Source of the DNA: Bacilli bacterium | GTDB lineage: Bacteria; Bacillota_I; Bacilli_A; RF39; UBA660 | Assembly (NCBI GenBank): GCA_017434825.1 | Contig: JAFSGC010000008.1 | Coordinates: 1-64,000, forward strand | Length of the DNA stretch: 64,000 nucleotides | Direction: 5' to 3' | Shown: piece by piece, positions 1 through 64,000 of the stretch | How the letters are laid out: each line of letters starts with the position of its first letter | Numbering within the stretch: position 1 is the stretch's first letter | Notes under the pieces: model-generated | Told to the model about the DNA's origin: nothing | The model's database searches: none | What the model saw: the letters and a program-made list of their open reading frames with translations, nothing else | Position numbers and translations under genes: made by a program

Positions 1-99
1 ATGATAAGAATGTAATAAAGATATGTTTCTTTTCATATTCAATATCCCTATAATTATTATAATTAAACCTATTATTATTTGTATTATAAATTCTCCCAT
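1..99 (-). CDS. N-terminal part of a small membrane protein, DUF3784-like (cut by window edge)
   Basis: Thirty-three codons are visible before the left edge. The ATG follows a strong AAAGGAG ribosome site at good spacing. The visible part is one hydrophobic helix (a run of Ile/Leu) followed by the motif NISLLHSYH. From memory this motif resembles DUF3784-type membrane proteins of Firmicutes, which carry a helix followed by 'GNIS..HSYH'. Function unknown. It sits downstream of two other tiny membrane-protein genes on the same strand and is probably co-transcribed with them. The family guess rests on one short motif. Confidence 0.6.
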   Translation of the reverse strand, partial: MGEFIIQIIIGLIIIIIGILNMKRNISLLHSYH

Positions 100-130
100 A
101 ATATATCTCCTTTAAAAATTGTAATTTGTT

Positions 131-430
131 TTATTTTTTTATCTTCCTTTTTATTAAATAACTAATGTAGCTTAAAATACAATAAATAATTATATAACCA
201 ATACAAGTTCCCATATGAAACCATAAATTAATTGGTATTAAAAAGGTTATTGATAATGCTATTAGACATATTAACAATTCTTTTTTATCACTACTTATTA
301 ATCCTAATAATATATACATAATTGGAAATGCTACAAACAAACCATTTAAAATATCTTTACCATCTCTCCACAGATATATTAATGAAAACATTATTATACA
401 GGGAATAATAATCTTTATAATTTTTTTCAT
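131..430 (-). CDS. Small four-helix membrane protein, unknown function
   Basis: A 99-residue, almost entirely hydrophobic protein with about four predicted membrane helices and a basic C-terminus (KRKIKK), so the C-terminus is probably cytoplasmic. The ATG is preceded by AAGGAGC at normal spacing. It lies between a 51-residue membrane peptide upstream and a DUF3784-like gene downstream, both on the same strand. No catalytic motif is visible and I do not recognise the family. An accessory role for the ABC exporter encoded just upstream is only a guess from position. Confidence 0.6.
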   Translation of the reverse strand: MKKIIKIIIPCIIMFSLIYLWRDGKDILNGLFVAFPIMYILLGLISSDKKELLICLIALSITFLIPINLWFHMGTCIGYIIIYCILSYISYLIKRKIKK

Positions 431-455
431 TTAATTTTAGCTCCTTAACAAATTA

Positions 456-611
456 CTATTTATTTAAATTAAAAATTGAATAAACCATTAATGCTACGCC
501 AAGACCAAATAATACACATCCATATACTTCTGTCAATTGATTTGCAAAAAATCCTATTGTTCCACTTCCTAAAGCACATAATATTGAATATAATAATTTT
601 TTCTTTTTCAT
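456..611 (-). CDS. 51-residue membrane peptide
   Basis: This short gene has a near-consensus AGGAGG ribosome site seven bases before its ATG. The protein starts MKKKKLLYSI, has one or two hydrophobic segments separated by a short loop with NQLTEVYG, and ends FNLNK. It could be two short helices or a signal-like helix plus a hydrophobic tail. No family is recognised. The strong ribosome site and the small gap to the next gene support a real gene in the same transcription unit. Confidence 0.55.
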   Translation of the reverse strand: MKKKKLLYSILCALGSGTIGFFANQLTEVYGCVLFGLGVALMVYSIFNLNK

Positions 612-670
612 ATTTTCCTCCTAACAAACAAATTACTATTTATCTGTCAGTTATATTATACCATAAGAAA

Positions 671-694
671 AGCAAATCTTTTTATAGATCTGCT
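671..694 (-). terminator. Rho-independent terminator of the ABC exporter gene
   Basis: Read on the minus strand, AGCAGATCT pairs with AGATTTGCT across a short A-rich loop and is followed by TTTTCTT. The same 24-nt hairpin occurs at 4222-4245. Confidence 0.65.
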
Positions 695-707
695 CAATAA
701 TTAATTG

Positions 708-3380
708 TTATTTATTATTTATAACATCAATTGGTTTTGTTCTTGTAATTTTAAATATTGGTATTACAAATGATATAGTAGTTAAAATAATTAAAACTAT
801 AAATAGAAGAATCAAAATATCTGGTTTAAATATTATAGGCGAAACATTAACAAATAAATTAGATGAAATTAATTTATTAGCTACAACTACAGATAAATAG
901 CATCCTATTGATGACAATATCATTGCAAAAAAACCCATCAAGAAACTTTCCAAATAAAATATTTTATAAATATCGCTTGTTTTAGCTCCTAACGCTCTTA
1001 AAATACCTATACTTTTCTTATTGCTATTAACACTAGTCAATGTAAAAAACATAAATAGTATTATTGAAAAAACTAATGAAAAAATAGCAGAGTAAGTAGC
1101 AATTGTTGAGACTTTATCAACAACTTTTTTTACTGTATCCATTGTTGATGAATAAACTGTTCTAGAAATATATTTTGAACCTTGACTAGGAAATTCTTTG
1201 AATATCTTTTCCAATTGATTTAGTTCATGTTCTTCAAAATAAATAGAAATTGTTTCTGAATTTTCTCTCATATAATTATTAAATACTGAGTCCTTTGAAT
1301 AATAATTGTGAACTTCTTCTTCTGAATATCCAATTATTGTAAAATCATTGTATCTTTTTGTCTTTTGATCTTGAATTCTTAAAAATAAGTCATTTACCTC
1401 TACGGAAATTGTCTTTCCAATAATTTGCTTATCATTTATATATTTATAAGTAAAATCTTTTTTTAATTTATCAAAATCTATTTCTTTTATTTCTGGTGGA
1501 TATTCATAAATATAATCTGGATTTGTTTCTAATTCTTTTTCTATTTGTTTTATTTTTTCTTCTCTTACTTTTACTTGATATTCATAATCACTTCTTTTTT
1601 GTTGTAATAATTCCAAAAGTTGTTTAGAATATTCTCCATCAAATAATTCATCTAACATATTTACACCTAATATGACTTCATTTGATTGTAAATCTTCAAT
1701 TTCAACAACTTTAGTTCCATTATACACTTTTATTTTCTTATTAATAGTTGCTGTATTTGTCATTGGATAAAATTGTTTTTCTCCAAATATATAAGATAAT
1801 TTATAAAAATCTATTGGCATAACATTATTCGGCTTTAATGTAATATTGTCAAAAAAATCATTAGTTACAATTACTTCAGACATTTTAGAACCATATTTTA
1901 CTATAAATTCTTTATATAAGTCAGTTGGTTCTATTATCATATCATCACTTAAAGTTGTTTTTAAAGATTCATATTTATCCATATTTTCATCAATGATACC
2001 TGAAATAATCAAGTAGCTTGTACCATAAACTATTTTTTTATTATCATTAATTATGTCCTCATATGTTGTTGGATAATAATTACTTTCAATTAATTTTCCG
2101 TTTTTATCAGTTTCCCAAACTAACAAACCATTTTTTAGAATAAAATCTGCTAATACTTTATTTATAATGACTTCATTATTATTATTTGGTATTCTACCTA
2201 TTAATTTGAGAGAACTTAATCTTTCTAAATCATAATCTAAAAACAAAGTATAAGATGGGTATAATTCATAATAGGCATAATTTTTAGTGTCAGTATTATT
2301 AGGATTAGACTCTGATGCAAATCTCATTTCTAAATAGGAATTATCTTCTACAGCTTTACTAACTTTAATTACATTTTTATTTAATTTATCTTTTACTTCT
2401 GTAACTTCATCACTAGTAAAAGTTATAACTGGTGAAGCAGTAGTAAAGTTTTTTCCTTTTATTTTTTTATTAATTTCAACTTGATATTCTTGTTGTTGAA
2501 TTAGCGTTTCAGCGTGAGTTCTATCTATGTCAAATTTTGTCAACTGAGAAAAAAATCCAAACATTGTAAATGATATAGTTAGTAATAAAGTTATAATAAC
2601 AAGTTTTAATTTCTTTTTCTTCAAATTTGAAACTGATAATGAAATTGATTTTAACAAAGATAATCTTGATTTTACTAACGAAAAACTTTGTAAATTAAAA
2701 TCTTGTTCATCCTTGCTAGTATCGTTTACAATTTGTCCATCTTTTATTTCTATAATTCTATCTGCATACTTATTTGCAAATTCAATATCATGTGTTACTA
2801 CAACAACTAATTTATTATTAGATATCTCTTTTAATAAATTAAATATTTGTTCACTATTTTCACTATCTAAATTTCCTGTAGGTTCATCTGCTAATATCAT
2901 ATTAGGGTTCTTTATAATAGCTCTACCAATGGCTACTCTTTGTTTTTGACCGCCTGATAATTCTTTGATTTTTCTTTTTCCTAAACCAGTTAAACCAATT
3001 TTGTTTAAAATTTCATCAATTTTATTTTGATTCTTTTTCTTTTTTTGCAAATCCAAAGCAATTTCTATATTCTTATTAACATTAAAATTTTCTAATAAAT
3101 TGTATTCTTGAAAAACAAAACCAACATATGTGTTTCTATAATAATCTATTTCTTTTTGTTTAAATTTGTGTGCTAGTTTCCCATCTACAATTATTTCCCC
3201 AGAAGTTGGTTTATCTAATAATCCTAATAAGTTTAGTAAAGTAGATTTACCACTTCCGCTAGTTCCCAAAATAAAAACCATACCCTTATTCGGCAATTTA
3301 AAAGTTATATCTTTAAGTGCTAGGACTTTATTTTTATTACTAATTTTATAAGTCCTAGATACATTTTTAAACTCTATCAT
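708..3380 (-). CDS. ABC exporter with ATPase fused to an FtsX/MacB-type permease
   Basis: An 890-residue protein. The N-terminal ATPase has Walker A GTSGSGKST (about residues 39-47), the Q-loop near FVFQEYNLL, signature LSGGQ (141-145), Walker B ILADEP and an H-loop histidine near 197. A first membrane helix near residues 255-280 is followed by a large extracytoplasmic domain (roughly 280-760, with a Lys/Glu-rich stretch) and three C-terminal helices with the FtsX-family pattern. MacB-type proteins are mechanotransmission exporters of peptides or lipoproteins, or antimicrobial-resistance pumps. The periplasmic-like domain is much larger than in MacB. No partner MacA/HlyD gene is visible; the anchored protein upstream (3499-4149) is a possible companion by position only. 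The start follows GAAGGGG at slightly long spacing. Confidence 0.85.
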   Translation of the reverse strand: MIEFKNVSRTYKISNKNKVLALKDITFKLPNKGMVFILGTSGSGKSTLLNLLGLLDKPTSGEIIVDGKLAHKFKQKEIDYYRNTYVGFVFQEYNLLENFNVNKNIEIALDLQKKKKNQNKIDEILNKIGLTGLGKRKIKELSGGQKQRVAIGRAIIKNPNMILADEPTGNLDSENSEQIFNLLKEISNNKLVVVVTHDIEFANKYADRIIEIKDGQIVNDTSKDEQDFNLQSFSLVKSRLSLLKSISLSVSNLKKKKLKLVIITLLLTISFTMFGFFSQLTKFDIDRTHAETLIQQQEYQVEINKKIKGKNFTTASPVITFTSDEVTEVKDKLNKNVIKVSKAVEDNSYLEMRFASESNPNNTDTKNYAYYELYPSYTLFLDYDLERLSSLKLIGRIPNNNNEVIINKVLADFILKNGLLVWETDKNGKLIESNYYPTTYEDIINDNKKIVYGTSYLIISGIIDENMDKYESLKTTLSDDMIIEPTDLYKEFIVKYGSKMSEVIVTNDFFDNITLKPNNVMPIDFYKLSYIFGEKQFYPMTNTATINKKIKVYNGTKVVEIEDLQSNEVILGVNMLDELFDGEYSKQLLELLQQKRSDYEYQVKVREEKIKQIEKELETNPDYIYEYPPEIKEIDFDKLKKDFTYKYINDKQIIGKTISVEVNDLFLRIQDQKTKRYNDFTIIGYSEEEVHNYYSKDSVFNNYMRENSETISIYFEEHELNQLEKIFKEFPSQGSKYISRTVYSSTMDTVKKVVDKVSTIATYSAIFSLVFSIILFMFFTLTSVNSNKKSIGILRALGAKTSDIYKIFYLESFLMGFFAMILSSIGCYLSVVVANKLISSNLFVNVSPIIFKPDILILLFIVLIILTTISFVIPIFKITRTKPIDVINNK

Positions 3381-3412
3381 AGAAATACATACCCCTTCCG
3401 TCCTTATTATAT

Positions 3413-3441
3413 ATTATATCACAAGTCATCTTTAATCACAA
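3413..3441 (-). promoter_or_regulatory. Predicted promoter of the ABC exporter gene
   Basis: On the minus strand TTGTGA, a 17-bp spacer and TATAAT lie 33-61 bp upstream of the start codon. Confidence 0.6.
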
Positions 3442-3498
3442 TAAAAGCAAGCAAAACATAAATCTTGACACCACCCGAATATATTTTATTATAAAATT

Positions 3499-4149
3499 TT
3501 AATAATTTTCAAAATTGAAATACATTTTTGTTTCAACCAATCCATGTTTAGCTGTTATTTCTACATGATATTGACCTTTTTTAGTTATAAATGGTGCTAT
3601 ATCTTCAACCATATTTCCTTGGTAAACAACTTCATGAGGATTCGTTATTCTTGTTATAGTTAATAACGAATATTTTTCATCATTGTTTTTTTTCATTTCC
3701 TGTTGATTATTTTTGCACTCTGTTTGAATATCTTGATAATAACAACTATAAGAATTAACATCTATTATGTATTCTTTAGAATCATCAGCATAATAACTTC
3801 CAACATCATTTTCATCAACAAGACTACTACCTAAATATACGCTGTTGAAATTAACTAAAAAAGGAATTATAGGTATTTTATGTGTTGATATATATGATAC
3901 AGCCACTTGTTTATTGTTTACAGTTACATTGTAATACCTAGCTTTTGATGGGGAAGCACCAAAAATGTTATATAATTCAATAGTTCCAAAAAATATTTTT
4001 ATTATTACAATTACCAGAACAATTATTATAACCATTATCAGTTGTTTCTTTTTTCTTTCCCTTTTTAATTCGTTAGTAGTTCTAGCATATTCAACAAAGG
4101 CTTCTTTCCTATGTTGTTCAATTGTTTTTTCTTCTTGAATTTTATTCAT
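3499..4149 (-). CDS. Single-pass membrane protein with extracytoplasmic domain, unknown
   Basis: The ATG (MNKIQEEK) follows AAAAGGTG at good spacing; an upstream in-frame GTG lacks a ribosome site. The 216-residue product has a charged cytoplasmic segment of about 37 residues with KRERKKK just before one membrane helix (about 37-57, rich in Ile/Val), then about 155 extracytoplasmic residues with a few cysteines (SCYYQDIQTEC) that could form a disulfide. I do not recognise the family. It precedes the ABC exporter gene by about 120 bp with a promoter between them, so any link is positional only. Confidence 0.6.
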   Translation of the reverse strand: MNKIQEEKTIEQHRKEAFVEYARTTNELKRERKKKQLIMVIIIVLVIVIIKIFFGTIELYNIFGASPSKARYYNVTVNNKQVAVSYISTHKIPIIPFLVNFNSVYLGSSLVDENDVGSYYADDSKEYIIDVNSYSCYYQDIQTECKNNQQEMKKNNDEKYSLLTITRITNPHEVVYQGNMVEDIAPFITKKGQYHVEITAKHGLVETKMYFNFENY

Positions 4150-4221
4150 AACTTTACACCTTTTTTTCACAAGATAAATAATTTCTTTTAAATTAATCTA
4201 GAATTATTATATCATAAAAAA

Positions 4222-4245
4222 AGCAAATCTTTTTATAGATCTGCT
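4222..4245 (-). terminator. Rho-independent terminator, copy of the hairpin at 671-694
   Basis: On the minus strand the hairpin is followed by seven T residues. It lies just downstream of the 75-residue gene at 4259-4486 and is identical over 24 nt to the terminator at 671-694. Confidence 0.7.
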
Positions 4246-4258
4246 GGCTATATCAAAA

Positions 4259-4486
4259 TTATAATAAAATTACCCTATCTATATTTTCTATAATACTTTC
4301 ATTATAGATAGTATAATAATTTAATACTTCATCTAAAGATGAATATACACTCTTCCTATTAGAATAAAGCAAAGGATATATTACCACTTTATCATCCACT
4401 TTTTGAATAATGTATTCTAAACTAAATAACTTAAATTTGATCTCATTATTCTTCTCGTATCTTTCTTTTAATTCATTAAGAACCAT
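4259..4486 (-). CDS. Small hypothetical protein
   Basis: A 75-residue, charged, probably soluble protein beginning MVLNELKERYEK. A longer form would start at an upstream GTG (adding MNCGGS), but both candidate ribosome sites are weak (GGTGGT). A hairpin terminator follows directly. I recognise no family. Small alpha/beta content and the position next to an XRE regulator gene suggest an accessory gene. Confidence 0.45.
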   Translation of the reverse strand: MVLNELKERYEKNNEIKFKLFSLEYIIQKVDDKVVIYPLLYSNRKSVYSSLDEVLNYYTIYNESIIENIDRVILL

Positions 4487-4523
4487 ACTACCACCACAAT
4501 TCACTTATATTTTACCATAAAAA

Positions 4524-4548
4524 AAGCAAATTCGTGTATTTTTTGCTT
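4524..4548 (-). terminator. Terminator overlapping the stop codon of the XRE gene
   Basis: On the minus strand AAGCAAA pairs with TTTGCTT around a 10-11-nt loop, followed by seven T residues. The first arm begins at the stop codon of the upstream gene. Confidence 0.6.
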
Positions 4549-4864
4549 AATCTTTCAAGAAATCATCTAATTTTTTATTTAATATATATGAAATTTTTAT
4601 TAAATTATCAAGTGTTATATATTTGCATTTATCATTTTCATTTTCTAATCTTTTATAATGAATTTTACTAATACCTAAATACGCCGAAATATTTTCTGTG
4701 CTGTATGGATTTTCACTACCCTCAACACCTTTATTTACAGATTTGTATTTATTATATAATTCTAATCTATACTTTTTAATATTTCTACAAATTTTATTTC
4801 TTATTTCATAACTATCTAATTTTTCTAAAAGTTCATATATCTGATAAATTTGTTTAGTTTCCAT
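4547..4864 (-). CDS. XRE-family helix-turn-helix regulator
   Basis: A 105-residue protein with a C-terminal Cro/CI-type domain (about residues 45-105). The pattern NISAYLGISKIHYKRLENE is the DNA-recognition helix pair, and ITLDNLIKISYILNKKLDDFL is the usual final helix pair. The N-terminal 40 residues are helical (QIYELLEKLDSYEIRNKI) and may mediate dimerisation. I chose the third in-frame start because AGGTGAT sits six bases before it; two upstream alternatives (GTG, ATG) add only three residues. It lies between two other small genes on the minus strand and probably regulates the local accessory block. Targets are unknown. Confidence 0.7.
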   Translation of the reverse strand: METKQIYQIYELLEKLDSYEIRNKICRNIKKYRLELYNKYKSVNKGVEGSENPYSTENISAYLGISKIHYKRLENENDKCKYITLDNLIKISYILNKKLDDFLKD

Positions 4865-4919
4865 CAGCATCACCTATATCTATTATCCCATTAAAAGGTG
4901 TATAATTTGGTATCATATC

Positions 4920-4948
4920 AGGACACAATAAAAATAATGTGCTATAAT
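4920..4948 (+). promoter_or_regulatory. Plus-strand promoter with flanking inverted repeat
   Basis: AGGACA, a 17-bp spacer and a perfect TATAAT point rightward into the antisense of the downstream HTH gene. The arms ATAATGTGC (4934-4942) and GCACATTAT (4967-4975) form a 9-bp inverted repeat bracketing the -10 and start point. Confidence 0.45.
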
Positions 4949-4980
4949 AGGAATATGAGTATTTTGGCACATTATAATTT

Positions 4981-5193
4981 TTACTTTTTACGAATAATAA
5001 CCTCAACATCGTGAGTTTTACATATTTTTAAGAAGGTTGCTAAACTTATATTAATTTTACCGTATTCGTAACCCTCAATTGTTTTTCGGCTACGGTGTAT
5101 AGAATTTGCAAAATCATTCTGTGTTAATTCAGTCCATTCACGAATGATCCTAATAATATCTTTTGGTTTATAATCATTAGCTTTTAATTGCAC
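4981..5193 (-). CDS. Small XRE-family helix-turn-helix regulator
   Basis: A 70-residue Cro/CI-like protein. The helix-turn-helix is LTQNDFANSIHRSRKTIEGY followed by EYGKINISLATFLKICKTHD, and the protein ends in a short strand EVIIRKK. The start is GTG, seven bases after a strong GGGAGGTG site. Its length is close to a bare XRE domain, so it may be a phage-like Cro or the antitoxin-type regulator of a small module. An inverted repeat just upstream (5211-5248) is a candidate autoregulatory site. A plus-strand promoter at 4920 would generate antisense RNA across it. Confidence 0.7.
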   Translation of the reverse strand: MQLKANDYKPKDIIRIIREWTELTQNDFANSIHRSRKTIEGYEYGKINISLATFLKICKTHDVEVIIRKK

Positions 5194-5210
5194 TCTTTTA
5201 CACCTCCCAC

Positions 5211-5248
5211 TCGTATAATTAATATTTCGACAATAATAATATATACGA
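5211..5248. promoter_or_regulatory. Inverted repeat upstream of the small XRE gene (candidate operator)
   Basis: TCGTATA (5211-5217) and TATACGA (5242-5248) are perfect inverted arms 24 bp apart, between the divergent gene starts at 5193 (minus) and 5349 (plus). A second short inverted repeat, TTCCTA/TAGGAA, lies near 5272-5290. Operator function is inferred. Confidence 0.35.
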
Positions 5249-5348
5249 AAAAGCCTTTTTATAGTTGATATTTCCTATTAGTAGTAGGAATTACAAAATT
5301 ATTTTCTCCAAAATACTCAAAAATATACTGAAGGAGGAAATATAAAAA

Positions 5349-6062
5349 ATGAATAAAACAAAAGGTTCTTATTTAGACAGTAATGGAAAGAAAGTTAAAA
5401 CTGATGATATTTTTAAAGATCCACGATTAATAAACATCATAAAAAATGGTGGCGAAATAGTTGTACCTGCCAACCGACCAGATATGATTAAATTTTTTAC
5501 AGATATGCAAAAGGTAAATCCAGATATTAAAGTTACAACAGCTGGTAATATTATGGCAAAATACTATAAAGATAAAATTGTTGAAGATATTAATTATAAA
5601 GCAACATTAAACGCTTTTAAAAAGAAAAGTGCTGATGAAGTTGACCGATTAGAAACATTCTTTTATGACATATTTAAAGATAAAAAAAATATGGTTAATG
5701 GACTACATATTTTTATAAATAAAATAGATAAAGAATATATGGAGTTTTACGATTTAATAATAGACATTATCGTAAAAAATGTTTTGGTAGAATTGTCATC
5801 GAATAAAAATGTGATAATATCTTATAAAAAGCGTAAGGACGATTTCTTCGATAACCTACCAACTGATGAAGAAATAGCAAAAGTATTGTGTGCTGAATTA
5901 TTATTGATGTATAAGGATGTAAAATTAAAAAATACTAATACATTAGATTATATAATTCAACAATTACCTAGAAATTATACTTATAGAAGAAGCAATATAG
6001 TAGTATTTGAATGTTTTAATTATCTGTTAAATTTAATTGAACAATCAAAGCATGGAGATTAA
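5349..6062 (+). CDS. Unknown protein, first gene of a three-gene cassette
   Basis: A 237-residue soluble, highly charged protein. The start follows GAAGGAGG at suitable spacing. The N-terminal third contains KTDDIFKDPRLINIIKNGGE and PANRPDMIKFFTDMQK, suggesting an alpha/beta domain. The C-terminal half is helical and shares a pattern with the next gene product: an LETFF/LETIF helix, a mid-region helix, and a closing YI..LP.NYT motif (here DYIIQQLPRNYT). I infer that the two are divergent paralogues, this one with an extra N-terminal domain of about 100 residues. No known family is recognised. It diverges from the minus-strand XRE gene, a layout typical of regulated accessory cassettes. Confidence 0.6.
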   Translation: MNKTKGSYLDSNGKKVKTDDIFKDPRLINIIKNGGEIVVPANRPDMIKFFTDMQKVNPDIKVTTAGNIMAKYYKDKIVEDINYKATLNAFKKKSADEVDRLETFFYDIFKDKKNMVNGLHIFINKIDKEYMEFYDLIIDIIVKNVLVELSSNKNVIISYKKRKDDFFDNLPTDEEIAKVLCAELLLMYKDVKLKNTNTLDYIIQQLPRNYTYRRSNIVVFECFNYLLNLIEQSKHGD

Positions 6063-6063
6063 T

Positions 6064-6606
6064 ATGTTAAGTAAAAAAGAAATGAAAAAAGTAATAAAAA
6101 ATGTAGGTAATAATTATATTGATGAAAATACTTTTATTACCCAGTCATTAAAATTATTAGAAACTATATTTGATGAAGTTGAAAATTTTAATGTAAAAAA
6201 AGAATATGGAGAGGTATATTTAAATTTTAGAAATAGTATTGACGAAAAATACATATGTATTTTTACAGATATATTGGATTATTCTATTAGACTATTATTA
6301 CATGAAACATATCTATTGCATAATTCGGTTATAGATATAAATATTGAATTTGATAAAATAAATAAAGCACCTGCATCCAATAGAAAACATTTTGAAACTG
6401 CTAAAGAAATCGCAGAATTAGTAATTAAAAAATATTATTTTTCTAATTGTGCTGATAAAAAAATAATAAATTATATTGATGAATATTTACCATCAAATTA
6501 TACAAAAAATAAAGACATTAATAAGGTTGTATGGTATTTTATTGTATGTGTAGTAACATTTAATAAACAAGTAGTATTAAGTGAAAGTGCTAAAGGTGAT
6601 GATTAA
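6064..6606 (+). CDS. Unknown protein, second gene of cassette, likely paralogue of the first
   Basis: A 180-residue helical protein. The ATG (MLSKKEMKK) is one base after the stop of the previous gene and follows GGAG in that gene's last codons, so translation is probably coupled. It shares the C-terminal pattern YIDEYLPSNYT with YIIQQLPRNYT of the upstream product and similar LET-initial helices. No enzymatic motif is visible. Tight packing with its neighbours suggests the proteins work in one complex or pathway. Confidence 0.6.
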   Translation: MLSKKEMKKVIKNVGNNYIDENTFITQSLKLLETIFDEVENFNVKKEYGEVYLNFRNSIDEKYICIFTDILDYSIRLLLHETYLLHNSVIDINIEFDKINKAPASNRKHFETAKEIAELVIKKYYFSNCADKKIINYIDEYLPSNYTKNKDINKVVWYFIVCVVTFNKQVVLSESAKGDD

Positions 6607-6607
6607 A

Positions 6608-7081
6608 ATGAATTTTGATTATGAAGTATCTTATAGAAAGGAAAGTGAAATAGACAAAGCATTTGATTACATAGATGAATTAGATGCTGAAATAAAAAAA
6701 TTAAGAGGTTCAAATTCTTTAAATTATAACAAACTATATTCTATATTCTCCTTTAAAAAAGTTTATAATGATTCCCCTGTTATCAAAACCCAAAGAATTA
6801 AATCACATAATTATATGAAAGATGGATATGAATTTCGTATTATTATGGATAAAGTATTTACTGAAAAATCCAAAGATAAAATTGCATATTATATATTTTA
6901 TGTAAATGTTAGATATAATTCTGAAAAAAGAATTAAACAACTTTATCAGGAATTTAACAAGTTAGACGATGTCAAAAAACATTATAAAAATATGGAGGGC
7001 GTATTTAAACTTTTAAAACGAAGAGATCTAATAGAAAGAATATTTGATTTTAAATTAAAAGAAATTGAAAAATTGAAGTAG
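6608..7081 (+). CDS. Unknown protein, third gene of cassette
   Basis: A 157-residue protein. The ATG (MNFDYEVSYRKE) lies one base past the previous stop and is preceded by AAAGGTGATG. The N-terminus is acidic and helical (DKAFDYIDELDAEIKKLRG, probably coiled coil), followed by a basic segment and a strand-rich stretch (EFRIIMDKVF, IAYYIFYVNVRY). Not recognised. A terminator follows within 45 bp, closing the cassette. Confidence 0.55.
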   Translation: MNFDYEVSYRKESEIDKAFDYIDELDAEIKKLRGSNSLNYNKLYSIFSFKKVYNDSPVIKTQRIKSHNYMKDGYEFRIIMDKVFTEKSKDKIAYYIFYVNVRYNSEKRIKQLYQEFNKLDDVKKHYKNMEGVFKLLKRRDLIERIFDFKLKEIEKLK

Positions 7082-7091
7082 TAATTATATT

Positions 7092-7123
7092 AATCAATCG
7101 CTAGTAAAGGATTGATTTTTTTA
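7092..7123 (+). terminator. Terminator of the three-gene cassette
   Basis: AATCAATC pairs with GATTGATT around a 10-nt loop and is followed by a run of T residues on the plus strand. Confidence 0.75.
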
Positions 7124-7133
7124 TTACATAAAA

Positions 7134-7156
7134 AAATTTCTCATACTGAGAAATTT
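7134..7156 (-). terminator. Terminator of the CAP protein gene
   Basis: AAATTTCTCA and TGAGAAATTT form a 10-bp stem with a 3-nt loop. Seven T residues follow on the minus strand. The hairpin touches the stop codon at 7156. Confidence 0.7.
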
Positions 7157-8304
7157 TAATAATTCATTCTAAAAACAGCAACTGCATACCATTGATTATT
7201 ATATTGATATATACTTACTGCTATTGCTGTATTTTGCTCTCTTAACATTGCGTTATTGTGAGAAAAACTTTCTTTCCATAATGTGAAGAAATCAGTACCA
7301 ATTCCTCCTCCACCTATATTTTCTCCGAACCCATAAGATGAACCTTCATGAGTAGGATTTGTTACAATTTCTTTTGCTCTCCTATCAGCTTCAGCTTGTG
7401 CTTCAGAAGTTATAGGCAACACAGTTTGACCATTATTTTTACGATATTCATTTATCTTATTTACTATTTCATTTGAAATATCTGTTCTATATGTAGCATT
7501 AACAATAGTTGAAGCATTATTAGATGATGAACTAGAACTATTGTTATTTGATTCATTATTTGAATTATTACTATTGTTACTATTATCAACTATTTCTATT
7601 TTAGGAGTTGTATTATTGTTAGAACTAGATTGATTTGTTTCTATTTTTTTCTTTTCTGATTCAATTCTTTTTTCACTTTTAAATATTGTACCATCTAAGC
7701 ATTTTGTTACTTCTGTATTTTTTAAATCATCATAAGAAATTACTTTAATTGTTGCATCTTTTGTAACTATATTATCATAAACATCTTTAGCTTTAATTAT
7801 CGCTTTATATTCACCAGTTTTTTCAATATCATAATCACTTTCAATGCTTATCGTTAAACTACTTAAATCAGATGCTTCATAATATTTTAACAAATCTACA
7901 TTTACAGCATTTTGTTCTATTATAATCTCATCCATAAAATCAATAAAATTAGGTGCTGTTGTATCTTTCACTTTAATATTAAAGTAATATTTAGTATCAT
8001 TATACTCAATATACATTTTATATTTTCCAACATCTAAAAACTTTGAATCTATTGTTTTAATTTCATTGTTTGAAGTATCAAGCATTGCATCATTTTCAAA
8101 TCTTATTTTTGAATTTGATATTTTTTCTTTATCCTTATCTTTTAAATAATATTCAACTTCAAAAGGAACTTTATCCCCAAGTTCAAAAATAAAATTAGAT
8201 TCCTTTAAAGTTATTTTATTTGTATGTTGTATAAATAAATATATACCAATAGATACTAATACTACTATTAATGAACTTATAATTAAAATATTTCTTTTTT
8301 TCAT
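7156..8304 (-). CDS. Membrane-anchored CAP-superfamily (SCP/PR-1) protein
   Basis: A 382-residue protein with an N-terminal membrane helix (about residues 5-24), two Ig-like extracytoplasmic segments (about 30-190; pattern DTTAPNF...TGEYKAIIKAKD), an Asn/Ser-rich linker (about 220-268) and a C-terminal CAP domain. The CAP domain is recognised from VNKINEYRKNNG, the His of THEGSSYGFGENIG, and the final WYAVAVFRMNY. Gram-positive CAP domains are extracellular and their function is poorly known. The ribosome site AAAGGAG is strong. It is the last gene of the minus-strand accessory operon and has its own terminator. Confidence 0.8.
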   Translation of the reverse strand: MKKRNILIISSLIVVLVSIGIYLFIQHTNKITLKESNFIFELGDKVPFEVEYYLKDKDKEKISNSKIRFENDAMLDTSNNEIKTIDSKFLDVGKYKMYIEYNDTKYYFNIKVKDTTAPNFIDFMDEIIIEQNAVNVDLLKYYEASDLSSLTISIESDYDIEKTGEYKAIIKAKDVYDNIVTKDATIKVISYDDLKNTEVTKCLDGTIFKSEKRIESEKKKIETNQSSSNNNTTPKIEIVDNSNNSNNSNNESNNNSSSSSSNNASTIVNATYRTDISNEIVNKINEYRKNNGQTVLPITSEAQAEADRRAKEIVTNPTHEGSSYGFGENIGGGGIGTDFFTLWKESFSHNNAMLREQNTAIAVSIYQYNNQWYAVAVFRMNY

Positions 8305-8360
8305 AGTTTATTCAACTCCTTTGTATGTAGCAGGATGTGGATATTTCCACATCAAATATA

Positions 8361-8831
8361 TCAATCAATATTAAAATGAAAAGTTTTGTTATAAATATAT
8401 TCAACTTTATTAGACCACACTGCAATTTGAAAATACGCTCTAGTTTTATAAGTTCTTAAAGTTCTATCTGTTACTTTCATTTTTTTTGCAATTTGTTTAT
8501 CAGTTTTATCATAAATATATTTAAGTTTCAAATATAAACCTGCCATTTTATCATATTGTTCTAATAACAAAATGTTATTCATAAAATTAGTTATCTGATC
8601 ATCATTCCAAGCAACTCTTTGTATTAGTTTTTCTTCAAAAGAATTTTTACTTCTAGTTCCAGATGTAAAAAGTACAATACTTGCAGAGTTCATTGGTGTT
8701 GCTAATAATCTTTTAATTCTTTTTTCTACAAGTGGTCTATACTGACTACAAATTTCTCTTCCGTTTTCTGCTGTTTTAGATTCATCTACACAGTCAACGG
8801 AATAATGCACTACTGCACCAATAAAATTCAC
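8361..8831 (-). CDS. Sigma-70-like / ArpU-type transcriptional regulator
   Basis: A 156-residue protein. The C-terminal region YDKTDKQIAKKMKVTDRTL followed by RTYKTRAYFQIAVW is a sigma region-4-like helix-turn-helix. The N-terminal part has a helical layout seen in ArpU/DUF1492-type late regulators of phages and integrative elements. The start is GTG, overlapping the stop of the cold-shock gene (TAGTG), so expression is probably by translational coupling. It uses UGA as stop. Family assignment is from overall pattern, so moderate. Confidence 0.55.
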   Translation of the reverse strand: MNFIGAVVHYSVDCVDESKTAENGREICSQYRPLVEKRIKRLLATPMNSASIVLFTSGTRSKNSFEEKLIQRVAWNDDQITNFMNNILLLEQYDKMAGLYLKLKYIYDKTDKQIAKKMKVTDRTLRTYKTRAYFQIAVWSNKVEYIYNKTFHFNID

Positions 8832-9052
8832 TACTTAGAAGTTTCTAACTTTTCACTTTTGATAACATTGACATTTTTAGCTTTTCCAACTTCTTTGTCA
8901 TAATCAAAACTTACAATATCTCCTTCTTTTAAAGACTTATATCCATCCATTTGTATTTCGCTAAAATGAACAAATACTTCCTCATCTAAATCTTCACAAA
9001 CAATAAATCCATATCCTAATTTATCACTAAACCATTTAACGCTTCCTTGCAT
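8831..9052 (-). CDS. Cold-shock protein (CspA family)
   Basis: A 73-residue cold-shock domain. It contains [12 protein letters not shown] (RNP1-like) and [10 protein letters not shown] (RNP2), followed by the usual [14 protein letters not shown] strand. These proteins bind single-stranded nucleic acid and act as RNA chaperones or antiterminators. The start follows AGGAGAT within the end of the upstream gene. Compared with chromosomal Csp proteins the loop after RNP2 is slightly altered (QMDGYKSL), consistent with a divergent accessory copy. It is sandwiched between a membrane protein and an ArpU-like regulator in the accessory operon. Confidence 0.9.
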
Positions 9053-9602
9053 ATCTTTTATCTCCTCTTCCTTTTTTATTATCTTTACTTTCTACTTCTT
9101 GTTTTGTAAATACTACATCTACTTCTTCTAATTCTTTTTCATGTTCTTCTGTTCCAATATTACCTGTTGCAACATTATATAACTCTTTTATTCTTTTACT
9201 TATTAAAAAGTTTATATTAACAATAATTAAATAAAGAATTAAGAATATCATTATTCCTGTTAAACCATCCATCAAACACATATTTAGATATATTAAATAA
9301 TACATTGGCATACCATATAAAACTTTATACATTATCTTTCCAAAACTGTCTTTATTTAGTTTTCCGTATCTTAACCCTAAAACAAAATATAAACAACCAA
9401 TAACTATAAAGCCTTCTTGTTGAAAAATAATATCCATTACAGTTAAAGTTGTTGTTTCTTTAACCATTTCTGCCAAATAAATTCCTGAAGATAGTTTAAA
9501 AATTGTCATTGTTGCAATAATATTAAGACAAATAATCATTATATATTTTAAAACTACATTAATACTATCTAGTAAGTTTACAAATTTAAAGTATTTTTGC
9601 AT
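9036..9602 (-). CDS. Four-helix membrane protein; true start may be an upstream AUU
   Basis: A 188-residue protein when started at the ATG at 9602. It has about four membrane helices (near residues 17-37, 63-80, 92-110, 113-133) and a charged cytoplasmic tail rich in Lys/Glu (about 134-188). The ATG has no convincing ribosome site. The frame stays open upstream, and an ATT at 9686 sits eight bases after GGAGG, which would add 28 residues (beginning KKLKEAYNDIF). The last 17 nt overlap the cold-shock gene. Function unknown. Confidence 0.6.
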
Positions 9603-9673
9603 CCTACTATTACAACCTTCAGACTTCCAATAATTTTCAATACCTTTACTAAAAATATCATTATACGCCTCTT

Positions 9674-10054
9674 TTAACTTTTTAATTTTTGATTCCTCCC
9701 TTTCACGCCAATTCCTAATGATACTTCTAAAGCCTTATCAATTTTCTGCATCGTATCTTCATCAAAAGTTCTTAAATGATTAATTATTTGATCTTTTGAT
9801 ACTGTTAAGATACATTCACATAAAACCATTTCTCGATCCTTATTAGAATAACTTCCCTTTTCAATAACTACATGAACAGGCATATAGGTCTTCTTAATTT
9901 TTGTTGTAATGGGAACTACTATTGTTGTCGGTGAATATTCATTACCATAATCGTTTTGAATGACTAAACAAGGTCTTTTCCCACATTGGACATTTGAATA
10001 TGTATCCTTCAAATCGATTAAATAAACTTCACCTTTCTTTACTGATAAAAACAA
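9674..10054 (-). CDS. MazF/PemK-type endoribonuclease toxin
   Basis: A 126-residue protein with the MazF/PemK fold signature: KKGEVYLIDLKD, the conserved KRPCLVIQNDYGNEYSPTTI segment, VVPITTK and the CECILTVSKDQI stretch that normally carries catalytic residues. MazF enzymes cut mRNA at short motifs and are held by a partner antitoxin. The start is TTG directly after the stop of the 86-residue gene, with no clear ribosome site, so coupling is likely. No classic MazE/AbrB-like antitoxin is next to it; the 86-residue protein upstream is the positional candidate. Confidence 0.8.
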   Translation of the reverse strand: MFLSVKKGEVYLIDLKDTYSNVQCGKRPCLVIQNDYGNEYSPTTIVVPITTKIKKTYMPVHVVIEKGSYSNKDREMVLCECILTVSKDQIINHLRTFDEDTMQKIDKALEVSLGIGVKGRNQKLKS

Positions 10055-10315
10055 TTATTTGTTAGTAATCAGTACCTTATCAACTTCTAAAATATAGTAA
10101 GCTGATGGTGGATATTTCATTTTTCTTCTTGTTCTTGCATCTGGATCTGGTACAACTCTTAAACTACATTCAAATCCAAATTTAACTAATTTTTCTAATA
10201 ATTTTTTTTCACCATATTTTTTTATTAAATCGTATCCACAACAACAATTCCCATACAATCGTAGATTTCGTAAAACCCATTTCGGTACTGATCTTTCTTT
10301 CTTAATTTTTTTCAT
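10055..10315 (-). CDS. Unknown basic protein upstream of the MazF-like toxin
   Basis: An 86-residue basic protein (KKIKKERSVPKWVLRNLRLYG at the N-terminus, then a CCCGYD motif and PDPDARTRRKMKYPPSAYYI). The ATG follows AAAGGAAC. Its stop abuts the TTG start of the MazF-like gene, so the two are translated from one message. It occupies the antitoxin position but does not look like AbrB, Arc or RHH antitoxins, so I do not assign it. A palindrome lies 15 bp upstream of the start. Confidence 0.6.
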   Translation of the reverse strand: MKKIKKERSVPKWVLRNLRLYGNCCCGYDLIKKYGEKKLLEKLVKFGFECSLRVVPDPDARTRRKMKYPPSAYYILEVDKVLITNK

Positions 10316-10329
10316 CGTAGTTCCTTTCG

Positions 10330-10347
10330 TGTCAGTTTGAACTGACA
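10330..10347. promoter_or_regulatory. 18-bp palindrome, copy 1
   Basis: TGTCAGTT and AACTGACA are perfect 8-bp inverted arms with a 2-bp centre. The site sits between the 61-residue ORF and the ribosome site of the 86-residue gene. A near copy is at 10567-10584. No T tract follows on either strand, so it is not a terminator. Confidence 0.6.
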
Positions 10348-10362
10348 GTTATTTTAAAAAAA

Positions 10363-10548
10363 TTAGACCAACTTAATAAGGTCAACTGCAAATTCACTAC
10401 TACTTGAAAAACATTGAACCTGATCGCTACCATCAAATAAATAATATATTAAGTCTTTATTTATGTTGACAATTGTGAGATAGTTTCCATGATTTTCGGA
10501 TACTTCATTAAAAACTCTATACCTCTCTCCTATTACAAATTTTTCAAT
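10363..10548 (-). CDS. Small ORF of 61 residues without a standard start codon
   Basis: A protein-like frame (FVIGERYRVFNEVSENHGNY, then IVNINKDLIYYLFDGSDQ and a Ser-rich stretch) runs from about 10548 to a stop at 10363. It has no in-frame ATG, GTG or TTG near its 5' end. An ATT lies two bases after AAGGAGG, closer than usual. It has a promoter upstream (10596-10624). Alternatives are AUU initiation, a frameshifted remnant, or chance; the amino-acid composition looks genuine but confidence is low. Confidence 0.35.
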   Translation of the reverse strand: MEKFVIGERYRVFNEVSENHGNYLTIVNINKDLIYYLFDGSDQVQCFSSSSEFAVDLIKLV

Positions 10549-10566
10549 CCCCTCCTTCTTTTGTTG

Positions 10567-10584
10567 TGTCAGTTTGAACTGCCA
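10567..10584. promoter_or_regulatory. 18-bp palindrome, copy 2, at a transcription start
   Basis: Same element as 10330-10347 with one mismatch (AACTGCCA in the second arm). It lies about 12 bp downstream of the -10 box of the promoter at 10596-10624, so it spans the start of the transcript. Likely an operator or a 5' RNA hairpin. Confidence 0.6.
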
Positions 10585-10595
10585 CTTATAATAAA

Positions 10596-10624
10596 AGGAT
10601 ACATTATTTTTTTATAAATGTCAA
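10596..10624 (-). promoter_or_regulatory. Promoter for the toxin / membrane protein / Csp operon
   Basis: On the minus strand a perfect TTGACA, 17-bp spacer and TATCCT. It drives the genes from the 61-residue ORF downstream. Confidence 0.7.
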
Positions 10625-10638
10625 TATCCAAAAATAAA

Positions 10639-10665
10639 ACTGTGTAGAATTTTTTTCAACACAGT
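10639..10665 (-). terminator. Terminator after the 103-residue gene
   Basis: On the minus strand ACTGTGT pairs with ACACAGT around a 13-nt loop, followed by TTTTATTTTT. Confidence 0.55.
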
Positions 10666-10674
10666 ATGATTTAT

Positions 10675-10986
10675 TTACCTCTGCTTTATTGTTTTAACAA
10701 CCTTTTCTAAAGATTTAATTGTTTGATCTAAAATTCTGACATCATTCGCAGAAGCAAATTCTATAATACCAATTACTTCTAAAAATTTATCATGTTTTAC
10801 TGCTAAAGAGTTCATTACAAGATAGTCATTTAATACTGTTTTATAATCAGTGATTAGTTGATTAACAGTAGTAGATAAATTATCAATTTCATCTACTGTA
10901 ATTTTTTCTTCTTGTTGAACCTTACTTCTAATACTACTAATTACTGCATTTACTTCTGATACTACTTCATTACTTTCTTTAGTCAT
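10675..10986 (-). CDS. Helical protein of 103 residues, unknown
   Basis: An all-helical, acidic/polar protein beginning MTKESNEVVSEVNAVISSI with heptad-like spacing throughout and ending SLEKVVKTIKQR. It resembles small coiled-coil proteins of phages and integrative elements but I cannot name a family. The start is preceded by AAGGAAGG with about 10-bp spacing. It follows the 55-residue TTG-start gene and is probably expressed from the divergent promoter at 11283-11311. Confidence 0.6.
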   Translation of the reverse strand: MTKESNEVVSEVNAVISSIRSKVQQEEKITVDEIDNLSTTVNQLITDYKTVLNDYLVMNSLAVKHDKFLEVIGIIEFASANDVRILDQTIKSLEKVVKTIKQR

Positions 10987-11012
10987 ATATCATTTTCCTT
11001 CCTTAATCGGTA

Positions 11013-11180
11013 CTACTGTTTTTGTGATGCCTCCCTTTCTAACGATATAAGACACTGCTTTAATATTCTAATTGTTTCTTCCTCATTAAACTGCGTTAAT
11101 AAGTTTACACCTTTTTTTTCCCCGCTTATCACTTCAATCTTGATGCTTTTAACTACATTAGAACCTTCTTGCTCTTGCAA
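11013..11180 (-). CDS. 55-residue protein with TTG start
   Basis: The TTG is preceded by a very strong AAAGGAGGAG site at optimal spacing. The product begins MQEQEGSNVVKSIKIEVISG, continues with a Lys-rich turn and a helix (FNEEETIRILKQCLISLERE), and ends ASQKQ. The pattern (strand, then amphipathic helix) suggests a small regulatory or adaptor protein. It is the first gene after the divergent promoter region and lies 26 bp upstream of the 103-residue gene. No family recognised. Confidence 0.6.
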   Translation of the reverse strand: MQEQEGSNVVKSIKIEVISGEKKGVNLLTQFNEEETIRILKQCLISLEREASQKQ

Positions 11181-11268
11181 TCTTGCTCCTCCTTTCTTTA
11201 GTCAGAAATGAAAGCATCACAAGTTTTGATTTAAACATTTCTATCCTCCCATATTTTTTTAAAGACTA

Positions 11269-11398
11269 TTTACTACATTATTATCATAACAAATATTATT
11301 AAAAATGTCCATTTTCATAATTTATTTTTTTAAAAATGAATTTCAAAGCGTTTTGTGGACAAAATTTCAAAAAAAGTGTAAAATGGTAATGTAGTAAA
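11269..11398. promoter_or_regulatory. Symmetric divergent promoters with paired operators
   Basis: Rightward: TGGACA (11356-11361), 17 bp, TAAAAT (11379-11384). Leftward: TGGACA (11306-11311 on minus), 17 bp, TATGAT (11283-11288 on minus). In each case the same 12-mer TAATGTAGTAAA starts two bases after the -10 box (11387-11398 on plus, 11269-11280 on minus). The 12-mer therefore covers both start points and is a strong candidate operator, probably for the XRE protein encoded at 11423. Confidence 0.75.
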
Positions 11399-11422
11399 AG
11401 AACAAAAGAAAGGCGATAGGAT

Positions 11423-11821
11423 ATGGAAGACAAAGCATTTGTAGATGCACTTGGCTCTTACATTACTAATTATCGTAAATCATTTCATCCAACGATGAGT
11501 GCTAGAGAGTTTGCAGATAAATGTGAAATTTCAAGAATGGTAATTAATGATTTAGAGTCTAAAAAGCATAGCGGTAACATAAGCAGTATAACATTAAAAA
11601 AAATTAGTAAAGGTTTAGGTTTTAGAGATTCTTTTCAATTAAAAGAAGCTATATTTAACCAGACTGGAAGTACATTTTCTGAAGATGACTTAAAAAATGT
11701 TGATGCCATCATTATCAGAAAAAATTCAAATTTATATAGCATATTTGAAATCGCAAAAGATTTAAGCGATATAAACCTTGAAATGCTACATAGTTTTGCC
11801 GAAAAATTGATTGAGAAGTAA
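11423..11821 (+). CDS. XRE-family repressor at the divergent control region
   Basis: A 132-residue protein. The N-terminal Cro/CI-type domain (about residues 8-75) has FADKCEISRMVINDLESKKH as its helix-turn-helix, then ITLKKISKGLGF. The C-terminal part (about 76-132) has a helix-rich tail (NSNLYSIFEIAKDLSDINLE) likely used for dimerisation. The start follows AAAGAAAGGCG. The gene diverges from the 55-residue gene, and both promoters carry the same putative operator, so autoregulation plus repression of the leftward operon is a reasonable inference, like lysogeny or ICE switches. Confidence 0.75.
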   Translation: MEDKAFVDALGSYITNYRKSFHPTMSAREFADKCEISRMVINDLESKKHSGNISSITLKKISKGLGFRDSFQLKEAIFNQTGSTFSEDDLKNVDAIIIRKNSNLYSIFEIAKDLSDINLEMLHSFAEKLIEK

Positions 11822-11830
11822 CATATTCCT

Positions 11831-11850
11831 AAAGACTGATTTTAGTCTTT
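11831..11850 (+). terminator. Terminator of the XRE repressor gene
   Basis: AAAGACT pairs with AGTCTTT around a 6-nt loop and is followed by a T-rich run on the plus strand. Confidence 0.75.
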
Positions 11851-11856
11851 TTATTT

Positions 11857-12681
11857 TTATGTTATTTCATAATCAAAATCGTCATAAAAAGAATCTAATT
11901 CTTTATCATCGTTATCCACTTCCCTAAACCATCCTAATTCATCATCCCATTCTATTTCACGTCTTTTAAACATTTCAATATTATTTTCGATAGATTTTTT
12001 CAAATATCCAAATTTATTCTCTATCTTATTATCAAACTCATCTATAAAATGCCGACTTTTAACACTAGAAATAATATAATGAGTTATAGAAATTACATCA
12101 GTAAATTTTTGTTTTTTTAAAATTTCCTTAAAAAAATTATCATACTTGTATAGTTCCACATCATCTTCTGCTAAATATTCTCTTTCAACTAAATCTTTAG
12201 TTACAGCGTGATGTTCTTCTAAAGAAAAAGATGAAGAAATTTTTTCCTCATCTTCATTTATGGTTTTATCTATTCTATCTATTTGTTCTTTAATACTTTG
12301 TTCATTAGTATTTATTTGGGTATGATTTTCCACCATTGGATAATCCACAGGTGGATTTTTACCCTCTGGATTGTTTTTCTCCTTTTCTAAAGTATATGGA
12401 TGTTCATAAATAATATAGTTATATTCAAAATATCCCTTTTCTCCTCGTACTTTTTCTATAACCAAATATCCATTATCTTTTAATTCTTTTAATGTACTTT
12501 TTATTGCTCCTTCAGATTCTTTACATATAGAACATAAACCATTTAATGAGTAATCCCAATCATCTGGTAAACTAAGCATAAATGATAATAAGCCTTTTGC
12601 TTTCAAAGATAAGTTTTTATCTCTCAAATGGTAATTACTCATTACTGTATAATTCTTATTTTTTTCCACCTTAAAAACCAT
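11857..12681 (-). CDS. Replication-initiator-like winged-helix protein (DnaD/RepA N-like)
   Basis: A 274-residue protein. The N-terminal winged helix is typical of plasmid or ICE replication proteins: NYTVMSNYHLRDKNLSLKAKG, then GLLSFMLSLPDDWDYS and CKESEGAIKSTLKELKDNGY with a wing strand YLVIEKVRG. A low-complexity acidic linker follows, then a helical C-terminal domain (about 170-235; FFKEILKKQKFTDVISITHY) and an acidic end. Such proteins bind origin repeats or load helicase; I saw no iteron array nearby. It is the last gene of an operon with ParB and an XRE protein. Confidence 0.65.
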   Translation of the reverse strand: MVFKVEKNKNYTVMSNYHLRDKNLSLKAKGLLSFMLSLPDDWDYSLNGLCSICKESEGAIKSTLKELKDNGYLVIEKVRGEKGYFEYNYIIYEHPYTLEKEKNNPEGKNPPVDYPMVENHTQINTNEQSIKEQIDRIDKTINEDEEKISSSFSLEEHHAVTKDLVEREYLAEDDVELYKYDNFFKEILKKQKFTDVISITHYIISSVKSRHFIDEFDNKIENKFGYLKKSIENNIEMFKRREIEWDDELGWFREVDNDDKELDSFYDDFDYEIT

Positions 12682-12705
12682 ATTATCACCCTTTCTTAAC
12701 TTTAT

Positions 12706-13566
12706 TTAAAAATCCAATTCATCTTCTTCAACAATTTTCTTTTTTTTATACTCTATAATTGCTTTTATTATATATCGTTCAATATATCTTTTATCTCTTT
12801 TTAATAATTCTGTTGGTAAAACCGATTCTATTTTATCTTTATTAAATGATATTTGATCATTTTGATTTCCTTTTTTTTGACACAAAATATCTTCTAAACT
12901 ATTAAAATCCAATTTTTTAGATTTACTTAATTTTCTTATTTCTATTGTTTGAGCATGACTCGGAGTTAAATCCTCGTATGTAATCCCCATATACACCAAT
13001 TTTTGTTCTTCTTTTGTTAAATATGATAATTCTACCGCTGGTTTTAAACCCATCGTTAAAACTGCTCTTTTGTCCTTTAAAACAGTATCATCAACTAATT
13101 GTAATAATTCTGGGATTAAATAAGTCAATCTTACATATCTGTAAATTTGAGTTTTTGTATCATCTATTTCATCTACCGAATGAGATTTAGTTCCCTTAGG
13201 GGACAAAGATTTACCTTGATGCTTTAATGCTTCTAATTTCATTTTATATGCAAATGCCTTTTCCGATGGTAAAACTTTTTCTCTATACATATTAGAATCA
13301 ACCATTTCTATTGTCGCTTCTTCGTCAGATAATTTTTTTACATATACTTCCGCTTCTGATATTCCTATTGACTCCATTGCTTTTTTTCTCCTATGTCCTG
13401 ATATTAGTTCATATCTACCATTTGACTTTAATCTTACTATTAAAGGATTTAGCAATCCATTTTCTTTAATACTACTTGCAAGTTCTTTTAAAGATTCATC
13501 ATCATTAACTTTGTAAGGATGATTTTTAAAACCATCAATTTTTAACAAATCTATTTTTTCTAACAT
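12706..13566 (-). CDS. ParB/Spo0J-family partition protein of the accessory element type
   Basis: A 286-residue protein with the ParB N-terminal domain: IDGFKNHPYKV, LKELASSIKENGLLNPLIVR, the CTP-binding motif ELISGHRRKKAMESIG, and VDSNMYREKVLPSEKAFAYK. The central helix-turn-helix part includes QIYRYVRLTYLIPELLQLVD. The wording NHPYKV and SEKAFAYKMKLEALKHQG is typical of ParB proteins from Firmicutes conjugative elements rather than the chromosomal Spo0J. There is no adjacent ParA gene. The start follows AGAGGTG. It may work in element partition or transcription silencing. Confidence 0.85.
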   Translation of the reverse strand: MLEKIDLLKIDGFKNHPYKVNDDESLKELASSIKENGLLNPLIVRLKSNGRYELISGHRRKKAMESIGISEAEVYVKKLSDEEATIEMVDSNMYREKVLPSEKAFAYKMKLEALKHQGKSLSPKGTKSHSVDEIDDTKTQIYRYVRLTYLIPELLQLVDDTVLKDKRAVLTMGLKPAVELSYLTKEEQKLVYMGITYEDLTPSHAQTIEIRKLSKSKKLDFNSLEDILCQKKGNQNDQISFNKDKIESVLPTELLKRDKRYIERYIIKAIIEYKKKKIVEEDELDF

Positions 13567-13570
13567 ACTA

Positions 13571-14032
13571 CTACACCTCTAAATTTAACTTCCATTCAAC
13601 ATATTGCTCATAAGAAATTTCTCTTTTAAATCTTTTTGTCCTCATTTCTTCCCATTCATTGATAAATTCTTTAAATTTAATGATATTATCATCATTAATG
13701 CTTGGTATTCTCGATAAATCTATTTGGTAACGAGGAAGCAACTCTTCTAACCACATTAAAGTATAAAGTATGTCTGATTGTTCTTTGAAATCATATTTTT
13801 TTATTGCATTGTAATTAACTTTTAAAATTTTAGATAATTCATAAGTTCTATCATCTTTTGGATTTCTTTCTCCCTTCTCATATCTTGTCATTGTTCTTCT
13901 TTTACATTCACCTGTTAATCCTAATTTATCCGATACTTCATCTTGTGTCATCAATCTAAATTGTCTGACAAACGCTATTCTTGATCCTTGCGATAAATCT
14001 TTTAATTCTGGTTTAGTGTACAATAATCGCAT
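13571..14032 (-). CDS. XRE-type regulator preceding parB
   Basis: A 153-residue protein. I chose the ATG at 14032 (MRLLYTKPELKDL) because TTGGAGG lies eight bases upstream; the longer frame has no ribosome site. The N-terminal helix-turn-helix comprises RIAFVRQFRLMTQDEVSDKL, then LTGECKRRTMTRYEKGERNP and LSKILKVNYNAIKK, a Cro/CI pattern. The C-terminal half is helical and tryptophan-rich (MWLEELLPRYQIDLSRIP). Four bases separate it from parB, so it heads the parB/initiator operon and may control it. Confidence 0.75.
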   Translation of the reverse strand: MRLLYTKPELKDLSQGSRIAFVRQFRLMTQDEVSDKLGLTGECKRRTMTRYEKGERNPKDDRTYELSKILKVNYNAIKKYDFKEQSDILYTLMWLEELLPRYQIDLSRIPSINDDNIIKFKEFINEWEEMRTKRFKREISYEQYVEWKLNLEV

Positions 14033-14070
14033 TTTTAATACCTCCAAATTCTTGTCGCACAAAGCACAAA

Positions 14071-14109
14071 AAAGACTAAGATTTGCAACTATAAGTCATC
14101 TTAGTCTTT
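14071..14109 (-). terminator. Strong hairpin at the junction between ppdK and the accessory block
   Basis: AAAGACTAAGAT and ATCTTAGTCTTT form a perfect 12-bp stem with a 15-nt loop, followed on the minus strand by six T residues. It sits in the leader of the XRE-parB operon and would block read-through from ppdK, or act as an attenuator. Confidence 0.75.
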
Positions 14110-14211
14110 AATATTTTGTATATTTTTACTTTTATTTGTCCTATAAGAACATTTGTAATTACAAGGAATTATACATCTTTACAATATTAATTCCTTATAT
14201 TTATTGGTATT

Positions 14212-14228
14212 AAAACGATTTTCGTTTT
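14212..14228 (-). terminator. Hairpin just after ppdK
   Basis: AAAACGA pairs with TCGTTTT with a 3-nt loop immediately after the ppdK stop codon. The tail is only weakly T-rich, so termination may rely on the hairpin at 14071-14109. Confidence 0.45.
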
Positions 14229-14231
14229 AAA

Positions 14232-16868
14232 TTACTTATTCATCCCTTCTTTGATAGAGGCTTGAGCAGCAGCAAGTCTTGCAATAGGAACTCTAAACGG
14301 CGAGCAAGAAACATAAGTTAATCCCATCTTATGACAGAATTCAACGCTTGTTGGTTCTCCACCATGTTCACCACAAATACCAAGTTTGATATCTGGACGA
14401 GTTGTTCTACCTTTTTCTACAGCCATTTTTACTAATACACCTACACCATTTTGGTCAAGTTTAGCAAACGGATCAGATTCATAAATCTTATTTTGATAAT
14501 AAGAATCTAAGAACTTACCAGCATCATCTCTTGAGAAACCAAAAGTCATTTGTGTTAAGTCATTTGTACCAAATGAGAAGAATTCGGCTTCTTTTGCAAT
14601 TTCATCCGCAGTTATAGCAGCACGAGGAATTTCAATCATTGTACCAATATGGTATTCAATGTCAGACCCCTTTTCAGCTTTTACAGCTTCAGCTGTTTCT
14701 ACAACTACATCTTTTACGAATTTTAATTCTTTAATTTCTCCTACAAGAGGGATCATAATTTCAGGAACGATATCATATCCATCTTCTTCTTTAACCTCAA
14801 TTGCAGCTTCTATTAATGCACGAGTTTGCATACGAGCAATTTCTGGATAAGTAACTGCAAGACGGCATCCACGATGTCCCATCATAGGGTTAAATTCATG
14901 TAGGTCATTACATTTATTCTTCAAGTGTTCAACAGTAACACCCATATCAGCAGCTAAAGCTTTAATATCTTCTTCAGCAGTTGGTAAGAATTCATGTAGA
15001 GGTGGGTCTAAATAACGTACAGTCATTGGTAGACCTTTTAATTCCTTATACATAGCCTTAAAGTCGCCTTTTTGGAAAGGAATTAATTCATTTAAAGCAG
15101 ATTCTCTAGCTTCAACAGTTTCGCTTAAAATCATTTTTCTGATTTTAGGAATTCTTGCTTCGTCAAAGAACATGTGTTCAGTACGGCATAGACCAATACC
15201 TTCAGCACCAAGTTCTACTGCTTTTTTAGTGTCACGAGGATTATCAGCATTAGTACGAACTTTTAATTTTCTAAATTCGTCAGCCCATCCCATAATACGT
15301 CCAAAGTTTCCAGATACTGAAGCTTCTTCAGTTTTAATGTCTCCTTTGTAAATTTTTCCAGTTGTACCATCAAGTGATACATAATCTCCTTCATGGAATG
15401 TATATCCACCAAGTTCAAAATATTTTTCTTCTTCATTAATTTTGATATCACCACATCCAGATACACAGCAAGTACCCATACCACGAGCAACTACTGCAGC
15501 ATGTGATGTCATACCACCACGAACAGTTAAAATACCTTGAGCAGCAACCATTCCTTCAATATCTTCAGGAGTAGTTTCTAGACGAACTAAAATAACTCTT
15601 TCGCCTTTACCACCCATACCTAAAGATTTTGCTTCTTCAGCAGTAAATACTACTTTACCAGCAGCGGCTCCTGGTGATGCAGGAAGTGCAGTTCCAATAA
15701 CTTCACCCTTTTTTAATGCATCAGCATCAAAAGTTGGGTGTAATAATTGATCTAATGATTTAGCTTCAATTCTAAGTACAGCTTCTTCTTTAGTAATCAT
15801 TCCTTCATCTACTAAATCACAAGCAATTTGAATTGCAGCGTGTGCAGTTCTTTTACCATTACGAGTTTGTAAGAAATATAGTTTACCTTCTTGAATAGTA
15901 AATTCCATATCTTGCATATCACAGTAATGTTTTTCTAATTTATCAGCGATTTCGATAAATTCTTTATAACATTCTGGTAAATCTTCTTCAAGTTTAGTAA
16001 TTGGTTGTGGAGTACGAACACCAGCAACAACGTCTTCACCTTGAGCATTAATTAAGTATTCACCATAAATCCCTTTTTCACCAGTAGATGGGTTACGAGT
16101 AAATGCAACTCCTGTACCAGAAGTATCACCCATATTACCAAATACCATTGCTTGAACGTTAACAGCTGTTCCCCAATCTCCAGGGATATCATTCATACGA
16201 CGATATACAATAGCTCTTGGGTTATCCCATGATCTAAATACAGCTTTAACAGCCCCCATCAATTGTTCTTTTGGATCTTGAGGGAAATCAGCACCATTCA
16301 TATTTTCTTTATAAACAGCTTTGAATCTATTTACAAGTTCCTTTAAATCTTCAACTGTAAGTTCAGTATCATAATGAACTCCTTTTTCTTCTTTTAATTC
16401 ATCAATTATTTTTTCGAAGAAAGATTTTGGCACCTCCATTACAACATCTGAATACATTTGAATAAATCTACGATAAGAGTCATATGCAAATCTTGCATTG
16501 CCAGTTTTTTCAGCAAACCCTTCAACTGCTTCATCATTTAATCCTAAATTAAGGATTGTATCCATCATACCAGGCATTGATGCTCTAGCACCACTTCTTA
16601 CTGATACTAATAATGGATCAGAATTATCACCAAACTTCTTACCTTGGATTTCTTCAAGTTTTGCTAAACTTTCAAAAATTTGAGTTTGGATTTCATCAGA
16701 AATTTGTTCACCTTGATTGTAGTAATCTGTACAAGCTTCAGTTGTTACAGTAAATCCTTGAGGGATTGGTAAACCTAAATTAGTCATTTCTGCTAAGTTG
16801 GCACCTTTACCACCTAACAAATTTCTTAAGTCTTTGTTTCCTTCCGAAAACATATAAACGTATTTCAT
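14232..16868 (-). CDS. ppdK: Pyruvate, phosphate dikinase
   Basis: An 878-residue protein of normal family length. It interconverts pyruvate, ATP and phosphate with phosphoenolpyruvate, AMP and pyrophosphate. Domains in order: ATP-grasp nucleotide domain (LLGGKGANLAEMTNLGLPIP, SVRSGARASMPGMMDTILNL), the swivelling phosphohistidine domain with GGMTSHAAVVARGMG (catalytic His), and the C-terminal PEP/pyruvate barrel (GIGLCRTEHMFF, GTNDLTQMTFGFSRDD, GICGEHGG). The start follows TAGGAGGAAAA. Monocistronic by context. Its codon use and GC content look higher than the surrounding accessory genes, fitting a highly expressed core gene. Confidence 0.98.
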   Translation of the reverse strand: MKYVYMFSEGNKDLRNLLGGKGANLAEMTNLGLPIPQGFTVTTEACTDYYNQGEQISDEIQTQIFESLAKLEEIQGKKFGDNSDPLLVSVRSGARASMPGMMDTILNLGLNDEAVEGFAEKTGNARFAYDSYRRFIQMYSDVVMEVPKSFFEKIIDELKEEKGVHYDTELTVEDLKELVNRFKAVYKENMNGADFPQDPKEQLMGAVKAVFRSWDNPRAIVYRRMNDIPGDWGTAVNVQAMVFGNMGDTSGTGVAFTRNPSTGEKGIYGEYLINAQGEDVVAGVRTPQPITKLEEDLPECYKEFIEIADKLEKHYCDMQDMEFTIQEGKLYFLQTRNGKRTAHAAIQIACDLVDEGMITKEEAVLRIEAKSLDQLLHPTFDADALKKGEVIGTALPASPGAAAGKVVFTAEEAKSLGMGGKGERVILVRLETTPEDIEGMVAAQGILTVRGGMTSHAAVVARGMGTCCVSGCGDIKINEEEKYFELGGYTFHEGDYVSLDGTTGKIYKGDIKTEEASVSGNFGRIMGWADEFRKLKVRTNADNPRDTKKAVELGAEGIGLCRTEHMFFDEARIPKIRKMILSETVEARESALNELIPFQKGDFKAMYKELKGLPMTVRYLDPPLHEFLPTAEEDIKALAADMGVTVEHLKNKCNDLHEFNPMMGHRGCRLAVTYPEIARMQTRALIEAAIEVKEEDGYDIVPEIMIPLVGEIKELKFVKDVVVETAEAVKAEKGSDIEYHIGTMIEIPRAAITADEIAKEAEFFSFGTNDLTQMTFGFSRDDAGKFLDSYYQNKIYESDPFAKLDQNGVGVLVKMAVEKGRTTRPDIKLGICGEHGGEPTSVEFCHKMGLTYVSCSPFRVPIARLAAAQASIKEGMNK

Positions 16869-16886
16869 TTTTCCTCCTACCTCATT

Positions 16887-16895
16887 ATTATAGCA
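16887..16895 (-). promoter_or_regulatory. Extended -10 promoter of ppdK
   Basis: On the minus strand TGCTATAAT, an extended -10 element, lies about 20 bp upstream of the ppdK start. The -35 region is occupied by the preceding terminator and is poor. Confidence 0.5.
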
Positions 16896-16907
16896 TTAAA
16901 TAAAAAA

Positions 16908-16930
16908 AGCGAGTATAAAATTTACTCACT
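16908..16930 (-). terminator. Terminator of the 152-residue membrane protein gene
   Basis: On the minus strand AGTGAGTA pairs with TACTCGCT (one G-U) and is followed by TTTTTTT. Confidence 0.7.
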
Positions 16931-16957
16931 TTTGACAACTTTTTTATTTTATTCTAA

Positions 16958-17416
16958 TTACTTCTTTTCTGTTATTGTACAATTCAATAATTTCTTGATA
17001 ATTCGTCTTCTTTTTCGGCCTTCCATTTCACCGAATATCTCCATCTCAATTAATGCCCAAATAAACACCCAGCCCCCAATAACAATTAATTCTTTAAACA
17101 CACCATCGCGAAGTAATGTAGCAGCAAATAAAGTCACAAGTCCCATAAATAAATAATATACTTGAGCCATATTATTACGATAATGTTTAACTAAATTTTT
17201 ATCAAATTCTCGATTTAATCCTGCTACTAATAATTTCTTACATTCAATTTCTTCTCCAGTTAAGTTATTTATTAAAATCGTAATTTTATGAGAATTAATA
17301 ATTGGAGCAGCCTGTTCAATAATATAATTTATTAAATCTCTACTTACTCTGCTTTGATTATACCTTTCATATATATCGTCTTTATGTTTAATATCCACTT
17401 CTATTATTGCTTCCAT
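16958..17416 (-). CDS. Membrane protein with N-terminal soluble domain, unknown
   Basis: A 152-residue protein: a soluble domain of about 90 residues (EAIIEVDIKHKDDIYERYNQ, then EQAAPIINSHKITILINNLT), two membrane helices (about 88-104 and 110-128) and a basic C-terminal tail RKRRRIIKKLL. The start follows AAGAAGGAAG. It lies 15 bp downstream of the Xer recombinase gene and upstream of ppdK with its own terminator. I do not recognise the family. Confidence 0.6.
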   Translation of the reverse strand: MEAIIEVDIKHKDDIYERYNQSRVSRDLINYIIEQAAPIINSHKITILINNLTGEEIECKKLLVAGLNREFDKNLVKHYRNNMAQVYYLFMGLVTLFAATLLRDGVFKELIVIGGWVFIWALIEMEIFGEMEGRKRRRIIKKLLNCTITEKK

Positions 17417-17431
17417 TAATCTTCCTTCTTT

Positions 17432-18304
17432 CTATTTTCTTGGCATATTTTTTAGATATACACTTTTTAAATAATCACTAGTAATATGAGTATACACTTC
17501 TGTAGTATTCAAACTGCTATGACCAAGTAATTCTTGCACAGTTTTAATATCTGCTCCATTATTTAATAAATGCGTTGCAAATGTATGCCTAAAAGTATGT
17601 GGCGTTACATTATTATTAATTTGTGCTTCCTTTGCTATTTTATCAATAATTCCTTCTATTCCCCTTGTAGTTATTTTATTTCCCTTGCTATTTACAATTA
17701 AATATTCGCACGGAAGATGTGATCTCATATCTAAATATAATTCCATCGCCTTAGCTGCATAATCGCCATAAAAAACTATTCTTTCTTTTCTACCTTTACC
17801 AAAAATTCTAATACTTTTTTCACTTTTTAAAATATCAGCCATTTTTAAATTAACAAGTTCACTAACACGAATGCCAGTTGCATAAAAAAGTTCTATAATA
17901 AGTTTATTTCTAGCTCCTAATAAAGTATCAGTATTTATACTTTCTATTATCGTTCTCATTTCTTCATAAGACAAAAAATTCGGAAGTTTCTTATCAATCT
18001 TAGGATTACTAACACTTTTAAAAATATTACCCTTAACTACCTTTTCATCTAAAAGATAATCGTAAAATGTTCTTAAACTACTCAGTTTATTTGCAATACT
18101 TCGATTTTTTAACTTTTGACTATCTAAATACTTTAAATATGTAATTACATTATCTTTGGATATATATCGATAATCTAAATGTAATTCGTTTAAATAGTCT
18201 AAATACTTTGTTAAATGCAAAAAATATTCTGAGATAGTATTTTCAGAATAATTTAGCTCATATTTTAAATAATCATGATACTTTTCCAGTATATCTTTCA
18301 TCAT
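17432..18304 (-). CDS. XerC/XerD-type tyrosine recombinase
   Basis: A 290-residue protein of the usual Xer length. The N-terminal SAM-like domain covers about 1-90 (YLKYELNYSENTISEYFLHL). The catalytic domain carries ARG in FYATGIRVSELVNL, a Lys strand (RIFGKGRKERIVFY), HTFRHTFATHLL (His and Arg), LGHSSLNTTEVYTHI (His and the nucleophilic Tyr). It likely resolves chromosome dimers or acts as a chromosomal integrase. Neighbouring genes are core genes, so it is not obviously the integrase of the accessory block 3.4 kb away. Confidence 0.9.
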   Translation of the reverse strand: MMKDILEKYHDYLKYELNYSENTISEYFLHLTKYLDYLNELHLDYRYISKDNVITYLKYLDSQKLKNRSIANKLSSLRTFYDYLLDEKVVKGNIFKSVSNPKIDKKLPNFLSYEEMRTIIESINTDTLLGARNKLIIELFYATGIRVSELVNLKMADILKSEKSIRIFGKGRKERIVFYGDYAAKAMELYLDMRSHLPCEYLIVNSKGNKITTRGIEGIIDKIAKEAQINNNVTPHTFRHTFATHLLNNGADIKTVQELLGHSSLNTTEVYTHITSDYLKSVYLKNMPRK

Positions 18305-18336
18305 ACATTAATTATAATATATTTAAAAACAAAATA

Positions 18337-18359
18337 AAAGACTACAATAAGTAGTCTTT
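18337..18359 (-). terminator. Terminator overlapping the stop codon of the 510-residue surface protein
   Basis: AAAGACTAC and GTAGTCTTT form a 9-bp stem with a 5-nt loop; the TAA stop is within the stem. The minus-strand tail is T-rich (TTATTTTG). Confidence 0.6.
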
Positions 18360-19890
18360 AACTGATAATATACGGTTTTGCTTTTGAACCATTTCCAGAT
18401 ACAATTTGAACATCACTATCTAAATACATCGTAGGTCTTAAACTTCTAGTTGAGTAATCAGTCAAATATGGTTCTATTGCAACAGGACCATTACTATTAA
18501 TTCTAACTATTTGTGAACCCGAAGAACCTTGCACTGATGATGGCGTCAAAGTATATTGATATGTACCAGAAGCATGTAACCAATCATATTGATAACAATT
18601 ACCATAAGTACTATTATTATATGCATATAAAGCTAGAGTCCTAGAACCACATGTTCCCCCGTATGACGCATATCCGTAATCACTCGGATACAAGAGACCT
18701 ACATAGGCATCGAAATTTAATACTGATGCACCATATCCTAATACACTCCCTCTTTCAAGCTCATAAAAATCGTTAGAATTTTTACTGCTCCAATCTGAGC
18801 CCACAGCGCCAACATACCATTTAGCTTTTACAATCATGTTTCGGGATTCTTGTGTAAGACCTAAAGCATAATTTGTCGAACTATAAGTTAAATTTGTACC
18901 TTTATAAAAAGTATTATTTAATGCATTATATAAATTTGAATTCACTACATTTGAATTAGGCATTGTACTTCTATCAGTAAGTGCTGGTAATACTGAACTA
19001 CGAATTATTTTTGTATAATACTTACCAGCTGTAAGACCAATAGTGCTTCCTTCAAAAGCTCCAATTATACGATATTCTTCCCCATTAAATGTTACATAAT
19101 TATCAGGATTCTTACCTTCATACCTGTAACCATTTTCATTATATACACGATATACACTTGAATCTTGGCTTGATGTATGATCCTTACCATCTGCAAACGC
19201 TAAAACTTCACTTGCTAAAGTTTGTTTTGTACAGGATACATTATCCAGTTTAATAGAACCATTTAATTGAGCTCCTCTTAGATGATCTTGAACAACATTC
19301 AAATTATAAAAATTGGCAGTCATTTGATAAGTTTGAGTAACATGTGGACTAAGTCCATTAGTGTGATTACAAATTCTACTAGAATAAACAGAATTACTTA
19401 ATGCAGATGCATTATAATTAGGAATTTGAACATTAAACATCTCCTGACCACTAACACCTGTTTGAGTAGCTCCATCACTATCTAAATAATTTTCTGTTAA
19501 AACTCCAGTTAAGACATATTCATTACTACCACCCGTAGATAATGTATATTGATTTTTAGCAGTACTGGTCGAATCCCATTCCCACATAATATTGTAACTA
19601 CAACAAATTGCTTCAGCGCCATCCGTATCTAGTGAAATAATAACATTATCAGTAGCGGTCGCTACCACGTTATTAGCATTACCTTCAGCCATTGATTCAA
19701 AATCAACTTCAACACTTAATGTATTGGCACCTGAGGCTACAAAAGCAATTGGTCCTCCAGTAATATTAGTATTTATATCTAAATTATTAACTGTTATAGT
19801 AGGACTTACTGCAGCATAAGCAGCATAAACGACCATAACTAGTAAAAAAGCACAAGTTCCAATTAATGTAGCAATATTATGCTTATTCAT
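18358..19890 (-). CDS. Surface protein with TasA/camelysin-like N-terminus and C-terminal PY.I module
   Basis: A 510-residue exported protein. The N-terminus has a membrane helix with a VYAAYAA end (about residues 8-28), the type processed by SipW-like signal peptidases. The next 200 residues resemble a TasA/camelysin-like beta domain (SIKLDNVSC at its end). The C-terminal 270 residues begin SSQDSSVYRV and carry GYRYEGKNPDNYVTFNGEEY, RIIGAFEGSTIGL, many Tyr/Gly/Ser residues, and end GNGSKAKPYIIS. This C-terminal module is shared with the proteins at 49714 and 51324, so the gene is a modular relative. Function (matrix, adhesion) is inference. The start follows AGGTGAG. Confidence 0.7.
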   Translation of the reverse strand: MNKHNIATLIGTCAFLLVMVVYAAYAAVSPTITVNNLDINTNITGGPIAFVASGANTLSVEVDFESMAEGNANNVVATATDNVIISLDTDGAEAICCSYNIMWEWDSTSTAKNQYTLSTGGSNEYVLTGVLTENYLDSDGATQTGVSGQEMFNVQIPNYNASALSNSVYSSRICNHTNGLSPHVTQTYQMTANFYNLNVVQDHLRGAQLNGSIKLDNVSCTKQTLASEVLAFADGKDHTSSQDSSVYRVYNENGYRYEGKNPDNYVTFNGEEYRIIGAFEGSTIGLTAGKYYTKIIRSSVLPALTDRSTMPNSNVVNSNLYNALNNTFYKGTNLTYSSTNYALGLTQESRNMIVKAKWYVGAVGSDWSSKNSNDFYELERGSVLGYGASVLNFDAYVGLLYPSDYGYASYGGTCGSRTLALYAYNNSTYGNCYQYDWLHASGTYQYTLTPSSVQGSSGSQIVRINSNGPVAIEPYLTDYSTRSLRPTMYLDSDVQIVSGNGSKAKPYIIS

Positions 19891-19933
19891 GTATTCTCAC
19901 CTATATTAACTATAAAATAAAATCACAAAAAAA

Positions 19934-19949
19934 ACAACCATTAGGTTGT
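19934..19949 (-). terminator. Terminator of greA
   Basis: ACAACC pairs with GGTTGT with a 4-nt loop and is followed by eight T residues on the minus strand. Confidence 0.75.
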
Positions 19950-19962
19950 ATTTATTTGCTAT

Positions 19963-20430
19963 TTAACATACTTTTAATACTTTAAGAGTATATTCTCCAT
20001 TCGGAGATAATACAGTTACAGTATCATTTTCTTTATGGCCAAGTAAAGCTTGTCCTAACGGAGATTCGTTACTAATCTTATTATTAAATAAATCAGCTTC
20101 TACTGAACCAACAATTTTATATGTATCTTCGTCTTCGTCTTCATCTACAACAGTAACGGTAGATCCCACACAAATAGTTCCTTTACCAACGTTCTTAGCA
20201 ATTTCACTGTGTTCAAGACGATATTCTAATTCTTTGATTTTTGCTTCAATTTGAGCTTGTTCTGCTCGAGCTGCGTCATAGTCAGCATTTTCAGATAAGT
20301 CTCCTTGAGCTCTAGCATCTTTTATTGCTTGAATTATTTCTGGTCTTCTAACAGTTTTTAATTCATTAAGTTCTTCTTCTAATTCTAAATATCCTTCAGC
20401 AGTAAGGATAAGATTATTTTCTTTTTTCAT
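19963..20430 (-). CDS. greA: Transcription elongation factor GreA
   Basis: A 155-residue protein of typical length. The N-terminal coiled coil has LTAEGYLELEEELNELKTVR and the tip GDLSENADYDAARAEQAQIE, whose acidic residues enter the RNA polymerase secondary channel to stimulate cleavage of backtracked RNA. The C-terminal FKBP-like domain contains NESPLGQALLGHKENDTV. It lies downstream of the yrr operon as in B. subtilis (without udk). A consensus promoter precedes it. Confidence 0.98.
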   Translation of the reverse strand: MKKENNLILTAEGYLELEEELNELKTVRRPEIIQAIKDARAQGDLSENADYDAARAEQAQIEAKIKELEYRLEHSEIAKNVGKGTICVGSTVTVVDEDEDEDTYKIVGSVEADLFNNKISNESPLGQALLGHKENDTVTVLSPNGEYTLKVLKVC

Positions 20431-20477
20431 AATGGTCTCCCTCTCCTTGTTCTGTAGTCTTTCTCAAGACCAAAGAA

Positions 20478-20506
20478 ATTATACACTCACAAAATACGTT
20501 TGTCAA
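20478..20506 (-). promoter_or_regulatory. Consensus promoter of greA
   Basis: On the minus strand perfect TTGACA, 17-bp spacer, perfect TATAAT. In the leader, GGTCT near 20467-20471 could pair with AGACC at 20434-20438, just before the start codon. Confidence 0.85.
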
Positions 20507-20634
20507 TACATTTAGTTACATTGTAAGATACACATATATAATATATGCAATATTTCTTAAATATTTATTATATTTTGAGAATATCTTCAATTCATTGCAT
20601 CTATAGAATAAACCTTTCCAAATTTTATGAAAAA

Positions 20635-20656
20635 ACTTCAAATTTTATTTTGAAGT
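20635..20656 (-). terminator. Terminator of the ireB-yrrO operon
   Basis: ACTTCAAA pairs with TTTGAAGT, 6-nt loop, followed by TTTTTT on the minus strand. Confidence 0.75.
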
Positions 20657-20662
20657 CTTTAA

Positions 20663-21835
20663 TTAATTTATTTGAACTCGCATTAAATCATTAACGCTAA
20701 CAGGCTTGCTTACTTTGACTTTAATGATCATTCTTGGTTTATTCGCAACATCTAAAGATTCACCTTTTTCATCGTATATTTCCGTTATTATATCATTAAA
20801 GGTTTCCAAATTTGGGCCAATAAATTGAACTTTATCTCCGATCTTAAAGTAGTTTCTTTCTTCAATGGTTGCAAGCATTGTAACTTCATCAAATGCTTTT
20901 ACTATACCTAGAAAATCTTGATTACTTTCTTCATCTCTTAATGCATAATATTGTTCTTTATATGTCGGAAGACTATGATAAAACTGTGGTGCACTTTCTC
21001 TATTAGCGCATCTATTTAAAATCTTTAAGTAATAAGCTTTATCTTCATCGGTTAAAGTATTATTTAATATTTTATCAATAACTCTTCGATAACACAAAAT
21101 AATAGTAGCTATGTAATAAATTGATCGCATTCTACCTTCAACTTTAAATGTATTTACTCCGCTTTGAATCATGTCTCCAATATAATCAATAAAATTTAAA
21201 TCTTTTGGAGTCATCGTAAATGGCACTTCAGCTTCTTCATTAAATACCCAGCGACATATTTGCGCACAGCCACCACGATTAGAGTCACGATTAGTCATAT
21301 AATTTGACATAATACATTTTCCAGATATTGAAGTGCACATTGCTCCATGAACAAAACATTCAATTTCAAGCCCAGTTTCCTTTTTTATTCTTTCTACATC
21401 TTCTTTTAAAGCTTCTCTTGCAAGAACGATTTGATTTACCCCAAGTGCCTTATAAAACTTAGCAGCTTCATGATTTAAAGTACTTGCTTGAGTAGAAAGA
21501 ATTACTTTAACATTTAAACCAAGTTCTTTTATTTTTCTTAGAACTAAAATATCACTACAAATAATTCCATCTACTTTTACTTCATTTAAATATTTTAAGT
21601 AATCCTCAAGTCCATTTATATCATCGTTATGAAATACGATATTTACAGTTACATACACCTTTTTACCTAAATTATGAGCATACTTACATGCATATTCAAT
21701 ATCCTCTAAAGAAAAATTTTTAGCATTAGCTCTTAAAGAAAAATCTTTGCCACCAAAATAAACTGCATCAGCACCATATAATAATGCTATTTCCAATTTT
21801 TCTTTATCTCCTGCTGGAGCTAGTAATTCTATCAT
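20663..21835 (-). CDS. trhP2: U32-family tRNA hydroxylation protein (YrrO/TrhP-like)
   Basis: A 390-residue U32 protein. Visible motifs are ELLAPAGDKEKLEIALLYGA and DAVYFGG at the N-terminus, EIECFVHGAMCTSISGKCIM, and RGGCAQICRWVF, whose cysteines fit the iron-sulfur cluster or prephenate-dependent chemistry known for TrhP. The family makes 5-hydroxyuridine at tRNA position 34. Its neighbour order (yrrM-yrrN-yrrO) matches B. subtilis, supporting the assignment. Gene-name numbering (trhP1/trhP2) follows that order and is less certain than the family. Confidence 0.88.
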   Translation of the reverse strand: MIELLAPAGDKEKLEIALLYGADAVYFGGKDFSLRANAKNFSLEDIEYACKYAHNLGKKVYVTVNIVFHNDDINGLEDYLKYLNEVKVDGIICSDILVLRKIKELGLNVKVILSTQASTLNHEAAKFYKALGVNQIVLAREALKEDVERIKKETGLEIECFVHGAMCTSISGKCIMSNYMTNRDSNRGGCAQICRWVFNEEAEVPFTMTPKDLNFIDYIGDMIQSGVNTFKVEGRMRSIYYIATIILCYRRVIDKILNNTLTDEDKAYYLKILNRCANRESAPQFYHSLPTYKEQYYALRDEESNQDFLGIVKAFDEVTMLATIEERNYFKIGDKVQFIGPNLETFNDIITEIYDEKGESLDVANKPRMIIKVKVSKPVSVNDLMRVQIN

Positions 21836-21849
21836 TGTAGTCCTCCTTT

Positions 21850-22626
21850 CTAATTATTTTTAACTTTGTATATTGTCTTAGTATCTAAGAATCCTTCATC
21901 TGTTAAAACGCATTTAAAGTCATTTTCAGCCACTTTTAACACCTTTTCATCTTCTAACAAGATTGGATAGTAAAATAGGTATTTAACGTCTTTATTAAGC
22001 AATCTAGAGCCATCATAATATGGATAATGATACATCATCATTCCAAACTCATTTTCAATACCAATAAACTTCTTATCATTAATATAAAGTTCTTTTTGTT
22101 TTTCTTCAGGTAAATTAAATTGTTTAGCGTGATTGGTTAATAGTGTTCTTCTTGAATATAAAGATGGAACTAGTCCAAAAACAAATAAACTTACTTTTTT
22201 GTTGGCCTTAGCTATAATCTCATCAATTTCTTCCTCAGTTATATCAGTAGAAACGATAACTTCATCCACATAGTCAAAAAAATAATTTATTGAGGCATAG
22301 TTAGTATTAAAGTGACTATAATATAATATCTTTTCAATACCCACATCTTTTAACACTTCAATCAAACCTAAATCATCAAATATTATTCCTTTAATATTAC
22401 TTGGTAAGTTATGAAGTATTTCTGATAGTCTATTAATAGCATCACAATCAAGTACTCTATTTACAAAAAGATAGGCCTCATCTTCAGTTATTTCCTCTAT
22501 AGCAAAAGTCTTAGGAATACCAACACAAAAAAAAGATAAAGGATAAACAAAATTGCTTATTCCTAAACCTTTAAGTTTTGGAATTAAATCTAGGTTTGTT
22601 ATAGTAAATAAAACCTTATTCTTCAT
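21850..22626 (-). CDS. trhP1: U32-like protein YrrN (TrhP-type partner)
   Basis: A 258-residue divergent protein that occupies the yrrN position between yrrM and yrrO. It contains VLFTITNLDLIPKLKGLGIS, KGIIFDDLGLIEVLKDVGIE and KVSLFVFGLVPSLYSRRTLL, which match the U32 barrel pattern in reduced form (the usual HG..C is FGLVP.LYSRR). B. subtilis uses both YrrN and YrrO for tRNA U34 hydroxylation. It overlaps trmR by 11 nt and lies 14 nt upstream of yrrO, a coupled operon. Confidence 0.75.
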   Translation of the reverse strand: MKNKVLFTITNLDLIPKLKGLGISNFVYPLSFFCVGIPKTFAIEEITEDEAYLFVNRVLDCDAINRLSEILHNLPSNIKGIIFDDLGLIEVLKDVGIEKILYYSHFNTNYASINYFFDYVDEVIVSTDITEEEIDEIIAKANKKVSLFVFGLVPSLYSRRTLLTNHAKQFNLPEEKQKELYINDKKFIGIENEFGMMMYHYPYYDGSRLLNKDVKYLFYYPILLEDEKVLKVAENDFKCVLTDEGFLDTKTIYKVKNN

Positions 22627-23212
22627 TTTTTCTCACGCTTATTGAAAGTCCATCACCAATATTAAAGAATTCTGTATCAAATTCTTCATTAGTTTTTAAA
22701 AATTCAATATAACCTTCGATTTTCTTAACTAAGCTTTTTAAATTACCATTTTCTAGTTTATCGCTATTTCCTACATAACCATGGAAATTAATATTATCAG
22801 TAATAATAAATCCTCTATCAGATAAGAAATATTTAAACTTTTCAAAAAATTTTGTATATTGACCTTTAGCTGCATCAATAAAAATTAGATCAAATTGCAT
22901 ATCGTTAGATAAATTTACATCTAAAGCATCTTGGTACACAACATTAATTTTTTTATCCATTCCACATGCCTTAACATTTTTAAGACATTCCATATATCTA
23001 GTTTCATCTCTTTCAATAGTAGTTACATAAACATCATCTTTAGCACTAGCCATTAAAATTGTTGAATACCCTATTGCACTTCCAATTTCTAAAATATTTT
23101 TTATATTATTTTCTTTGATAAACTTCATAATAAAAGCTATCGATTTCTTTTCAATAATAGGCACATTATGTTCCTGTGCATATTCTTCCATTTCTAATAT
23201 TTTTTCTTTCAT
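22616..23212 (-). CDS. trmR: tRNA 5-hydroxyuridine methyltransferase (YrrM/TrmR)
   Basis: A 198-residue class I SAM-dependent O-methyltransferase. The SAM motif is NILEIGSAIGYSTILMASAK (about residues 39-58), followed by VTTIERDETR, then DLIFIDAAKGQY with the metal-binding acid of the COMT-like family, and NINFHGYVG. TrmR methylates ho5U34 of tRNA to mo5U, consistent with the two U32 genes just downstream. Normal length. It follows mltG by 12 nt. Confidence 0.92.
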   Translation of the reverse strand: MKEKILEMEEYAQEHNVPIIEKKSIAFIMKFIKENNIKNILEIGSAIGYSTILMASAKDDVYVTTIERDETRYMECLKNVKACGMDKKINVVYQDALDVNLSNDMQFDLIFIDAAKGQYTKFFEKFKYFLSDRGFIITDNINFHGYVGNSDKLENGNLKSLVKKIEGYIEFLKTNEEFDTEFFNIGDGLSISVRKNEE

Positions 23213-23224
23213 AATTCTACTTTC

Positions 23225-24274
23225 CTATTCATTTTCAAATTTATATTCAATTGCTTTAAACTCTTCATATGTTTTAGCAAAATAAACTTTTCCTGTATTA
23301 ACATCTGCAAAGAAATAAATGTAATCTGTATTACTTGGATTTAAACTTGCAGTAATACTTTCTAGTGAAGGATTACATATAGCTCCTACAGGTAATCCAA
23401 TAAAATCTTTATGACGAGTATTATAAGGGTTCTTAGCATTTAAATCATCAATAGTAAGTCCCTCAGTCATATCTTTAAATACTCCATAATAAGATGTGAC
23501 ATCCATCCCAAGAGTCATCCCCATATCTAATCTTGTATATATAACTTGACTAACAGTTTCACGATCACTTTTAGTAACAGCCTCTTTTTCTATAATTGAA
23601 GCCATTGTTAAAATTTCATGGGCGCTATATTCGCTGCTTTCAATTTGTTTCTTAAACGGCTCTAAAACCATTTCAGTTTGACTTAACAACTTTTCTAAAA
23701 TTGTTTCAATTGAAGCATTTTGATAAAACTCGTAAGTATTCGGAGAAAGATATCCTTCCAAAGGATAATAAATCTTACTATTTAGAATTGAACTATCCAA
23801 AAACCAATACTTATCAATCAAACTTCTTAAATAATCTTTATCCTCACCTTTAGCTACAATTTCATCATATGTAATATCAAAGTTATTACTAATTAATTTT
23901 GCATAATCTACAAATCTTAAACCTTCGACAAAAGTTATTCTAACTGTCGCTGGAACTTCTTTTGTCTTTCCTTGAGCAATTTGATTAATGATATCTAAAG
24001 TGCTGTCAGAACGGTCTATTATATATGTTCCTGCCTGTAAATTACTCTTTGAAGAAAAAAATACATAAGCCAGTGCAACATATTTATTTTTAATTAATTC
24101 AGCTTTTTTTAAATCGTTAATAATATCTATTTTATTAGTTCCTGGTTTAATGACAAACGTAACTTCATCTGTTTTATTAGATACTGGTTTTAACGATATA
24201 ACACAATACCCAATTAATAAAGCAAAAACAGCCACCGCAACCCCGAGAATTATTAATACCTTTTTATTCTTCAT
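23225..24274 (-). CDS. mltG: Endolytic murein transglycosylase MltG (YceG-like)
   Basis: A 349-residue protein with one N-terminal membrane helix (about 5-27), a LysM-like segment (FVIKPGTNKIDIINDLKKAE) and a catalytic YceG domain: ILTMASIIEKEAVTKSDRET (catalytic Glu), SQVIYTRLDMGMTLGMDVTS, NPYNTRHKDFIGLPVGAICN and the final VYFAKTYEEF. MltG cuts nascent peptidoglycan glycan strands at the membrane. It is in its conserved place between yrzB and yrrM. Confidence 0.95.
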   Translation of the reverse strand: MKNKKVLIILGVAVAVFALLIGYCVISLKPVSNKTDEVTFVIKPGTNKIDIINDLKKAELIKNKYVALAYVFFSSKSNLQAGTYIIDRSDSTLDIINQIAQGKTKEVPATVRITFVEGLRFVDYAKLISNNFDITYDEIVAKGEDKDYLRSLIDKYWFLDSSILNSKIYYPLEGYLSPNTYEFYQNASIETILEKLLSQTEMVLEPFKKQIESSEYSAHEILTMASIIEKEAVTKSDRETVSQVIYTRLDMGMTLGMDVTSYYGVFKDMTEGLTIDDLNAKNPYNTRHKDFIGLPVGAICNPSLESITASLNPSNTDYIYFFADVNTGKVYFAKTYEEFKAIEYKFENE

Positions 24275-24550
24275 TTAATCCTCTTTTTCTGTATCGATTT
24301 TAGCTAATAACTTTTCAATTAAAGCCCATTCTTCATCTTTCAAAACTGGTAGTAGTACTTCTTTACCATCATTATTTTGATAAATCCCAGCATAAGTTTT
24401 AATAAAACCGTCTTCATCAATAACATCATCTGTATAAACTACATACAAATTATCATTTTCCTCAGTTTCAAAAGTCATAATAACTTTATAATCCCTACGA
24501 TTACCATCGGGATCAGTTAAGCTAATAACATTATTTTCCTTATCAATCAT
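24275..24550 (-). CDS. DUF1292 protein (YrzB)
   Basis: A 91-residue acidic protein, normal for DUF1292. It begins MIDKENNVISLTDPDGNRRD and has the pattern VIMTFETEENDNLYVVYTD and EWALIEKLLAKIDTE. Function of the family is unknown. It overlaps ruvX by 4 nt and touches mltG, as in B. subtilis (yrrK-yrzB-yrrL). Confidence 0.9.
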   Translation of the reverse strand: MIDKENNVISLTDPDGNRRDYKVIMTFETEENDNLYVVYTDDVIDEDGFIKTYAGIYQNNDGKEVLLPVLKDEEWALIEKLLAKIDTEKED

Positions 24551-24963
24551 GAAATACTCCTTAGATAACTCTCCAATATTAGAGTAGCAGCTTCCATATC
24601 GACTTTGTCCTTAAAATCCTTTGATTTCAAATTATTCTCATGTAATATTCTTTCCGCTTCAACAGAAGTAAGTCTTTCATCTACTGTAAATACATTAACA
24701 CCTAAAGCCTCAAGTTTTGGAATAAAGTTTAAAGTTCTTTGAGAAGCAAAGCCTAAAGAACCATCCATATTCTTAGGAAGTCCTATAGCTACATCAGTAA
24801 TATTTTCTTTTTCAATAATTTCTTTTACTTTATCAATCGCAGTATCATAATCTTCTTTAGGAAAACGTATTGTAGTATGCGGAAAAATAATTGTATTAGA
24901 GCGATCCGAAATTGCCACTCCTAATGTTTTTGTTCCTAAATCTAAACCTAAATACCTTGCCAT
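24547..24963 (-). CDS. ruvX: Holliday-junction resolvase-like RuvX/YqgF
   Basis: A 138-residue RNase H-fold protein. It has YLGLDLGTKTLGVAISD at the N-terminus (first catalytic Asp), VAIGLPKNMDGSLGFASQRT, and FTVDERLTSVEAERIL with the second acidic residue, and DMEAATLILESYL at the end. The family is implicated in pre-16S rRNA 5' processing and junction resolution. It sits 2 bp after ireB and overlaps yrzB. Confidence 0.96.
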   Translation of the reverse strand: MARYLGLDLGTKTLGVAISDRSNTIIFPHTTIRFPKEDYDTAIDKVKEIIEKENITDVAIGLPKNMDGSLGFASQRTLNFIPKLEALGVNVFTVDERLTSVEAERILHENNLKSKDFKDKVDMEAATLILESYLRSIS

Positions 24964-24965
24964 AA

Positions 24966-25214
24966 TTATCTTCCTAAATACCCATTTATAATAGCCATTA
25001 GTAATTCTTCTCTTGAGAACTTACTAAGTTTTTTTCTGGCTTCTTCTTTACTTGTTATATAACTTAAATCATCAGTCAATATATAACCCACTAATTGATT
25101 GGTAGCATTATACCCATTTTTTTCAAGGGAACGAACAACTTCATTTAACGTCATCATGATAAGCTCTTGTCTTAATTCTGCAACATTAAATACAGTTGTA
25201 TTATTATCAACCAT
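24966..25214 (-). CDS. ireB: IreB regulatory phosphoprotein
   Basis: An 82-residue protein when started at the ATG preceded by GAGGTG (MVDNNTTVFNVAELRQ); a longer frame has no ribosome site. Conserved pattern: LNEVVRSLEKNGYNATNQLV, GYILTDDLSYITSKEEARKK, FSREELLMAIINGYLG, matching the DUF965/IreB family. In Enterococcus IreB is a substrate of the IreK Ser/Thr kinase and restrains cephalosporin resistance. It heads the ruvX-mltG-trmR-trhP operon. Confidence 0.92.
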   Translation of the reverse strand: MVDNNTTVFNVAELRQELIMMTLNEVVRSLEKNGYNATNQLVGYILTDDLSYITSKEEARKKLSKFSREELLMAIINGYLGR

Positions 25215-25239
25215 AGTTTCACCTCTTTGATCAGTATTA

Positions 25240-25268
25240 ATTTTACCAAATATCAAATAAGAATTCAA
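25240..25268 (-). promoter_or_regulatory. Promoter of the ireB operon
   Basis: On the minus strand TTGAAT, a 17-bp spacer and TAAAAT, 26-54 bp upstream of the ireB start. Confidence 0.6.
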
Positions 25269-25321
25269 CATACCTATTTCTTACACCTTTACACATTAGA
25301 GAAAATTTTCATTATTGGACT

Positions 25322-25350
25322 TTGACAATTTTCTTAAAATTTGGTATAAA
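25322..25350 (+). promoter_or_regulatory. Promoter of the small RNA
   Basis: TTGACA, 17-bp spacer, TATAAA on the plus strand, with predicted start near 25357. It is divergent from the ireB promoter. Confidence 0.75.
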
Positions 25351-25356
25351 TCAATT

Positions 25357-25464
25357 ATCAGGGTATACCATTTACCATGTGTACCTTGATGTTTGCTATT
25401 CTATATGGTAGCCAAAGACCTGAATAGCAAACCTAAAAGCCTGTGTGCCTGCGCAGGCTTTTTT
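25357..25464 (+). ncRNA. Structured small RNA with two hairpins, a possible kissing-loop and its own terminator
   Basis: About 108 nt between a good promoter and a strong terminator, with no open reading frame of note. Hairpin 1: 25359-25368 with 25379-25388 (10 pairs, two G-U). Hairpin 2: 11 perfect pairs, 25391-25401 with 25422-25432. The loop of hairpin 1 contains TACCAT (25373-25378) and the loop of hairpin 2 contains ATGGTA (25405-25410), which are fully complementary, so the two loops can pair. Hairpin 3: AAGCCTG and CAGGCTT (25437-25460) followed by T residues is the terminator. It does not fit the SRP RNA, tmRNA, RNase P RNA, 6S RNA or common riboswitches as I know them. No plus-strand gene lies downstream, so a trans-acting or housekeeping RNA is more likely than a riboswitch. 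Confidence 0.7.
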
Positions 25465-25489
25465 AATGCCTAAAATTAAATCACAAAAA

Positions 25490-25507
25490 AACTGCATTTG
25501 AGCAGTT
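25490..25507 (-). terminator. Terminator of the ATPase / surface-protein operon
   Basis: AACTGC pairs with GCAGTT around a 6-nt loop, followed by TTTTTTT on the minus strand, just after the prepilin-like gene. Confidence 0.75.
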
Positions 25508-25512
25508 ATTTA

Positions 25513-25698
25513 TTATTCACAAACTCCTTCACCAGGATTCTTGCCTTCAACATAGGTTTGGCCAAGCATTCCGCAAGACGCCTTAGTAATAGCATCCTTT
25601 AGATAGCCCCCAAAATAATTTACTAATGCAATAGCAATTACACTAATTAATGCAATAATCAGAATATATTCTACTAATGCTTGTCCTTTTTTGTTCAT
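25513..25698 (-). CDS. Flp/class III prepilin-like protein, last gene of the ATPase-like operon
   Basis: A 61-residue protein starting MNKKGQALVEYILIIALISV. KKG^QALVEY is the processing site of Flp-type (and class III) prepilins, with the conserved Glu at +5 followed by Tyr, and a hydrophobic helix of about 20 residues. The mature end is short and has two cysteines (KASCGMLG and EGVCE). The ribosome site is AGGTGA. It lies 26 bp after the gamma-like gene with no terminator between, so it is probably co-transcribed. Maturation needs a prepilin peptidase; none, nor a TadA/CpaF ATPase, is in the window. Confidence 0.8.
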   Translation of the reverse strand: MNKKGQALVEYILIIALISVIAIALVNYFGGYLKDAITKASCGMLGQTYVEGKNPGEGVCE

Positions 25699-25724
25699 AA
25701 TTTTAATTCACCTAAATCCTTTAC

Positions 25725-26516
25725 TTAATCTTCCTCTACTATATTTGTAAATATAACTTTTTTAGAGTTTTCAATATTCTTTTTCAAACTTTTAGCTCGA
25801 AGCTCTTTGATTGTTTTAATACGATCTATTTCTTCAAGCTCTTCAATCTTCTTAAGCGAAGATGCCGTCATTGTATTTCTAATTACGTTTTCAGCAGCCC
25901 ATGAAAATATTTCACAAATCTCCAGCTGATAACAAACGTAATAAGCAATTAAATTGTTTATAAAACTTTTAATATCAGTTTCTACTAAGAAATCTACATT
26001 CTCTTTATATTCTTCATTATATTCAACAGGGAAAACCTGAAGACAAGTAAAATCACTACGAGAGAAATTATAATAATGATTATAATAAATATTTATTTCT
26101 CTAAATTCTCGATTATTTACAGCGTTTACTAAATAATCTTTTATCTTAGGTAAGTCATTATAAAAGTTCTCTTTTGATAATTTCATAATAACTTTATCAT
26201 CAATATATGTAATTTTCTTCCCAATAATAATTTTGTAATCATCTTTTGTTTCTTTAATTTTCGAAGAAACTACTTGATTATATGTAGAACAAAAACCATA
26301 GTCTGATGCTATATATATATTTAATATTGGTTTCGTAGGATCTGGTACAATGCTATTCTTATCTAAAACAATATTATCGTTATACATAATCGAAGATATT
26401 ATCTTAGTTAAAACTGAACTTGTCATACCAAATTCATCTACTTTACTTTTCGCAGCATTTATTCTAACTAACGAAAAGAGATTCATTACTTGAACAATTG
26501 GTTTAATGTTCTTCAT
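25725..26516 (-). CDS. F1 ATPase gamma-like subunit
   Basis: A 263-residue protein, slightly shorter than normal gamma (about 285). The central Rossmann-like domain has NIYIASDYGFCSTYNQVVSS, equivalent to the family ITSDRGLCGGFN. The C-terminal helix shows SWAAENVIRNTMTASSLKK and a long charged helix (ELEEIDRIKTIKELRAKSLK), in register with the gamma EL.ARM.AM..AT.NA helix. The N-terminal helix (VQVMNLFSLVRINAAKSKVD) is the other half of the rotor coiled coil. The Cys/Gly details are changed, showing strong divergence. The start follows GGAGGAC. It normally forms the central shaft turning inside alpha3beta3. Confidence 0.85.
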   Translation of the reverse strand: MKNIKPIVQVMNLFSLVRINAAKSKVDEFGMTSSVLTKIISSIMYNDNIVLDKNSIVPDPTKPILNIYIASDYGFCSTYNQVVSSKIKETKDDYKIIIGKKITYIDDKVIMKLSKENFYNDLPKIKDYLVNAVNNREFREINIYYNHYYNFSRSDFTCLQVFPVEYNEEYKENVDFLVETDIKSFINNLIAYYVCYQLEICEIFSWAAENVIRNTMTASSLKKIEELEEIDRIKTIKELRAKSLKKNIENSKKVIFTNIVEED

Positions 26517-26526
26517 TATTGTCCTC

Positions 26527-26868
26527 CTACATAATTGTTACAACTTTTGAACGATAAAATTCATCTAAGTATGCTAAATAATCAGCTATACTTTCATTTT
26601 CTTTAATTTTTCTAGGTTTATTATCTAGAGTTGTTTGATTAAATAATGTATCGCTAAGAGCTAATAACATTTTCTTACTTTTAATATTTACTAATCTTAT
26701 ATTATCATCGGTTGTAAGTTGGAAAAACATCTTTTCCCCTTCTTTTTCTTCTTCTAAAACTTTCATCGCATATACACAAGGAATACCTTTATACGTTAGT
26801 TCTGTTAATACAACATATTCCTCGTCTTTTTCATCTCTAAAAGTCTTTCCTACTAAACTTTCTTCCAT
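26527..26868 (-). CDS. Small unknown protein in the ATPase-like operon
   Basis: A 113-residue soluble protein. I start it at the ATG (MEESLVGKTF) preceded by GGAGGATT; a frame 7 codons longer starts inside the previous gene. It has a strand-rich part (FRDEKDEEYVVLTELTYKG, then FFQLTTDDNIRLVNIKS) resembling the compact domain of DUF1292/YrzB-type proteins, and a helical C-terminus ending VVTIM. I cannot assign a function. Position before gamma suggests a stator, assembly or regulatory factor. Confidence 0.6.
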   Translation of the reverse strand: MEESLVGKTFRDEKDEEYVVLTELTYKGIPCVYAMKVLEEEKEGEKMFFQLTTDDNIRLVNIKSKKMLLALSDTLFNQTTLDNKPRKIKENESIADYLAYLDEFYRSKVVTIM

Positions 26869-26869
26869 A

Positions 26870-27595
26870 TTAATCCTCCAAATATACATCTAAATTACTT
26901 ACTTTTGTTTGTAATAAATTCACTTTTGAATTAACAACTGTTACATCCTTTAGTAGATCTACACTAACATCATTAATTTTTAACGTTGCATTCTTAATAT
27001 CGGCTTCTACAGTTTCAATTGTATCAGTTTCATAACTATAGTAAGTTACATAATTACTATTTGCAATAACATAACTATATGCACTTAAGTTAGTAACTTT
27101 TCCATTGATAGAAATTGTGCTTTCCACTGGAATTAAATAAGTATCTACTCCATCATATACAAAGAAGTCGGTTTCTGCTTTTTCTTTGCCATTACTATTA
27201 ATAACTGAAGATCCAGCTTCCAAAGAAATATAACTATATTTTGGTAAACGATAAGTTAGATTTTGACGATAATAGAAAACTATTGAACTTACTTTAGGAA
27301 TAATCACTTTTGTCTTGCTACTATCATAAATAGGACTGTTTTCATATACCTTGTATTCCTTAGCAGTAATGTTAATAAGTCCATCATTTTCGTAACTTAA
27401 TTTAGCATCAAATTCCATTTTTGTTTTATCAAAATACTGATATAAATTTGCATTTGAACTTGATACATCAATTTTATTTTTATTCATTTTGATTAAGCTA
27501 ATAATGATTAATGACGCAATAATAACTAGTAATAATGCTCCAACAACGGTACAGGCTATATAATTTTTCTTAACAAATTCTTTTATTTTTTTCAT
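26870..27595 (-). CDS. N-terminally anchored extracytoplasmic protein of the ATPase-like operon
   Basis: A 241-residue protein. A basic start (KKIKEFVKKNYIA) and one membrane helix (about 13-36) imply a short cytoplasmic tail and about 200 residues outside. The outer part is strand-rich with many Tyr/Ser/Asn (FFVYDGVDTYLIPVESTISI). Its layout resembles the N-terminal parts of the 468- and 2004-residue proteins of the same operon: short tail, helix, compact beta domain with a Tyr/Val-rich core. It overlaps the five-helix protein gene by 4 nt. No family recognised. Confidence 0.7.
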   Translation of the reverse strand: MKKIKEFVKKNYIACTVVGALLLVIIASLIIISLIKMNKNKIDVSSSNANLYQYFDKTKMEFDAKLSYENDGLINITAKEYKVYENSPIYDSSKTKVIIPKVSSIVFYYRQNLTYRLPKYSYISLEAGSSVINSNGKEKAETDFFVYDGVDTYLIPVESTISINGKVTNLSAYSYVIANSNYVTYYSYETDTIETVEADIKNATLKINDVSVDLLKDVTVVNSKVNLLQTKVSNLDVYLED

Positions 27596-28090
27596 ATAAA
27601 TTCTCCTTTACCACGAATGTTTTTAATAAATTTAAATGTTGTAAATATATAAAACAATATTGCGAAGACATTCATAGCTATTTGTAATATTAAATAAGAG
27701 AAATCTCCGTGTTCAATTCTTAAAACATTAACTAGATTTGCTAAATAAATTAAAGCTATATTAACTCCATTTATAAATGAATTAATCAGAAGATATTTAG
27801 CATTTTTTAAAATGGCAAATGCTAGTATTATCATAAATAAACTAACCAGAATAAAGGCCATTGTTAAATCAATCTTAAGTATTAACGTATATCCAAGTAG
27901 TAAAAAATTTAGAATTATTAACGTTAAAGCCATAGTCTGTTTATTAGTGTAATTCATAAATAAACCACTTAAATAGATACTTTTTTTAGAGCCTTTCTTA
28001 CTCATTATTAATAAAGTTATTACTAAAGCAACTAAGAATACTGCAAAGACAATTGCAAAGTACAAATAGTTGCTTAGTATATCCTTTAGG

Positions 28091-28098
<8 letters not shown>
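27592..28098 (-). CDS. Five-helix membrane protein of the ATPase-like operon
   Basis: A 168-residue protein with about five membrane helices (roughly 10-32, 54-75, 77-98, 103-125, 133-157), basic cytoplasmic loops (SKKGSKKS) and a C-terminus IKNIRGKGEFI. It is the only polytopic protein in the operon besides the c-like subunit, so it is the positional candidate for the a subunit, yet it lacks the conserved arginine-bearing helix pair of true a subunits and is far shorter (a is usually 220-270 residues). It overlaps the epsilon-like gene by 8 nt. Confidence 0.7.
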
Positions 28099-31015
<2,917 letters not shown>

Positions 31016-31016
31016 A

Positions 31017-31760
31017 CTACACATCCCTTTCATTTATACTATAATCGTATATTCTATCTTGATATTTAATAATCATTCCCTTATAAATATCATCACTATA
31101 AGTGGTTTTTATATATGGACTAAGATAATCATAGTTTTTCGTTTTATTTCCTACTATTACCTCAATTTTTGGTAGATTATTTTCAATTAATAATCCTAAA
31201 TCCAACAAAAATTTTTCTAATTTAAACTTCCTAGTTGTCACATACGAATTAAATACTTCATATTCTTCATCAGTAATCATTTCACCAATAACTTTAATTT
31301 GAGCATCCTTATTTAACATTTTTAACTTATAAATTAAATTTGGACTAAAACGATCTTGAAGCATTTGATACGTTTTATAATTCTCATTAACCTTTGTTTT
31401 ACTAAGAAAGTCTTTTAAAATCTTTTCTTCATCTATTTGAAAGATTTCATCAACTCGATTAGCAATTTTAAGTGCATTAGCCATTTCATAGTCTGTTGAG
31501 CTCATTACATTTAATAAGTCTCTATCTACTGCACTTTTTTGTATTACCCTTTCTTTATCCTTAACATTTTCTTCAGTTTGTTCAGAATTAAGACTACTTA
31601 GCTTTTGTTCTTTTTCAAGAATTTGAGCATCGTAGTCTTGCATCTTCTTAAAATAATATTCTTTACTATCGCTTGTAATATTTTCAATAAGTTTTCTTAG
31701 TGCAAAAAATAATATTAAAGCAAGTAAAGAAATAATAATTATTAAAACTATTATTTCCAT
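31017..31760 (-). CDS. Fused b-delta-like stator subunit
   Basis: A 247-residue protein. One N-terminal membrane helix (about 2-22) followed by a charged coiled coil (ITSDSKEYYFKKMQDYDAQI, residues about 29-80) is the F-ATPase b pattern. From about residue 85 a helical domain, then a C-terminal domain ending DDIYKGMIIKYQDRIYDYSI, matches the delta/OSCP C-terminal motif (I.GG..I..GD.V.D.S). So one chain would carry both the peripheral stalk and the delta cap. b-delta fusions are known in some actinobacterial ATP synthases; I know of none in this context. It follows the c-like gene by 3 bp without a clear ribosome site. Confidence 0.75.
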   Translation of the reverse strand: MEIIVLIIIISLLALILFFALRKLIENITSDSKEYYFKKMQDYDAQILEKEQKLSSLNSEQTEENVKDKERVIQKSAVDRDLLNVMSSTDYEMANALKIANRVDEIFQIDEEKILKDFLSKTKVNENYKTYQMLQDRFSPNLIYKLKMLNKDAQIKVIGEMITDEEYEVFNSYVTTRKFKLEKFLLDLGLLIENNLPKIEVIVGNKTKNYDYLSPYIKTTYSDDIYKGMIIKYQDRIYDYSINERDV

Positions 31761-31763
31761 GGA

Positions 31764-33431
<1,668 letters not shown>

Positions 33432-33432
<1 letters not shown>

Positions 33433-36400
33433 TATGCCGCCTTCCCGCTTTCATACATCGTATAAGCATCGTACTTAGTATCATCTAGAATATAACATTC
33501 ATTTGTAGTCGCATTCCAATAGTTTGATACGCTATTATCAAGACACAAGCTTTCAGTTGTTAAACCAGATGCTACATTACCACCTAAGTAGAATTGGAAT
33601 AAAATTGAGTAACCAGCTCCTACCGGATAATTTGTATTTGGTATTGTTATTTGATAGTAATTATCACCTATTGTTTCACTAGAACTACTATCATTTTTAT
33701 GCTCAACTTTATTATTTTCATCAAAGATTAGTGTGCCATCAATAGCAAATAAGTTATCACCACTTGTTCTTGTAATATGATATACAATACCTGCTACATA
33801 GGCTTCTTGGTCAGGATCAGGAATTAAACTTCCATCTTCAAGACTAATGTAATCTCTTGTCATATTTGTAGCATAACCAAATTTTAATATTGAGGTATTA
33901 CTTAACGCTGAGTATTCAATACGTCCTACTGAAATACCATTATCTCCTAAAGTATAAATCAAGTATGGAACTGAATATACATTTTCAACTGTACCGCCAA
34001 CATTATTTGTATAAGTCTTATAATCTATCATTAAATAATAAGCACTATTTACATCTAAGTTTTCATAAGTTAATGTAGTCATCATATCAAGACCATTTTC
34101 AGTTACATTAAGAACAAATTCAGTACCTTCAATTTTAACTTTATCTGCTCCAGTAGCTAAATAAGCAATATATTGACCATTTTCTTTATTTACTTCAGGT
34201 TTACTAATTACACGGTCTGGATCAGTAAATAATATATCAAAGCTTAAATATGGATTTTTACCATCTTTGAATTCTGCATTTTTAATAACATTTACTGAAG
34301 GATTCTTTAAAGCTCTTAAATTTAAACTATTATTATATATTTCATATTTATTTACTTGACCATCAAGTTCTTCAACTACAGCATTAATTACTAAATTATA
34401 ATTTGTATTAAATTCGAAATCTAAATCTTCACTAATGCTGATATCGTGATAGATTGATGCTAAGTAACTACCATTTTTAGTAAAACACGTTCCATCGTAA
34501 TTATTATAACTTATATCACAAGCTTTATATTTACTTGCATCTACACAAATACTATTATCATCATTGCATATTTGGTATTCTAAATTATCAATTCCAACAA
34601 TATCATCAATTTTATAATTTGTAGTTAAGTATCTAGTAGCATAATCTGTTTCAGAAACAGTATCTAACGCTGCATTTGATACGCTAACCTCTTCAGCAGT
34701 CTTAGTAGTAAATTCATAATTAAATGTTGCATAAGTACTAGATGTTGTATCTACTAAATAAGTTTTTTGACCAGCCATTTTCATATACGCTTTTAGATAA
34801 TAAGTTGTTCCAACGTTTAATTTATCAATTACAATTCGATATTCTACAGTAATTTCTGTATTATCAGTAACAGTTTCATCAAAAGTAATAATTCCTGTTC
34901 TATGATCATAACTATAATTTTCTACAGCACCAGCTGTCGTTCTTACAGCAGTAATATCAAACTTATAATCTGAATCTGCTACAAGTTTATATCGACCATC
35001 CACTACAGTTCCCTTTTGAATCGTTAGGTAATCCTTATTAACTTTAAGTTCTTTTACAAATGCATCCGTTTCTTTATCATATACTTCTACAAATACATAA
35101 CGATTTCCATCTTCTTCTGCATCAATATCATTTTCTGTAATACCAGATAAACCTAAGTTAACTTTTATACCATTAATAATGTTAGCTTTACCCATTACAT
35201 TAATTGATGGAATTACACGATCAAACTTAAAGTTTCCAATACCATTTATTGTAGATGATTTTAATTCTTTAGCCACAATTGGAAGTGTAACTTGCAAAGC
35301 CCCATAACCAAATGTTACTTCAATACCTCTATTTGTAACAACATAACTAGGATTAATGAAGTTTGTACTTTGAGTAGGAATTAAGTTAGAATAAATTGTA
35401 TTTATAAAATAAATTTTTCCACTGCCGATATTATTATCATCAGCATTATCATCAACAAATCCGCCTTTGCTATTAGCATAAGCATATACAGCAGATAATG
35501 CAGATGGACTAAACGTTACTTTATCTAAAGTAATACCATGTACAGATAAATAATTATCGTTATACACTTGACCATTTTGTTCGATGATCTCGTTAGACAT
35601 TACTTGAAATGCATATTTTCCTTGGCCATTAGCTAAATAACTAATATTACCAGAATCATACATTGCGCTTAACGAAACCGTTAAGTTTGCATTTTTGAAT
35701 GAACCAAAAACATTTTTGAATGTTGTAGAATTATATAACTTAGAATAGTCTACATATAAACAAGTGCTTACTTCATCATCACAAGTACCAACGTAAGCAA
35801 TTCTACTTAAATTGTCATATTTGCTTGTGTTTCTCCATGAAGCTTTAACTGATGCACCTTCATAGTAATCAATCATATTCGAACTTATTGGTGAAGTTAT
35901 TCTTGCACTGTTTGTAATATTATTAATCACAAACTTTTTATTTGAACCTTCGATTGCTAATTCTAATGTATAGAACGCAATTCTATTCTTTAATTGTTTA
36001 TTTAATAATTTTTCTTCTTCAGTTAGACTGTCATATGGTTCTGAAATCTTTAATGAGAACAAGTTATTATATTTAGATGAACCTAATTCATTTAGTTCTA
36101 AATCAAATCGAACGTTGCTAATATCATATACGCCTTCAAAGGTGAAATTATTGATATCAACCCTAGTTGCCTCTGTTCCCTCAGCTTCTATTAATATTGG
36201 GTTCAAATATACGTTATATACATCTCCGTTATTTAATCCAGTAAACTTAACACAATCATATTTACTTGTATAATTTTTTCCTTTTAAGTCGCTTGAATTG
36301 GCGCAAGTTGCCGCTTCACCTTCTAAACTAGATTCTCCAATTTCATAATATACTTTATAACCATCAGGTAATGCACCATCAACATCAGTTACATTATATT

Positions 36401-39400
36401 TAAATGAAACTGAATTAGTATCACTTACCCAAGGGAATAGAATCATTGATGGAATTTGTTTTGGAACTTCTATCGGTAACGATTTAACAGGAGTCGGAGT
36501 TTCAATATCATCAGATGAGAACGGATAAACTAAATCTGTTTCGCCATCATCGTTTAAGTCTAACTTAACAGTGTACTCAACTTGATATATACGTCCACGT
36601 TTGAAGAAATCAGGATAATCTTTAAACATGAATTCATAAACAGGAATAATACTGCCTTCATCAATTTCAAGTTTGTCTGAATAAGTCATTTGAGCAGCCT
36701 GAGCAGTTGTAATATCTCTAATAACGAAATTAATCTCTGTTACATACTTTTTATTACCAAAGCTTGGCGTAACTTTTAAACCAATGATTGTATCTCCATT
36801 TAATGCATCTTCGCGATATGCAGGTTTTTCACTATTTAAAATAGGAGTCACTGCAATTGTTGCATCATTATTCGATAATCCTAAGAGAACATCGTTAATT
36901 TCAAATGTTAGTGAATACGGTTTAAATTCTACGTAATCAACACCACTCTTACCGTTTGTAAGTTTAATAGTATATTTTTTAGATATTTGACCATCTTGCG
37001 TTATATGAAGTTTAATTAAATCGTCAAGAGTTAAACCAAAGTCTTTTAGGGTGAATGTTTTGGCATTATTGAAGAACTCTTCAACGATATTGGTTTCAGC
37101 GCCAATATGAATTGATCCCAAGTACATTCCTGTTGCATCAGCGCCTTCATATAACATAATGTCAAACCCTGACATATTGTCCCTTACTGTTTCTGAAGTA
37201 GTTTCATCAATTGAAAATTGCATATTTACTTCAAATACTTTTTCAAAAGCCTCTATTTCATCTAAGTCTCTTGCAGACATATCAGTTAAAATAATATCAG
37301 CTTTTTCAGTCATTAATTTAATAGCCCCAATTTGTGTATAACCAGCTTCAATCTCTTCTGATTCTAAATCAACGAATGCCATTAAACCAATTGTATAAAC
37401 CTCATCACTTGTAAGTTCAGAAAGTTCTAAATAAGCACATTTTGTTGTTTCACTTTCTTCATCTGGGCACTCATTATACTCTAGCATTTTAGTATCACTT
37501 ACACCTAAACTATTTACATATTCAACATAAATATTCTTGGTAGTATCAATAGCGTTATCACTATCTGTAATTGTAAAGTAACCATTTAATGAATTTGATG
37601 TTACTCCAGTTGTTGTAAATCTCATCGTTGGACTCATCTTCGCATCTAGGTTAAAATCGTTACTTGCTAGTGTTTCATAATCAATATTCTTTTCATTATC
37701 ATTCAATGAAATAACAGCTTTATAATAGTATGTATGATGATTTTTAATGTCTTCATCTGTTTTAACTTCGATAGGGTTTAAAGTTTCTTTCTTAATAGAT
37801 TTTACGACTTCATCAGTTTCTTTATCATACACTACATATGTTACTCCTTTGATTGTAGCATCATCATCAACGATAGCGCCTAAATCAAATTTAATATTAT
37901 AGTCTTTCTTGTTTGTTATAGCTATTGGAGAAGCCACAACACTTCCATCCTTAAATGGATTAAACTTTAATGTTTTATTTTCTAGGGTCACAGCAGCACC
38001 GCCAGTATACACAACATTGCCATATGTGACATTTTCAATTTTAGCAGTATATTTAGTATTACTCTTTAAACCGCTGAACGTAACATTTTGGCTTTGGCCA
38101 TTATTTGTAAAGTCATAACTTTCAATTAAATTACCTTGAGTATCGTATAAATTTAACGTGGCATTTGTAAACGTTGCATTTTCAGAAAAATTAATATTGT
38201 ATGAAAGCTCGTCGCTTGTAACATAATCTTTTACTAAATCTAACCCCAAATCTCTAGTAGAGAATGTTCTTTGGAACATTGTGTAATCATTAAATATCGC
38301 ATTATTTCTCACGTAAGAAGCAAATATTGTAACTAAATAATCAGTATTACTTCTTAATCCATCTGCAATATAATCAATCGTTCCAGAATAATTTGTATAC
38401 GTTTTATTAACGATTTCGCCAGTTTGTAAGTTAACATATCTAACTGTTACCGGGCCACTTATTAAGTTATTCTTATCAATTACATTAAATTCTAAATTAA
38501 TTTTATGAGAATTAACTGAACTATTTAAAAGTTCAACATACGGAATATTTTTATATTCAATAACTGTTTCGACCTCATATTCTGGAGTACTTCCTCCGGT
38601 TTGACCAGAACCACCAGAACCTTGACCTCCGCCCTCTCCTGGTTGACCATTACCTCCAGTTTGGTTTCCACCGTCTCCAGAACCGCCGCCAGAACTTCCT
38701 AACTCAGGTTCCTCATATAAAATATCAATATTCTCATTATGATTTATAATAATTTCACTCAAGTTAATCTTAGCTTCGTTTTCATAAAAAATCACTTGTT
38801 TACTAAGATCAATCTTAATTTTGTCGCCAACCATTATGTAGGCTTCATCACTAATAGTCTCAATATTCAATTTTCCGTTATCTATTTTCACAGTTTGACC
38901 ATCAATAAAATTCAATTCAAAATAATAATCAGAAATAAGTTCTTCAGAACTACTTAGCTTTAATTTCAAGCCGTTACCAGCAACAATGTATTTACTATCA
39001 TTGATTCTACCAATAAAATTATCAATTACAATGTCTTTTTCAGTAGAGTCTATCACATATTTACCAGAATTATATTCAATTAAATAATTACTTTTAATAT
39101 TGTAATACGGTACAAATGCAGAACCAACTTGATTCAAATCTAATAAAACTCCATCTGTTAAGAAGTTAATAGATTTATCTTCATAAAACACAAAATTGTA
39201 CTTGCCAACTTCTTGTTTTACATCATCTTTATCTTTAAAGATTACTTCTTTACCATAACCTCTTTTATAACTAGTACCCTCTGTAAAATAAATTTTTTCA
39301 GATTTTTCTGAGTCACTAATGCTTACATAACCATTTTTATAAAAAACAGTTGCATCCTTTGTAGCTATTTTATAAATCGAAAAAAGAAGTGCTGTAAACA

Positions 39401-39446
39401 CTACAACGCTCACAAAAACAATGATCATTAATGATTTATTTTTCAT
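33432..39446 (-). CDS. Giant anchored surface protein (about 2004 residues), first gene of the ATPase-like operon
   Basis: The ATG at 39446 (MKNKSLMIIVFV) follows AGGGTG; a GTG nine bases upstream is possible. The product has one N-terminal membrane helix (about 5-24), a beta domain to about residue 245, a Gly/Gln/Ser hinge (about 247-290), then about 1700 residues of repeated beta modules. Recurrent phrases such as TVRYVNLQTG, GLRSNTDYLVTIFASY, GLKSNTKYTAKIENV and NVGTTYYLKAYMKM are Fn3-like. There is no C-terminal sorting motif or second helix. So it is a long fibre-like stalk held by its N-terminus. No enzyme motif seen. Its position ahead of F1-like genes suggests a surface structure acted on by the ATPase. 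Confidence 0.85.
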
Positions 39447-39475
39447 TACCTTCACCCTATCTTATTATTAATAAT

Positions 39476-39505
39476 ATTGTACCAAAATTGACATATAATA
39501 GTCAA
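39476..39505 (-). promoter_or_regulatory. Promoter of the ATPase-like operon with an overlapping palindrome
   Basis: On the minus strand TTGACT, an 18-bp spacer and TACAAT, 30-59 bp before the giant gene. The -35 lies inside the inverted repeat TTGAC-8 bp-GTCAA (39488-39505), a candidate operator. Confidence 0.6.
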
Positions 39506-39558
39506 TCTAATTAAGGTGGTTTTGGGAAGATTTTACTGATTTTTTGAAGCACAAAAAA

Positions 39559-39576
39559 AGCTAGCATTTGCTAGCT
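39559..39576 (-). terminator. Terminator of the HU gene
   Basis: AGCTAGC pairs with GCTAGCT, 4-nt loop, then TTTTTTT on the minus strand. Confidence 0.8.
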
Positions 39577-39588
39577 TTTCTATAACGA

Positions 39589-39861
39589 CTAATTTAAAGC
39601 GTCTTTTAATTTGCTTCCAGCTTTGAATGAAGCAACAACCTTTGCAGGAATCTTGATAGCTTCTTTAGTTAATGGGTTGATTCCTTCTCTAGCAGCTCTT
39701 TCTTTAGCAGAGAAAGTACCAAAACCAACTAGAGTAACTTTACCGTCTTTTTTAAGACCAGAAGTGATTCCGTTAATGCAAGCGTCAAGTGCGCGTGTTG
39801 CATCAGCTTTAGTTAAACCAGCTTCATTAGCAATAAATTCTACTAATTCAGTTTTAGACAT
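39589..39861 (-). CDS. hup: DNA-binding protein HU
   Basis: A 90-residue HU protein, exactly the family length, started at the ATG after AGGAGG (MSKTELVEFIANEAGLTKAD). It has the conserved GFGTFSAKERAAREGINPLT arm and the KIPAKVVASFKAGSKLKDAL end. HU packages and bends DNA. In B. subtilis hbs lies immediately downstream of spoIVA, as here, supporting both calls. Confidence 0.98.
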   Translation of the reverse strand: MSKTELVEFIANEAGLTKADATRALDACINGITSGLKKDGKVTLVGFGTFSAKERAAREGINPLTKEAIKIPAKVVASFKAGSKLKDALN

Positions 39862-39910
39862 GTCTTTACCTCCTATATCTATTTGCAAGGCCCATTGTCC
39901 TTACATATTA

Positions 39911-39939
39911 AGATTAGCAAACTTTGATTTTAAAATCAA
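39911..39939 (-). promoter_or_regulatory. Promoter of the HU gene
   Basis: On the minus strand TTGATT, 17-bp spacer, TAATCT, about 50 bp upstream of the start. Confidence 0.5.
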
Positions 39940-39943
39940 TAAA

Positions 39944-39975
39944 AAAGTGCAAAGTTTTCGGTCATTTTGCACTTT
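39944..39975 (-). terminator. Terminator of spoIVA
   Basis: AAAGTGCAAA pairs with TTTGCACTTT around a 12-nt loop, followed by a T run on the minus strand. Confidence 0.75.
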
Positions 39976-39981
39976 TTGCAC

Positions 39982-41460
39982 CTATAAAACAATAGCAATC
40001 AAATTATTAGCACCTTTATTGACTATTTTGGTTACTGTATTTGACAATTTAAATCTTGTATTATCAGGCATCATCGCAAGTTTAGCTTCTATTCCTTCTT
40101 TAACAATTTGTTCTAAACTTCTGCCAAATATTTCGCTTTGCCAAATACTATTCTTGTCAATTTCATAATCTTTCATGATATAGTCAATTAATTCTTTGGA
40201 TTGAATTTCACTACCTATTATCGGTTCAAACGTTGATTCAACATCAACTTTAATCATATGAATCGATGATGCTGTGGCTTTTAACTTAACGCCAAAGCGA
40301 CTTCCCTGTTTGATGATCTCTGGGGTTTCCAATCTCATATCCTTAATTGTTGGATGAACAATGCCATACCCAGTATTTTTCGCCATTTTAATTGCACTTC
40401 GCAAAGATTTAAGTTCTTCTTCTCCACTTTTAAAGGATACAAACATATTAAGTAACGCTGACTTAGTAAGACTTTGACTACCCATAACTTCTTTTAACGT
40501 ATTTTGGTATAGCTCTTCACTACTTTCAAGTGTTACAGTAACAGTTCCATTTGCAGAATCAAAATCGCTAATAAAGCTTTTAGATATATATTCACTGTCT
40601 TCAAAATATTTGGTAATTTCGCCGGCGTCTTTAAGTTTATTTATTGCAAGCGCACTTTCCCTAATTTTACTCAAATAATGTAATTTAATGTGATGATCTT
40701 CGGGTAAAACATCAATCCATTTAGGAATATTGATATTAATATCTTCTACTGGGAACTCATATAATGCAGTTCTTAAAATATCATTAATATCTCTTTGCTC
40801 TAGTTTATCAGCACTACACGCAATTACCGGTACCTCATAACTTTCCTCTAAAGTTTTAGCAAGTTGTTTCGCATTCGAAGATGTCGGTTCTAAGCAGTTT
40901 AAAAGAACAATAAATGGTTTTCCTATTTCTTTTAACTCTGTAATTACTTTAGTTTCCGATTCAATATAATTTTCTCTTTCAATATCAGTAATCGAACCAT
41001 CTGTGGTAACCACTACCGCTATTGTAGCATGATCTTTGATAACTTTTTGTGTTCCTATTTCAGCAGCCTCAGTAAGCGGAATATAATCTTCAAACCATGG
41101 GCACTTAACCATTCTCGGATTTCCGTCTTCATCTAAAAAACCTTGAGCACCATTAATTACGTATCCAACACAATCCACTAACTTAATATTCGTTGTAAAT
41201 TCATCAACTTTAATCGTAGCCCCAGAAGAAGGAACGAATTTTGGCTCCGTAGTCATTATCGTTTTACCTTGTGCACTTTGAGGAACTTCATCTAAACATT
41301 TTTTCTTCTCATACTCATCTTCAACATTGGGAACTACCATATTTTCAATAAATCTTTTGATAAACGTTGATTTTCCAGTTCTTACCGCACCCACAACGCC
41401 AAGATAAATCTGACCGTTCCCCTTCTTGCTAATCGAAGCAATAACATTTTCCTTTTGCAT
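39982..41460 (-). CDS. spoIVA: Stage IV sporulation protein A (spore coat ATPase)
   Basis: A 492-residue protein of the normal SpoIVA length. The Walker A motif is GAVRTGKSTF (about 24-33), with the SpoIVA-type sensor threonine region EVPQSAQGKTIMTTEPKFVP, and Walker B-like IKLVDCVGYVINGAQG. The long middle and C-terminal regions (PEDHHIKLHYLSKIRESALA, LKATASSIHMIKVDVESTFE) match the family. SpoIVA hydrolyses ATP to polymerise the basement layer of the spore coat. Its presence shows the organism can form endospores or descends from a spore former. Confidence 0.96.
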   Translation of the reverse strand: MQKENVIASISKKGNGQIYLGVVGAVRTGKSTFIKRFIENMVVPNVEDEYEKKKCLDEVPQSAQGKTIMTTEPKFVPSSGATIKVDEFTTNIKLVDCVGYVINGAQGFLDEDGNPRMVKCPWFEDYIPLTEAAEIGTQKVIKDHATIAVVVTTDGSITDIERENYIESETKVITELKEIGKPFIVLLNCLEPTSSNAKQLAKTLEESYEVPVIACSADKLEQRDINDILRTALYEFPVEDININIPKWIDVLPEDHHIKLHYLSKIRESALAINKLKDAGEITKYFEDSEYISKSFISDFDSANGTVTVTLESSEELYQNTLKEVMGSQSLTKSALLNMFVSFKSGEEELKSLRSAIKMAKNTGYGIVHPTIKDMRLETPEIIKQGSRFGVKLKATASSIHMIKVDVESTFEPIIGSEIQSKELIDYIMKDYEIDKNSIWQSEIFGRSLEQIVKEGIEAKLAMMPDNTRFKLSNTVTKIVNKGANNLIAIVL

Positions 41461-41515
41461 TTTCTCCCACCTTTTTCTATTAATATCTATTCAAAATGGG
41501 AAAATATATTCAAAA

Positions 41516-41541
41516 AAAGATACTCCTTACGGAATATCTTT
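41516..41541 (-). terminator. Terminator of the D,D-carboxypeptidase gene
   Basis: AAAGATACTCC pairs with GGAATATCTTT (one G-U), 4-nt loop, followed by a T run on the minus strand. Confidence 0.75.
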
Positions 41542-41545
41542 GTTA

Positions 41546-42733
41546 TTAATGTTTTTTTCTTTTCTTCTTTGATTTTTTTAATACTAAAAATATAAAGCTA
41601 ACTAAACACAATAGACCAATATACAGCAACGGTTGATGATACTCAATATCACTTTCTAAAAATACGTTAAATTCTGTTAACTTAGTCTGCTCTAACAAAA
41701 CTTTTATTACTCCTAATTTATCGCCTTTTTTGATATCTGAAGTAATTTCCTCCGTGCCTTCATATTCATAGATAATTTTGTCTTTATCAAGACCGTTTTT
41801 TAAATATAGTTGTATTTCCTCATTAGAAACTATGTCATAAGTTTTAACTTTACCCCATTTAACAGGTAAAGTCTTTAACACTACGTCTTCTTCTAATACA
41901 GTTTGGTAACTATAATTAGAACTATAGTAGTTATAAATAGTCAATGAATCTTTTACAGCATTAGCTTTACTTGAAGTATCTGAACCAATATTTACCAAAA
42001 GATAATCTACATTATTGATTGTTGCCGTTGAGGCTAAACAATAACCAGCAGCATATGTAAAACCACTTTTAGCTCCTGTTATTTTCGATATATCTAATCC
42101 AAATGGATTTGCATAACCATATAAAGTACTTTTAAGATTTAAGCCTAAACTATCTATAGAGTAGTTTCTTGTAGTAAATATTTCTTTAAACGTTTTATTT
42201 TCTAGAGCATACTGTAATAATTTTGCAACATCTTTAGCAGTCGAATAATTATCATCATGATCCATACCTATAGGATTTTGAAAAGATGTATTACTTAACC
42301 CTAACTCTTTAGCTTTATTATTCATTAGCAAGACAAAAGCATTTACATTTCCGCTCGTGTGAAACGCAAGGGCATTTACTGCATCTGCTCCACTTGGCAA
42401 TAACGCTCCATAAAGCAAGTCTTTAACAGTAACTACATTCCCAGATTTCAAACCTACTATAGAATAACCCGTTAAACCCTCAAGCATTTTATTTTTGATG
42501 GTGACACTTTCATTTAAATCTGGATTTTCCTCAATAGCTACAATTGCCGTCATAATTTTAGTTAAACTAGCTATCGACGTTTTCTCCTCGCTATTCTTTT
42601 CATAAATTATCTGTGGATCATTTAAATTATACAATACAGCATAATCAGATGTAATCTCGAATTCATCAGCGTAAACCGTAGTGAAACCAAATGCTAAAAG
42701 CAAACTTAACAATAACAATTTTATTCTTTTCAT
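41546..42733 (-). CDS. D-alanyl-D-alanine carboxypeptidase (PBP5/DacF-like)
   Basis: A 395-residue protein. A signal peptide (about 1-22) is followed by the serine peptidase S11 domain: SIASLTKIMTAIVAIEE contains the SxxK motif, GALLPSGADAVNALA holds the second motif (SGA in place of SGN), and ITGAKSGFTYAAGY contains the KSG triad. The C-terminus has a beta-rich domain and, unusually, a membrane helix (about 366-383) with a Lys-rich tail (KKSKKKRKKH). It trims the pentapeptide of peptidoglycan; proximity to spoIVA and spoVIF suggests a spore-cortex role, but this is inference. Confidence 0.9.
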   Translation of the reverse strand: MKRIKLLLLSLLLAFGFTTVYADEFEITSDYAVLYNLNDPQIIYEKNSEEKTSIASLTKIMTAIVAIEENPDLNESVTIKNKMLEGLTGYSIVGLKSGNVVTVKDLLYGALLPSGADAVNALAFHTSGNVNAFVLLMNNKAKELGLSNTSFQNPIGMDHDDNYSTAKDVAKLLQYALENKTFKEIFTTRNYSIDSLGLNLKSTLYGYANPFGLDISKITGAKSGFTYAAGYCLASTATINNVDYLLVNIGSDTSSKANAVKDSLTIYNYYSSNYSYQTVLEEDVVLKTLPVKWGKVKTYDIVSNEEIQLYLKNGLDKDKIIYEYEGTEEITSDIKKGDKLGVIKVLLEQTKLTEFNVFLESDIEYHQPLLYIGLLCLVSFIFLVLKKSKKKRKKH

Positions 42734-42810
42734 ATTCTACCTTCTTTATAAAGAGAATATCATAATTTACTAAAATTGAATATGTGTTACAAAACATTTT
42801 ACAAGAAAAA

Positions 42811-42830
42811 AGATACTATTCAAAGTATCT
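42811..42830 (-). terminator. Terminator of spoVIF
   Basis: AGATAC pairs with GTATCT, 8-nt loop, followed by TTTTTTC on the minus strand; the first arm touches the stop codon. Confidence 0.6.
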
Positions 42831-43072
42831 CAAAACATTTTATCGATATTTCCTGGAACTTTATCATTTACAACTTTATCAATAATCTTTTTACGTTTTT
42901 CATCACTTACTCTTTTACCTGTCATCATTGATAAAGTATCAATTACTTCATTCAAAGTTTTTTCATCTTTCATATTACCATTCTGAAGTTTTTGAGCTAG
43001 TGAAACAATCGTATTTTTATCTACTTTTGTCTTTTTTTCCACTTTACCCCAAAAGCTATTATCAAATCCCAT
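42830..43072 (-). CDS. Stage VI sporulation protein F (SpoVIF)-like
   Basis: An 80-residue soluble protein. The pattern FWGKVEKKTKVDKNTIVSLA, then QKLQNGNMKDEKTLNEVIDT, LSMMTGKRVSDEKRKKII and NDKVPGNIDKMF matches SpoVIF/YjcC, needed for assembly of the spore coat in B. subtilis. Length is right (about 86 in Bacillus). The start follows AGGAGTG. It sits between the D,D-carboxypeptidase and trigger factor genes. Confidence 0.85.
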   Translation of the reverse strand: MGFDNSFWGKVEKKTKVDKNTIVSLAQKLQNGNMKDEKTLNEVIDTLSMMTGKRVSDEKRKKIIDKVVNDKVPGNIDKMF

Positions 43073-43114
43073 AAATTATAAATCACTCCTGATATAATTT
43101 ATGCAAGAAAAAAA

Positions 43115-43140
43115 GAAGGTAACTATTATTTGTTACCTTC
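43115..43140 (-). terminator. Terminator overlapping the end of tig
   Basis: GAAGGTAAC and GTTACCTTC form a 9-bp stem with an 8-nt loop; the stem includes the last codons and stop of the trigger factor gene. A T-rich tail follows on the minus strand. Confidence 0.75.
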
Positions 43141-44379
43141 TTTAATAATTTCTAATGCTCTATGCATAGTCATATCATATTTTACAACATCAATTGTTCC
43201 ATATGCTTTAATTAATTCTTCTACTGTAATTCCATAGTTTTCAGCCATTTCTTTTGCTTTAGCTTCAACTTCTTTATCAGTAAATTCAATTTTTTCAGCT
43301 TTAGCAACTTCTTCAATTAAATAACGATATTTAACTCTCTTAGTTGCTTCGCCTTCCATATTTTTATGAAGATCTTCATGAGTTTGTCCAGTAAGTTCAT
43401 AGAATTTTTCTAAATCTAATCCTTGCATCTTAAGTTGTTCTTCGTATTGATGCATCATATGATGAACTTCTTCATCAATAATTTCTTCATTAATTTCAAC
43501 TTCCATATTGTCAGCAGCTTTTTCTAAACATTTATCAATATATTCGTCTTCTAATTTTTTATTTTTTTCTTCAGCTAAATATTTTTTAACTTCTTTCTTT
43601 AAGTCTTCTAAAGTCTTAACTTCTTCATATCCTAAATCTTTGAAGAAATCTTCGTTTATTTCAGGAACAATTCTAGTTTTAACTTCATTAATTTTAACTT
43701 CAAATTTAACCGGTTTATTTTTTAAGTTTTCAACATATTCAGCAGGGAAAGTTAAATCTAATGTAACTTCGTCTCCAACTTTCTTACCAACTAAGCCTTC
43801 TTCAAAACCAGGAATAAACGAATTTGAACCGATTTCCAATGAATAGTTTTCAGCAGAACCACCTTCTAATAGTTCGCCATCAACATAACCTTTAAAATCA
43901 ATTACAGCAGTATCGCCGTTTTCAACTTTACCACCATCTTTAGTAGCAAGGTCAGCCATTTGGTCTTGTAAAGCTTTGATTTCATTATCTACTTCTTCGT
44001 CAGTAACTTTAGCTTTTTCTAATTTAATTCCTAAATTTTTATATTCACCTAATTTAACTTCTGGTTTAGAAATTACAGTAAATTTGAAAATTATATTACT
44101 ATCACTAATTCCAGTTACATCAACTTTTGGTTCAGCTGCAGGTGTTAAATCTTTATTTTCTGCTAATAATTTTTTATAAGCATCAGCTATAGCTACATCT
44201 ACTGCATCCATGTATAATGATTCAATACCAAATTTTTTGATAAACATTTCTTTAGGACAAGTACCTTTTCTAAAACCATCAACTTTTACTTCTTTTACTT
44301 TTTTCTTATATGCTTTATCTAAAGCGTCTTTCCATTCTTTATCAAGTTTAATTTCAAACTCTTGAACGTTCTTTTTCAA
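43126..44379 (-). CDS. tig: Trigger factor (ribosome-bound chaperone and prolyl isomerase)
   Basis: A 417-residue protein, typical for Tig. The ribosome-binding tail motif is VDGFRKGTCPKEMFIKKFGI (family GFRKGKVP). The PPIase domain has NGDTAVIDFKGYVDGELLEG and GFEEGLVGKKVGDEVTLDLT. The C-terminal chaperone arms follow (EEIIDEEVHHMMHQYEEQLK). The start is TTG after GGAGAG. It has its own promoter and terminator. Confidence 0.97.
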   Translation of the reverse strand: MKKNVQEFEIKLDKEWKDALDKAYKKKVKEVKVDGFRKGTCPKEMFIKKFGIESLYMDAVDVAIADAYKKLLAENKDLTPAAEPKVDVTGISDSNIIFKFTVISKPEVKLGEYKNLGIKLEKAKVTDEEVDNEIKALQDQMADLATKDGGKVENGDTAVIDFKGYVDGELLEGGSAENYSLEIGSNSFIPGFEEGLVGKKVGDEVTLDLTFPAEYVENLKNKPVKFEVKINEVKTRIVPEINEDFFKDLGYEEVKTLEDLKKEVKKYLAEEKNKKLEDEYIDKCLEKAADNMEVEINEEIIDEEVHHMMHQYEEQLKMQGLDLEKFYELTGQTHEDLHKNMEGEATKRVKYRYLIEEVAKAEKIEFTDKEVEAKAKEMAENYGITVEELIKAYGTIDVVKYDMTMHRALEIIKEGNK

Positions 44380-44407
44380 TTTCTATCTCTCCTTCACATC
44401 ACAATCT

Positions 44408-44436
44408 ATTATATAATAAGTCCAAAATCTTTACAA
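44408..44436 (-). promoter_or_regulatory. Promoter of tig
   Basis: On the minus strand TTGTAA, 17-bp spacer, perfect TATAAT. Confidence 0.65.
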
Positions 44437-44474
44437 GAAAAAAAGAGTATTACTACCCTTTTATCACCAATAAA

Positions 44475-45089
44475 TTAAGAACACCCAGTAGGCTTAAATG
44501 TTATTGTTCCTCCATAACTTTTACCCATTTGTTCATTTTGATTAACTGACAAATTATAGTGCCTTAAAGTGAATGTCCACGTTTGAGTTACAGCTCCACT
44601 CGAATTTGTATCGGTTATCTTTCCGGAATATATTGAACCACCAGTTGTTGCCTTACTAAGATCATATTCGAAAGAAGTATTTTGCCCAGTAGAATCAGAT
44701 CCTATTAAAACAAATTCCTTAGCACCTGTAGTATTGGTTGCACTATTCTTATAGATTGTAGTAGGAATATACCAAATATTATACGTACAAGTTATCGAAG
44801 ATACACTGCTTGCATTATCTAGCATAACAGTATCTGTAGCAACAGAACTTTCAACATAACTATTTCCACCAGACCCTAAAAGAGCTGGATTAATAGTGAA
44901 ATTAAGTGTGCTTCCCGCTGTCATCAAATATGTAATTTCCAGTTCTGGTTCAACCGTTAAATTATAAGTAGTATTCGCCGAATTATATGATGTATAGTAA
45001 GCATATGAAGCACTAAAAAGAATAACTATCAAAAAGATAGTTGCAAGTAAAGCTCTTTTATTCCCTTCATATACTGTACTTTTTTGCAT
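44475..45089 (-). CDS. TasA/camelysin-like surface protein
   Basis: A 204-residue exported protein. Its N-terminal region has a basic start, a membrane segment (about 12-30) and SASYAYYTSYNSANTTYN, the type cut by SipW-like signal peptidases. The remainder is beta-rich with two conserved blocks shared with the protein at 49004: CTYNIWYIPTTIYKN and TWTFTLRHYNLSVNQN, then MGKSYGGTITFKPTGC. The common pattern Y.LSVNQN..MGK..GGT.. suggests a family of structural matrix or pilin-like surface proteins. It is encoded just downstream of the AI-2E-type permease gene, 21 bp away. Confidence 0.7.
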   Translation of the reverse strand: MQKSTVYEGNKRALLATIFLIVILFSASYAYYTSYNSANTTYNLTVEPELEITYLMTAGSTLNFTINPALLGSGGNSYVESSVATDTVMLDNASSVSSITCTYNIWYIPTTIYKNSATNTTGAKEFVLIGSDSTGQNTSFEYDLSKATTGGSIYSGKITDTNSSGAVTQTWTFTLRHYNLSVNQNEQMGKSYGGTITFKPTGCS

Positions 45090-45110
45090 AAATACCTACT
45101 CTTCTATAAA

Positions 45111-46238
45111 TTAATTTATTTCTTGTGGATGATTCTTATGAAATATAAATAAAATTATTTCTTTAATAATCGCCATACATGGAGTTGCAACAACCATACC
45201 TAAAATACCAAAGAAATGTCCAAATAATAGCAAGCCAACTATAATCATTACTGGATGAAGCTGCATTGCTTTACTCATAACAACAGGTTGTAACAAATAA
45301 CTTTCTACAAGTTGAACAATAACAACGATAACTAATACCCCTAGCCCCACTATAGGCCCTTGAGTAAAACCAACTACTACAGCAGCAGCTCCACCAATGT
45401 ACGGTCCAATATATGGAATCAAATCAGTAAGACCACACAATAGCCCAAATAATACTCCAGCATTTAATCCTACTAAAGCAAATCCAATTGTATCACATAC
45501 AAATACCATAAAAGCTACTAATAAAGTTCCATTTACAACTCTTCTTGCATTGATACCAATATTTTTAAATAAACCTACATAATCTTGGCGATTTTTCTTT
45601 GGTAATATTTTATAAAATGCCATTGTTATATTATCAAAATCAATTAGCATATAAATACCAACCACAAAACTAATCAATATTGTTCCTACCGCAGAAACCA
45701 TACCTTTAACAATTCCTAAAATGCCATTAGGAAGTGATGATGTAATATTTACTAATAAATCTTCACCAGCAACCATTAAACCATCTTTTATTGAACTAAT
45801 ATCAACACCTGTTATATCAAATTTATCAATACTACTAGTTATAAATCCAGTTACACTAGTTAAAACCGTTGGAATATAAGAAATTAAGTCATTAACTTGA
45901 TTGTATAAAACCGGAATAAACAAATAGATAAATAAGAATATAAAACTTATGATACCTATAAATATAATTATCGCACTTAATACTTTATTTAATCCTTTAT
46001 CAACCATTTTCCTTTGCAAAGGATAAAATAACCAAGCTATTACAAAGCCAATAAAAAGTGGCGATATAACTTTTAATGCCCCTATTACAAAACTTAATAA
46101 TTTAAGTTGATTAAGCACTATAACTGCACATAAAAAAATTCCTACAATAACAATTATGTACACTACACGCAGCAAACTTTTGGATAAATGAATAAGTTCA
46201 TTTAAACCTTCTTTATCAATTTCTTTACCTTTTTTCAT
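45111..46238 (-). CDS. AI-2E/PerM-family permease
   Basis: A 375-residue polytopic membrane protein with about eight helices. Family motifs are GLLCGLTDLIPYIGPYIGGA, then LLQPVVMSKAMQLHPVMIIV and GMVVATPCMAIIKEI, matching the AI-2E transporter family (DUF20). Members include quorum-signal, sodium-proton or unknown exporters, so the substrate is not assignable. Gene order: upstream of the TasA-like gene; no strong terminator between them. Confidence 0.92.
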   Translation of the reverse strand: MKKGKEIDKEGLNELIHLSKSLLRVVYIIVIVGIFLCAVIVLNQLKLLSFVIGALKVISPLFIGFVIAWLFYPLQRKMVDKGLNKVLSAIIIFIGIISFIFLFIYLFIPVLYNQVNDLISYIPTVLTSVTGFITSSIDKFDITGVDISSIKDGLMVAGEDLLVNITSSLPNGILGIVKGMVSAVGTILISFVVGIYMLIDFDNITMAFYKILPKKNRQDYVGLFKNIGINARRVVNGTLLVAFMVFVCDTIGFALVGLNAGVLFGLLCGLTDLIPYIGPYIGGAAAVVVGFTQGPIVGLGVLVIVVIVQLVESYLLQPVVMSKAMQLHPVMIIVGLLLFGHFFGILGMVVATPCMAIIKEIILFIFHKNHPQEIN

Positions 46239-46297
46239 TCTATCACGTACCCTATAATATTATTATATAAACTTTTTCAAAGATAATCAATAAAAAA

Positions 46298-46310
46298 ACA
46301 GCTAAGCTGT
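46298..46310 (-). terminator. Short terminator hairpin after the 165-residue gene
   Basis: ACAGC pairs with GCTGT with a 3-nt loop, followed by TTTTTTT on the minus strand. Confidence 0.6.
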
Positions 46311-46314
46311 CTAC

Positions 46315-46812
46315 TTAACTGTTTTTCAAAATAACATTTTCATACATATAAGAATAAATATTTCTAATTGTTTCATATTCATTATTAAAAAGAACTTTTA
46401 ATACTTCATATACGTCTTTTTTATTAATAGCAACCTTCATTAATTCTTTAGTTTCACTACTATACTTTAAATATATATTCATAAATTTATTCATAATTTG
46501 TTTATTTTCTATATACTCTGCTAAAAAAGTATCAAAAGAAAAATTAACATCACTAGTCATTACTAGATAACGGTATTTATTTTCATTAATAATTTGTAAT
46601 TTGCCATTTAAATAAGCTTCAGAAACTAAGTTATTAGTTTTAATCATATCTTTAATTTCTAAAATTGTATACTTCTTAGTAAATTCATCAATAGCTTCTA
46701 ATCTAGTATAATTAATAGGAATTGTATTATTTAATAACAAATTAATATCAACAGGCATAAAATCACCAGGTCTAGCTTCAAGAACTAAATGATATGCTTT
46801 TTGAGTTTCCAT
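46315..46812 (-). CDS. Unknown helical protein
   Basis: A 165-residue soluble protein started at the ATG preceded by TTGGAGG (METQKAYHLVLEARPGDF). It has helical blocks (IPINYTRLEAIDEFTKKYTI, then FLAEYIENKQIMNKFMNIY) and ends EYETIRNIYSYMYENVIL. It lies between an FtsW/SpoVE-type gene and the AI-2E-type permease. No family recognised; I see no catalytic residues or membrane segments. Confidence 0.6.
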   Translation of the reverse strand: METQKAYHLVLEARPGDFMPVDINLLLNNTIPINYTRLEAIDEFTKKYTILEIKDMIKTNNLVSEAYLNGKLQIINENKYRYLVMTSDVNFSFDTFLAEYIENKQIMNKFMNIYLKYSSETKELMKVAINKKDVYEVLKVLFNNEYETIRNIYSYMYENVILKNS

Positions 46813-46861
46813 AATTATACCTCCAATTAAGTCGAGGGATAAATATATCATAATTTATAAA

Positions 46862-46888
46862 AGCTGTCAAATTATATTTTTGACAGCT
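46862..46888 (-). terminator. Terminator overlapping the end of the FtsW-like gene
   Basis: AGCTGTCAAA and TTTGACAGCT form a 10-bp stem with a 7-nt loop spanning the stop codon. The T tail on the minus strand is short (TTTTA). Confidence 0.6.
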
Positions 46889-48023
46889 CTCTATTAAAAC
46901 GATTTTTCTTATTTTCTATTGCTACCCTTTCAACGCAAAAGATCATTAGAATAGCATTTATAGTATAACTACCCCCATAAGATAAGAACGGAAGCGGTAC
47001 TCCAGTAAGTGGAATAAGTGCTAAAACTCCTAATAAATTAACTAATATATGAAGCGCAAAATACCAAAAAGCACCATATGCAATCAAGCTTGTACGTAAA
47101 TTATCAGCACTTTTAGCTATTTTAAACATTCTAAGAAGCATTACTCCATATCCTAAAATTACTACTACACCAATAATAGCTCCAAGTTCTTCACATATAA
47201 TCGGGAAAATAAAGTCTGTATGACTTTCTGGTAAATACATATATTTTTGTGTACTTTGGCCTAAACCCATTCCAAATAATCCGCCATTGGAAATAGCAAT
47301 TAATCCATTACAAACCTGATATCCAGTATCTTCTTTATATCTAGTACAAGGACTCTTATAATTAAAACGGCTTAACTTTTCGCTACTGAAAATGTCGCCT
47401 CCCTTAAACATTAAAACTCCACCAACTAAAACAACTGCAATTAGCCCCAACTTCATGATTTTCGAGATGTTTTTCATGATCATTGGAACACTTAAAAAGG
47501 TTAACCCTGATATTGCCAAAAGAATTGCCGCACTACCCCAGTCTGGTTGTTTAGCAATTAAAAACGTCATTACTAAATCAATACAAAGAGGGATAAAATA
47601 CAAAGATAAATTTCTTTGATTAGAGTATGTTAAATTATGATAAAAAACAGCAGTAAATAGAATTAAAACTGTCTTAGCAAATTCGCTTGGTTGTAAATTA
47701 AAAGGACCAATAGCAAACCAACTTTGGGCATTATTAGTAATCTCCCCTTTTACTAATACCAAAACTAGTAAAAAGAAAACCCCAATGGTACCAGCATATG
47801 AAATAAATTTATACTTTTTCGTAGGTATAAATAATATAACAAAGCCTACAATATACGCAAGAATTAATACAATCAATTGACGAATAAAAAAGTGATTGGA
47901 AGAAACTTGATACCTTAATACTGTTGATGCACTTGATGCAGATAAAATCATCATAAGTCCAAATACAGAATATATAATAGTTAAAATAAGTAGTGTTTTA
48001 TCAATTTTCTTTATGTCCTTCAT
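46872..48023 (-). CDS. FtsW/RodA/SpoVE-family peptidoglycan glycosyltransferase
   Basis: A 383-residue polytopic SEDS protein (about ten helices). Motifs: LRYQVSSNHFFIRQLIVLIL near the N-terminus, then QPSEFAKTVLILF, LIAKQPDWGSAAILLAISGL (catalytic Asp), NGGLFGMGLGQSTQKYMYLP, ESHTDFIFPIICEELGAIIG and LPFLSYGGSYTI. These polymerise glycan strands from lipid II for division (FtsW) or spore cortex (SpoVE). Which one cannot be told from the sequence alone; no class B PBP gene is adjacent. Confidence 0.9.
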   Translation of the reverse strand: MKDIKKIDKTLLILTIIYSVFGLMMILSASSASTVLRYQVSSNHFFIRQLIVLILAYIVGFVILFIPTKKYKFISYAGTIGVFFLLVLVLVKGEITNNAQSWFAIGPFNLQPSEFAKTVLILFTAVFYHNLTYSNQRNLSLYFIPLCIDLVMTFLIAKQPDWGSAAILLAISGLTFLSVPMIMKNISKIMKLGLIAVVLVGGVLMFKGGDIFSSEKLSRFNYKSPCTRYKEDTGYQVCNGLIAISNGGLFGMGLGQSTQKYMYLPESHTDFIFPIICEELGAIIGVVVILGYGVMLLRMFKIAKSADNLRTSLIAYGAFWYFALHILVNLLGVLALIPLTGVPLPFLSYGGSYTINAILMIFCVERVAIENKKNRFNRELSKI

Positions 48024-48155
48024 ATTCTCTCTCCATTATAAATTCTATCAAAAGAAGCTTTTAAAGTCCACGATTTATTCAAATTACAACTTTTGTAGTG
48101 TCAAAATTGACAAAGTTCTAATATCTTATAATAGATACATAAAGGAGGGTTACAT

Positions 48156-48341
48156 ATGTATTATTATGGAAATAACGGCTACTACGGTGGCGGTTACCAA
48201 GCTCCTTGTTGCGGTGGCACATACGCTGGTTATACAAGTGGATACGGAATCGGTGCTGCTATATGGATAGTACTTTTCATACTACTTGTAATAATTATTG
48301 GTGCATGGGGCTTTGGTAATAATCAAGGTTTCAATAACTAG
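48156..48341 (+). CDS. YjcZ-type tiny Gly/Tyr-rich spore membrane peptide
   Basis: A 61-residue peptide. The first half is Gly/Tyr/Cys-rich (GNNGYYGGGYQAPCCGGTYA). The second half is one membrane helix (about 33-51) with the run AAIWIVLFILLVIIIGAWGF typical of the small YjcZ/TIGR01732 sporulation family. The ribosome site AAAGGAGGG is strong. It faces away from the FtsW/SpoVE-like gene, and the nearby promoter does not fit sigma-A well, so a sporulation sigma factor is plausible but unproven. Confidence 0.8.
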   Translation: MYYYGNNGYYGGGYQAPCCGGTYAGYTSGYGIGAAIWIVLFILLVIIIGAWGFGNNQGFNN

Positions 48342-48363
48342 GAAGCTTTGCTTCCTTTTTTTT
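48340..48363 (+). terminator. Terminator of the YjcZ-like gene
   Basis: AGGAAGC pairs with GCTTCCT with a 3-nt loop, followed by a T run on the plus strand; it overlaps the stop codon. Confidence 0.8.
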
Positions 48364-48421
48364 ATGTCTCAATTGAAGTTTCAAAAAAAATTTGGTATTA
48401 TAACTGCGAAGAGGAATTATT

Positions 48422-48976
48422 ATGAATTTACCAAATATTAAAATTTTAGACGAAAAAAATAAAATCCTTCGAACTATTTCAAAGGATGTTACCTTCCCTA
48501 TAGACGAAGAAACAAAAAAACTAATTTATGATGCCATAACATATCTTGAGATGTCACAAGATGATGACATTGCTTTAGAATATGATTTACGAGCAGGTAT
48601 GGGACTTGCATTTATTCAAATGGGTATTCCCAAAAGAATATTTGTAATTGCTAACAAAGATGAAAATTCCGGAAAATTTGAGGAACACATTATTATTAAC
48701 CCTACTATTGTGGCTCAAAGCGAAGAGCTTGTATATGTCGGCGAAGGTGAAGGCTGTCTTTCAGTAAATCGTCCTGTTGACGGCATAGTTCCAAGACATG
48801 CAAGAATTACAGTAAAATATAATGACATCGAAGGAAAAGAAAAAACAGTTCGTGTACGCGAAGACATAGCAGTTGCATTCCAACACGAAATCGATCATTT
48901 AAATGGTATCCTATTCGTTGATAAAATAGATAAGAAAAACCCATACAAAAACAAAGAAAAAATGAGAGAAATATAA
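48422..48976 (+). CDS. def: Peptide deformylase
   Basis: A 184-residue metalloprotein that removes the formyl group from nascent proteins. Motif 2 is EGCLS (metal Cys) and motif 3 is QHEIDH (two His ligands and catalytic Glu), both intact. Motif 1, normally GxGxAAxQ, reads GMGLAFIQMG here, keeping the Gln but replacing the two Ala by Phe-Ile. Length is in the type 2 range of Gram-positives. The start follows GAGGAATT. Confidence 0.95.
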   Translation: MNLPNIKILDEKNKILRTISKDVTFPIDEETKKLIYDAITYLEMSQDDDIALEYDLRAGMGLAFIQMGIPKRIFVIANKDENSGKFEEHIIINPTIVAQSEELVYVGEGEGCLSVNRPVDGIVPRHARITVKYNDIEGKEKTVRVREDIAVAFQHEIDHLNGILFVDKIDKKNPYKNKEKMREI

Positions 48977-48980
48977 AAAA

Positions 48981-48998
48981 CAAATTCAAATGAATTTG
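48981..48998. terminator. Bidirectional terminator between def and the TasA-like gene
   Basis: CAAATTC pairs with GAATTTG, 4-nt loop, with T tracts on both strands; it serves the convergent genes at 48422 and 49004. Confidence 0.8.
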
Positions 48999-49003
48999 TT
49001 TTT

Positions 49004-49627
49004 TTATACATTTGCAACGCAAGCACCTGGAACAATTGATAAAGTTCCCTTTGGCGTTTGCCCCATTACAGAATTTTGATCAACTGCTAAATTATAAAAC
49101 TTTAAAGTAATTGTCCAATTATGAGTTACCGTCGTCGTCGAAGTTGTCGCAATACTTCCAGTATACATTGTAACTTCAGTAGTTTTATCTGCTAGTGAAT
49201 AATCAGCAAAGGATAATGATCCTGCACTACCAGCAACAACAAATTCTTTTAAACCTGCATTCTTAGCAGCCGTTGATGATGTAAATGCCGTCGTTGGTAT
49301 ATATTTAATTGAATAACTGCATGTTGCACCTTTTGTAAAATCACTACTTGTAGTCATTTTTACTGCCATAGTTGTAGATTTAGATATATAAGATGTATAA
49401 GTATTTGATGCATCATGTAAACTTAGATTATCCCAAGAAATCTCTAAGGCAACAGACGTATTTCCTGAATAGGCCATCGTTATACCATTACTTATATCTT
49501 TGATTTGCATATTTGCTGTAGTTGTCCCAGTATTAGTAGGTTTTCCTATGTAAGCAAAAGCTAAAGCTATCGAAGTCATTAACACTATAACAAAAATAGT
49601 TAAAATAACAATATTTTTCTTTTTCAT
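49004..49627 (-). CDS. TasA/camelysin-like surface protein
   Basis: A 207-residue exported protein. The N-terminus is MKKKNIVILTIFVIVLMTSI followed by ALAFAYIGKPTNTG, a membrane segment with a SipW-type processing region. The body is Thr/Ser-rich beta structure and ends YNLAVDQNSVMGQTPKGTLS and a Cys near the C-terminus, the same pattern as the protein at 44475. So it is a family paralogue. The ribosome site is GGAAGG. Structural or matrix role is inference from similarity. Confidence 0.7.
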   Translation of the reverse strand: MKKKNIVILTIFVIVLMTSIALAFAYIGKPTNTGTTTANMQIKDISNGITMAYSGNTSVALEISWDNLSLHDASNTYTSYISKSTTMAVKMTTSSDFTKGATCSYSIKYIPTTAFTSSTAAKNAGLKEFVVAGSAGSLSFADYSLADKTTEVTMYTGSIATTSTTTVTHNWTITLKFYNLAVDQNSVMGQTPKGTLSIVPGACVANV

Positions 49628-49691
49628 ATAAATTACCTTCCACTATAAAGAGTATATCAAAAAGCCCGTAGATAAACAACAATCAAGAAAA

Positions 49692-49715
49692 AAATAGACA
49701 TTATTTTGTCTATTT
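49692..49715 (-). terminator. Terminator overlapping the stop of the 484-residue surface gene
   Basis: AAATAGACA and TGTCTATTT form a 9-bp stem with a 6-nt loop; a T-rich tail follows on the minus strand. Confidence 0.7.
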
Positions 49716-51168
49716 ATTGGCTAATTACATATGGATTAGCTTGTGTTCCCTTTCCCCCAATAATTTTAACATCATTATTAAGATAAACAACAGGACGCCA
49801 AGATCTAGAAGTTGGATCAGTAGGCCATTGTTCTGGGAATAGATTTCCGGTGTTTTGAACACGCATAATATACGCACTAGGAGCATACGGAACCATTGAA
49901 TACTGATAGGTATATTTATACATCCAATTATGCTTATAACACTCCAAATTATAATTATGAACATAAACACTTGTGTTGTTGCATGTAGGTCCATAAGCAG
50001 CATAACCATAATCGCTAATATACATAACTGATACTTTTGCATTCATCGTCAGCGTCGAAACCCCATATCCAGGAGTAGAACTTCTTTCTGTGTTGTAAAA
50101 ATCAGCAGCAGTATAACTACCATAACTACTACTTGCAGCACCTAAATACCATTTAGCCGTTGCGATCATACTTTGGCTAGCGCTATTAATGCTATTCAAG
50201 TACGTCCCGTTTAAATAATTTTTTAGATTTGAATTAGCAAAATCAACCGAGTAAACAGTGCTAGTTGTCGCGTCCGTAGATGAAACTCGCATAAGTTTCG
50301 TATAATATTTTCCAGAAGTTAAACCAATAGAGCTTCCATCAAAAGCTCCAATGATTCGCCATAATTCATTATTAAACATTACATAATTGTCTGGATCTTT
50401 ACCTTCGTAACGATATCCATTTTGATTTATTACGCGATATAAAGAACTATCTTGACTTGATGTATAGTCTGAGCTACTAGCATAAGCAACAACAGTATCT
50501 CCTAACAAGTCGCCGCCATCCCATTCAGAATAATCAGAAACAATTAATTGTCCCGAAAAAGTTTTATTTAAAGTAATATTATTATTTGCTCCTGTTTGAG
50601 TACGATCACCTTCATAATAATCTACCCATAAATATAAATAATAATTCTTTGACGTCCCAGCGGATATCGTAGTATTTAATAACTCATATCCATATTTAAC
50701 TGTAATATTTGTGTTTGCCTTTACTTCACTGACTATTTGTGACGTCAATAGTTTTTCGCTATTACCACTATTTAAATAACTGCCAGCGGTAGGTAACGAT
50801 CCACCTTGCTCTACGATAGCATATTTTAATGCATTCGCAGGTAATGTCGACGATGTAGACGGAGCAAGTGATATAACAAGTTTAGATGTTACATTACAAT
50901 TATTAGTTACCTTAAAAGCATAACGATACGTAGTTGAACTCAAAGCTTTTAAATCGCTTATTGGTGCTGCGGTATCTCCAGTTAAACTTATTTGCGTAGC
51001 GCTACCTAAATCCGCACTTGCACACGCGGGTATTTTTACTTCAGTAGCAATATCCACTTTTTCTGATACCGCTATTACATAAAATGCATATGACCCTGAT
51101 ATTAAAGTACAAATTAAAATTAAAGTTGATATTATTGATAATAAAGTTTTTCTATTTTGCTCATTCAT
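49714..51168 (-). CDS. Modular TasA-like surface protein, tandem copy 1
   Basis: A 484-residue exported protein. Its N-terminal segment (about 1-50) has a membrane helix ending GSYAFYVIAVSEKVDIATEV. Next comes a beta domain (about 50-215; PACASADLGSATQISLTGD), then the shared C-terminal module: SSQDSSLYRVINQNGYRYEG, KDPDNYVMFNNELWRIIGAF and a terminal GKGTQANPYVISQ. It is closely similar to the next gene and shares its C-terminal module with the protein at 18358. The start follows AGAGGTT. Its promoter carries a homopolymer (see 51211-51238). Function inferred as cell-surface or matrix structure. Confidence 0.75.
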   Translation of the reverse strand: MNEQNRKTLLSIISTLILICTLISGSYAFYVIAVSEKVDIATEVKIPACASADLGSATQISLTGDTAAPISDLKALSSTTYRYAFKVTNNCNVTSKLVISLAPSTSSTLPANALKYAIVEQGGSLPTAGSYLNSGNSEKLLTSQIVSEVKANTNITVKYGYELLNTTISAGTSKNYYLYLWVDYYEGDRTQTGANNNITLNKTFSGQLIVSDYSEWDGGDLLGDTVVAYASSSDYTSSQDSSLYRVINQNGYRYEGKDPDNYVMFNNELWRIIGAFDGSSIGLTSGKYYTKLMRVSSTDATTSTVYSVDFANSNLKNYLNGTYLNSINSASQSMIATAKWYLGAASSSYGSYTAADFYNTERSSTPGYGVSTLTMNAKVSVMYISDYGYAAYGPTCNNTSVYVHNYNLECYKHNWMYKYTYQYSMVPYAPSAYIMRVQNTGNLFPEQWPTDPTSRSWRPVVYLNNDVKIIGGKGTQANPYVISQ

Positions 51169-51210
51169 TTTTACAACCTCTTTAACTACCCTATACCCTT
51201 ATTTTGTCCC

Positions 51211-51238
51211 ATATTATCAAAAAAAAAAAAAAAATCAA
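51211..51238 (-). promoter_or_regulatory. Promoter with a 16-nt T homopolymer in its spacer
   Basis: On the minus strand TTGATT (51238-51233), a 16-bp spacer of 14 T plus GA, then TAATAT (51216-51211). The whole T run is 16 nt (51219-51234) and overlaps the -35. Spacer length would change with every slippage event. Confidence 0.6.
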
Positions 51239-51301
51239 GGTGATTTTAAGCTTCTTAATTCTCCCGAAGAAAATGATTAATAAAAAAATTAGCTCACAAA
51301 A

Positions 51302-51325
51302 AATAGGTAATATTTATTACCTATT
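51302..51325 (-). terminator. Terminator overlapping the stop of the 488-residue surface gene
   Basis: AATAGGTAA and TTACCTATT form a 9-bp stem with a 6-nt loop, followed by a T run on the minus strand. Confidence 0.75.
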
Positions 51326-52790
51326 ATTGACTAATTGTATATGGACTAGCACTTGTACCAGATCCACCGGTAAGTATTACGTCATTATTTAAATACAAAG
51401 TTGGTCTTGAACGACAAGAAGTATTATTTGAAACTGCAGTATGTATAAATCCATCATAAGTACCGTTGTCACTAAAAATAATATTTACAGAGGTACCCTC
51501 AGAATTTCCTGTTATAGTATATTGAATATTAGTTGAAGAATACAACCAATTAAGATTCATACAAGAACTAGTCTGATTATTATAATATACTACATTATTA
51601 TCACATCCAGACCCATATGCTCCATAGAAATAATCGCTGGGATAAATTAACCCCATATAACCTCGAACGTTAAGAACGCTCGGCGCACTATAAGCTCCCG
51701 TAGATGCTCTTTCCATGTTATATAAAGCACCAGTATTAGTAGGGCCTGAGCTTAATGCCCCTAAATACCATTTTGCATTAGTTATCATACTACGTGCCGA
51801 TTCACTTAAACTAGATAAATATTCACTATTCATATATTTATTTACTGTAGAGGATGCCCAACTATTATTTGTGGTTGTTCCGTTAAAAACCCCGATTGCA
51901 GCAGGGTAAAACGTAGGTCTTATTATCTTCGTATAATACTCCCCTTCAGTAAGTCCAATAGTAGAACCTTCGAAAGCTCCAATTATTCTCCATGTTTCTC
52001 CATTAAAACTTATGTAATTGTTTGGATCTTTTCCTTCATACCGATAGCCATTTTGATTTATTACTCGATATTTAGTTGAATCTTGACTTGATGTTCTTTC
52101 ACTTCCATCTCCAAGAGCAACTATCGCATCTCCCAAGAAATTGACTTCAGATGCAGATTTATAATCTGAAATGATTAATTGCCCCTCGAATGACTTATTT
52201 AAAGTTATGTTGTTATTTGCACCAGTTTGAGTTTTATCCCCTTCATAGTAATCTACCCACAAATATAAATAATAGCTTTTGGTTTTTCCCGCAGCAATTG
52301 TTGTACTTAATATTTCATAACCAACATCTACAGTAACATTTGCATTAGCTTTTACTTCGCTAACTATTTGCGCAGTAAGTGCCTTTGCATCATTAAAATA
52401 AGACCCATGTTTAGGAGCGTCAGCACTTTGTTCTACTAAAGCATATTTCAAAGCTGTCATTGGCATAGTTGATGAAGTTGTTGGCGCTACTGATATAACC
52501 AAATTTGATGTCACACTACAATTATTTGTTACAGTAAATGCATAGCGATAAGTAGTTGAACTTAAAGCCTTTAAATCACTTATTGGAGCAGCATTATCTC
52601 CGGTTAAGCTAATCTTTGTTGCACTTCCTAAATCGGCGCTTGCACACGCTGGAATTTTTACTTCTGTAGCAATATCCACCTTTTCTGATACCGCAATCAC
52701 ATAAAATGCATATGACGCAGATATAATCGTACATATTAAAATTAATGTTGATATAACTGATAATGTTATTTTTCTTTTTTCCTTAGTCAT
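51324..52790 (-). CDS. Modular TasA-like surface protein, tandem copy 2
   Basis: A 488-residue paralogue of the 49714 protein. The first 120 residues are nearly identical (FYVIAVSEKVDIATEVKIPA, then ISLTGDNAAPISDLKALSST) while the C-terminal module diverges more (TLYLNNDVILTGG, ending GTSASPYTISQ). This points to a tandem duplication with diversification of the outer part. A conventional promoter (52817-52845) precedes it, in contrast to copy 1. The start follows GAAAGG. Exported, probably part of the cell surface or matrix. Confidence 0.75.
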   Translation of the reverse strand: MTKEKRKITLSVISTLILICTIISASYAFYVIAVSEKVDIATEVKIPACASADLGSATKISLTGDNAAPISDLKALSSTTYRYAFTVTNNCSVTSNLVISVAPTTSSTMPMTALKYALVEQSADAPKHGSYFNDAKALTAQIVSEVKANANVTVDVGYEILSTTIAAGKTKSYYLYLWVDYYEGDKTQTGANNNITLNKSFEGQLIISDYKSASEVNFLGDAIVALGDGSERTSSQDSTKYRVINQNGYRYEGKDPNNYISFNGETWRIIGAFEGSTIGLTEGEYYTKIIRPTFYPAAIGVFNGTTTNNSWASSTVNKYMNSEYLSSLSESARSMITNAKWYLGALSSGPTNTGALYNMERASTGAYSAPSVLNVRGYMGLIYPSDYFYGAYGSGCDNNVVYYNNQTSSCMNLNWLYSSTNIQYTITGNSEGTSVNIIFSDNGTYDGFIHTAVSNNTSCRSRPTLYLNNDVILTGGSGTSASPYTISQ

Positions 52791-52816
52791 AACATATACC
52801 TTTCTACTCTTATAAA

Positions 52817-52845
52817 ATTATAACAAAATATAAAAGGATTTACAA
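52817..52845 (-). promoter_or_regulatory. Promoter of surface gene copy 2
   Basis: On the minus strand TTGTAA, 17-bp spacer, perfect TATAAT. Confidence 0.7.
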
Positions 52846-52860
52846 TTAGATAAAAAGAAA

Positions 52861-52882
52861 AAAGATATCCTAAGATATCTTT
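52861..52882 (-). terminator. Terminator of the phosphorelay operon
   Basis: AAAGATATC pairs with GATATCTTT, 4-nt loop, followed by TTTCTTTTT on the minus strand. Confidence 0.75.
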
Positions 52883-52886
52883 TGAC

Positions 52887-54752
52887 TTATTTTTGACAGA
52901 AAATATTATTTAATAATGATTGTAATTCCTCACGATTAATAGGTTTTGAAATATAGCCATCAAATCCTTCGTTTAAATACATTTCTTTCATTCCTACCAT
53001 AGCATTAGCAGTAAGCGCTATAATCGGAGGAATTTTCACATTTTCAAGAGCGCGTATGTTTCTTAGAGTCTCAATTCCATCCATAATTGGCATCATGTGA
53101 TCTAAGAATATTAAATCGTAACGAGCGCCTTCTTTTATTTTCTTAATTGCTTCTTCACCGCTACTTGCTAATGTAATTTGAAATTTATAATCACTTAAAA
53201 TTCTTTCTGCAACCTTTAAATTTAAGTTATTATCATCAACTACTAATATATCATATAGTGAACCATCAAAATGAATATTAGTATGTGCTGATTGACTAAT
53301 CGTTTGAACTTGAGCATTTTGAATATTACCATAATATATCTTTTGAGGCATTATTACAGTAAATGTTGTACCTTTTCCATACTCACTTTCAAATGTAATT
53401 GTACCTCCCAAAAGCTCAACTAGCTTTTTAGTGATTACTAACCCCAAACCAGTGCCTTCGATTTCGCGATAGTTTTCTTGGTTATTAATCCTAGAAAACT
53501 TAACAAACATTTTATCAAAGTCACTTTCTTTAATCCCGATACCGGAATCCGCTACCACAAATTTTAAATTTGCATATTCTCCCATATTCTCTGCTGAAAC
53601 TAAGAAATCAATATGCCCTTGTTCAGTATATTTCGCAGCATTTGATAATAAATTCATTAAAATTTGATATACCTTTAATTCATCACCAATAAAATGGGAA
53701 GGAACATCACGATCAATTTGAACGTTAAGCTTAATTTTATCGGTATCAAGCTTTGACATAATTACACTAGTAAGTTGCATAACAACTTTTCTAAATTCAT
53801 ATATCTTTTCATTCTTTTCTTCTTTACCACTTTCAATTCTCGATACATCTAGTATATTATTAATAATTTGTAAAAGTGTTGTTGATGCGTCATAAATATT
53901 TTGAACTTCACCCTTTTGTTTTTCGTTTAATTCTTCCATTAATAAGGCTTCACTAAATCCAATAATAGCATTCATCGGAGTACGAATATCGTGACTCATA
54001 TTAGATAAGAAATCGGTTTTAGCTTTTGAAGCCTCTTCTACTTGTTCTTTTTCTACTTCCAGCTCTGCTATAATTTTCAAATCTTGATTTTCACGTGTAA
54101 AATATACAAATAATAATGTAAATGCTCTTACCGAACTAACTAACATTATTGTTGGGAAAATCCATTGTAAAACCATTGATAATACTACAAGTAATAAGAA
54201 AACGAATACCGGTAAACTCTTTGCAAAACTTACCTTTTTAGGATTCTTTATTAAATATAATGCTGCAACAAACATATATACTGCTCCTACTAAATAGGAA
54301 ACAAATATAGCAGTACCATGTCTTTCCGCGTTAAATAATTCAAAATCAAATGAATAGCGTACATCTAATAAAGATATCAATATTGATGCCAAAACAGTAA
54401 AATATAATCCCCATCTAAAATGAGATGTATTTTTAAATAGTTCCTTTAAATTATAATTTTCTGCTTCAGTATTAATGGTTAAAACATATACCATTAGCCA
54501 CCAACACCAAAACAAAGAAACAATTAAATATATTTTATTTACAACATCAACTAACAAAAACTTTGTTTCATGTAATGGAATTAACAAATTCAAGCTAATA
54601 TCCAAAAGCAATATGGCAGTTGTTAATAACAAGAAAATTTGGAATACCACACCTTTTAAATTCCTTTTTTTGTTCTTATATGTAAAGATTCCTAATAAAA
54701 GGAACATATACAATAAAGAACAAACTTGAAACGCAATATTTTTAAACATCAT
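52887..54752 (-). CDS. Hybrid sensor histidine kinase with C-terminal receiver
   Basis: A 621-residue protein. The first 220 residues hold about seven membrane helices (7TM-type sensor), then a coiled linker. HisKA: FLSNMSHDIRTPMNAIIGFS with the phosphorylated His. ATPase: NLLSNAAKYTEQG, ADSGIGI and GTGLGLVITKKLVELLGG are the N, G1 and G2 boxes. The C-terminal receiver (about 500-621) has DILVVDDNNLNLKVAERILS and DLIFLDHMMPIMDG with the phospho-accepting Asp, and KPIN at its end. With the two following genes it makes a closed phosphorelay. It follows the response regulator gene by one base. Confidence 0.93.
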   Translation of the reverse strand: MMFKNIAFQVCSLLYMFLLLGIFTYKNKKRNLKGVVFQIFLLLTTAILLLDISLNLLIPLHETKFLLVDVVNKIYLIVSLFWCWWLMVYVLTINTEAENYNLKELFKNTSHFRWGLYFTVLASILISLLDVRYSFDFELFNAERHGTAIFVSYLVGAVYMFVAALYLIKNPKKVSFAKSLPVFVFLLLVVLSMVLQWIFPTIMLVSSVRAFTLLFVYFTRENQDLKIIAELEVEKEQVEEASKAKTDFLSNMSHDIRTPMNAIIGFSEALLMEELNEKQKGEVQNIYDASTTLLQIINNILDVSRIESGKEEKNEKIYEFRKVVMQLTSVIMSKLDTDKIKLNVQIDRDVPSHFIGDELKVYQILMNLLSNAAKYTEQGHIDFLVSAENMGEYANLKFVVADSGIGIKESDFDKMFVKFSRINNQENYREIEGTGLGLVITKKLVELLGGTITFESEYGKGTTFTVIMPQKIYYGNIQNAQVQTISQSAHTNIHFDGSLYDILVVDDNNLNLKVAERILSDYKFQITLASSGEEAIKKIKEGARYDLIFLDHMMPIMDGIETLRNIRALENVKIPPIIALTANAMVGMKEMYLNEGFDGYISKPINREELQSLLNNIFCQK

Positions 54753-54753
54753 A

Positions 54754-56328
54754 TTACTTCATCTCCCCTACTGCAGCATTAAATATTTCGATTGCTTCCG
54801 GAGAATATTTAGTACCATTTTTATTATTAATAAGATTTTTAACTTCTTCATAATCTATTGTGCTATGACTCATAATATAGTTTGTATACTCTAAAGCTAT
54901 ATTAATTAAATAAACATAATACGGAATTTGGTTTTCTTTAACCCCAAGAGGAAATCCACTTCCATCATATCTTTCATTATGTAATTTCACTATGTTAGTT
55001 GCATATTTTACAAAAGAATCACTTTCATTTTCAGTAATATATTTTATAATATTGGCTCCTACATTTGGATAATTCATAACAACTTTTCTTTCTTCTTCAG
55101 ATAAGTTATTAATTCTTTCTAAATATTTTCGAGGAACAAAATCTAGAGATAAATCATAATATCTAGCTGCACTAATAATACTGTCTACATCAACTTTTTC
55201 TTCCTTCAATTCAGCATATTTATCAAGAAGTATTTTAGAATACTTAGAAACCATTTCATTTATTGACGCATAATCTATTAAATAAGCCTTTGCATAACCT
55301 TTTAAAATATCTTTTAATTCCCATTCTTGAATTCTTATAAGATCATTTAAAATATTGCTTTTAGCATACATTCTTACCATATTACTAACGCGTTTTTTAA
55401 TTAATTCATAATTAAAAGGTTTTTCTATCATATCGGCAATTTCATAACTATATACTTCTTCTTTGGTTTCTTTAGCATCATCCGCAGATATAATTATTAT
55501 TGGAAGTCTAGCAATTATTCTCTTATCAGTCAAATAATCTAAAACACCAAAACCATCCATAATTGGCATTTTCAAATCTAAAAACATACCTACAATATTT
55601 TCTGTACCATCTTCATTTACTAAATTATTTTCAATTATTTCGACAGCTTCAGCACCATTTTTAGCTTCTATAATATTAAAATCTTTTTCAAATACTTTCT
55701 TAAAAATGTTTCTCGTTAAATTATCATCATCAACTATCAATAAAGATTCATTAACTTTATTTACTTCACCGGTTACTTTTTCTTGATACTTCTTTAATAC
55801 AGTACTATTTTTAATCTTAACATCGTTAATAAGCTCCATAATATATTTAAGAGCATTATTTACTTCATAACTATCCGTTTTTAAATGGTCTATTACATTT
55901 TCAATGCCAAGTATTAACTCTGCTGTAATATAACTTAAATCATCATCATGATTTGTTTTTTCTGTTTCTAGGTCACATTTCAATGATAAAACAATAATTT
56001 TACCATCAGGAAGCAACTTGATAATATCTACATATGAGTCATATGATAAATTACTTGATAACTTTAAATATTTAATACATTCATAATCATTATTACTATT
56101 TTGTAATTTATTTAAACTAATAGCATCAAAATATTTATTTATATAATCTGGATGAATTACTTTTTTTAATTTCTCAAAATATAATTCATAAGTATTAGAT
56201 TCAGTTTCTACAAGCGTATTATTACAATCAAAAAAAGTTACTTTATCATTTTGTATATCAATTAAAGTAATATTGCTATAAACATTTATAGCAGAGGTAT
56301 TTATTAAATTTAAAACATTGCTATCCAT
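54754..56328 (-). CDS. Response regulator with degenerate HD-GYP domain
   Basis: A 524-residue protein. The N-terminal about 130 residues look PAS-like (ITLIDIQNDKVTFFDCNN). The receiver (about 195-315) has LLIVDDDNLTRNIFKKVFEK and GMFLDLKMPIMDGFG (phosphorylation Asp), ISAD and EKPFN. The C-terminal part follows the HD-GYP layout, but ligands are altered: ARYYDLSLDFV instead of HDIGKI, MNYPNVGANI instead of KxHP..G, VKLHNERYDGSGFP instead of HHER.DG.GYP. So it keeps the fold motif DGSG.P and loses the metal site, and is probably not an active c-di-GMP phosphodiesterase. Partner of the kinase and HPt genes. Confidence 0.85.
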   Translation of the reverse strand: MDSNVLNLINTSAINVYSNITLIDIQNDKVTFFDCNNTLVETESNTYELYFEKLKKVIHPDYINKYFDAISLNKLQNSNNDYECIKYLKLSSNLSYDSYVDIIKLLPDGKIIVLSLKCDLETEKTNHDDDLSYITAELILGIENVIDHLKTDSYEVNNALKYIMELINDVKIKNSTVLKKYQEKVTGEVNKVNESLLIVDDDNLTRNIFKKVFEKDFNIIEAKNGAEAVEIIENNLVNEDGTENIVGMFLDLKMPIMDGFGVLDYLTDKRIIARLPIIIISADDAKETKEEVYSYEIADMIEKPFNYELIKKRVSNMVRMYAKSNILNDLIRIQEWELKDILKGYAKAYLIDYASINEMVSKYSKILLDKYAELKEEKVDVDSIISAARYYDLSLDFVPRKYLERINNLSEEERKVVMNYPNVGANIIKYITENESDSFVKYATNIVKLHNERYDGSGFPLGVKENQIPYYVYLINIALEYTNYIMSHSTIDYEEVKNLINNKNGTKYSPEAIEIFNAAVGEMK

Positions 56329-56343
56329 ACTAGTCTTCTCCCT

Positions 56344-56706
56344 TTACAAAGTAAAATATTCATCTAAAATCTTATATATCTCATTTGCTTTTAGAAAAAG
56401 TTCATTAATATGCTCATTAATGTAAGCAATATCGTTCTCTTTACCTTTCATTTCGTGATTGTACGCAAGTTCTGCTAAAGACATAATTCCCAACGTCTTG
56501 CAATTACTTTTTAAAGCATGCACTAAAATAACATAATTTTGATGATCACTAGTTTCATATGCATTTTTTATTCCATTCATTTGTTCAATAAAGCCATTTT
56601 TAAAGTCCAAAAGAATATCATTATACATACTTTCATCTCCAAGATAAGATAAACCAGTATTTACATCAATTCCCTTTTCTGTTAAAAAAGTAAGTTTACT
56701 ATTCAC
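56344..56706 (-). CDS. HPt phosphotransfer protein
   Basis: A 120-residue four-helix protein. The HPt signature is ILVHALKSNCKTLGIMSLAE with His63 as phospho-carrier. The start is GTG after AGAGGAC. It is the first gene of an operon with the response regulator and the hybrid kinase, so it should shuttle phosphate between the kinase receiver and the response regulator receiver. Confidence 0.88.
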   Translation of the reverse strand: MNSKLTFLTEKGIDVNTGLSYLGDESMYNDILLDFKNGFIEQMNGIKNAYETSDHQNYVILVHALKSNCKTLGIMSLAELAYNHEMKGKENDIAYINEHINELFLKANEIYKILDEYFTL

Positions 56707-56733
56707 TTATATCACTGTCCTCTACTATATATA

Positions 56734-56742
56734 ATTCTAGCA
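56734..56742 (-). promoter_or_regulatory. Extended -10 promoter of the phosphorelay operon
   Basis: On the minus strand TGCTAGAAT lies about 30 bp upstream of the HPt start; no good -35. Confidence 0.4.
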
Positions 56743-56789
56743 TAAAAGAATGTATTTTTAAACTAAAATATTAATTAAATGCATAAAAA

Positions 56790-56812
56790 AACTAGAGCTT
56801 TTAACTCTAGTT
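56790..56812 (-). terminator. Terminator of the 333-residue surface protein gene
   Basis: AACTAGAG pairs with CTCTAGTT, 7-nt loop, followed by TTTTTTATG on the minus strand. Confidence 0.75.
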
Positions 56813-56821
56813 AATTTTTTA

Positions 56822-57823
56822 TTATGGTGTAACAGGTTCTTCTTCAACAATACGTTCAAAGTTTAGAACACCATTGAAAGTTTTGTTACCATTAACTATT
56901 TGGTTATGTCCAAAGTTAATTAATGTAACAATACCTCTATAATAATGTCTTGCAGTACCATTAGTAGCAGAAATAGAAGCGTTATCAATTAATGAATATC
57001 CTTTTTCATCAGTAGTAGTTAATTCAGTTAAATCTGCAGTTTTTACAACTTCATAACAAATTCCTTCAGATGAATCATAAATATTTGCTAACCATGTATT
57101 TGTAGAACTTTCATCTGGAACACAAGCAGTTTGATTAGTCAAACCAGGAATAACTTCACGAGTATTAGATACACATACACCTGCAGTTAAACAAGCATCA
57201 GCATCAGTAACGCCATCAACAGATTGATATAAATCGAATACTAACTCAGCAGTATTTGCTGGAGCCCACATATTAGCAGAACTTGATAAGCAAGTTAATT
57301 CATTTGAATAATATTCATTAGCAACTTTTTCAGATGGACCATAACAAGCATAACCAATACCATCTAAAGTAGCCCATACATTGCTTTCGCTGTTTTCCAT
57401 ACAAGCATCATATGAATCAGCTACAACGTTAGCATCTACATTTTTAGTGTAGCAAGTTCCAGAAGAATATTCAAAATCATTATGAGGAATAGTTAGATAT
57501 ACACGATAATCATAAGTTACTTCTTCAGTACTACTAGTAGAAAGTTGTACACTAGCACCAACCATACCAGTTAGATTTCCAGCACCTTCGTAAAAGTTTT
57601 CTAAATTTGCAACGATTTCTACATCATCACCAGCATTCATCATAAGTAAGTCACTTCCTGCATTTGTTGCTGCATTAATATTTGAAGTATCACTATCTTG
57701 AACTGAACTTGCTAAGTATGCAAATGTTGCACCAATAACAACGATTATCATTGTTACAATAGCAATAACAGTAAGCAGTATAACATTACCTCTACCATTG
57801 CTTTCTTTCTTTATTTCTTCCAT
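56822..57823 (-). CDS. Cysteine-rich TasA/camelysin-like surface protein
   Basis: A 333-residue exported protein started at the ATG after AAGGAGG (MEEIKKESNGRGNVI). A membrane helix (about 13-35) ends VIGATFAYLASSVQDSDTSN, the SipW-dependent type. The body is acidic and beta-rich with many cysteines (SSGTCYTKN, DACMENSESN, ACYGPSEK, ADACLTAGVCVSN), likely several disulfides. It ends with a block like the camelysin C-terminus (VTLINFGHNQIVNGNKTFN) and EEEPVTP. Unlike its relatives it has no C-terminal PY.I module. A sigma-A-like promoter precedes it. Confidence 0.7.
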   Translation of the reverse strand: MEEIKKESNGRGNVILLTVIAIVTMIIVVIGATFAYLASSVQDSDTSNINAATNAGSDLLMMNAGDDVEIVANLENFYEGAGNLTGMVGASVQLSTSSTEEVTYDYRVYLTIPHNDFEYSSGTCYTKNVDANVVADSYDACMENSESNVWATLDGIGYACYGPSEKVANEYYSNELTCLSSSANMWAPANTAELVFDLYQSVDGVTDADACLTAGVCVSNTREVIPGLTNQTACVPDESSTNTWLANIYDSSEGICYEVVKTADLTELTTTDEKGYSLIDNASISATNGTARHYYRGIVTLINFGHNQIVNGNKTFNGVLNFERIVEEEPVTP

Positions 57824-57851
57824 TTTATCCTCCTTTACTATCATTACTTTA

Positions 57852-57880
57852 ATGATACATTATTTTTAAATACTAGTCAA
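57852..57880 (-). promoter_or_regulatory. Promoter of the 333-residue surface gene
   Basis: On the minus strand TTGACT, 17-bp spacer, TATCAT. Confidence 0.65.
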
Positions 57881-57988
57881 TAAATAAAAACCCTAATTGA
57901 TAATTTAATGTTTAATCGAATGTAAAATGCTACTTTACTTAACATATAAATTTTATTAACTGATATAATTTTATTAAGGTGATAATAA

Positions 57989-58318
57989 GTGTATTTAATA
58001 ATAGATAGCAACAAAATTTTAATAAAGAAAGCAAACGGTTTTGTCAAAAGACTGCTAGGTTTTATGGGTAAAAAAGACATAAACTATGGAATACTATTCA
58101 AAAAAACTAATAGCGTTCACACTTTTTTCATGAAAGAAAACATTGATATTATTGGTTTAAATAAAAATAACGAAATAATTTATAAGGCAGTTAATATTCC
58201 TAAAAATCAAATTATCAAAATTAACAGCAAAATAAAAAATACTAGTATTCTTGAATTACCAAGTAATACTAGTAAAAAGCTTAAAATCGGCGAAAAATTA
58301 ACCTTTATAAGTGAATAG
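57989..58318 (+). CDS. DUF192 protein
   Basis: A 109-residue protein with a GTG start after AAGGTGA. The DUF192 pattern is visible: RLLGFMGKKDINYGILFKKT, then VHTFFMKENIDIIGLNKNNE and a final KLKIGEKLTF. Family function is unknown (some are linked to envelope stress). Its last 21 bases overlap the end of obg on the opposite strand, so the two genes converge without a terminator between them. Confidence 0.8.
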   Translation: MYLIIDSNKILIKKANGFVKRLLGFMGKKDINYGILFKKTNSVHTFFMKENIDIIGLNKNNEIIYKAVNIPKNQIIKINSKIKNTSILELPSNTSKKLKIGEKLTFISE

Positions 58319-59572
58319 ATAATCGTTTATAACAACGTCATCTCCAGGTTTAGCTCCCATTGCAGCAAGTTCATCTTCTACACCCATACCACGAAGTTTA
58401 CGGCCAAATCTCATTGCGCCTTCTTCTTCTTCAAATTTGGTCATACTAAATAATTTTTCGATTTCTTTACCACGTACAACCCAAACGTTATCTTCACGTG
58501 TTATTGTATAAGGCTTTTCTTCTTTAAATTTTATATAAACATTTTCTTCGATTTCTTCATCTGAATAATATTCACTTTCGGCTTCATTTTTTAAAACATC
58601 ATTGATTCCTATCAATAATTCATCAATACCTTCGTTAGTAAATGAGCTTATCGGATAAATAGTTAAATCTGGATAAGCTTTTTTAAATGCTTCTAAATTT
58701 TCTTTGAAATTTGGATTATCAGCTTTACTTGCAACAACAATTTCTTTTTTTACCGCAAGTTTGTTTGAATATTTTTCAAGTTCATTACGAATAATTTTGT
58801 AATCTTCAATTGGATTTCTACCTTCTTCAGCAGACATATCAATCATATGAAGAATAATCTTACAACGATAAGCATGTTTTAAGAATTTATCTCCTAAACC
58901 AACGCCCTCACTTGCGCCTTCAATTAATCCAGGAAGATCAGCTACTGTATAGCTATCATAATTTTGTAACTTAACAACACCAAGGTTTGGCGATAAAGTT
59001 GTAAAGTGATAACTAGCAATTTTAGGTTTAGCACTACTAATAACAGATAAAAGCGTACTCTTACCTACACTTGGCATACCCACTATTCCAACGTCTGCTA
59101 ATACTTTTAGTTCACAACGAAGATATCTAAATTCTCCTGCCTCTCCTTTTTCTGAAAACTTTGGTGCAGGATTTTCATGAGTTGCAAACGCACGATTACC
59201 ACGACCTCCGCGTCCTCCATGAGCAACTATAACTTCATCATCTTCACGAATAATATCTTTAACAATTAGATTTGTATCATCATCATAAACTGTTGTTCCC
59301 ATTGGTACTTTAATAATGATATCTTCACTATTTTTACCATTACGATTAGAGCCTTCTCCATTATTTCCCTTATGACCTTTAATTATTTTTTTATATCTTA
59401 AATCAATCAAAGTTTTTAATGACTTGTCTGCAACAAATATAATGTTTCCTCCGCGTCCTCCGTTTCCACCATCAGGGCCTCCCATTGGTACAAACTTCTC
59501 ACGACGAAATGAGGTACATCCACTACCTCCGTCTCCAGCCATAACTTTAATTTTAACTTCGTCTACAAACAT
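58298..59572 (-). CDS. obg: GTPase Obg
   Basis: A 424-residue protein started at MFVDEVKI, as in the family, with GGTGATT ahead (an upstream frame adds four residues). The Obg domain is glycine-rich (GDGGSGCTSFRREKFVPMGG). The G domain has GMPSVGKST, the switch region TTLSPNLG, DLPGLIEGA and SKAD. The C-terminal domain follows (TREDNVWVVRGKEIEKL). Obg is essential for ribosome large-subunit assembly and sporulation entry in B. subtilis. The 3' end overlaps the convergent DUF192 gene. Confidence 0.97.
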   Translation of the reverse strand: MFVDEVKIKVMAGDGGSGCTSFRREKFVPMGGPDGGNGGRGGNIIFVADKSLKTLIDLRYKKIIKGHKGNNGEGSNRNGKNSEDIIIKVPMGTTVYDDDTNLIVKDIIREDDEVIVAHGGRGGRGNRAFATHENPAPKFSEKGEAGEFRYLRCELKVLADVGIVGMPSVGKSTLLSVISSAKPKIASYHFTTLSPNLGVVKLQNYDSYTVADLPGLIEGASEGVGLGDKFLKHAYRCKIILHMIDMSAEEGRNPIEDYKIIRNELEKYSNKLAVKKEIVVASKADNPNFKENLEAFKKAYPDLTIYPISSFTNEGIDELLIGINDVLKNEAESEYYSDEEIEENVYIKFKEEKPYTITREDNVWVVRGKEIEKLFSMTKFEEEEGAMRFGRKLRGMGVEDELAAMGAKPGDDVVINDYLFTYKG

Positions 59573-59620
59573 GTAAATCACCAAAATTAGTATACCAAAT
59601 CTTTAGAATATAAGCCACAA

Positions 59621-59650
59621 AAAATCACTCATTTTTCTCTGAGTGATTTT
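59621..59650 (-). terminator. Terminator of the cohesin-like gene
   Basis: AAAATCACTCA pairs with TGAGTGATTTT, 8-nt loop; the minus-strand tail is T-rich but interrupted (TTGTGG follows). Confidence 0.6.
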
Positions 59651-59656
59651 TATTTT

Positions 59657-60457
59657 CTATTTTTTAATTTTTTTATCGTAAATTATATAACCTAATAAAG
59701 ATACAAGTACAATACTTTCAAGTACTATTGTAATTATATATGGAGTATTATTACACTCACAATTTATATCTGTGCATTCAGGAGTTTCAGGAACAACACA
59801 ATCTTCTTCGTCTAATACAGGTTCTTTTTTTAATACATTAATTGTATAAACTTTTTCAGCACCACTTTCACTAGTTACTACAACTGTAATTGTATTTTCT
59901 CCGAATTTTAAGTATTCAGGATTATTAATAGTAACCCTAGCTTTATCGCTTAATGCATTTGCATTAACGTTTAAACTCTCTACTTTATAATCAACTTCAA
60001 CTGTATAATTAGTAGTATCCTTATCAAAATCAATTTCTTTATTTTCAATTGTTAATGAAGAAAGTCTTGACTCAGTATCTCTTTCTCTAGCTTTTACAAT
60101 ATTAACATTTTTAGTAATAGAAACTGCACTGTTAGCTCCATCTTGACTAGTAATATCTCCTGTAGCAGTAAATGTAATTGTTCCCTCTTTAGTTGCTCTA
60201 CAAGTAACACTAAATGTTTTAGTAGTGTTTTTAGCATCTATAGTAACATCTGCAAACACACTAGAACATCCCGAAGTAGCTCCAGAACCTGTTATTTTTA
60301 CATTCCAAGCAGCCACTCCAGAAACAGTAACTTTCGCGGTAACATTAGAACCATTTTCAGCACTGCTAGGCACACTCATAGATGCTGCACCTGCAGCAGA
60401 AGCAGCTGCAGGAATCAGCAATATTAAACTTAATAAAATATAATAAATCTTTTTCAT
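59657..60457 (-). CDS. Membrane-anchored protein with cohesin-like and cadherin-like beta domains
   Basis: A 266-residue protein with a signal peptide (about 1-21), a cohesin-like beta domain (about 22-125; MSVPSSAENGSNVTAKVTVS, WNVKITGSGATSGC), a cadherin-like (PF12733-type) domain (about 135-212; LSSLTIENKEIDFDKDTTNY), a short Cys-rich acidic linker and a C-terminal membrane helix (about 240-260) with a Lys tail. It would stand on the cell surface. It lies 10 bp downstream of the dockerin-containing giant gene and is co-oriented, so the two may bind each other. The cohesin call is by pattern. Confidence 0.7.
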   Translation of the reverse strand: MKKIYYILLSLILLIPAAASAAGAASMSVPSSAENGSNVTAKVTVSGVAAWNVKITGSGATSGCSSVFADVTIDAKNTTKTFSVTCRATKEGTITFTATGDITSQDGANSAVSITKNVNIVKARERDTESRLSSLTIENKEIDFDKDTTNYTVEVDYKVESLNVNANALSDKARVTINNPEYLKFGENTITVVVTSESGAEKVYTINVLKKEPVLDEEDCVVPETPECTDINCECNNTPYIITIVLESIVLVSLLGYIIYDKKIKK

Positions 60458-60467
60458 TTAATCTCCT

Positions 60468-63400
60468 TTATTGTTTTATTACATACTCACCAAGTAAGTA
60501 TTGTCTTAATCTTAATAGATCTGATGAATTAATTGTTTGACCATTAACTATCGCTGCAGCTTCCTTATAAGCACCGCTTAATACTTTTGTGCCTAATAAA
60601 TGTTGTCTCATTGCAAGTAAGTCTGCTGAATTGATTAACCCATCTCCACTAATATCACCATTAATAACAGCTGTATAGCTTTGGCCATTTAAAGTAAATT
60701 GTACTCCAGTAGCAATCACTTTGTTTTTTGATGATATTTGAGTGTTTGAACCAACTTTAATTTGTAAATCAGCTATTTTATCATTTAGATTAAATCCTCT
60801 TACAAAAGAAGAACCAATTTTATATCCAATTTGAGTTAATATATTTTTTAAACTAACTTCTTTAACCATAACTTCAATTGTATCGCTTACTCCATCTATG
60901 GTAGCTGTTATTATAGCGCTACCAGCTCCAACAGCAGTTATAACGCCATTTTCTATAGTAGCTACGTTTTCATTTGATGTTTTCCAAGTAACCACACTAT
61001 TTTGTAAACTACTAGGATTTATTGTATAATTAACAGTCAGTTTTTCACCTTGATTTAAAGTAACATTTTCTTTATCCAAAGTTATATTAGTCACAACTTC
61101 AGGAGCATCTTCAACGCTACCACCAACTCTTTTTACTTCTAAACCAAATTCACTTTCATCAACTGTAACCCAGTATAATTCACTTAAACCTTTACTCTTA
61201 ATATAATCAACAGTAACATTAGGTTCATTAGAAGCAACATACATATTTTGTCTAAAATTCATTGTAAGCTCACTACCATAAGTAAACACGCTTGGAGTAT
61301 TAATATCTTTATACGTATCAATTATTAATTGTGTTAAATATCTAGTAAATTCTTCTTGAGTTTTCGGAGCATCTTGTGGTGCATAGAATCTTGCAGTAAA
61401 GAAAGCTTGGGTTGTATATATTGGAGTTCCATTGTACATTAGGATTACAAAGCCGCCTTCAGTTGCTGTATATTGATCATCGGCAGATCCCGCTCTTGCA
61501 TCAAAAATAAAGTCATATCCAGGTTTTAATGTATTTAATAAATCTCCGCAATATCTCCAAATTTCTTTATTTTTTGATTGATCAAATTGATATCTTAAAG
61601 CTTCCACCATAGTAAGATCATATTCACGTTTTAATGCATCAATTATACCTTGGGCATGTTCATCTCCCATCGGAGGATCTTCTAAGAAATTAGCTTTTAT
61701 TCTTTTCGAAGCAGTTCCTGCTATATTAGTAATATGGTACCCTTGTTCACTAACATAAGTTCTATCAAAAGATACAGTTAAAGTATCATCATTATTTTCT
61801 AACATTTCTCCTAAACCAAAGTAGAACCAATAGAAATGTTCGTCATCAAAGTATTCACGGAAAATATTAGTTAGAACGATTAAATAAGCTTCAGTTTCAT
61901 CACCGCCATCATAGTCTTCGTTATTGTAACGAGGAAGTGGAAGATCAATTTCATCAGGTAATAAATCAAGCATCGCATCTAACTCAGCTTTTACTGCTGT
62001 TTCATCTACTACAACAGGAATTCTTTTCGTCTCTCCATCCACATTAGAAACAGTAACTTCGCACACTCCTGCTTTAAGGCCAGTTATTACTCCATCCGCA
62101 TCAACAGAACAAACTTCAGCATTAGAACTTATATATCGTAAAGTTTTATCTTCAGAGGCTGTATAATTTAATATTTCTAATTGTAAAGTTTCATTTACTT
62201 CAATTGTATATGGATTACCATAATATATTTGTTCTGGCAATAAAATACCAACAATAACATAAGGAATACTATCTTCATAAGTAATACCATTTATATCCAT
62301 AATAACATCACATATTTTTGTATCAGTATTACATGTTATATTACGCTCAAATTCTAAATAGTCAAATTCACTCCATAATGCCGAATGCGCTGCAGAGTCT
62401 AATCCCCATTGAGCTTGATTAACATCAATTCTTAAGCCTTCGGTTTTTAATCTATTTATCACACTATTAATATATTCTTCTTCATTAACATAGGCATAAA
62501 AGTAATTATAATCTATACCCTTTTCATCATACACATCAACACGAACAATGCCACTATTAAGTCCAGTTAACTTACCAGTTGCTAAATCAAAATTAACTAT
62601 ACCTGGAGTATCTGTACGATAGAACATTTTGTTATTATTACCTTCAGTATAAGAAATGTTCACATCTACGGTTTCTCCGCTACTTATTGAATATATCTCT
62701 TTCTCAATATAAATGCCCTTTAGTGTATAATTAATTATTTGTTTTTGAGAATTATATTCTGCCCAATTGGGTCTATAATCATAATATTTTTTATAAAAAT
62801 AGTAATTATCATTTTCTTCAGTTATTATAGTTTGAATATAGTAATTCTTTAGTTTTTCATTTAAGGTTTTATATTCAAGAGCATCACTTAGTGCTTGGGT
62901 TCCAACAGCTCTAAATGTACCATACGATACAACTACATTATTTTCAATATCATTAGCAACCATATCTAAGAACTCTTCAATTGTCATGTCAACTAATACT
63001 AATAATTGACCCCAATATCGATAGTTATCCCCGATATAGTCAATAACTGCAAAGCCTTTCTTTTTAGCTTCAATTAGACCAGATCCACTAACAGTTGCAA
63101 CTTCAGGATCATTAGATTGATAAGTCACTTGAGGAAACACATTAGCATTTTCCGGATAATAACCCAACTCAATTTGAGCTGTATCGCCTATAGCCATTTG
63201 ATATGTAGAATATGTAGAGTATATTTGATTAGCATTAACATATTCATCTTGAAGATACGCAAATTTTAACACATACTCATCAGCCACATTAGCATTAATA
63301 ATATATTCATAAGTATCATCAATTTCACAGGAAACAGACTCAGTTCCTAAAATATTTTTCAAATAGTTTTCTGCATATTGTGCCCTACCGCTTCTAGTAT

Positions 63401-64000
63401 GTTCCACTTCAAGAGGGATGTCTAAATAAGGTAATGTAATTATTTCTACATCTTTTGTAAAAATTCTCTTTTGATTATAAAATATATCAAGAGTAAACGC
63501 CAAATTACCATATACATTATCAAACAATGTAGTTTTCACTTGATTATTATATTGAATTGTATATGCCGCATCTTTAGCAAAATCAGTAATTCCTAAAATC
63601 TTAACTAATTCTTGATAATAAGCATCACTATTTCCTTTAGCCAAATTATTTACTTTAATATAATTATCAAATGGAACAATATATACACTATCTACGTTGC
63701 TTACTACTTTATCTAAATTTACTAAATCATTATTTGTATTATTGTATTTTATATTCTTAGTAAGTGTTATGTTGTTTCTTAGAATATATCCGTCAGAAGA
63801 AAGAGACACTATGCAAAAGTCATCAGACACACATGTAGTATCAATTTTTAAATATTGTTTAATACTTTCAGGAAATATAGTTAGATACTTTTCTTCAACA
63901 ACTTGTGATAAAAATTCTAAATTATCTTTAAAATTATCTTTTGAATAATCCAGCTCTATTTCATAATTAGCATTGTTTAAAGTTAAATATTCATCATATT
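60468..64000 (-). CDS. Large secreted protein with Big_2-type and dockerin domains (5' end outside window)
   Basis: The frame stays open to the right edge (upstream residues include LTLNNANYEIELDYSKDNFK), so a GTG near 63830 is not the true start and the gene is truncated here. At least 1176 residues are visible. It has several Big_2-like domains (TNITLDKENVTLNQGEKLTV, then VVTWKTSNENVATIENGVIT) and beta/helical blocks with Tyr-rich segments. The C-terminus is a type I dockerin: GDISGDGLINSADLLAMRQ and a second half with INSSDLLRLRQYLLGEYV, both calcium-binding repeats. Dockerins bind cohesins, and a cohesin-like protein is encoded next. Catalytic content, if any, is not recognisable. Confidence 0.8.
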   Translation of the reverse strand, partial: YDEYLTLNNANYEIELDYSKDNFKDNLEFLSQVVEEKYLTIFPESIKQYLKIDTTCVSDDFCIVSLSSDGYILRNNITLTKNIKYNNTNNDLVNLDKVVSNVDSVYIVPFDNYIKVNNLAKGNSDAYYQELVKILGITDFAKDAAYTIQYNNQVKTTLFDNVYGNLAFTLDIFYNQKRIFTKDVEIITLPYLDIPLEVEHTRSGRAQYAENYLKNILGTESVSCEIDDTYEYIINANVADEYVLKFAYLQDEYVNANQIYSTYSTYQMAIGDTAQIELGYYPENANVFPQVTYQSNDPEVATVSGSGLIEAKKKGFAVIDYIGDNYRYWGQLLVLVDMTIEEFLDMVANDIENNVVVSYGTFRAVGTQALSDALEYKTLNEKLKNYYIQTIITEENDNYYFYKKYYDYRPNWAEYNSQKQIINYTLKGIYIEKEIYSISSGETVDVNISYTEGNNNKMFYRTDTPGIVNFDLATGKLTGLNSGIVRVDVYDEKGIDYNYFYAYVNEEEYINSVINRLKTEGLRIDVNQAQWGLDSAAHSALWSEFDYLEFERNITCNTDTKICDVIMDINGITYEDSIPYVIVGILLPEQIYYGNPYTIEVNETLQLEILNYTASEDKTLRYISSNAEVCSVDADGVITGLKAGVCEVTVSNVDGETKRIPVVVDETAVKAELDAMLDLLPDEIDLPLPRYNNEDYDGGDETEAYLIVLTNIFREYFDDEHFYWFYFGLGEMLENNDDTLTVSFDRTYVSEQGYHITNIAGTASKRIKANFLEDPPMGDEHAQGIIDALKREYDLTMVEALRYQFDQSKNKEIWRYCGDLLNTLKPGYDFIFDARAGSADDQYTATEGGFVILMYNGTPIYTTQAFFTARFYAPQDAPKTQEEFTRYLTQLIIDTYKDINTPSVFTYGSELTMNFRQNMYVASNEPNVTVDYIKSKGLSELYWVTVDESEFGLEVKRVGGSVEDAPEVVTNITLDKENVTLNQGEKLTVNYTINPSSLQNSVVTWKTSNENVATIENGVITAVGAGSAIITATIDGVSDTIEVMVKEVSLKNILTQIGYKIGSSFVRGFNLNDKIADLQIKVGSNTQISSKNKVIATGVQFTLNGQSYTAVINGDISGDGLINSADLLAMRQHLLGTKVLSGAYKEAAAIVNGQTINSSDLLRLRQYLLGEYVIKQ

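Follow-up and report, generated by a model that had tools for sequence, protein, structure and literature searches.

A predicted orphan small RNA gene with complementary hairpin loops between ireB and a pilin gene in a Bacilli genome

Does the gap between ireB and the neighbouring pilin gene in this 1.07-Mb draft genome (20 contigs) contain a small RNA gene and, if so, of what kind? Both genes lie in the window considered here, i.e. the whole 64-kb stretch of DNA that was analysed, and are separated by 295 bases, with the candidate RNA on the + strand of the gap (Table 1). A preliminary description had placed this RNA between ireB and a divergent neighbour; that orientation was wrong. Both genes are on the minus strand, which means that the RNA points away from ireB and towards the pilin gene, with which it is convergent. 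The ORF list contains no + strand ORF of at least 50 aa between the terminator and position 30861, which makes a leader or attenuator unlikely.

Table 1. Features of the ireB-pilin intergenic region and its flanking genes (positions are those of the window)
Feature	Position	Strand	Description and basis
ireB	24966-25217	-	PF06135, 7.6e-23
ireB promoter	25268-25240	-	TTGAAT-N17-TAAAAT with TG; promoter scan; seen in G003 too
Predicted sigma-70-type promoter	25322-25350	+	TTGACA (25322-25327), 17-nt spacer, TATAAA (25345-25350); extended -10, TG one base ahead of the -10 (TGGTATAAA); sequence, 11/12 matches
Predicted small RNA, 108 nt	25357-25464	+	Sequence, fold and promoter; inferred start
Hairpin 1	25357-25390	+	12 bp (2 G-U), 10-nt loop CAUUUACCAU with UACCAU at 25373-25378; fold
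Hairpin 2	25391-25432	+	11 Watson-Crick pairs, 20-nt loop with AUGGUA at 25405-25410; fold; inverted repeat I1
Predicted intrinsic terminator	25435-25464	+	12-bp stem AAAAGCCUGUGU/GCGCAGGCUUUU and T6 run, TTTTTT on the 3' side of the stem; fold
Terminator-like hairpin of pilin gene	25507-25490	-	Simple scanner
Flp/Fap-like pilin gene	25513-25698	-	PF04964, 2.1e-06, under the Pfam gathering score

Promoter, fold and terminator of the candidate RNA

The predicted promoter lacks the T at position -7 (the final T of the -10 element), and for this reason was missed by the simple scanner, which applies a strict -10 rule. When the 295-nt intergenic region was shuffled 2000 times with its dinucleotides preserved, an equally good + strand site arose 35 times, and the whole window contains nine sites of 11/12 grade when both strands are counted; we regard a promoter match of this quality, taken alone, as moderate evidence. 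The extended -10 motif TTTGGTA(A/T)AA is common to the promoters of ireB and of the RNA, where it occurs in opposite orientations and constitutes inverted repeat I2.

Assuming that transcription starts 7 nt past the -10 element, the transcript would extend over 108 nt. Its calculated minimum free energy is -45.2 kcal/mol; 200 shuffles averaged -22.5 (sd 3.3), which places the RNA at z -6.9, and none of them was as stable. A segment at 25361 (+), overlapping the RNA, is the stablest of the 6390 110-nt segments taken in 20-nt steps along both strands. Hairpins 1 and 2 abut without a linker, and the stems are uninterrupted in the fold. The opposite strand folds less stably (-34.7 versus -45.2 kcal/mol), because G-U pairs of the + strand become A-C mismatches on the complement. 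That the terminator, too, escaped the simple scanner is probably explained by its stem pairing into the T run. The hairpins and terminator are well above chance. The predicted 108-nt unit bounded by a promoter and a strong terminator, as originally proposed, is thus present, and so are its two hairpins, to which the fold assigns stems of 12 and 11 bp in place of the 11 and 10 bp first given. Judged by its parts, the element finds support as a real small RNA gene. The RNA contains no long open frame; two short frames inspected by eye (about 16 codons from 25377 and about 22 from 25405) have no Shine-Dalgarno sequence at a normal distance, and are probably not what the transcript is for.

Distribution among relatives and relation to known RNAs

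No Rfam family reached its gathering threshold in the 64-kb window, and at permissive thresholds no credible match to the RNA was obtained, the best being Phe_leader (RF01859; score 28 versus a threshold of 55, E 0.01). This check had been set beforehand, and its outcome agrees with the initial statement that the RNA belongs to no recognised class. Searches with blastn of 197 genomes returned the RNA's own locus and, elsewhere, only short low-complexity matches, most of which fall in the AT-rich promoter portion of the query. Matches in phages were confined to four 26-nt stretches of the promoter part (E 0.4), and there was no match to the RNA in plasmids or in viral contigs, nor in genome contigs searched by pattern.

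We also searched with a covariance model (R1), which was built from the single sequence entered twice and so has no sequence diversity, and to which stricter filters were applied in the large searches, so that very diverged homologues could escape it. With this proviso, R1 matched its own locus alone in 291 genomes of the family (at E 0.01) and in 395 of the class (at E 0.05). At E 10 in ten genomes of the genus it returned its own locus, a second match in the same genome (2.02) and three weak matches (1.67, 2.88 and 10), none of which lies on the ireB-bearing contig of the genome concerned. Within its own genome R1 recovered the RNA itself and its reverse strand, and the element is single-copy there by both DNA and covariance-model searches. 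Among 47 loci (L035-L045 together with L082-L117, the latter being 36 of the 80 named loci) there was no match except to L035. Homologues with covarying stems were therefore not found among these family, class and genus genomes.

The gene neighbourhood permits a more direct comparison. ireB was found in all ten genus genomes. Of the nine congeners, four carry the pilin gene beside it (G001, G002, G003 and G004), with intergenic lengths of 88, 110, 204 and 111 bases, respectively, the value for G002 being read from locus L082, which we took as its copy. The RNA is absent from all four. In the closest congener, G003, whose IreB is 90% identical, the alignment takes in the pilin gene as well as the ireB promoter and skips the element. 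A different gene lies beside ireB in G005, G006, G007 and G009, and no ORF was found upstream of ireB in G008, where that side contains repeated AATGTTTCTCGCTTACGG(A/G)TGGTGCGAGTAATAAATGATCCCGA units in AT-rich DNA (L044:1-640). The organism probably resembles RF39-type gut Bacilli, and its closest named relatives are mostly assemblies of uncultured gut Bacilli. Absence from relatives, including the four that share its flanks, implies that the element is either recent or quickly lost, and the RNA appears to be an orphan limited to this lineage. The earlier reading of the locus as an orphan structured small RNA is consequently supported by the promoter, fold and terminator as well as by the Rfam and homologue searches.

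Trans-acting intergenic sRNAs of Gram-positive bacteria are 50-200 nt long, with a promoter of their own, stable open-loop hairpins and a Rho-independent terminator, and many of them are independent of Hfq. The candidate RNA resembles them in its predicted promoter and length, its open-loop hairpins and its predicted terminator, but is without a sequence relative. A literature search found nothing on ireB in combination with an intergenic sRNA, and nothing relevant on small RNAs of RF39.

Loop complementarity, possible targets and alternative readings

The two loop hexamers highlighted in the preliminary description, TACCAT and ATGGTA, are both in place and complementary, although their complementarity exceeds chance only marginally (p about 0.02-0.06). 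A loop match of at least 6 nt was obtained in 471 of 20000 mononucleotide shuffles (2.4%) and in 278 of 5000 dinucleotide-preserving shuffles of the loops (5.6%), and the calculated loop-loop duplex (six Watson-Crick pairs, or seven pairs with a G-U; -6.4 kcal/mol) was equalled in stability by 71 of 5000 shuffled loop pairs. In the fold ensemble each G of ATGGTA has an unpaired probability of 0.08, since a GGU/ACC stem forms inside loop 2; furthermore, as there is no linker between the hairpins, an intramolecular kiss would require the two helices to lie side by side.

Target pairing of both loops is at chance level. The exact complement of loop 1 occurs at 12 genomic sites, the RNA itself included, versus nine for the reversed control, and inspection of the remaining 11 revealed no clear start-site pattern; complements of loop 2 with at most two mismatches gave genomic counts of 96 versus 86 and 44 versus 68 for the control. 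In a pairing scan of all 58 start regions that lie within the window, the best partner of loop 1 was the F1-like beta gene (28347-29693) and that of loop 2 the start region of ruvX (24547-24963), results equalled by 223 and 112, respectively, of 300 shuffled loops. As regards RNA-binding proteins, the genome contains no match to Hfq in a search whose control was positive in 5 of 14 genomes, and two matches to the KhpA/B family, one above and one below the cut-off.

How, then, is the element best explained? We favour, with about even confidence, a lineage-specific stand-alone sRNA gene, probably encoding an Hfq-independent antisense regulator that acts in trans through its loops. Such a gene would have been inserted, or have newly arisen, between ireB and the operon of the pilin and F1-like ATPase genes, and would be transcribed from the predicted promoter; by analogy with known sRNAs, its product may recognise its targets by antisense pairing through the two loops left open (UUUACCAU and that of 20 nt), with loop kissing, whether intramolecular or in a dimer, serving as a secondary mask at most. 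Against this reading, the promoter lacks its -7 T, the target scans gave results at chance level and, as no homologue was found, there is no sign of selection. The main rival is that the element is a by-product, i.e. a functionless transcript or the hairpin remnant of an insertion, free of selection. Its absence from every relative examined and the chance-level target scans speak for this, and we give it a real if minor share of the probability; against it, three good parts follow one another on a single strand in the order expected, with uninterrupted stems, and the single copy shows that this is not a repeated mobile hairpin. That the RNA is instead self-associating, its loops 1 and 2 kissing within one molecule or between two to yield a compact fold or a dimer, seems to us unlikely: the stability of the loop-loop duplex speaks for it, but hexamer matches also arise in the shuffles, the GGU of loop 2 is mostly paired inside the loop, and there is no homologue in which the match could covary. 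Plasmid copy-number antisense RNAs of the kissing-loop type likewise have hairpin loops with complementary bases. The complementary hexamers in the loops of the candidate recall this arrangement, whereas here both loops belong to one RNA, and no complementary partner locus or plasmid was found.

The remaining readings are less probable still. The element might belong to the minus strand as a cis element, forming part of the transcript end of the pilin operon, which runs in that direction, or of an ireB leader, and the minus strand does indeed fold; however, ireB has its own promoter downstream of the element, conserved in G003, the terminator-like hairpin of the pilin gene precedes the element, and no minus-strand promoter of at least 11/12 lies nearby, so that we rate this as improbable. 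It is very hard to credit the proposal of a newly arisen RNA gene, in a reduced Bacilli lineage, with two hairpins that recognise one another: loop 2 would mimic an AUGGUAG start-codon region to which loop 1 could bind, like that of the nearby F1-like beta gene, and self-pairing would determine the amount of RNA available for repressing the pilin-ATPase operon. The least probable reading of all is a tracrRNA-like guide RNA, or else an RNA of an existing Rfam family, e.g. an amino-acid leader, that the thresholds missed. The weak Phe_leader score might suggest the latter, and the candidate does share with that family a hairpin upstream of an AAAGCCU...AGGCUUUUUU terminator; but it falls under the threshold, has no downstream gene to control and no Phe-rich leader peptide, and we rejected the assignment as built on generic hairpin and terminator letters. 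A guide RNA would be expected to resemble a second stretch of the genome, as with a CRISPR repeat, and there is none. We thus return to the stand-alone sRNA gene, and consider the RNA to be probably a young, ordinary regulatory RNA. If transcribed, it would be a clear-cut example of an sRNA gene that one species has and its close relatives lack at the corresponding site, and would help the study of how sRNA genes originate; as it stands, it adds to the unproven predictions of orphan sRNAs, and its fold is unusually strong.

Genes neighbouring the candidate RNA

The minus-strand genes at 25513-39455 encode, besides the Flp-like pilin, F1-like gamma, beta and alpha proteins (ATP-synt PF00231, ATP-synt_ab PF00006) and a 2007-aa protein that matches nothing in Pfam or NCBIfam. 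Both the beta and the alpha gene also score, below the cut-offs, with the models for the F1-like ATPase and gliding ATPase of Mycoplasma (MSC_0618, MMOB1660). Clusters of F1-like ATPase genes are described in mycoplasmas (PMC3369863), and, as far as they are set out in that source, the gene run resembles them, here in a genome bearing spoIVA. The latter is a full-length gene (39982-41460, minus strand) with three Pfam domains, i.e. a sporulation gene in a genome of 1.07 Mb.

Follow-up and report, generated by a model that had tools for sequence, protein, structure and literature searches.

The long T run upstream of a surface-protein gene in the 64,000-nt stretch of DNA analysed here (the window) is best read as a means of slipped-strand phase variation of surface genes through promoter spacing, a reading to which we assign, from sequence comparisons, a probability of roughly 0.78. 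The original prediction had treated this locus as a single case. Its description of the locus held, but the locus proved to belong to a system with several loci. The run would serve as the spacer of a sigma-A type promoter composed of TTGATT as -35 and TGA-TAATAT as extended -10 element. Slipped-strand mispairing during replication would add or remove T's and shift the distance between -35 and -10 by single bases, and, under the presumed dependence on length, transcription of the surface gene would change randomly between on, weak and off states in the daughter cells. The optimum for such a spacer lies near 17 nt. At 16 nt the window promoter would be near-optimal, weak or intermediate, and the gain of one T would bring it to 17. 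With the same module at separate loci a cell would sample combinations of surface proteins, and each cell probably switches each surface protein at random. Such switching may have a role in host or phage interaction.

The window locus and its copies in the genome

Read directly on the minus strand from position 51240, the locus has the sequence CC TTGATT TTTTTTTTTTTTTT GA TAATAT GGGACAAAATAAGGGT, 5' of the 484-aa gene (Table 1). The gap between TTGATT and TAATAT consists of 14 T's and GA (51232-51217) and is 16 nt long, so that the predicted arrangement within a 16-T homopolymer was found at 51238-51211 exactly as described. All other A/T runs in the window are of 8 nt or less (12 runs of 8). 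The putative hexamers are weak, with 4 of 6 positions matching in each, and a generic sigma-70 scan, which needed at least 9 of 12, did not call the window promoter. TGA preceding a -10 hexamer is read as an extended -10 element; together with conservation in relatives this element supports the proposed promoter. The fixed 17-bp spacing predicted for the tandem paralogue was also confirmed.

Table 1. Features of the surface-protein locus in the window
Feature	Position	Strand	Remarks
Surface-protein gene P0001, 484 aa	49714..51168	-	N-terminal hydrophobic segment, beta-rich region, C-terminal domain
Ribosome-binding site AAAGAGG	51177..51183	-	Direct reading
Conserved box ATGGGACAAAATAAGGGT past the -10, probable transcript start and right arm of the inverted repeat found whole in other copies	51195..51212	-	Alignment of the four copies of the window genome and the G003, G005 and G007 modules
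GA and -10-like TAATAT (51216-51211); TGA as putative extended -10	51211..51218	-	GA[TG]ANNAT follows tracts in the genus
T16 homopolymer, proposed slippage tract and promoter spacer	51219..51234	-	Direct reading
-35-like hexamer TTGATT, last two T's shared with the run	51233..51238	-	TTG enriched before tracts in the genus
Tandem paralogue P0002, 488 aa	51324..52790	-	61% identical to P0001, without T run
Fixed promoter of P0002, TTGTAA-17-TATAAT	52817..52845	-	With TG extension; no long run

The C-terminal domain of P0001 resembles DUF6273 (PF19789) with a score below the cut-off. In a predicted structure, residues 219-484 matched the N-terminal part (32-304) of the IgA peptidase of Thomasclavelia ramosa (9qa6) with a Z score of 13.9 and an rmsd of 3.0 over 188 residues at 15% identity; overall confidence in this model is low, being moderate in the C-terminal domain and low elsewhere, and the C-terminal domain alone gave a structure match well above noise. 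This resemblance could point to an immunoglobulin- or glycan-related function of the common DUF6273-like domain, a likeness of fold being no proof of function. A further P0001-like gene on the minus strand, at 18358-19890 of the window, is 51% identical in the C-terminal domain and has no long T run. Directly upstream of both surface genes, on the same strand, the region 52887-56706 encodes a hybrid histidine kinase with a receiver domain, a receiver-HD protein and a 120-aa protein, which are possible regulators.

The genome to which the window belongs (1.07 Mb in 20 contigs) contains 21 T/A runs of at least 9 nt, none of 12-15 nt and four of 16-17 nt (16, 16, 16 and 17). Extrapolation of the decay in run length gave an expectation of at most 0.15 runs of 16 or more. 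The flank CCTTGA-Tn-GATARTATGGG is common to all four of the long runs. In the other three copies the run is enclosed by an inverted repeat, CCCTTGATTTT/AAAATCAAGGG, with a single change in one of them (AAAATCGAGGG); folding gave a stem for the repeat of copies 2 and 3, and the right arm of the repeat has decayed in the window copy (AAAATAAGGG). An 857-aa anchored protein starts 50 nt downstream of the copy at C8:2826. The copy at C8:126 sits past the stop codon of the gene for the 857-aa protein and that at C15:69188 is at a contig end. Because the contigs end there, the bin lacks the genes behind both of these copies. The ends C8:1-141 and C15:69189-69329 are identical over 141 nt (T16 and a further 125 nt), suggesting a break in a de Bruijn graph. 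Rfam gave no match for the module, and a fifth BLAST match at C4:10012 was dismissed as coincidental, as it has no long T run. Searches outside this genome with its exact flanks returned nothing, and the module was therefore relaxed by aligning tracts of sister species.

Related modules in the genus and the family

Equivalent modules were present in four of nine sister species (G003, G005, G007 and G009); the genus has about 40 such loci. The T runs of the sister modules are 11-36 nt long and their flanks nearly identical. The module reads TTGA-T17-22-GATATTATGCGGAAAAATAAGGGTAGGCG in G003, AATCTTG-T11-33-GAGACAATGNGNAAAATNAAGGGTA in G005 and CAAGATTAGGAATAATCTTG-T17-36-GAGACAATGATAAAAATAAAGGGTATA in G007; by these sequences the modules are species-specific yet alike. 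Among runs of 12 or more with readable upstream sequence in the genus, TTG precedes 35 of 38, as against 13 of 217 control runs of T6-8 in the window (Fisher p about 1e-28). On the other side GA[TG]ANNAT follows 26 of 29 tracts. The -10-like hexamers observed were TAATAT, TAGTAT, TATTAT, GACAAT, GAAAAT and TAAAAT, with A fixed at position 2 and A-T at positions 5-6, which we interpret as the pattern expected of a -10 element. Of the three runs without TTG, two (L123 and L150, 13 T's each) lack the module entirely. In the third, L126 (G005:C26:16294-16317, T24), and likewise at L083 (G007:C15:9-28), the G of TTG has been lost and the remaining T's have fused with the run (AATC-Tn); these two resemble switches with a mutated -35 that may be locked in the off state.

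It might be thought that the runs are homopolymer artefacts of assembly or chance T runs in an AT-rich genome, since the data are from MAGs and contig ends fall in runs. This is scarcely credible: the runs are directional and flank-specific, they recur at dozens of loci, several genomes and different assemblies being represented, and the remaining five sister species have no run of 14 or more.

Within-genome alignments defined the extent of the module. In the window genome and G003 conservation sets in at the -35 edge: over the 10 nt next to the run on its upstream side identity is 0.77 and 0.62, respectively, further out it is approximately at background, and conservation continues for 25-30 nt after the tract. 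In G005 and G007 it reaches 40-50 nt upstream before falling to background. No second conserved promoter was found further upstream in the alignments of these four genomes. The modules of G005 and G007 (L119-L147) lie between the arms of outer inverted repeats, with GTAAATTGACA on the upstream side and TGTCAATTTAC immediately ahead of the ribosome-binding site. These could be operators or could mask the ribosome-binding site in read-through RNA; inspection by eye for covariation or compensation in them was unconvincing.

The extent of the module also bears on the possibility of an intrinsic terminator or attenuator with the run as its U-tail, in which changes in run length would alter read-through and not initiation. 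A terminator-like hairpin of 8-10 bp adjoins nearly every run in G005, G007 and G009 (z mostly -2.4 to -4.7), and folding indicates that read-through RNA could form the leader into a stem comprising the whole module. However, no stable hairpin adjoins the run in any copy of the window species (z -0.3 to 1.3), it is absent in two of the four G003 copies, no terminator was called at the tract, and the fading of upstream conservation within 10-50 nt leaves no room for a conserved upstream promoter. We regard a terminator or attenuator as very unlikely. As the hairpin is present in some species and in none of the copies of the window genome, it is not a defining feature; where it occurs, it perhaps provides insulation from read-through.

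An insertion sequence (IS) of 1.73 kb encoding a 497-aa DDE transposase (PF13751/PF05598/PF01609) was found at L219:5297-7025 and at L217 (G007:C32):13694-15422. We take it to be IS1182-like. At both loci it sits exactly at the hairpin adjoining the run, with about 26 nt (ACACAAGATTAGGAATAATCTTGTTT) duplicated, and from these positions it seems to target switch hairpins. An apparent inversion of 1.2-1.7 kb beside one module, suggestive of an invertible promoter, was in reality this IS in two orientations at two loci.

The genes behind the runs have much in common. A strong N-terminal hydrophobic segment is present in 30 of 32 readable downstream open reading frames, and in the other two we infer that an alternative upstream start restores it. 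Some products have lipobox-like ends, e.g. IISTSC. A single homology network unites 26 of 29 products, including both from the window genome, through a common N-terminal domain of about 100 aa or the DUF6273-like C-terminal domain, matches to the latter being mostly below or near the Pfam cut-off. Judged by their predicted products, the putatively run-controlled genes encode N-terminally anchored or secreted proteins, mostly of one mosaic family.

In the family as a whole, 103 of 386 genomes contain T runs of at least 15 nt. Many of these are unrelated to promoters, and those of G183, G203, G280 and others lie outside such modules. In 25 genomes picked for many runs, TTGN-T13 had 75 matches and the reversed control 6, with the forward/reversed matches concentrated in G365 (23/0), G132 (18/0), G308 (15/0) and G333 (8/1). 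TasA/DUF6273-like genes stand behind these runs in G308, and prepilin-like genes (GFTLIELLAVIVILAIIALI) behind runs in G365 and G299. G341 has a different core, TTGACG-T15-17-AG-TAGGAT, ahead of paralogous genes called TasA-like from a reading of their N-termini and not from a family match; its -35 shares no T's with the run, and its runs are shorter, at 15-17 nt. Five G333 loci (L227, L236, L242, L247 and L251) have a conserved GTAACTTATTAGTTAAAAATAGTTGC before T23-T36 and differing sequences after the run. By their flanks, these loci employ an element of this kind in another way. We suggest only tentatively, at a little less than even odds, that the whole family of uncultured small-genome gut Bacilli has a multi-locus poly-T contingency system by which a large part of the secreted and surface proteins (DUF6273/TasA-like proteins and prepilins) would be switched independently of one another, the run doubling in some lineages as the U-tail of an insulating terminator hairpin to give a fused terminator-promoter switch.

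Variation in tract length

Tract length varied within genomes. In G007 about 30 nt on each side of the run are about 90-100% identical among loci, with 17-36 T's between them; here and elsewhere some lengths are lower bounds because many contigs end inside the run, and MAG assemblies can misstate homopolymer length. Variation was also seen at one orthologous locus in two strains of one sister species. A 7.3-kb contig of Lapin-017 (GenBank CANRQG010000070) matches G007:C28 (Lapin-028) over 5.3 kb at 99.1% identity, both bins being rabbit-derived to judge by their name. The tract is T15 in Lapin-017 and at least T23 in G007. In Lapin-017 an IS is also inserted in the hairpin beside the tract, so that slippage alone does not account for the difference between the two alleles.

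The length of the spacer is n, the number of T's, in the modules of the window genome and G003, n-1 in G005, G007 and G308, and n+2 in G341. Complete tracts gave spacers of 16, 16, 16 and 17 nt in the window genome, where all copies are thus at 17 or one step away, 17-22 in G003, 15-20 in G308, 17 and 19 in G341 and a wider range of 10-22 in G005 and G007. Many tracts of the last two genomes, lower bounds included, imply spacers of at least 19 and up to 35 nt, and most copies there would therefore be off in their assembled state. Loss of mismatch repair was rejected as the cause as regards MutS: it is encoded in nine of the ten genomes of the genus including that of the window, so that slippage cannot be attributed to its absence.

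The run might alternatively be a fixed spacer that does not switch, kept for another reason or drifting neutrally. Three of the four copies in the window genome share the length of 16, and the T tract of the Mycoplasma agalactiae vpma genes is without effect on expression variation (PMC2268961). Against this, near-identical modules within each sister genome differ in length, as in G007, and so do two strains of one sister species at one locus; we consider a fixed spacer quite unlikely. The original reading of a slippage-prone promoter spacer gains comparative support: the architecture recurs, the length varies, the flanks are kept and surface genes lie downstream.

Comparison with known systems

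Most descriptions of phase variation by simple repeats concern pathogens, and the question whether this is partly a database bias was raised in a 2025 review (PMC11868660). If slipped-strand switching is true of the present modules, which number 4 to about 20 per genome in an uncultured gut lineage and each stand before a surface gene, they would support such a bias. States of surface expression would become readable from metagenome reads by counting T's per locus, host and time, and it would become testable whether IgA, phage or niche drives the switching in the gut.

As regards the features that distinguish known systems, the present modules have the homopolymer between the inferred -35 and -10 and a set of surface proteins under its putative control. 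There is no stable hairpin at the runs of the window genome and no tract outside the core beside the -35. The last point separates them from sabA of Helicobacter pylori, which otherwise is similar in having a poly-T tract of highly variable length, subject to slipped-strand mispairing, at an adhesin promoter (PMC4081817). The sabA tract (T5-T28 among strains) adjoins the -35 outside the spacer and tunes promoter output gradually by DNA phasing (PMC4081817). By analogy the present runs could be a graded rheostat acting by DNA bending or phasing and not by an on/off change in spacing; T runs that are long, as here with up to 36 T's, are stiff and bent. However, the sabA tract leaves core spacing unaltered, whereas here the run lies between two fixed boxes, TTG and GA[TG]ANNAT, so that any change in length must alter spacing. 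A rheostat of this kind is therefore unlikely.

The T tract of vpma lies directly upstream of the -10 and was shown not to cause switching, which cautions, by analogy, that a T tract in such a position need not switch. The vpma genes are instead switched by Xer1 site-specific recombination and use one shared promoter, whereas here each gene has its own (PMC2268961). Closer to the slipped-strand reading are maa2 of M. arthritidis and vmm of M. mycoides, in which insertions and deletions in the -35/-10 spacer switch the gene on and off. They were reported as individual genes in other organisms and not as a multi-locus module (PMC2268961).

The nearest parallel is vlp of M. hyorhinis, a promoter-spacer homopolymer for which switching has been proved (Citti and Wise 1995, as presented in PMC10502178 and PMC2268961). 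According to these accounts, vlp and the present modules are alike in having a homopolymer between -35 and -10, a promoter for each gene and a family of surface proteins. Independent switching is established for vlp and predicted here. The vlp system differs in that its tract is poly-A and not poly-T, its host is a cell-wall-less pathogen and its products are size-variable lipoproteins. Our placement is by mechanism, and common descent with the mycoplasma systems is not claimed. That mechanism is already known. We found no poly-T multi-locus system in the present lineage in the open-access literature, and its multi-locus occurrence in uncultured gut Bacilli is apparently new. With vlp, maa2 and vmm as proven precedents, a slipped-strand change of the spacer is the most economical reading of the modules described here.
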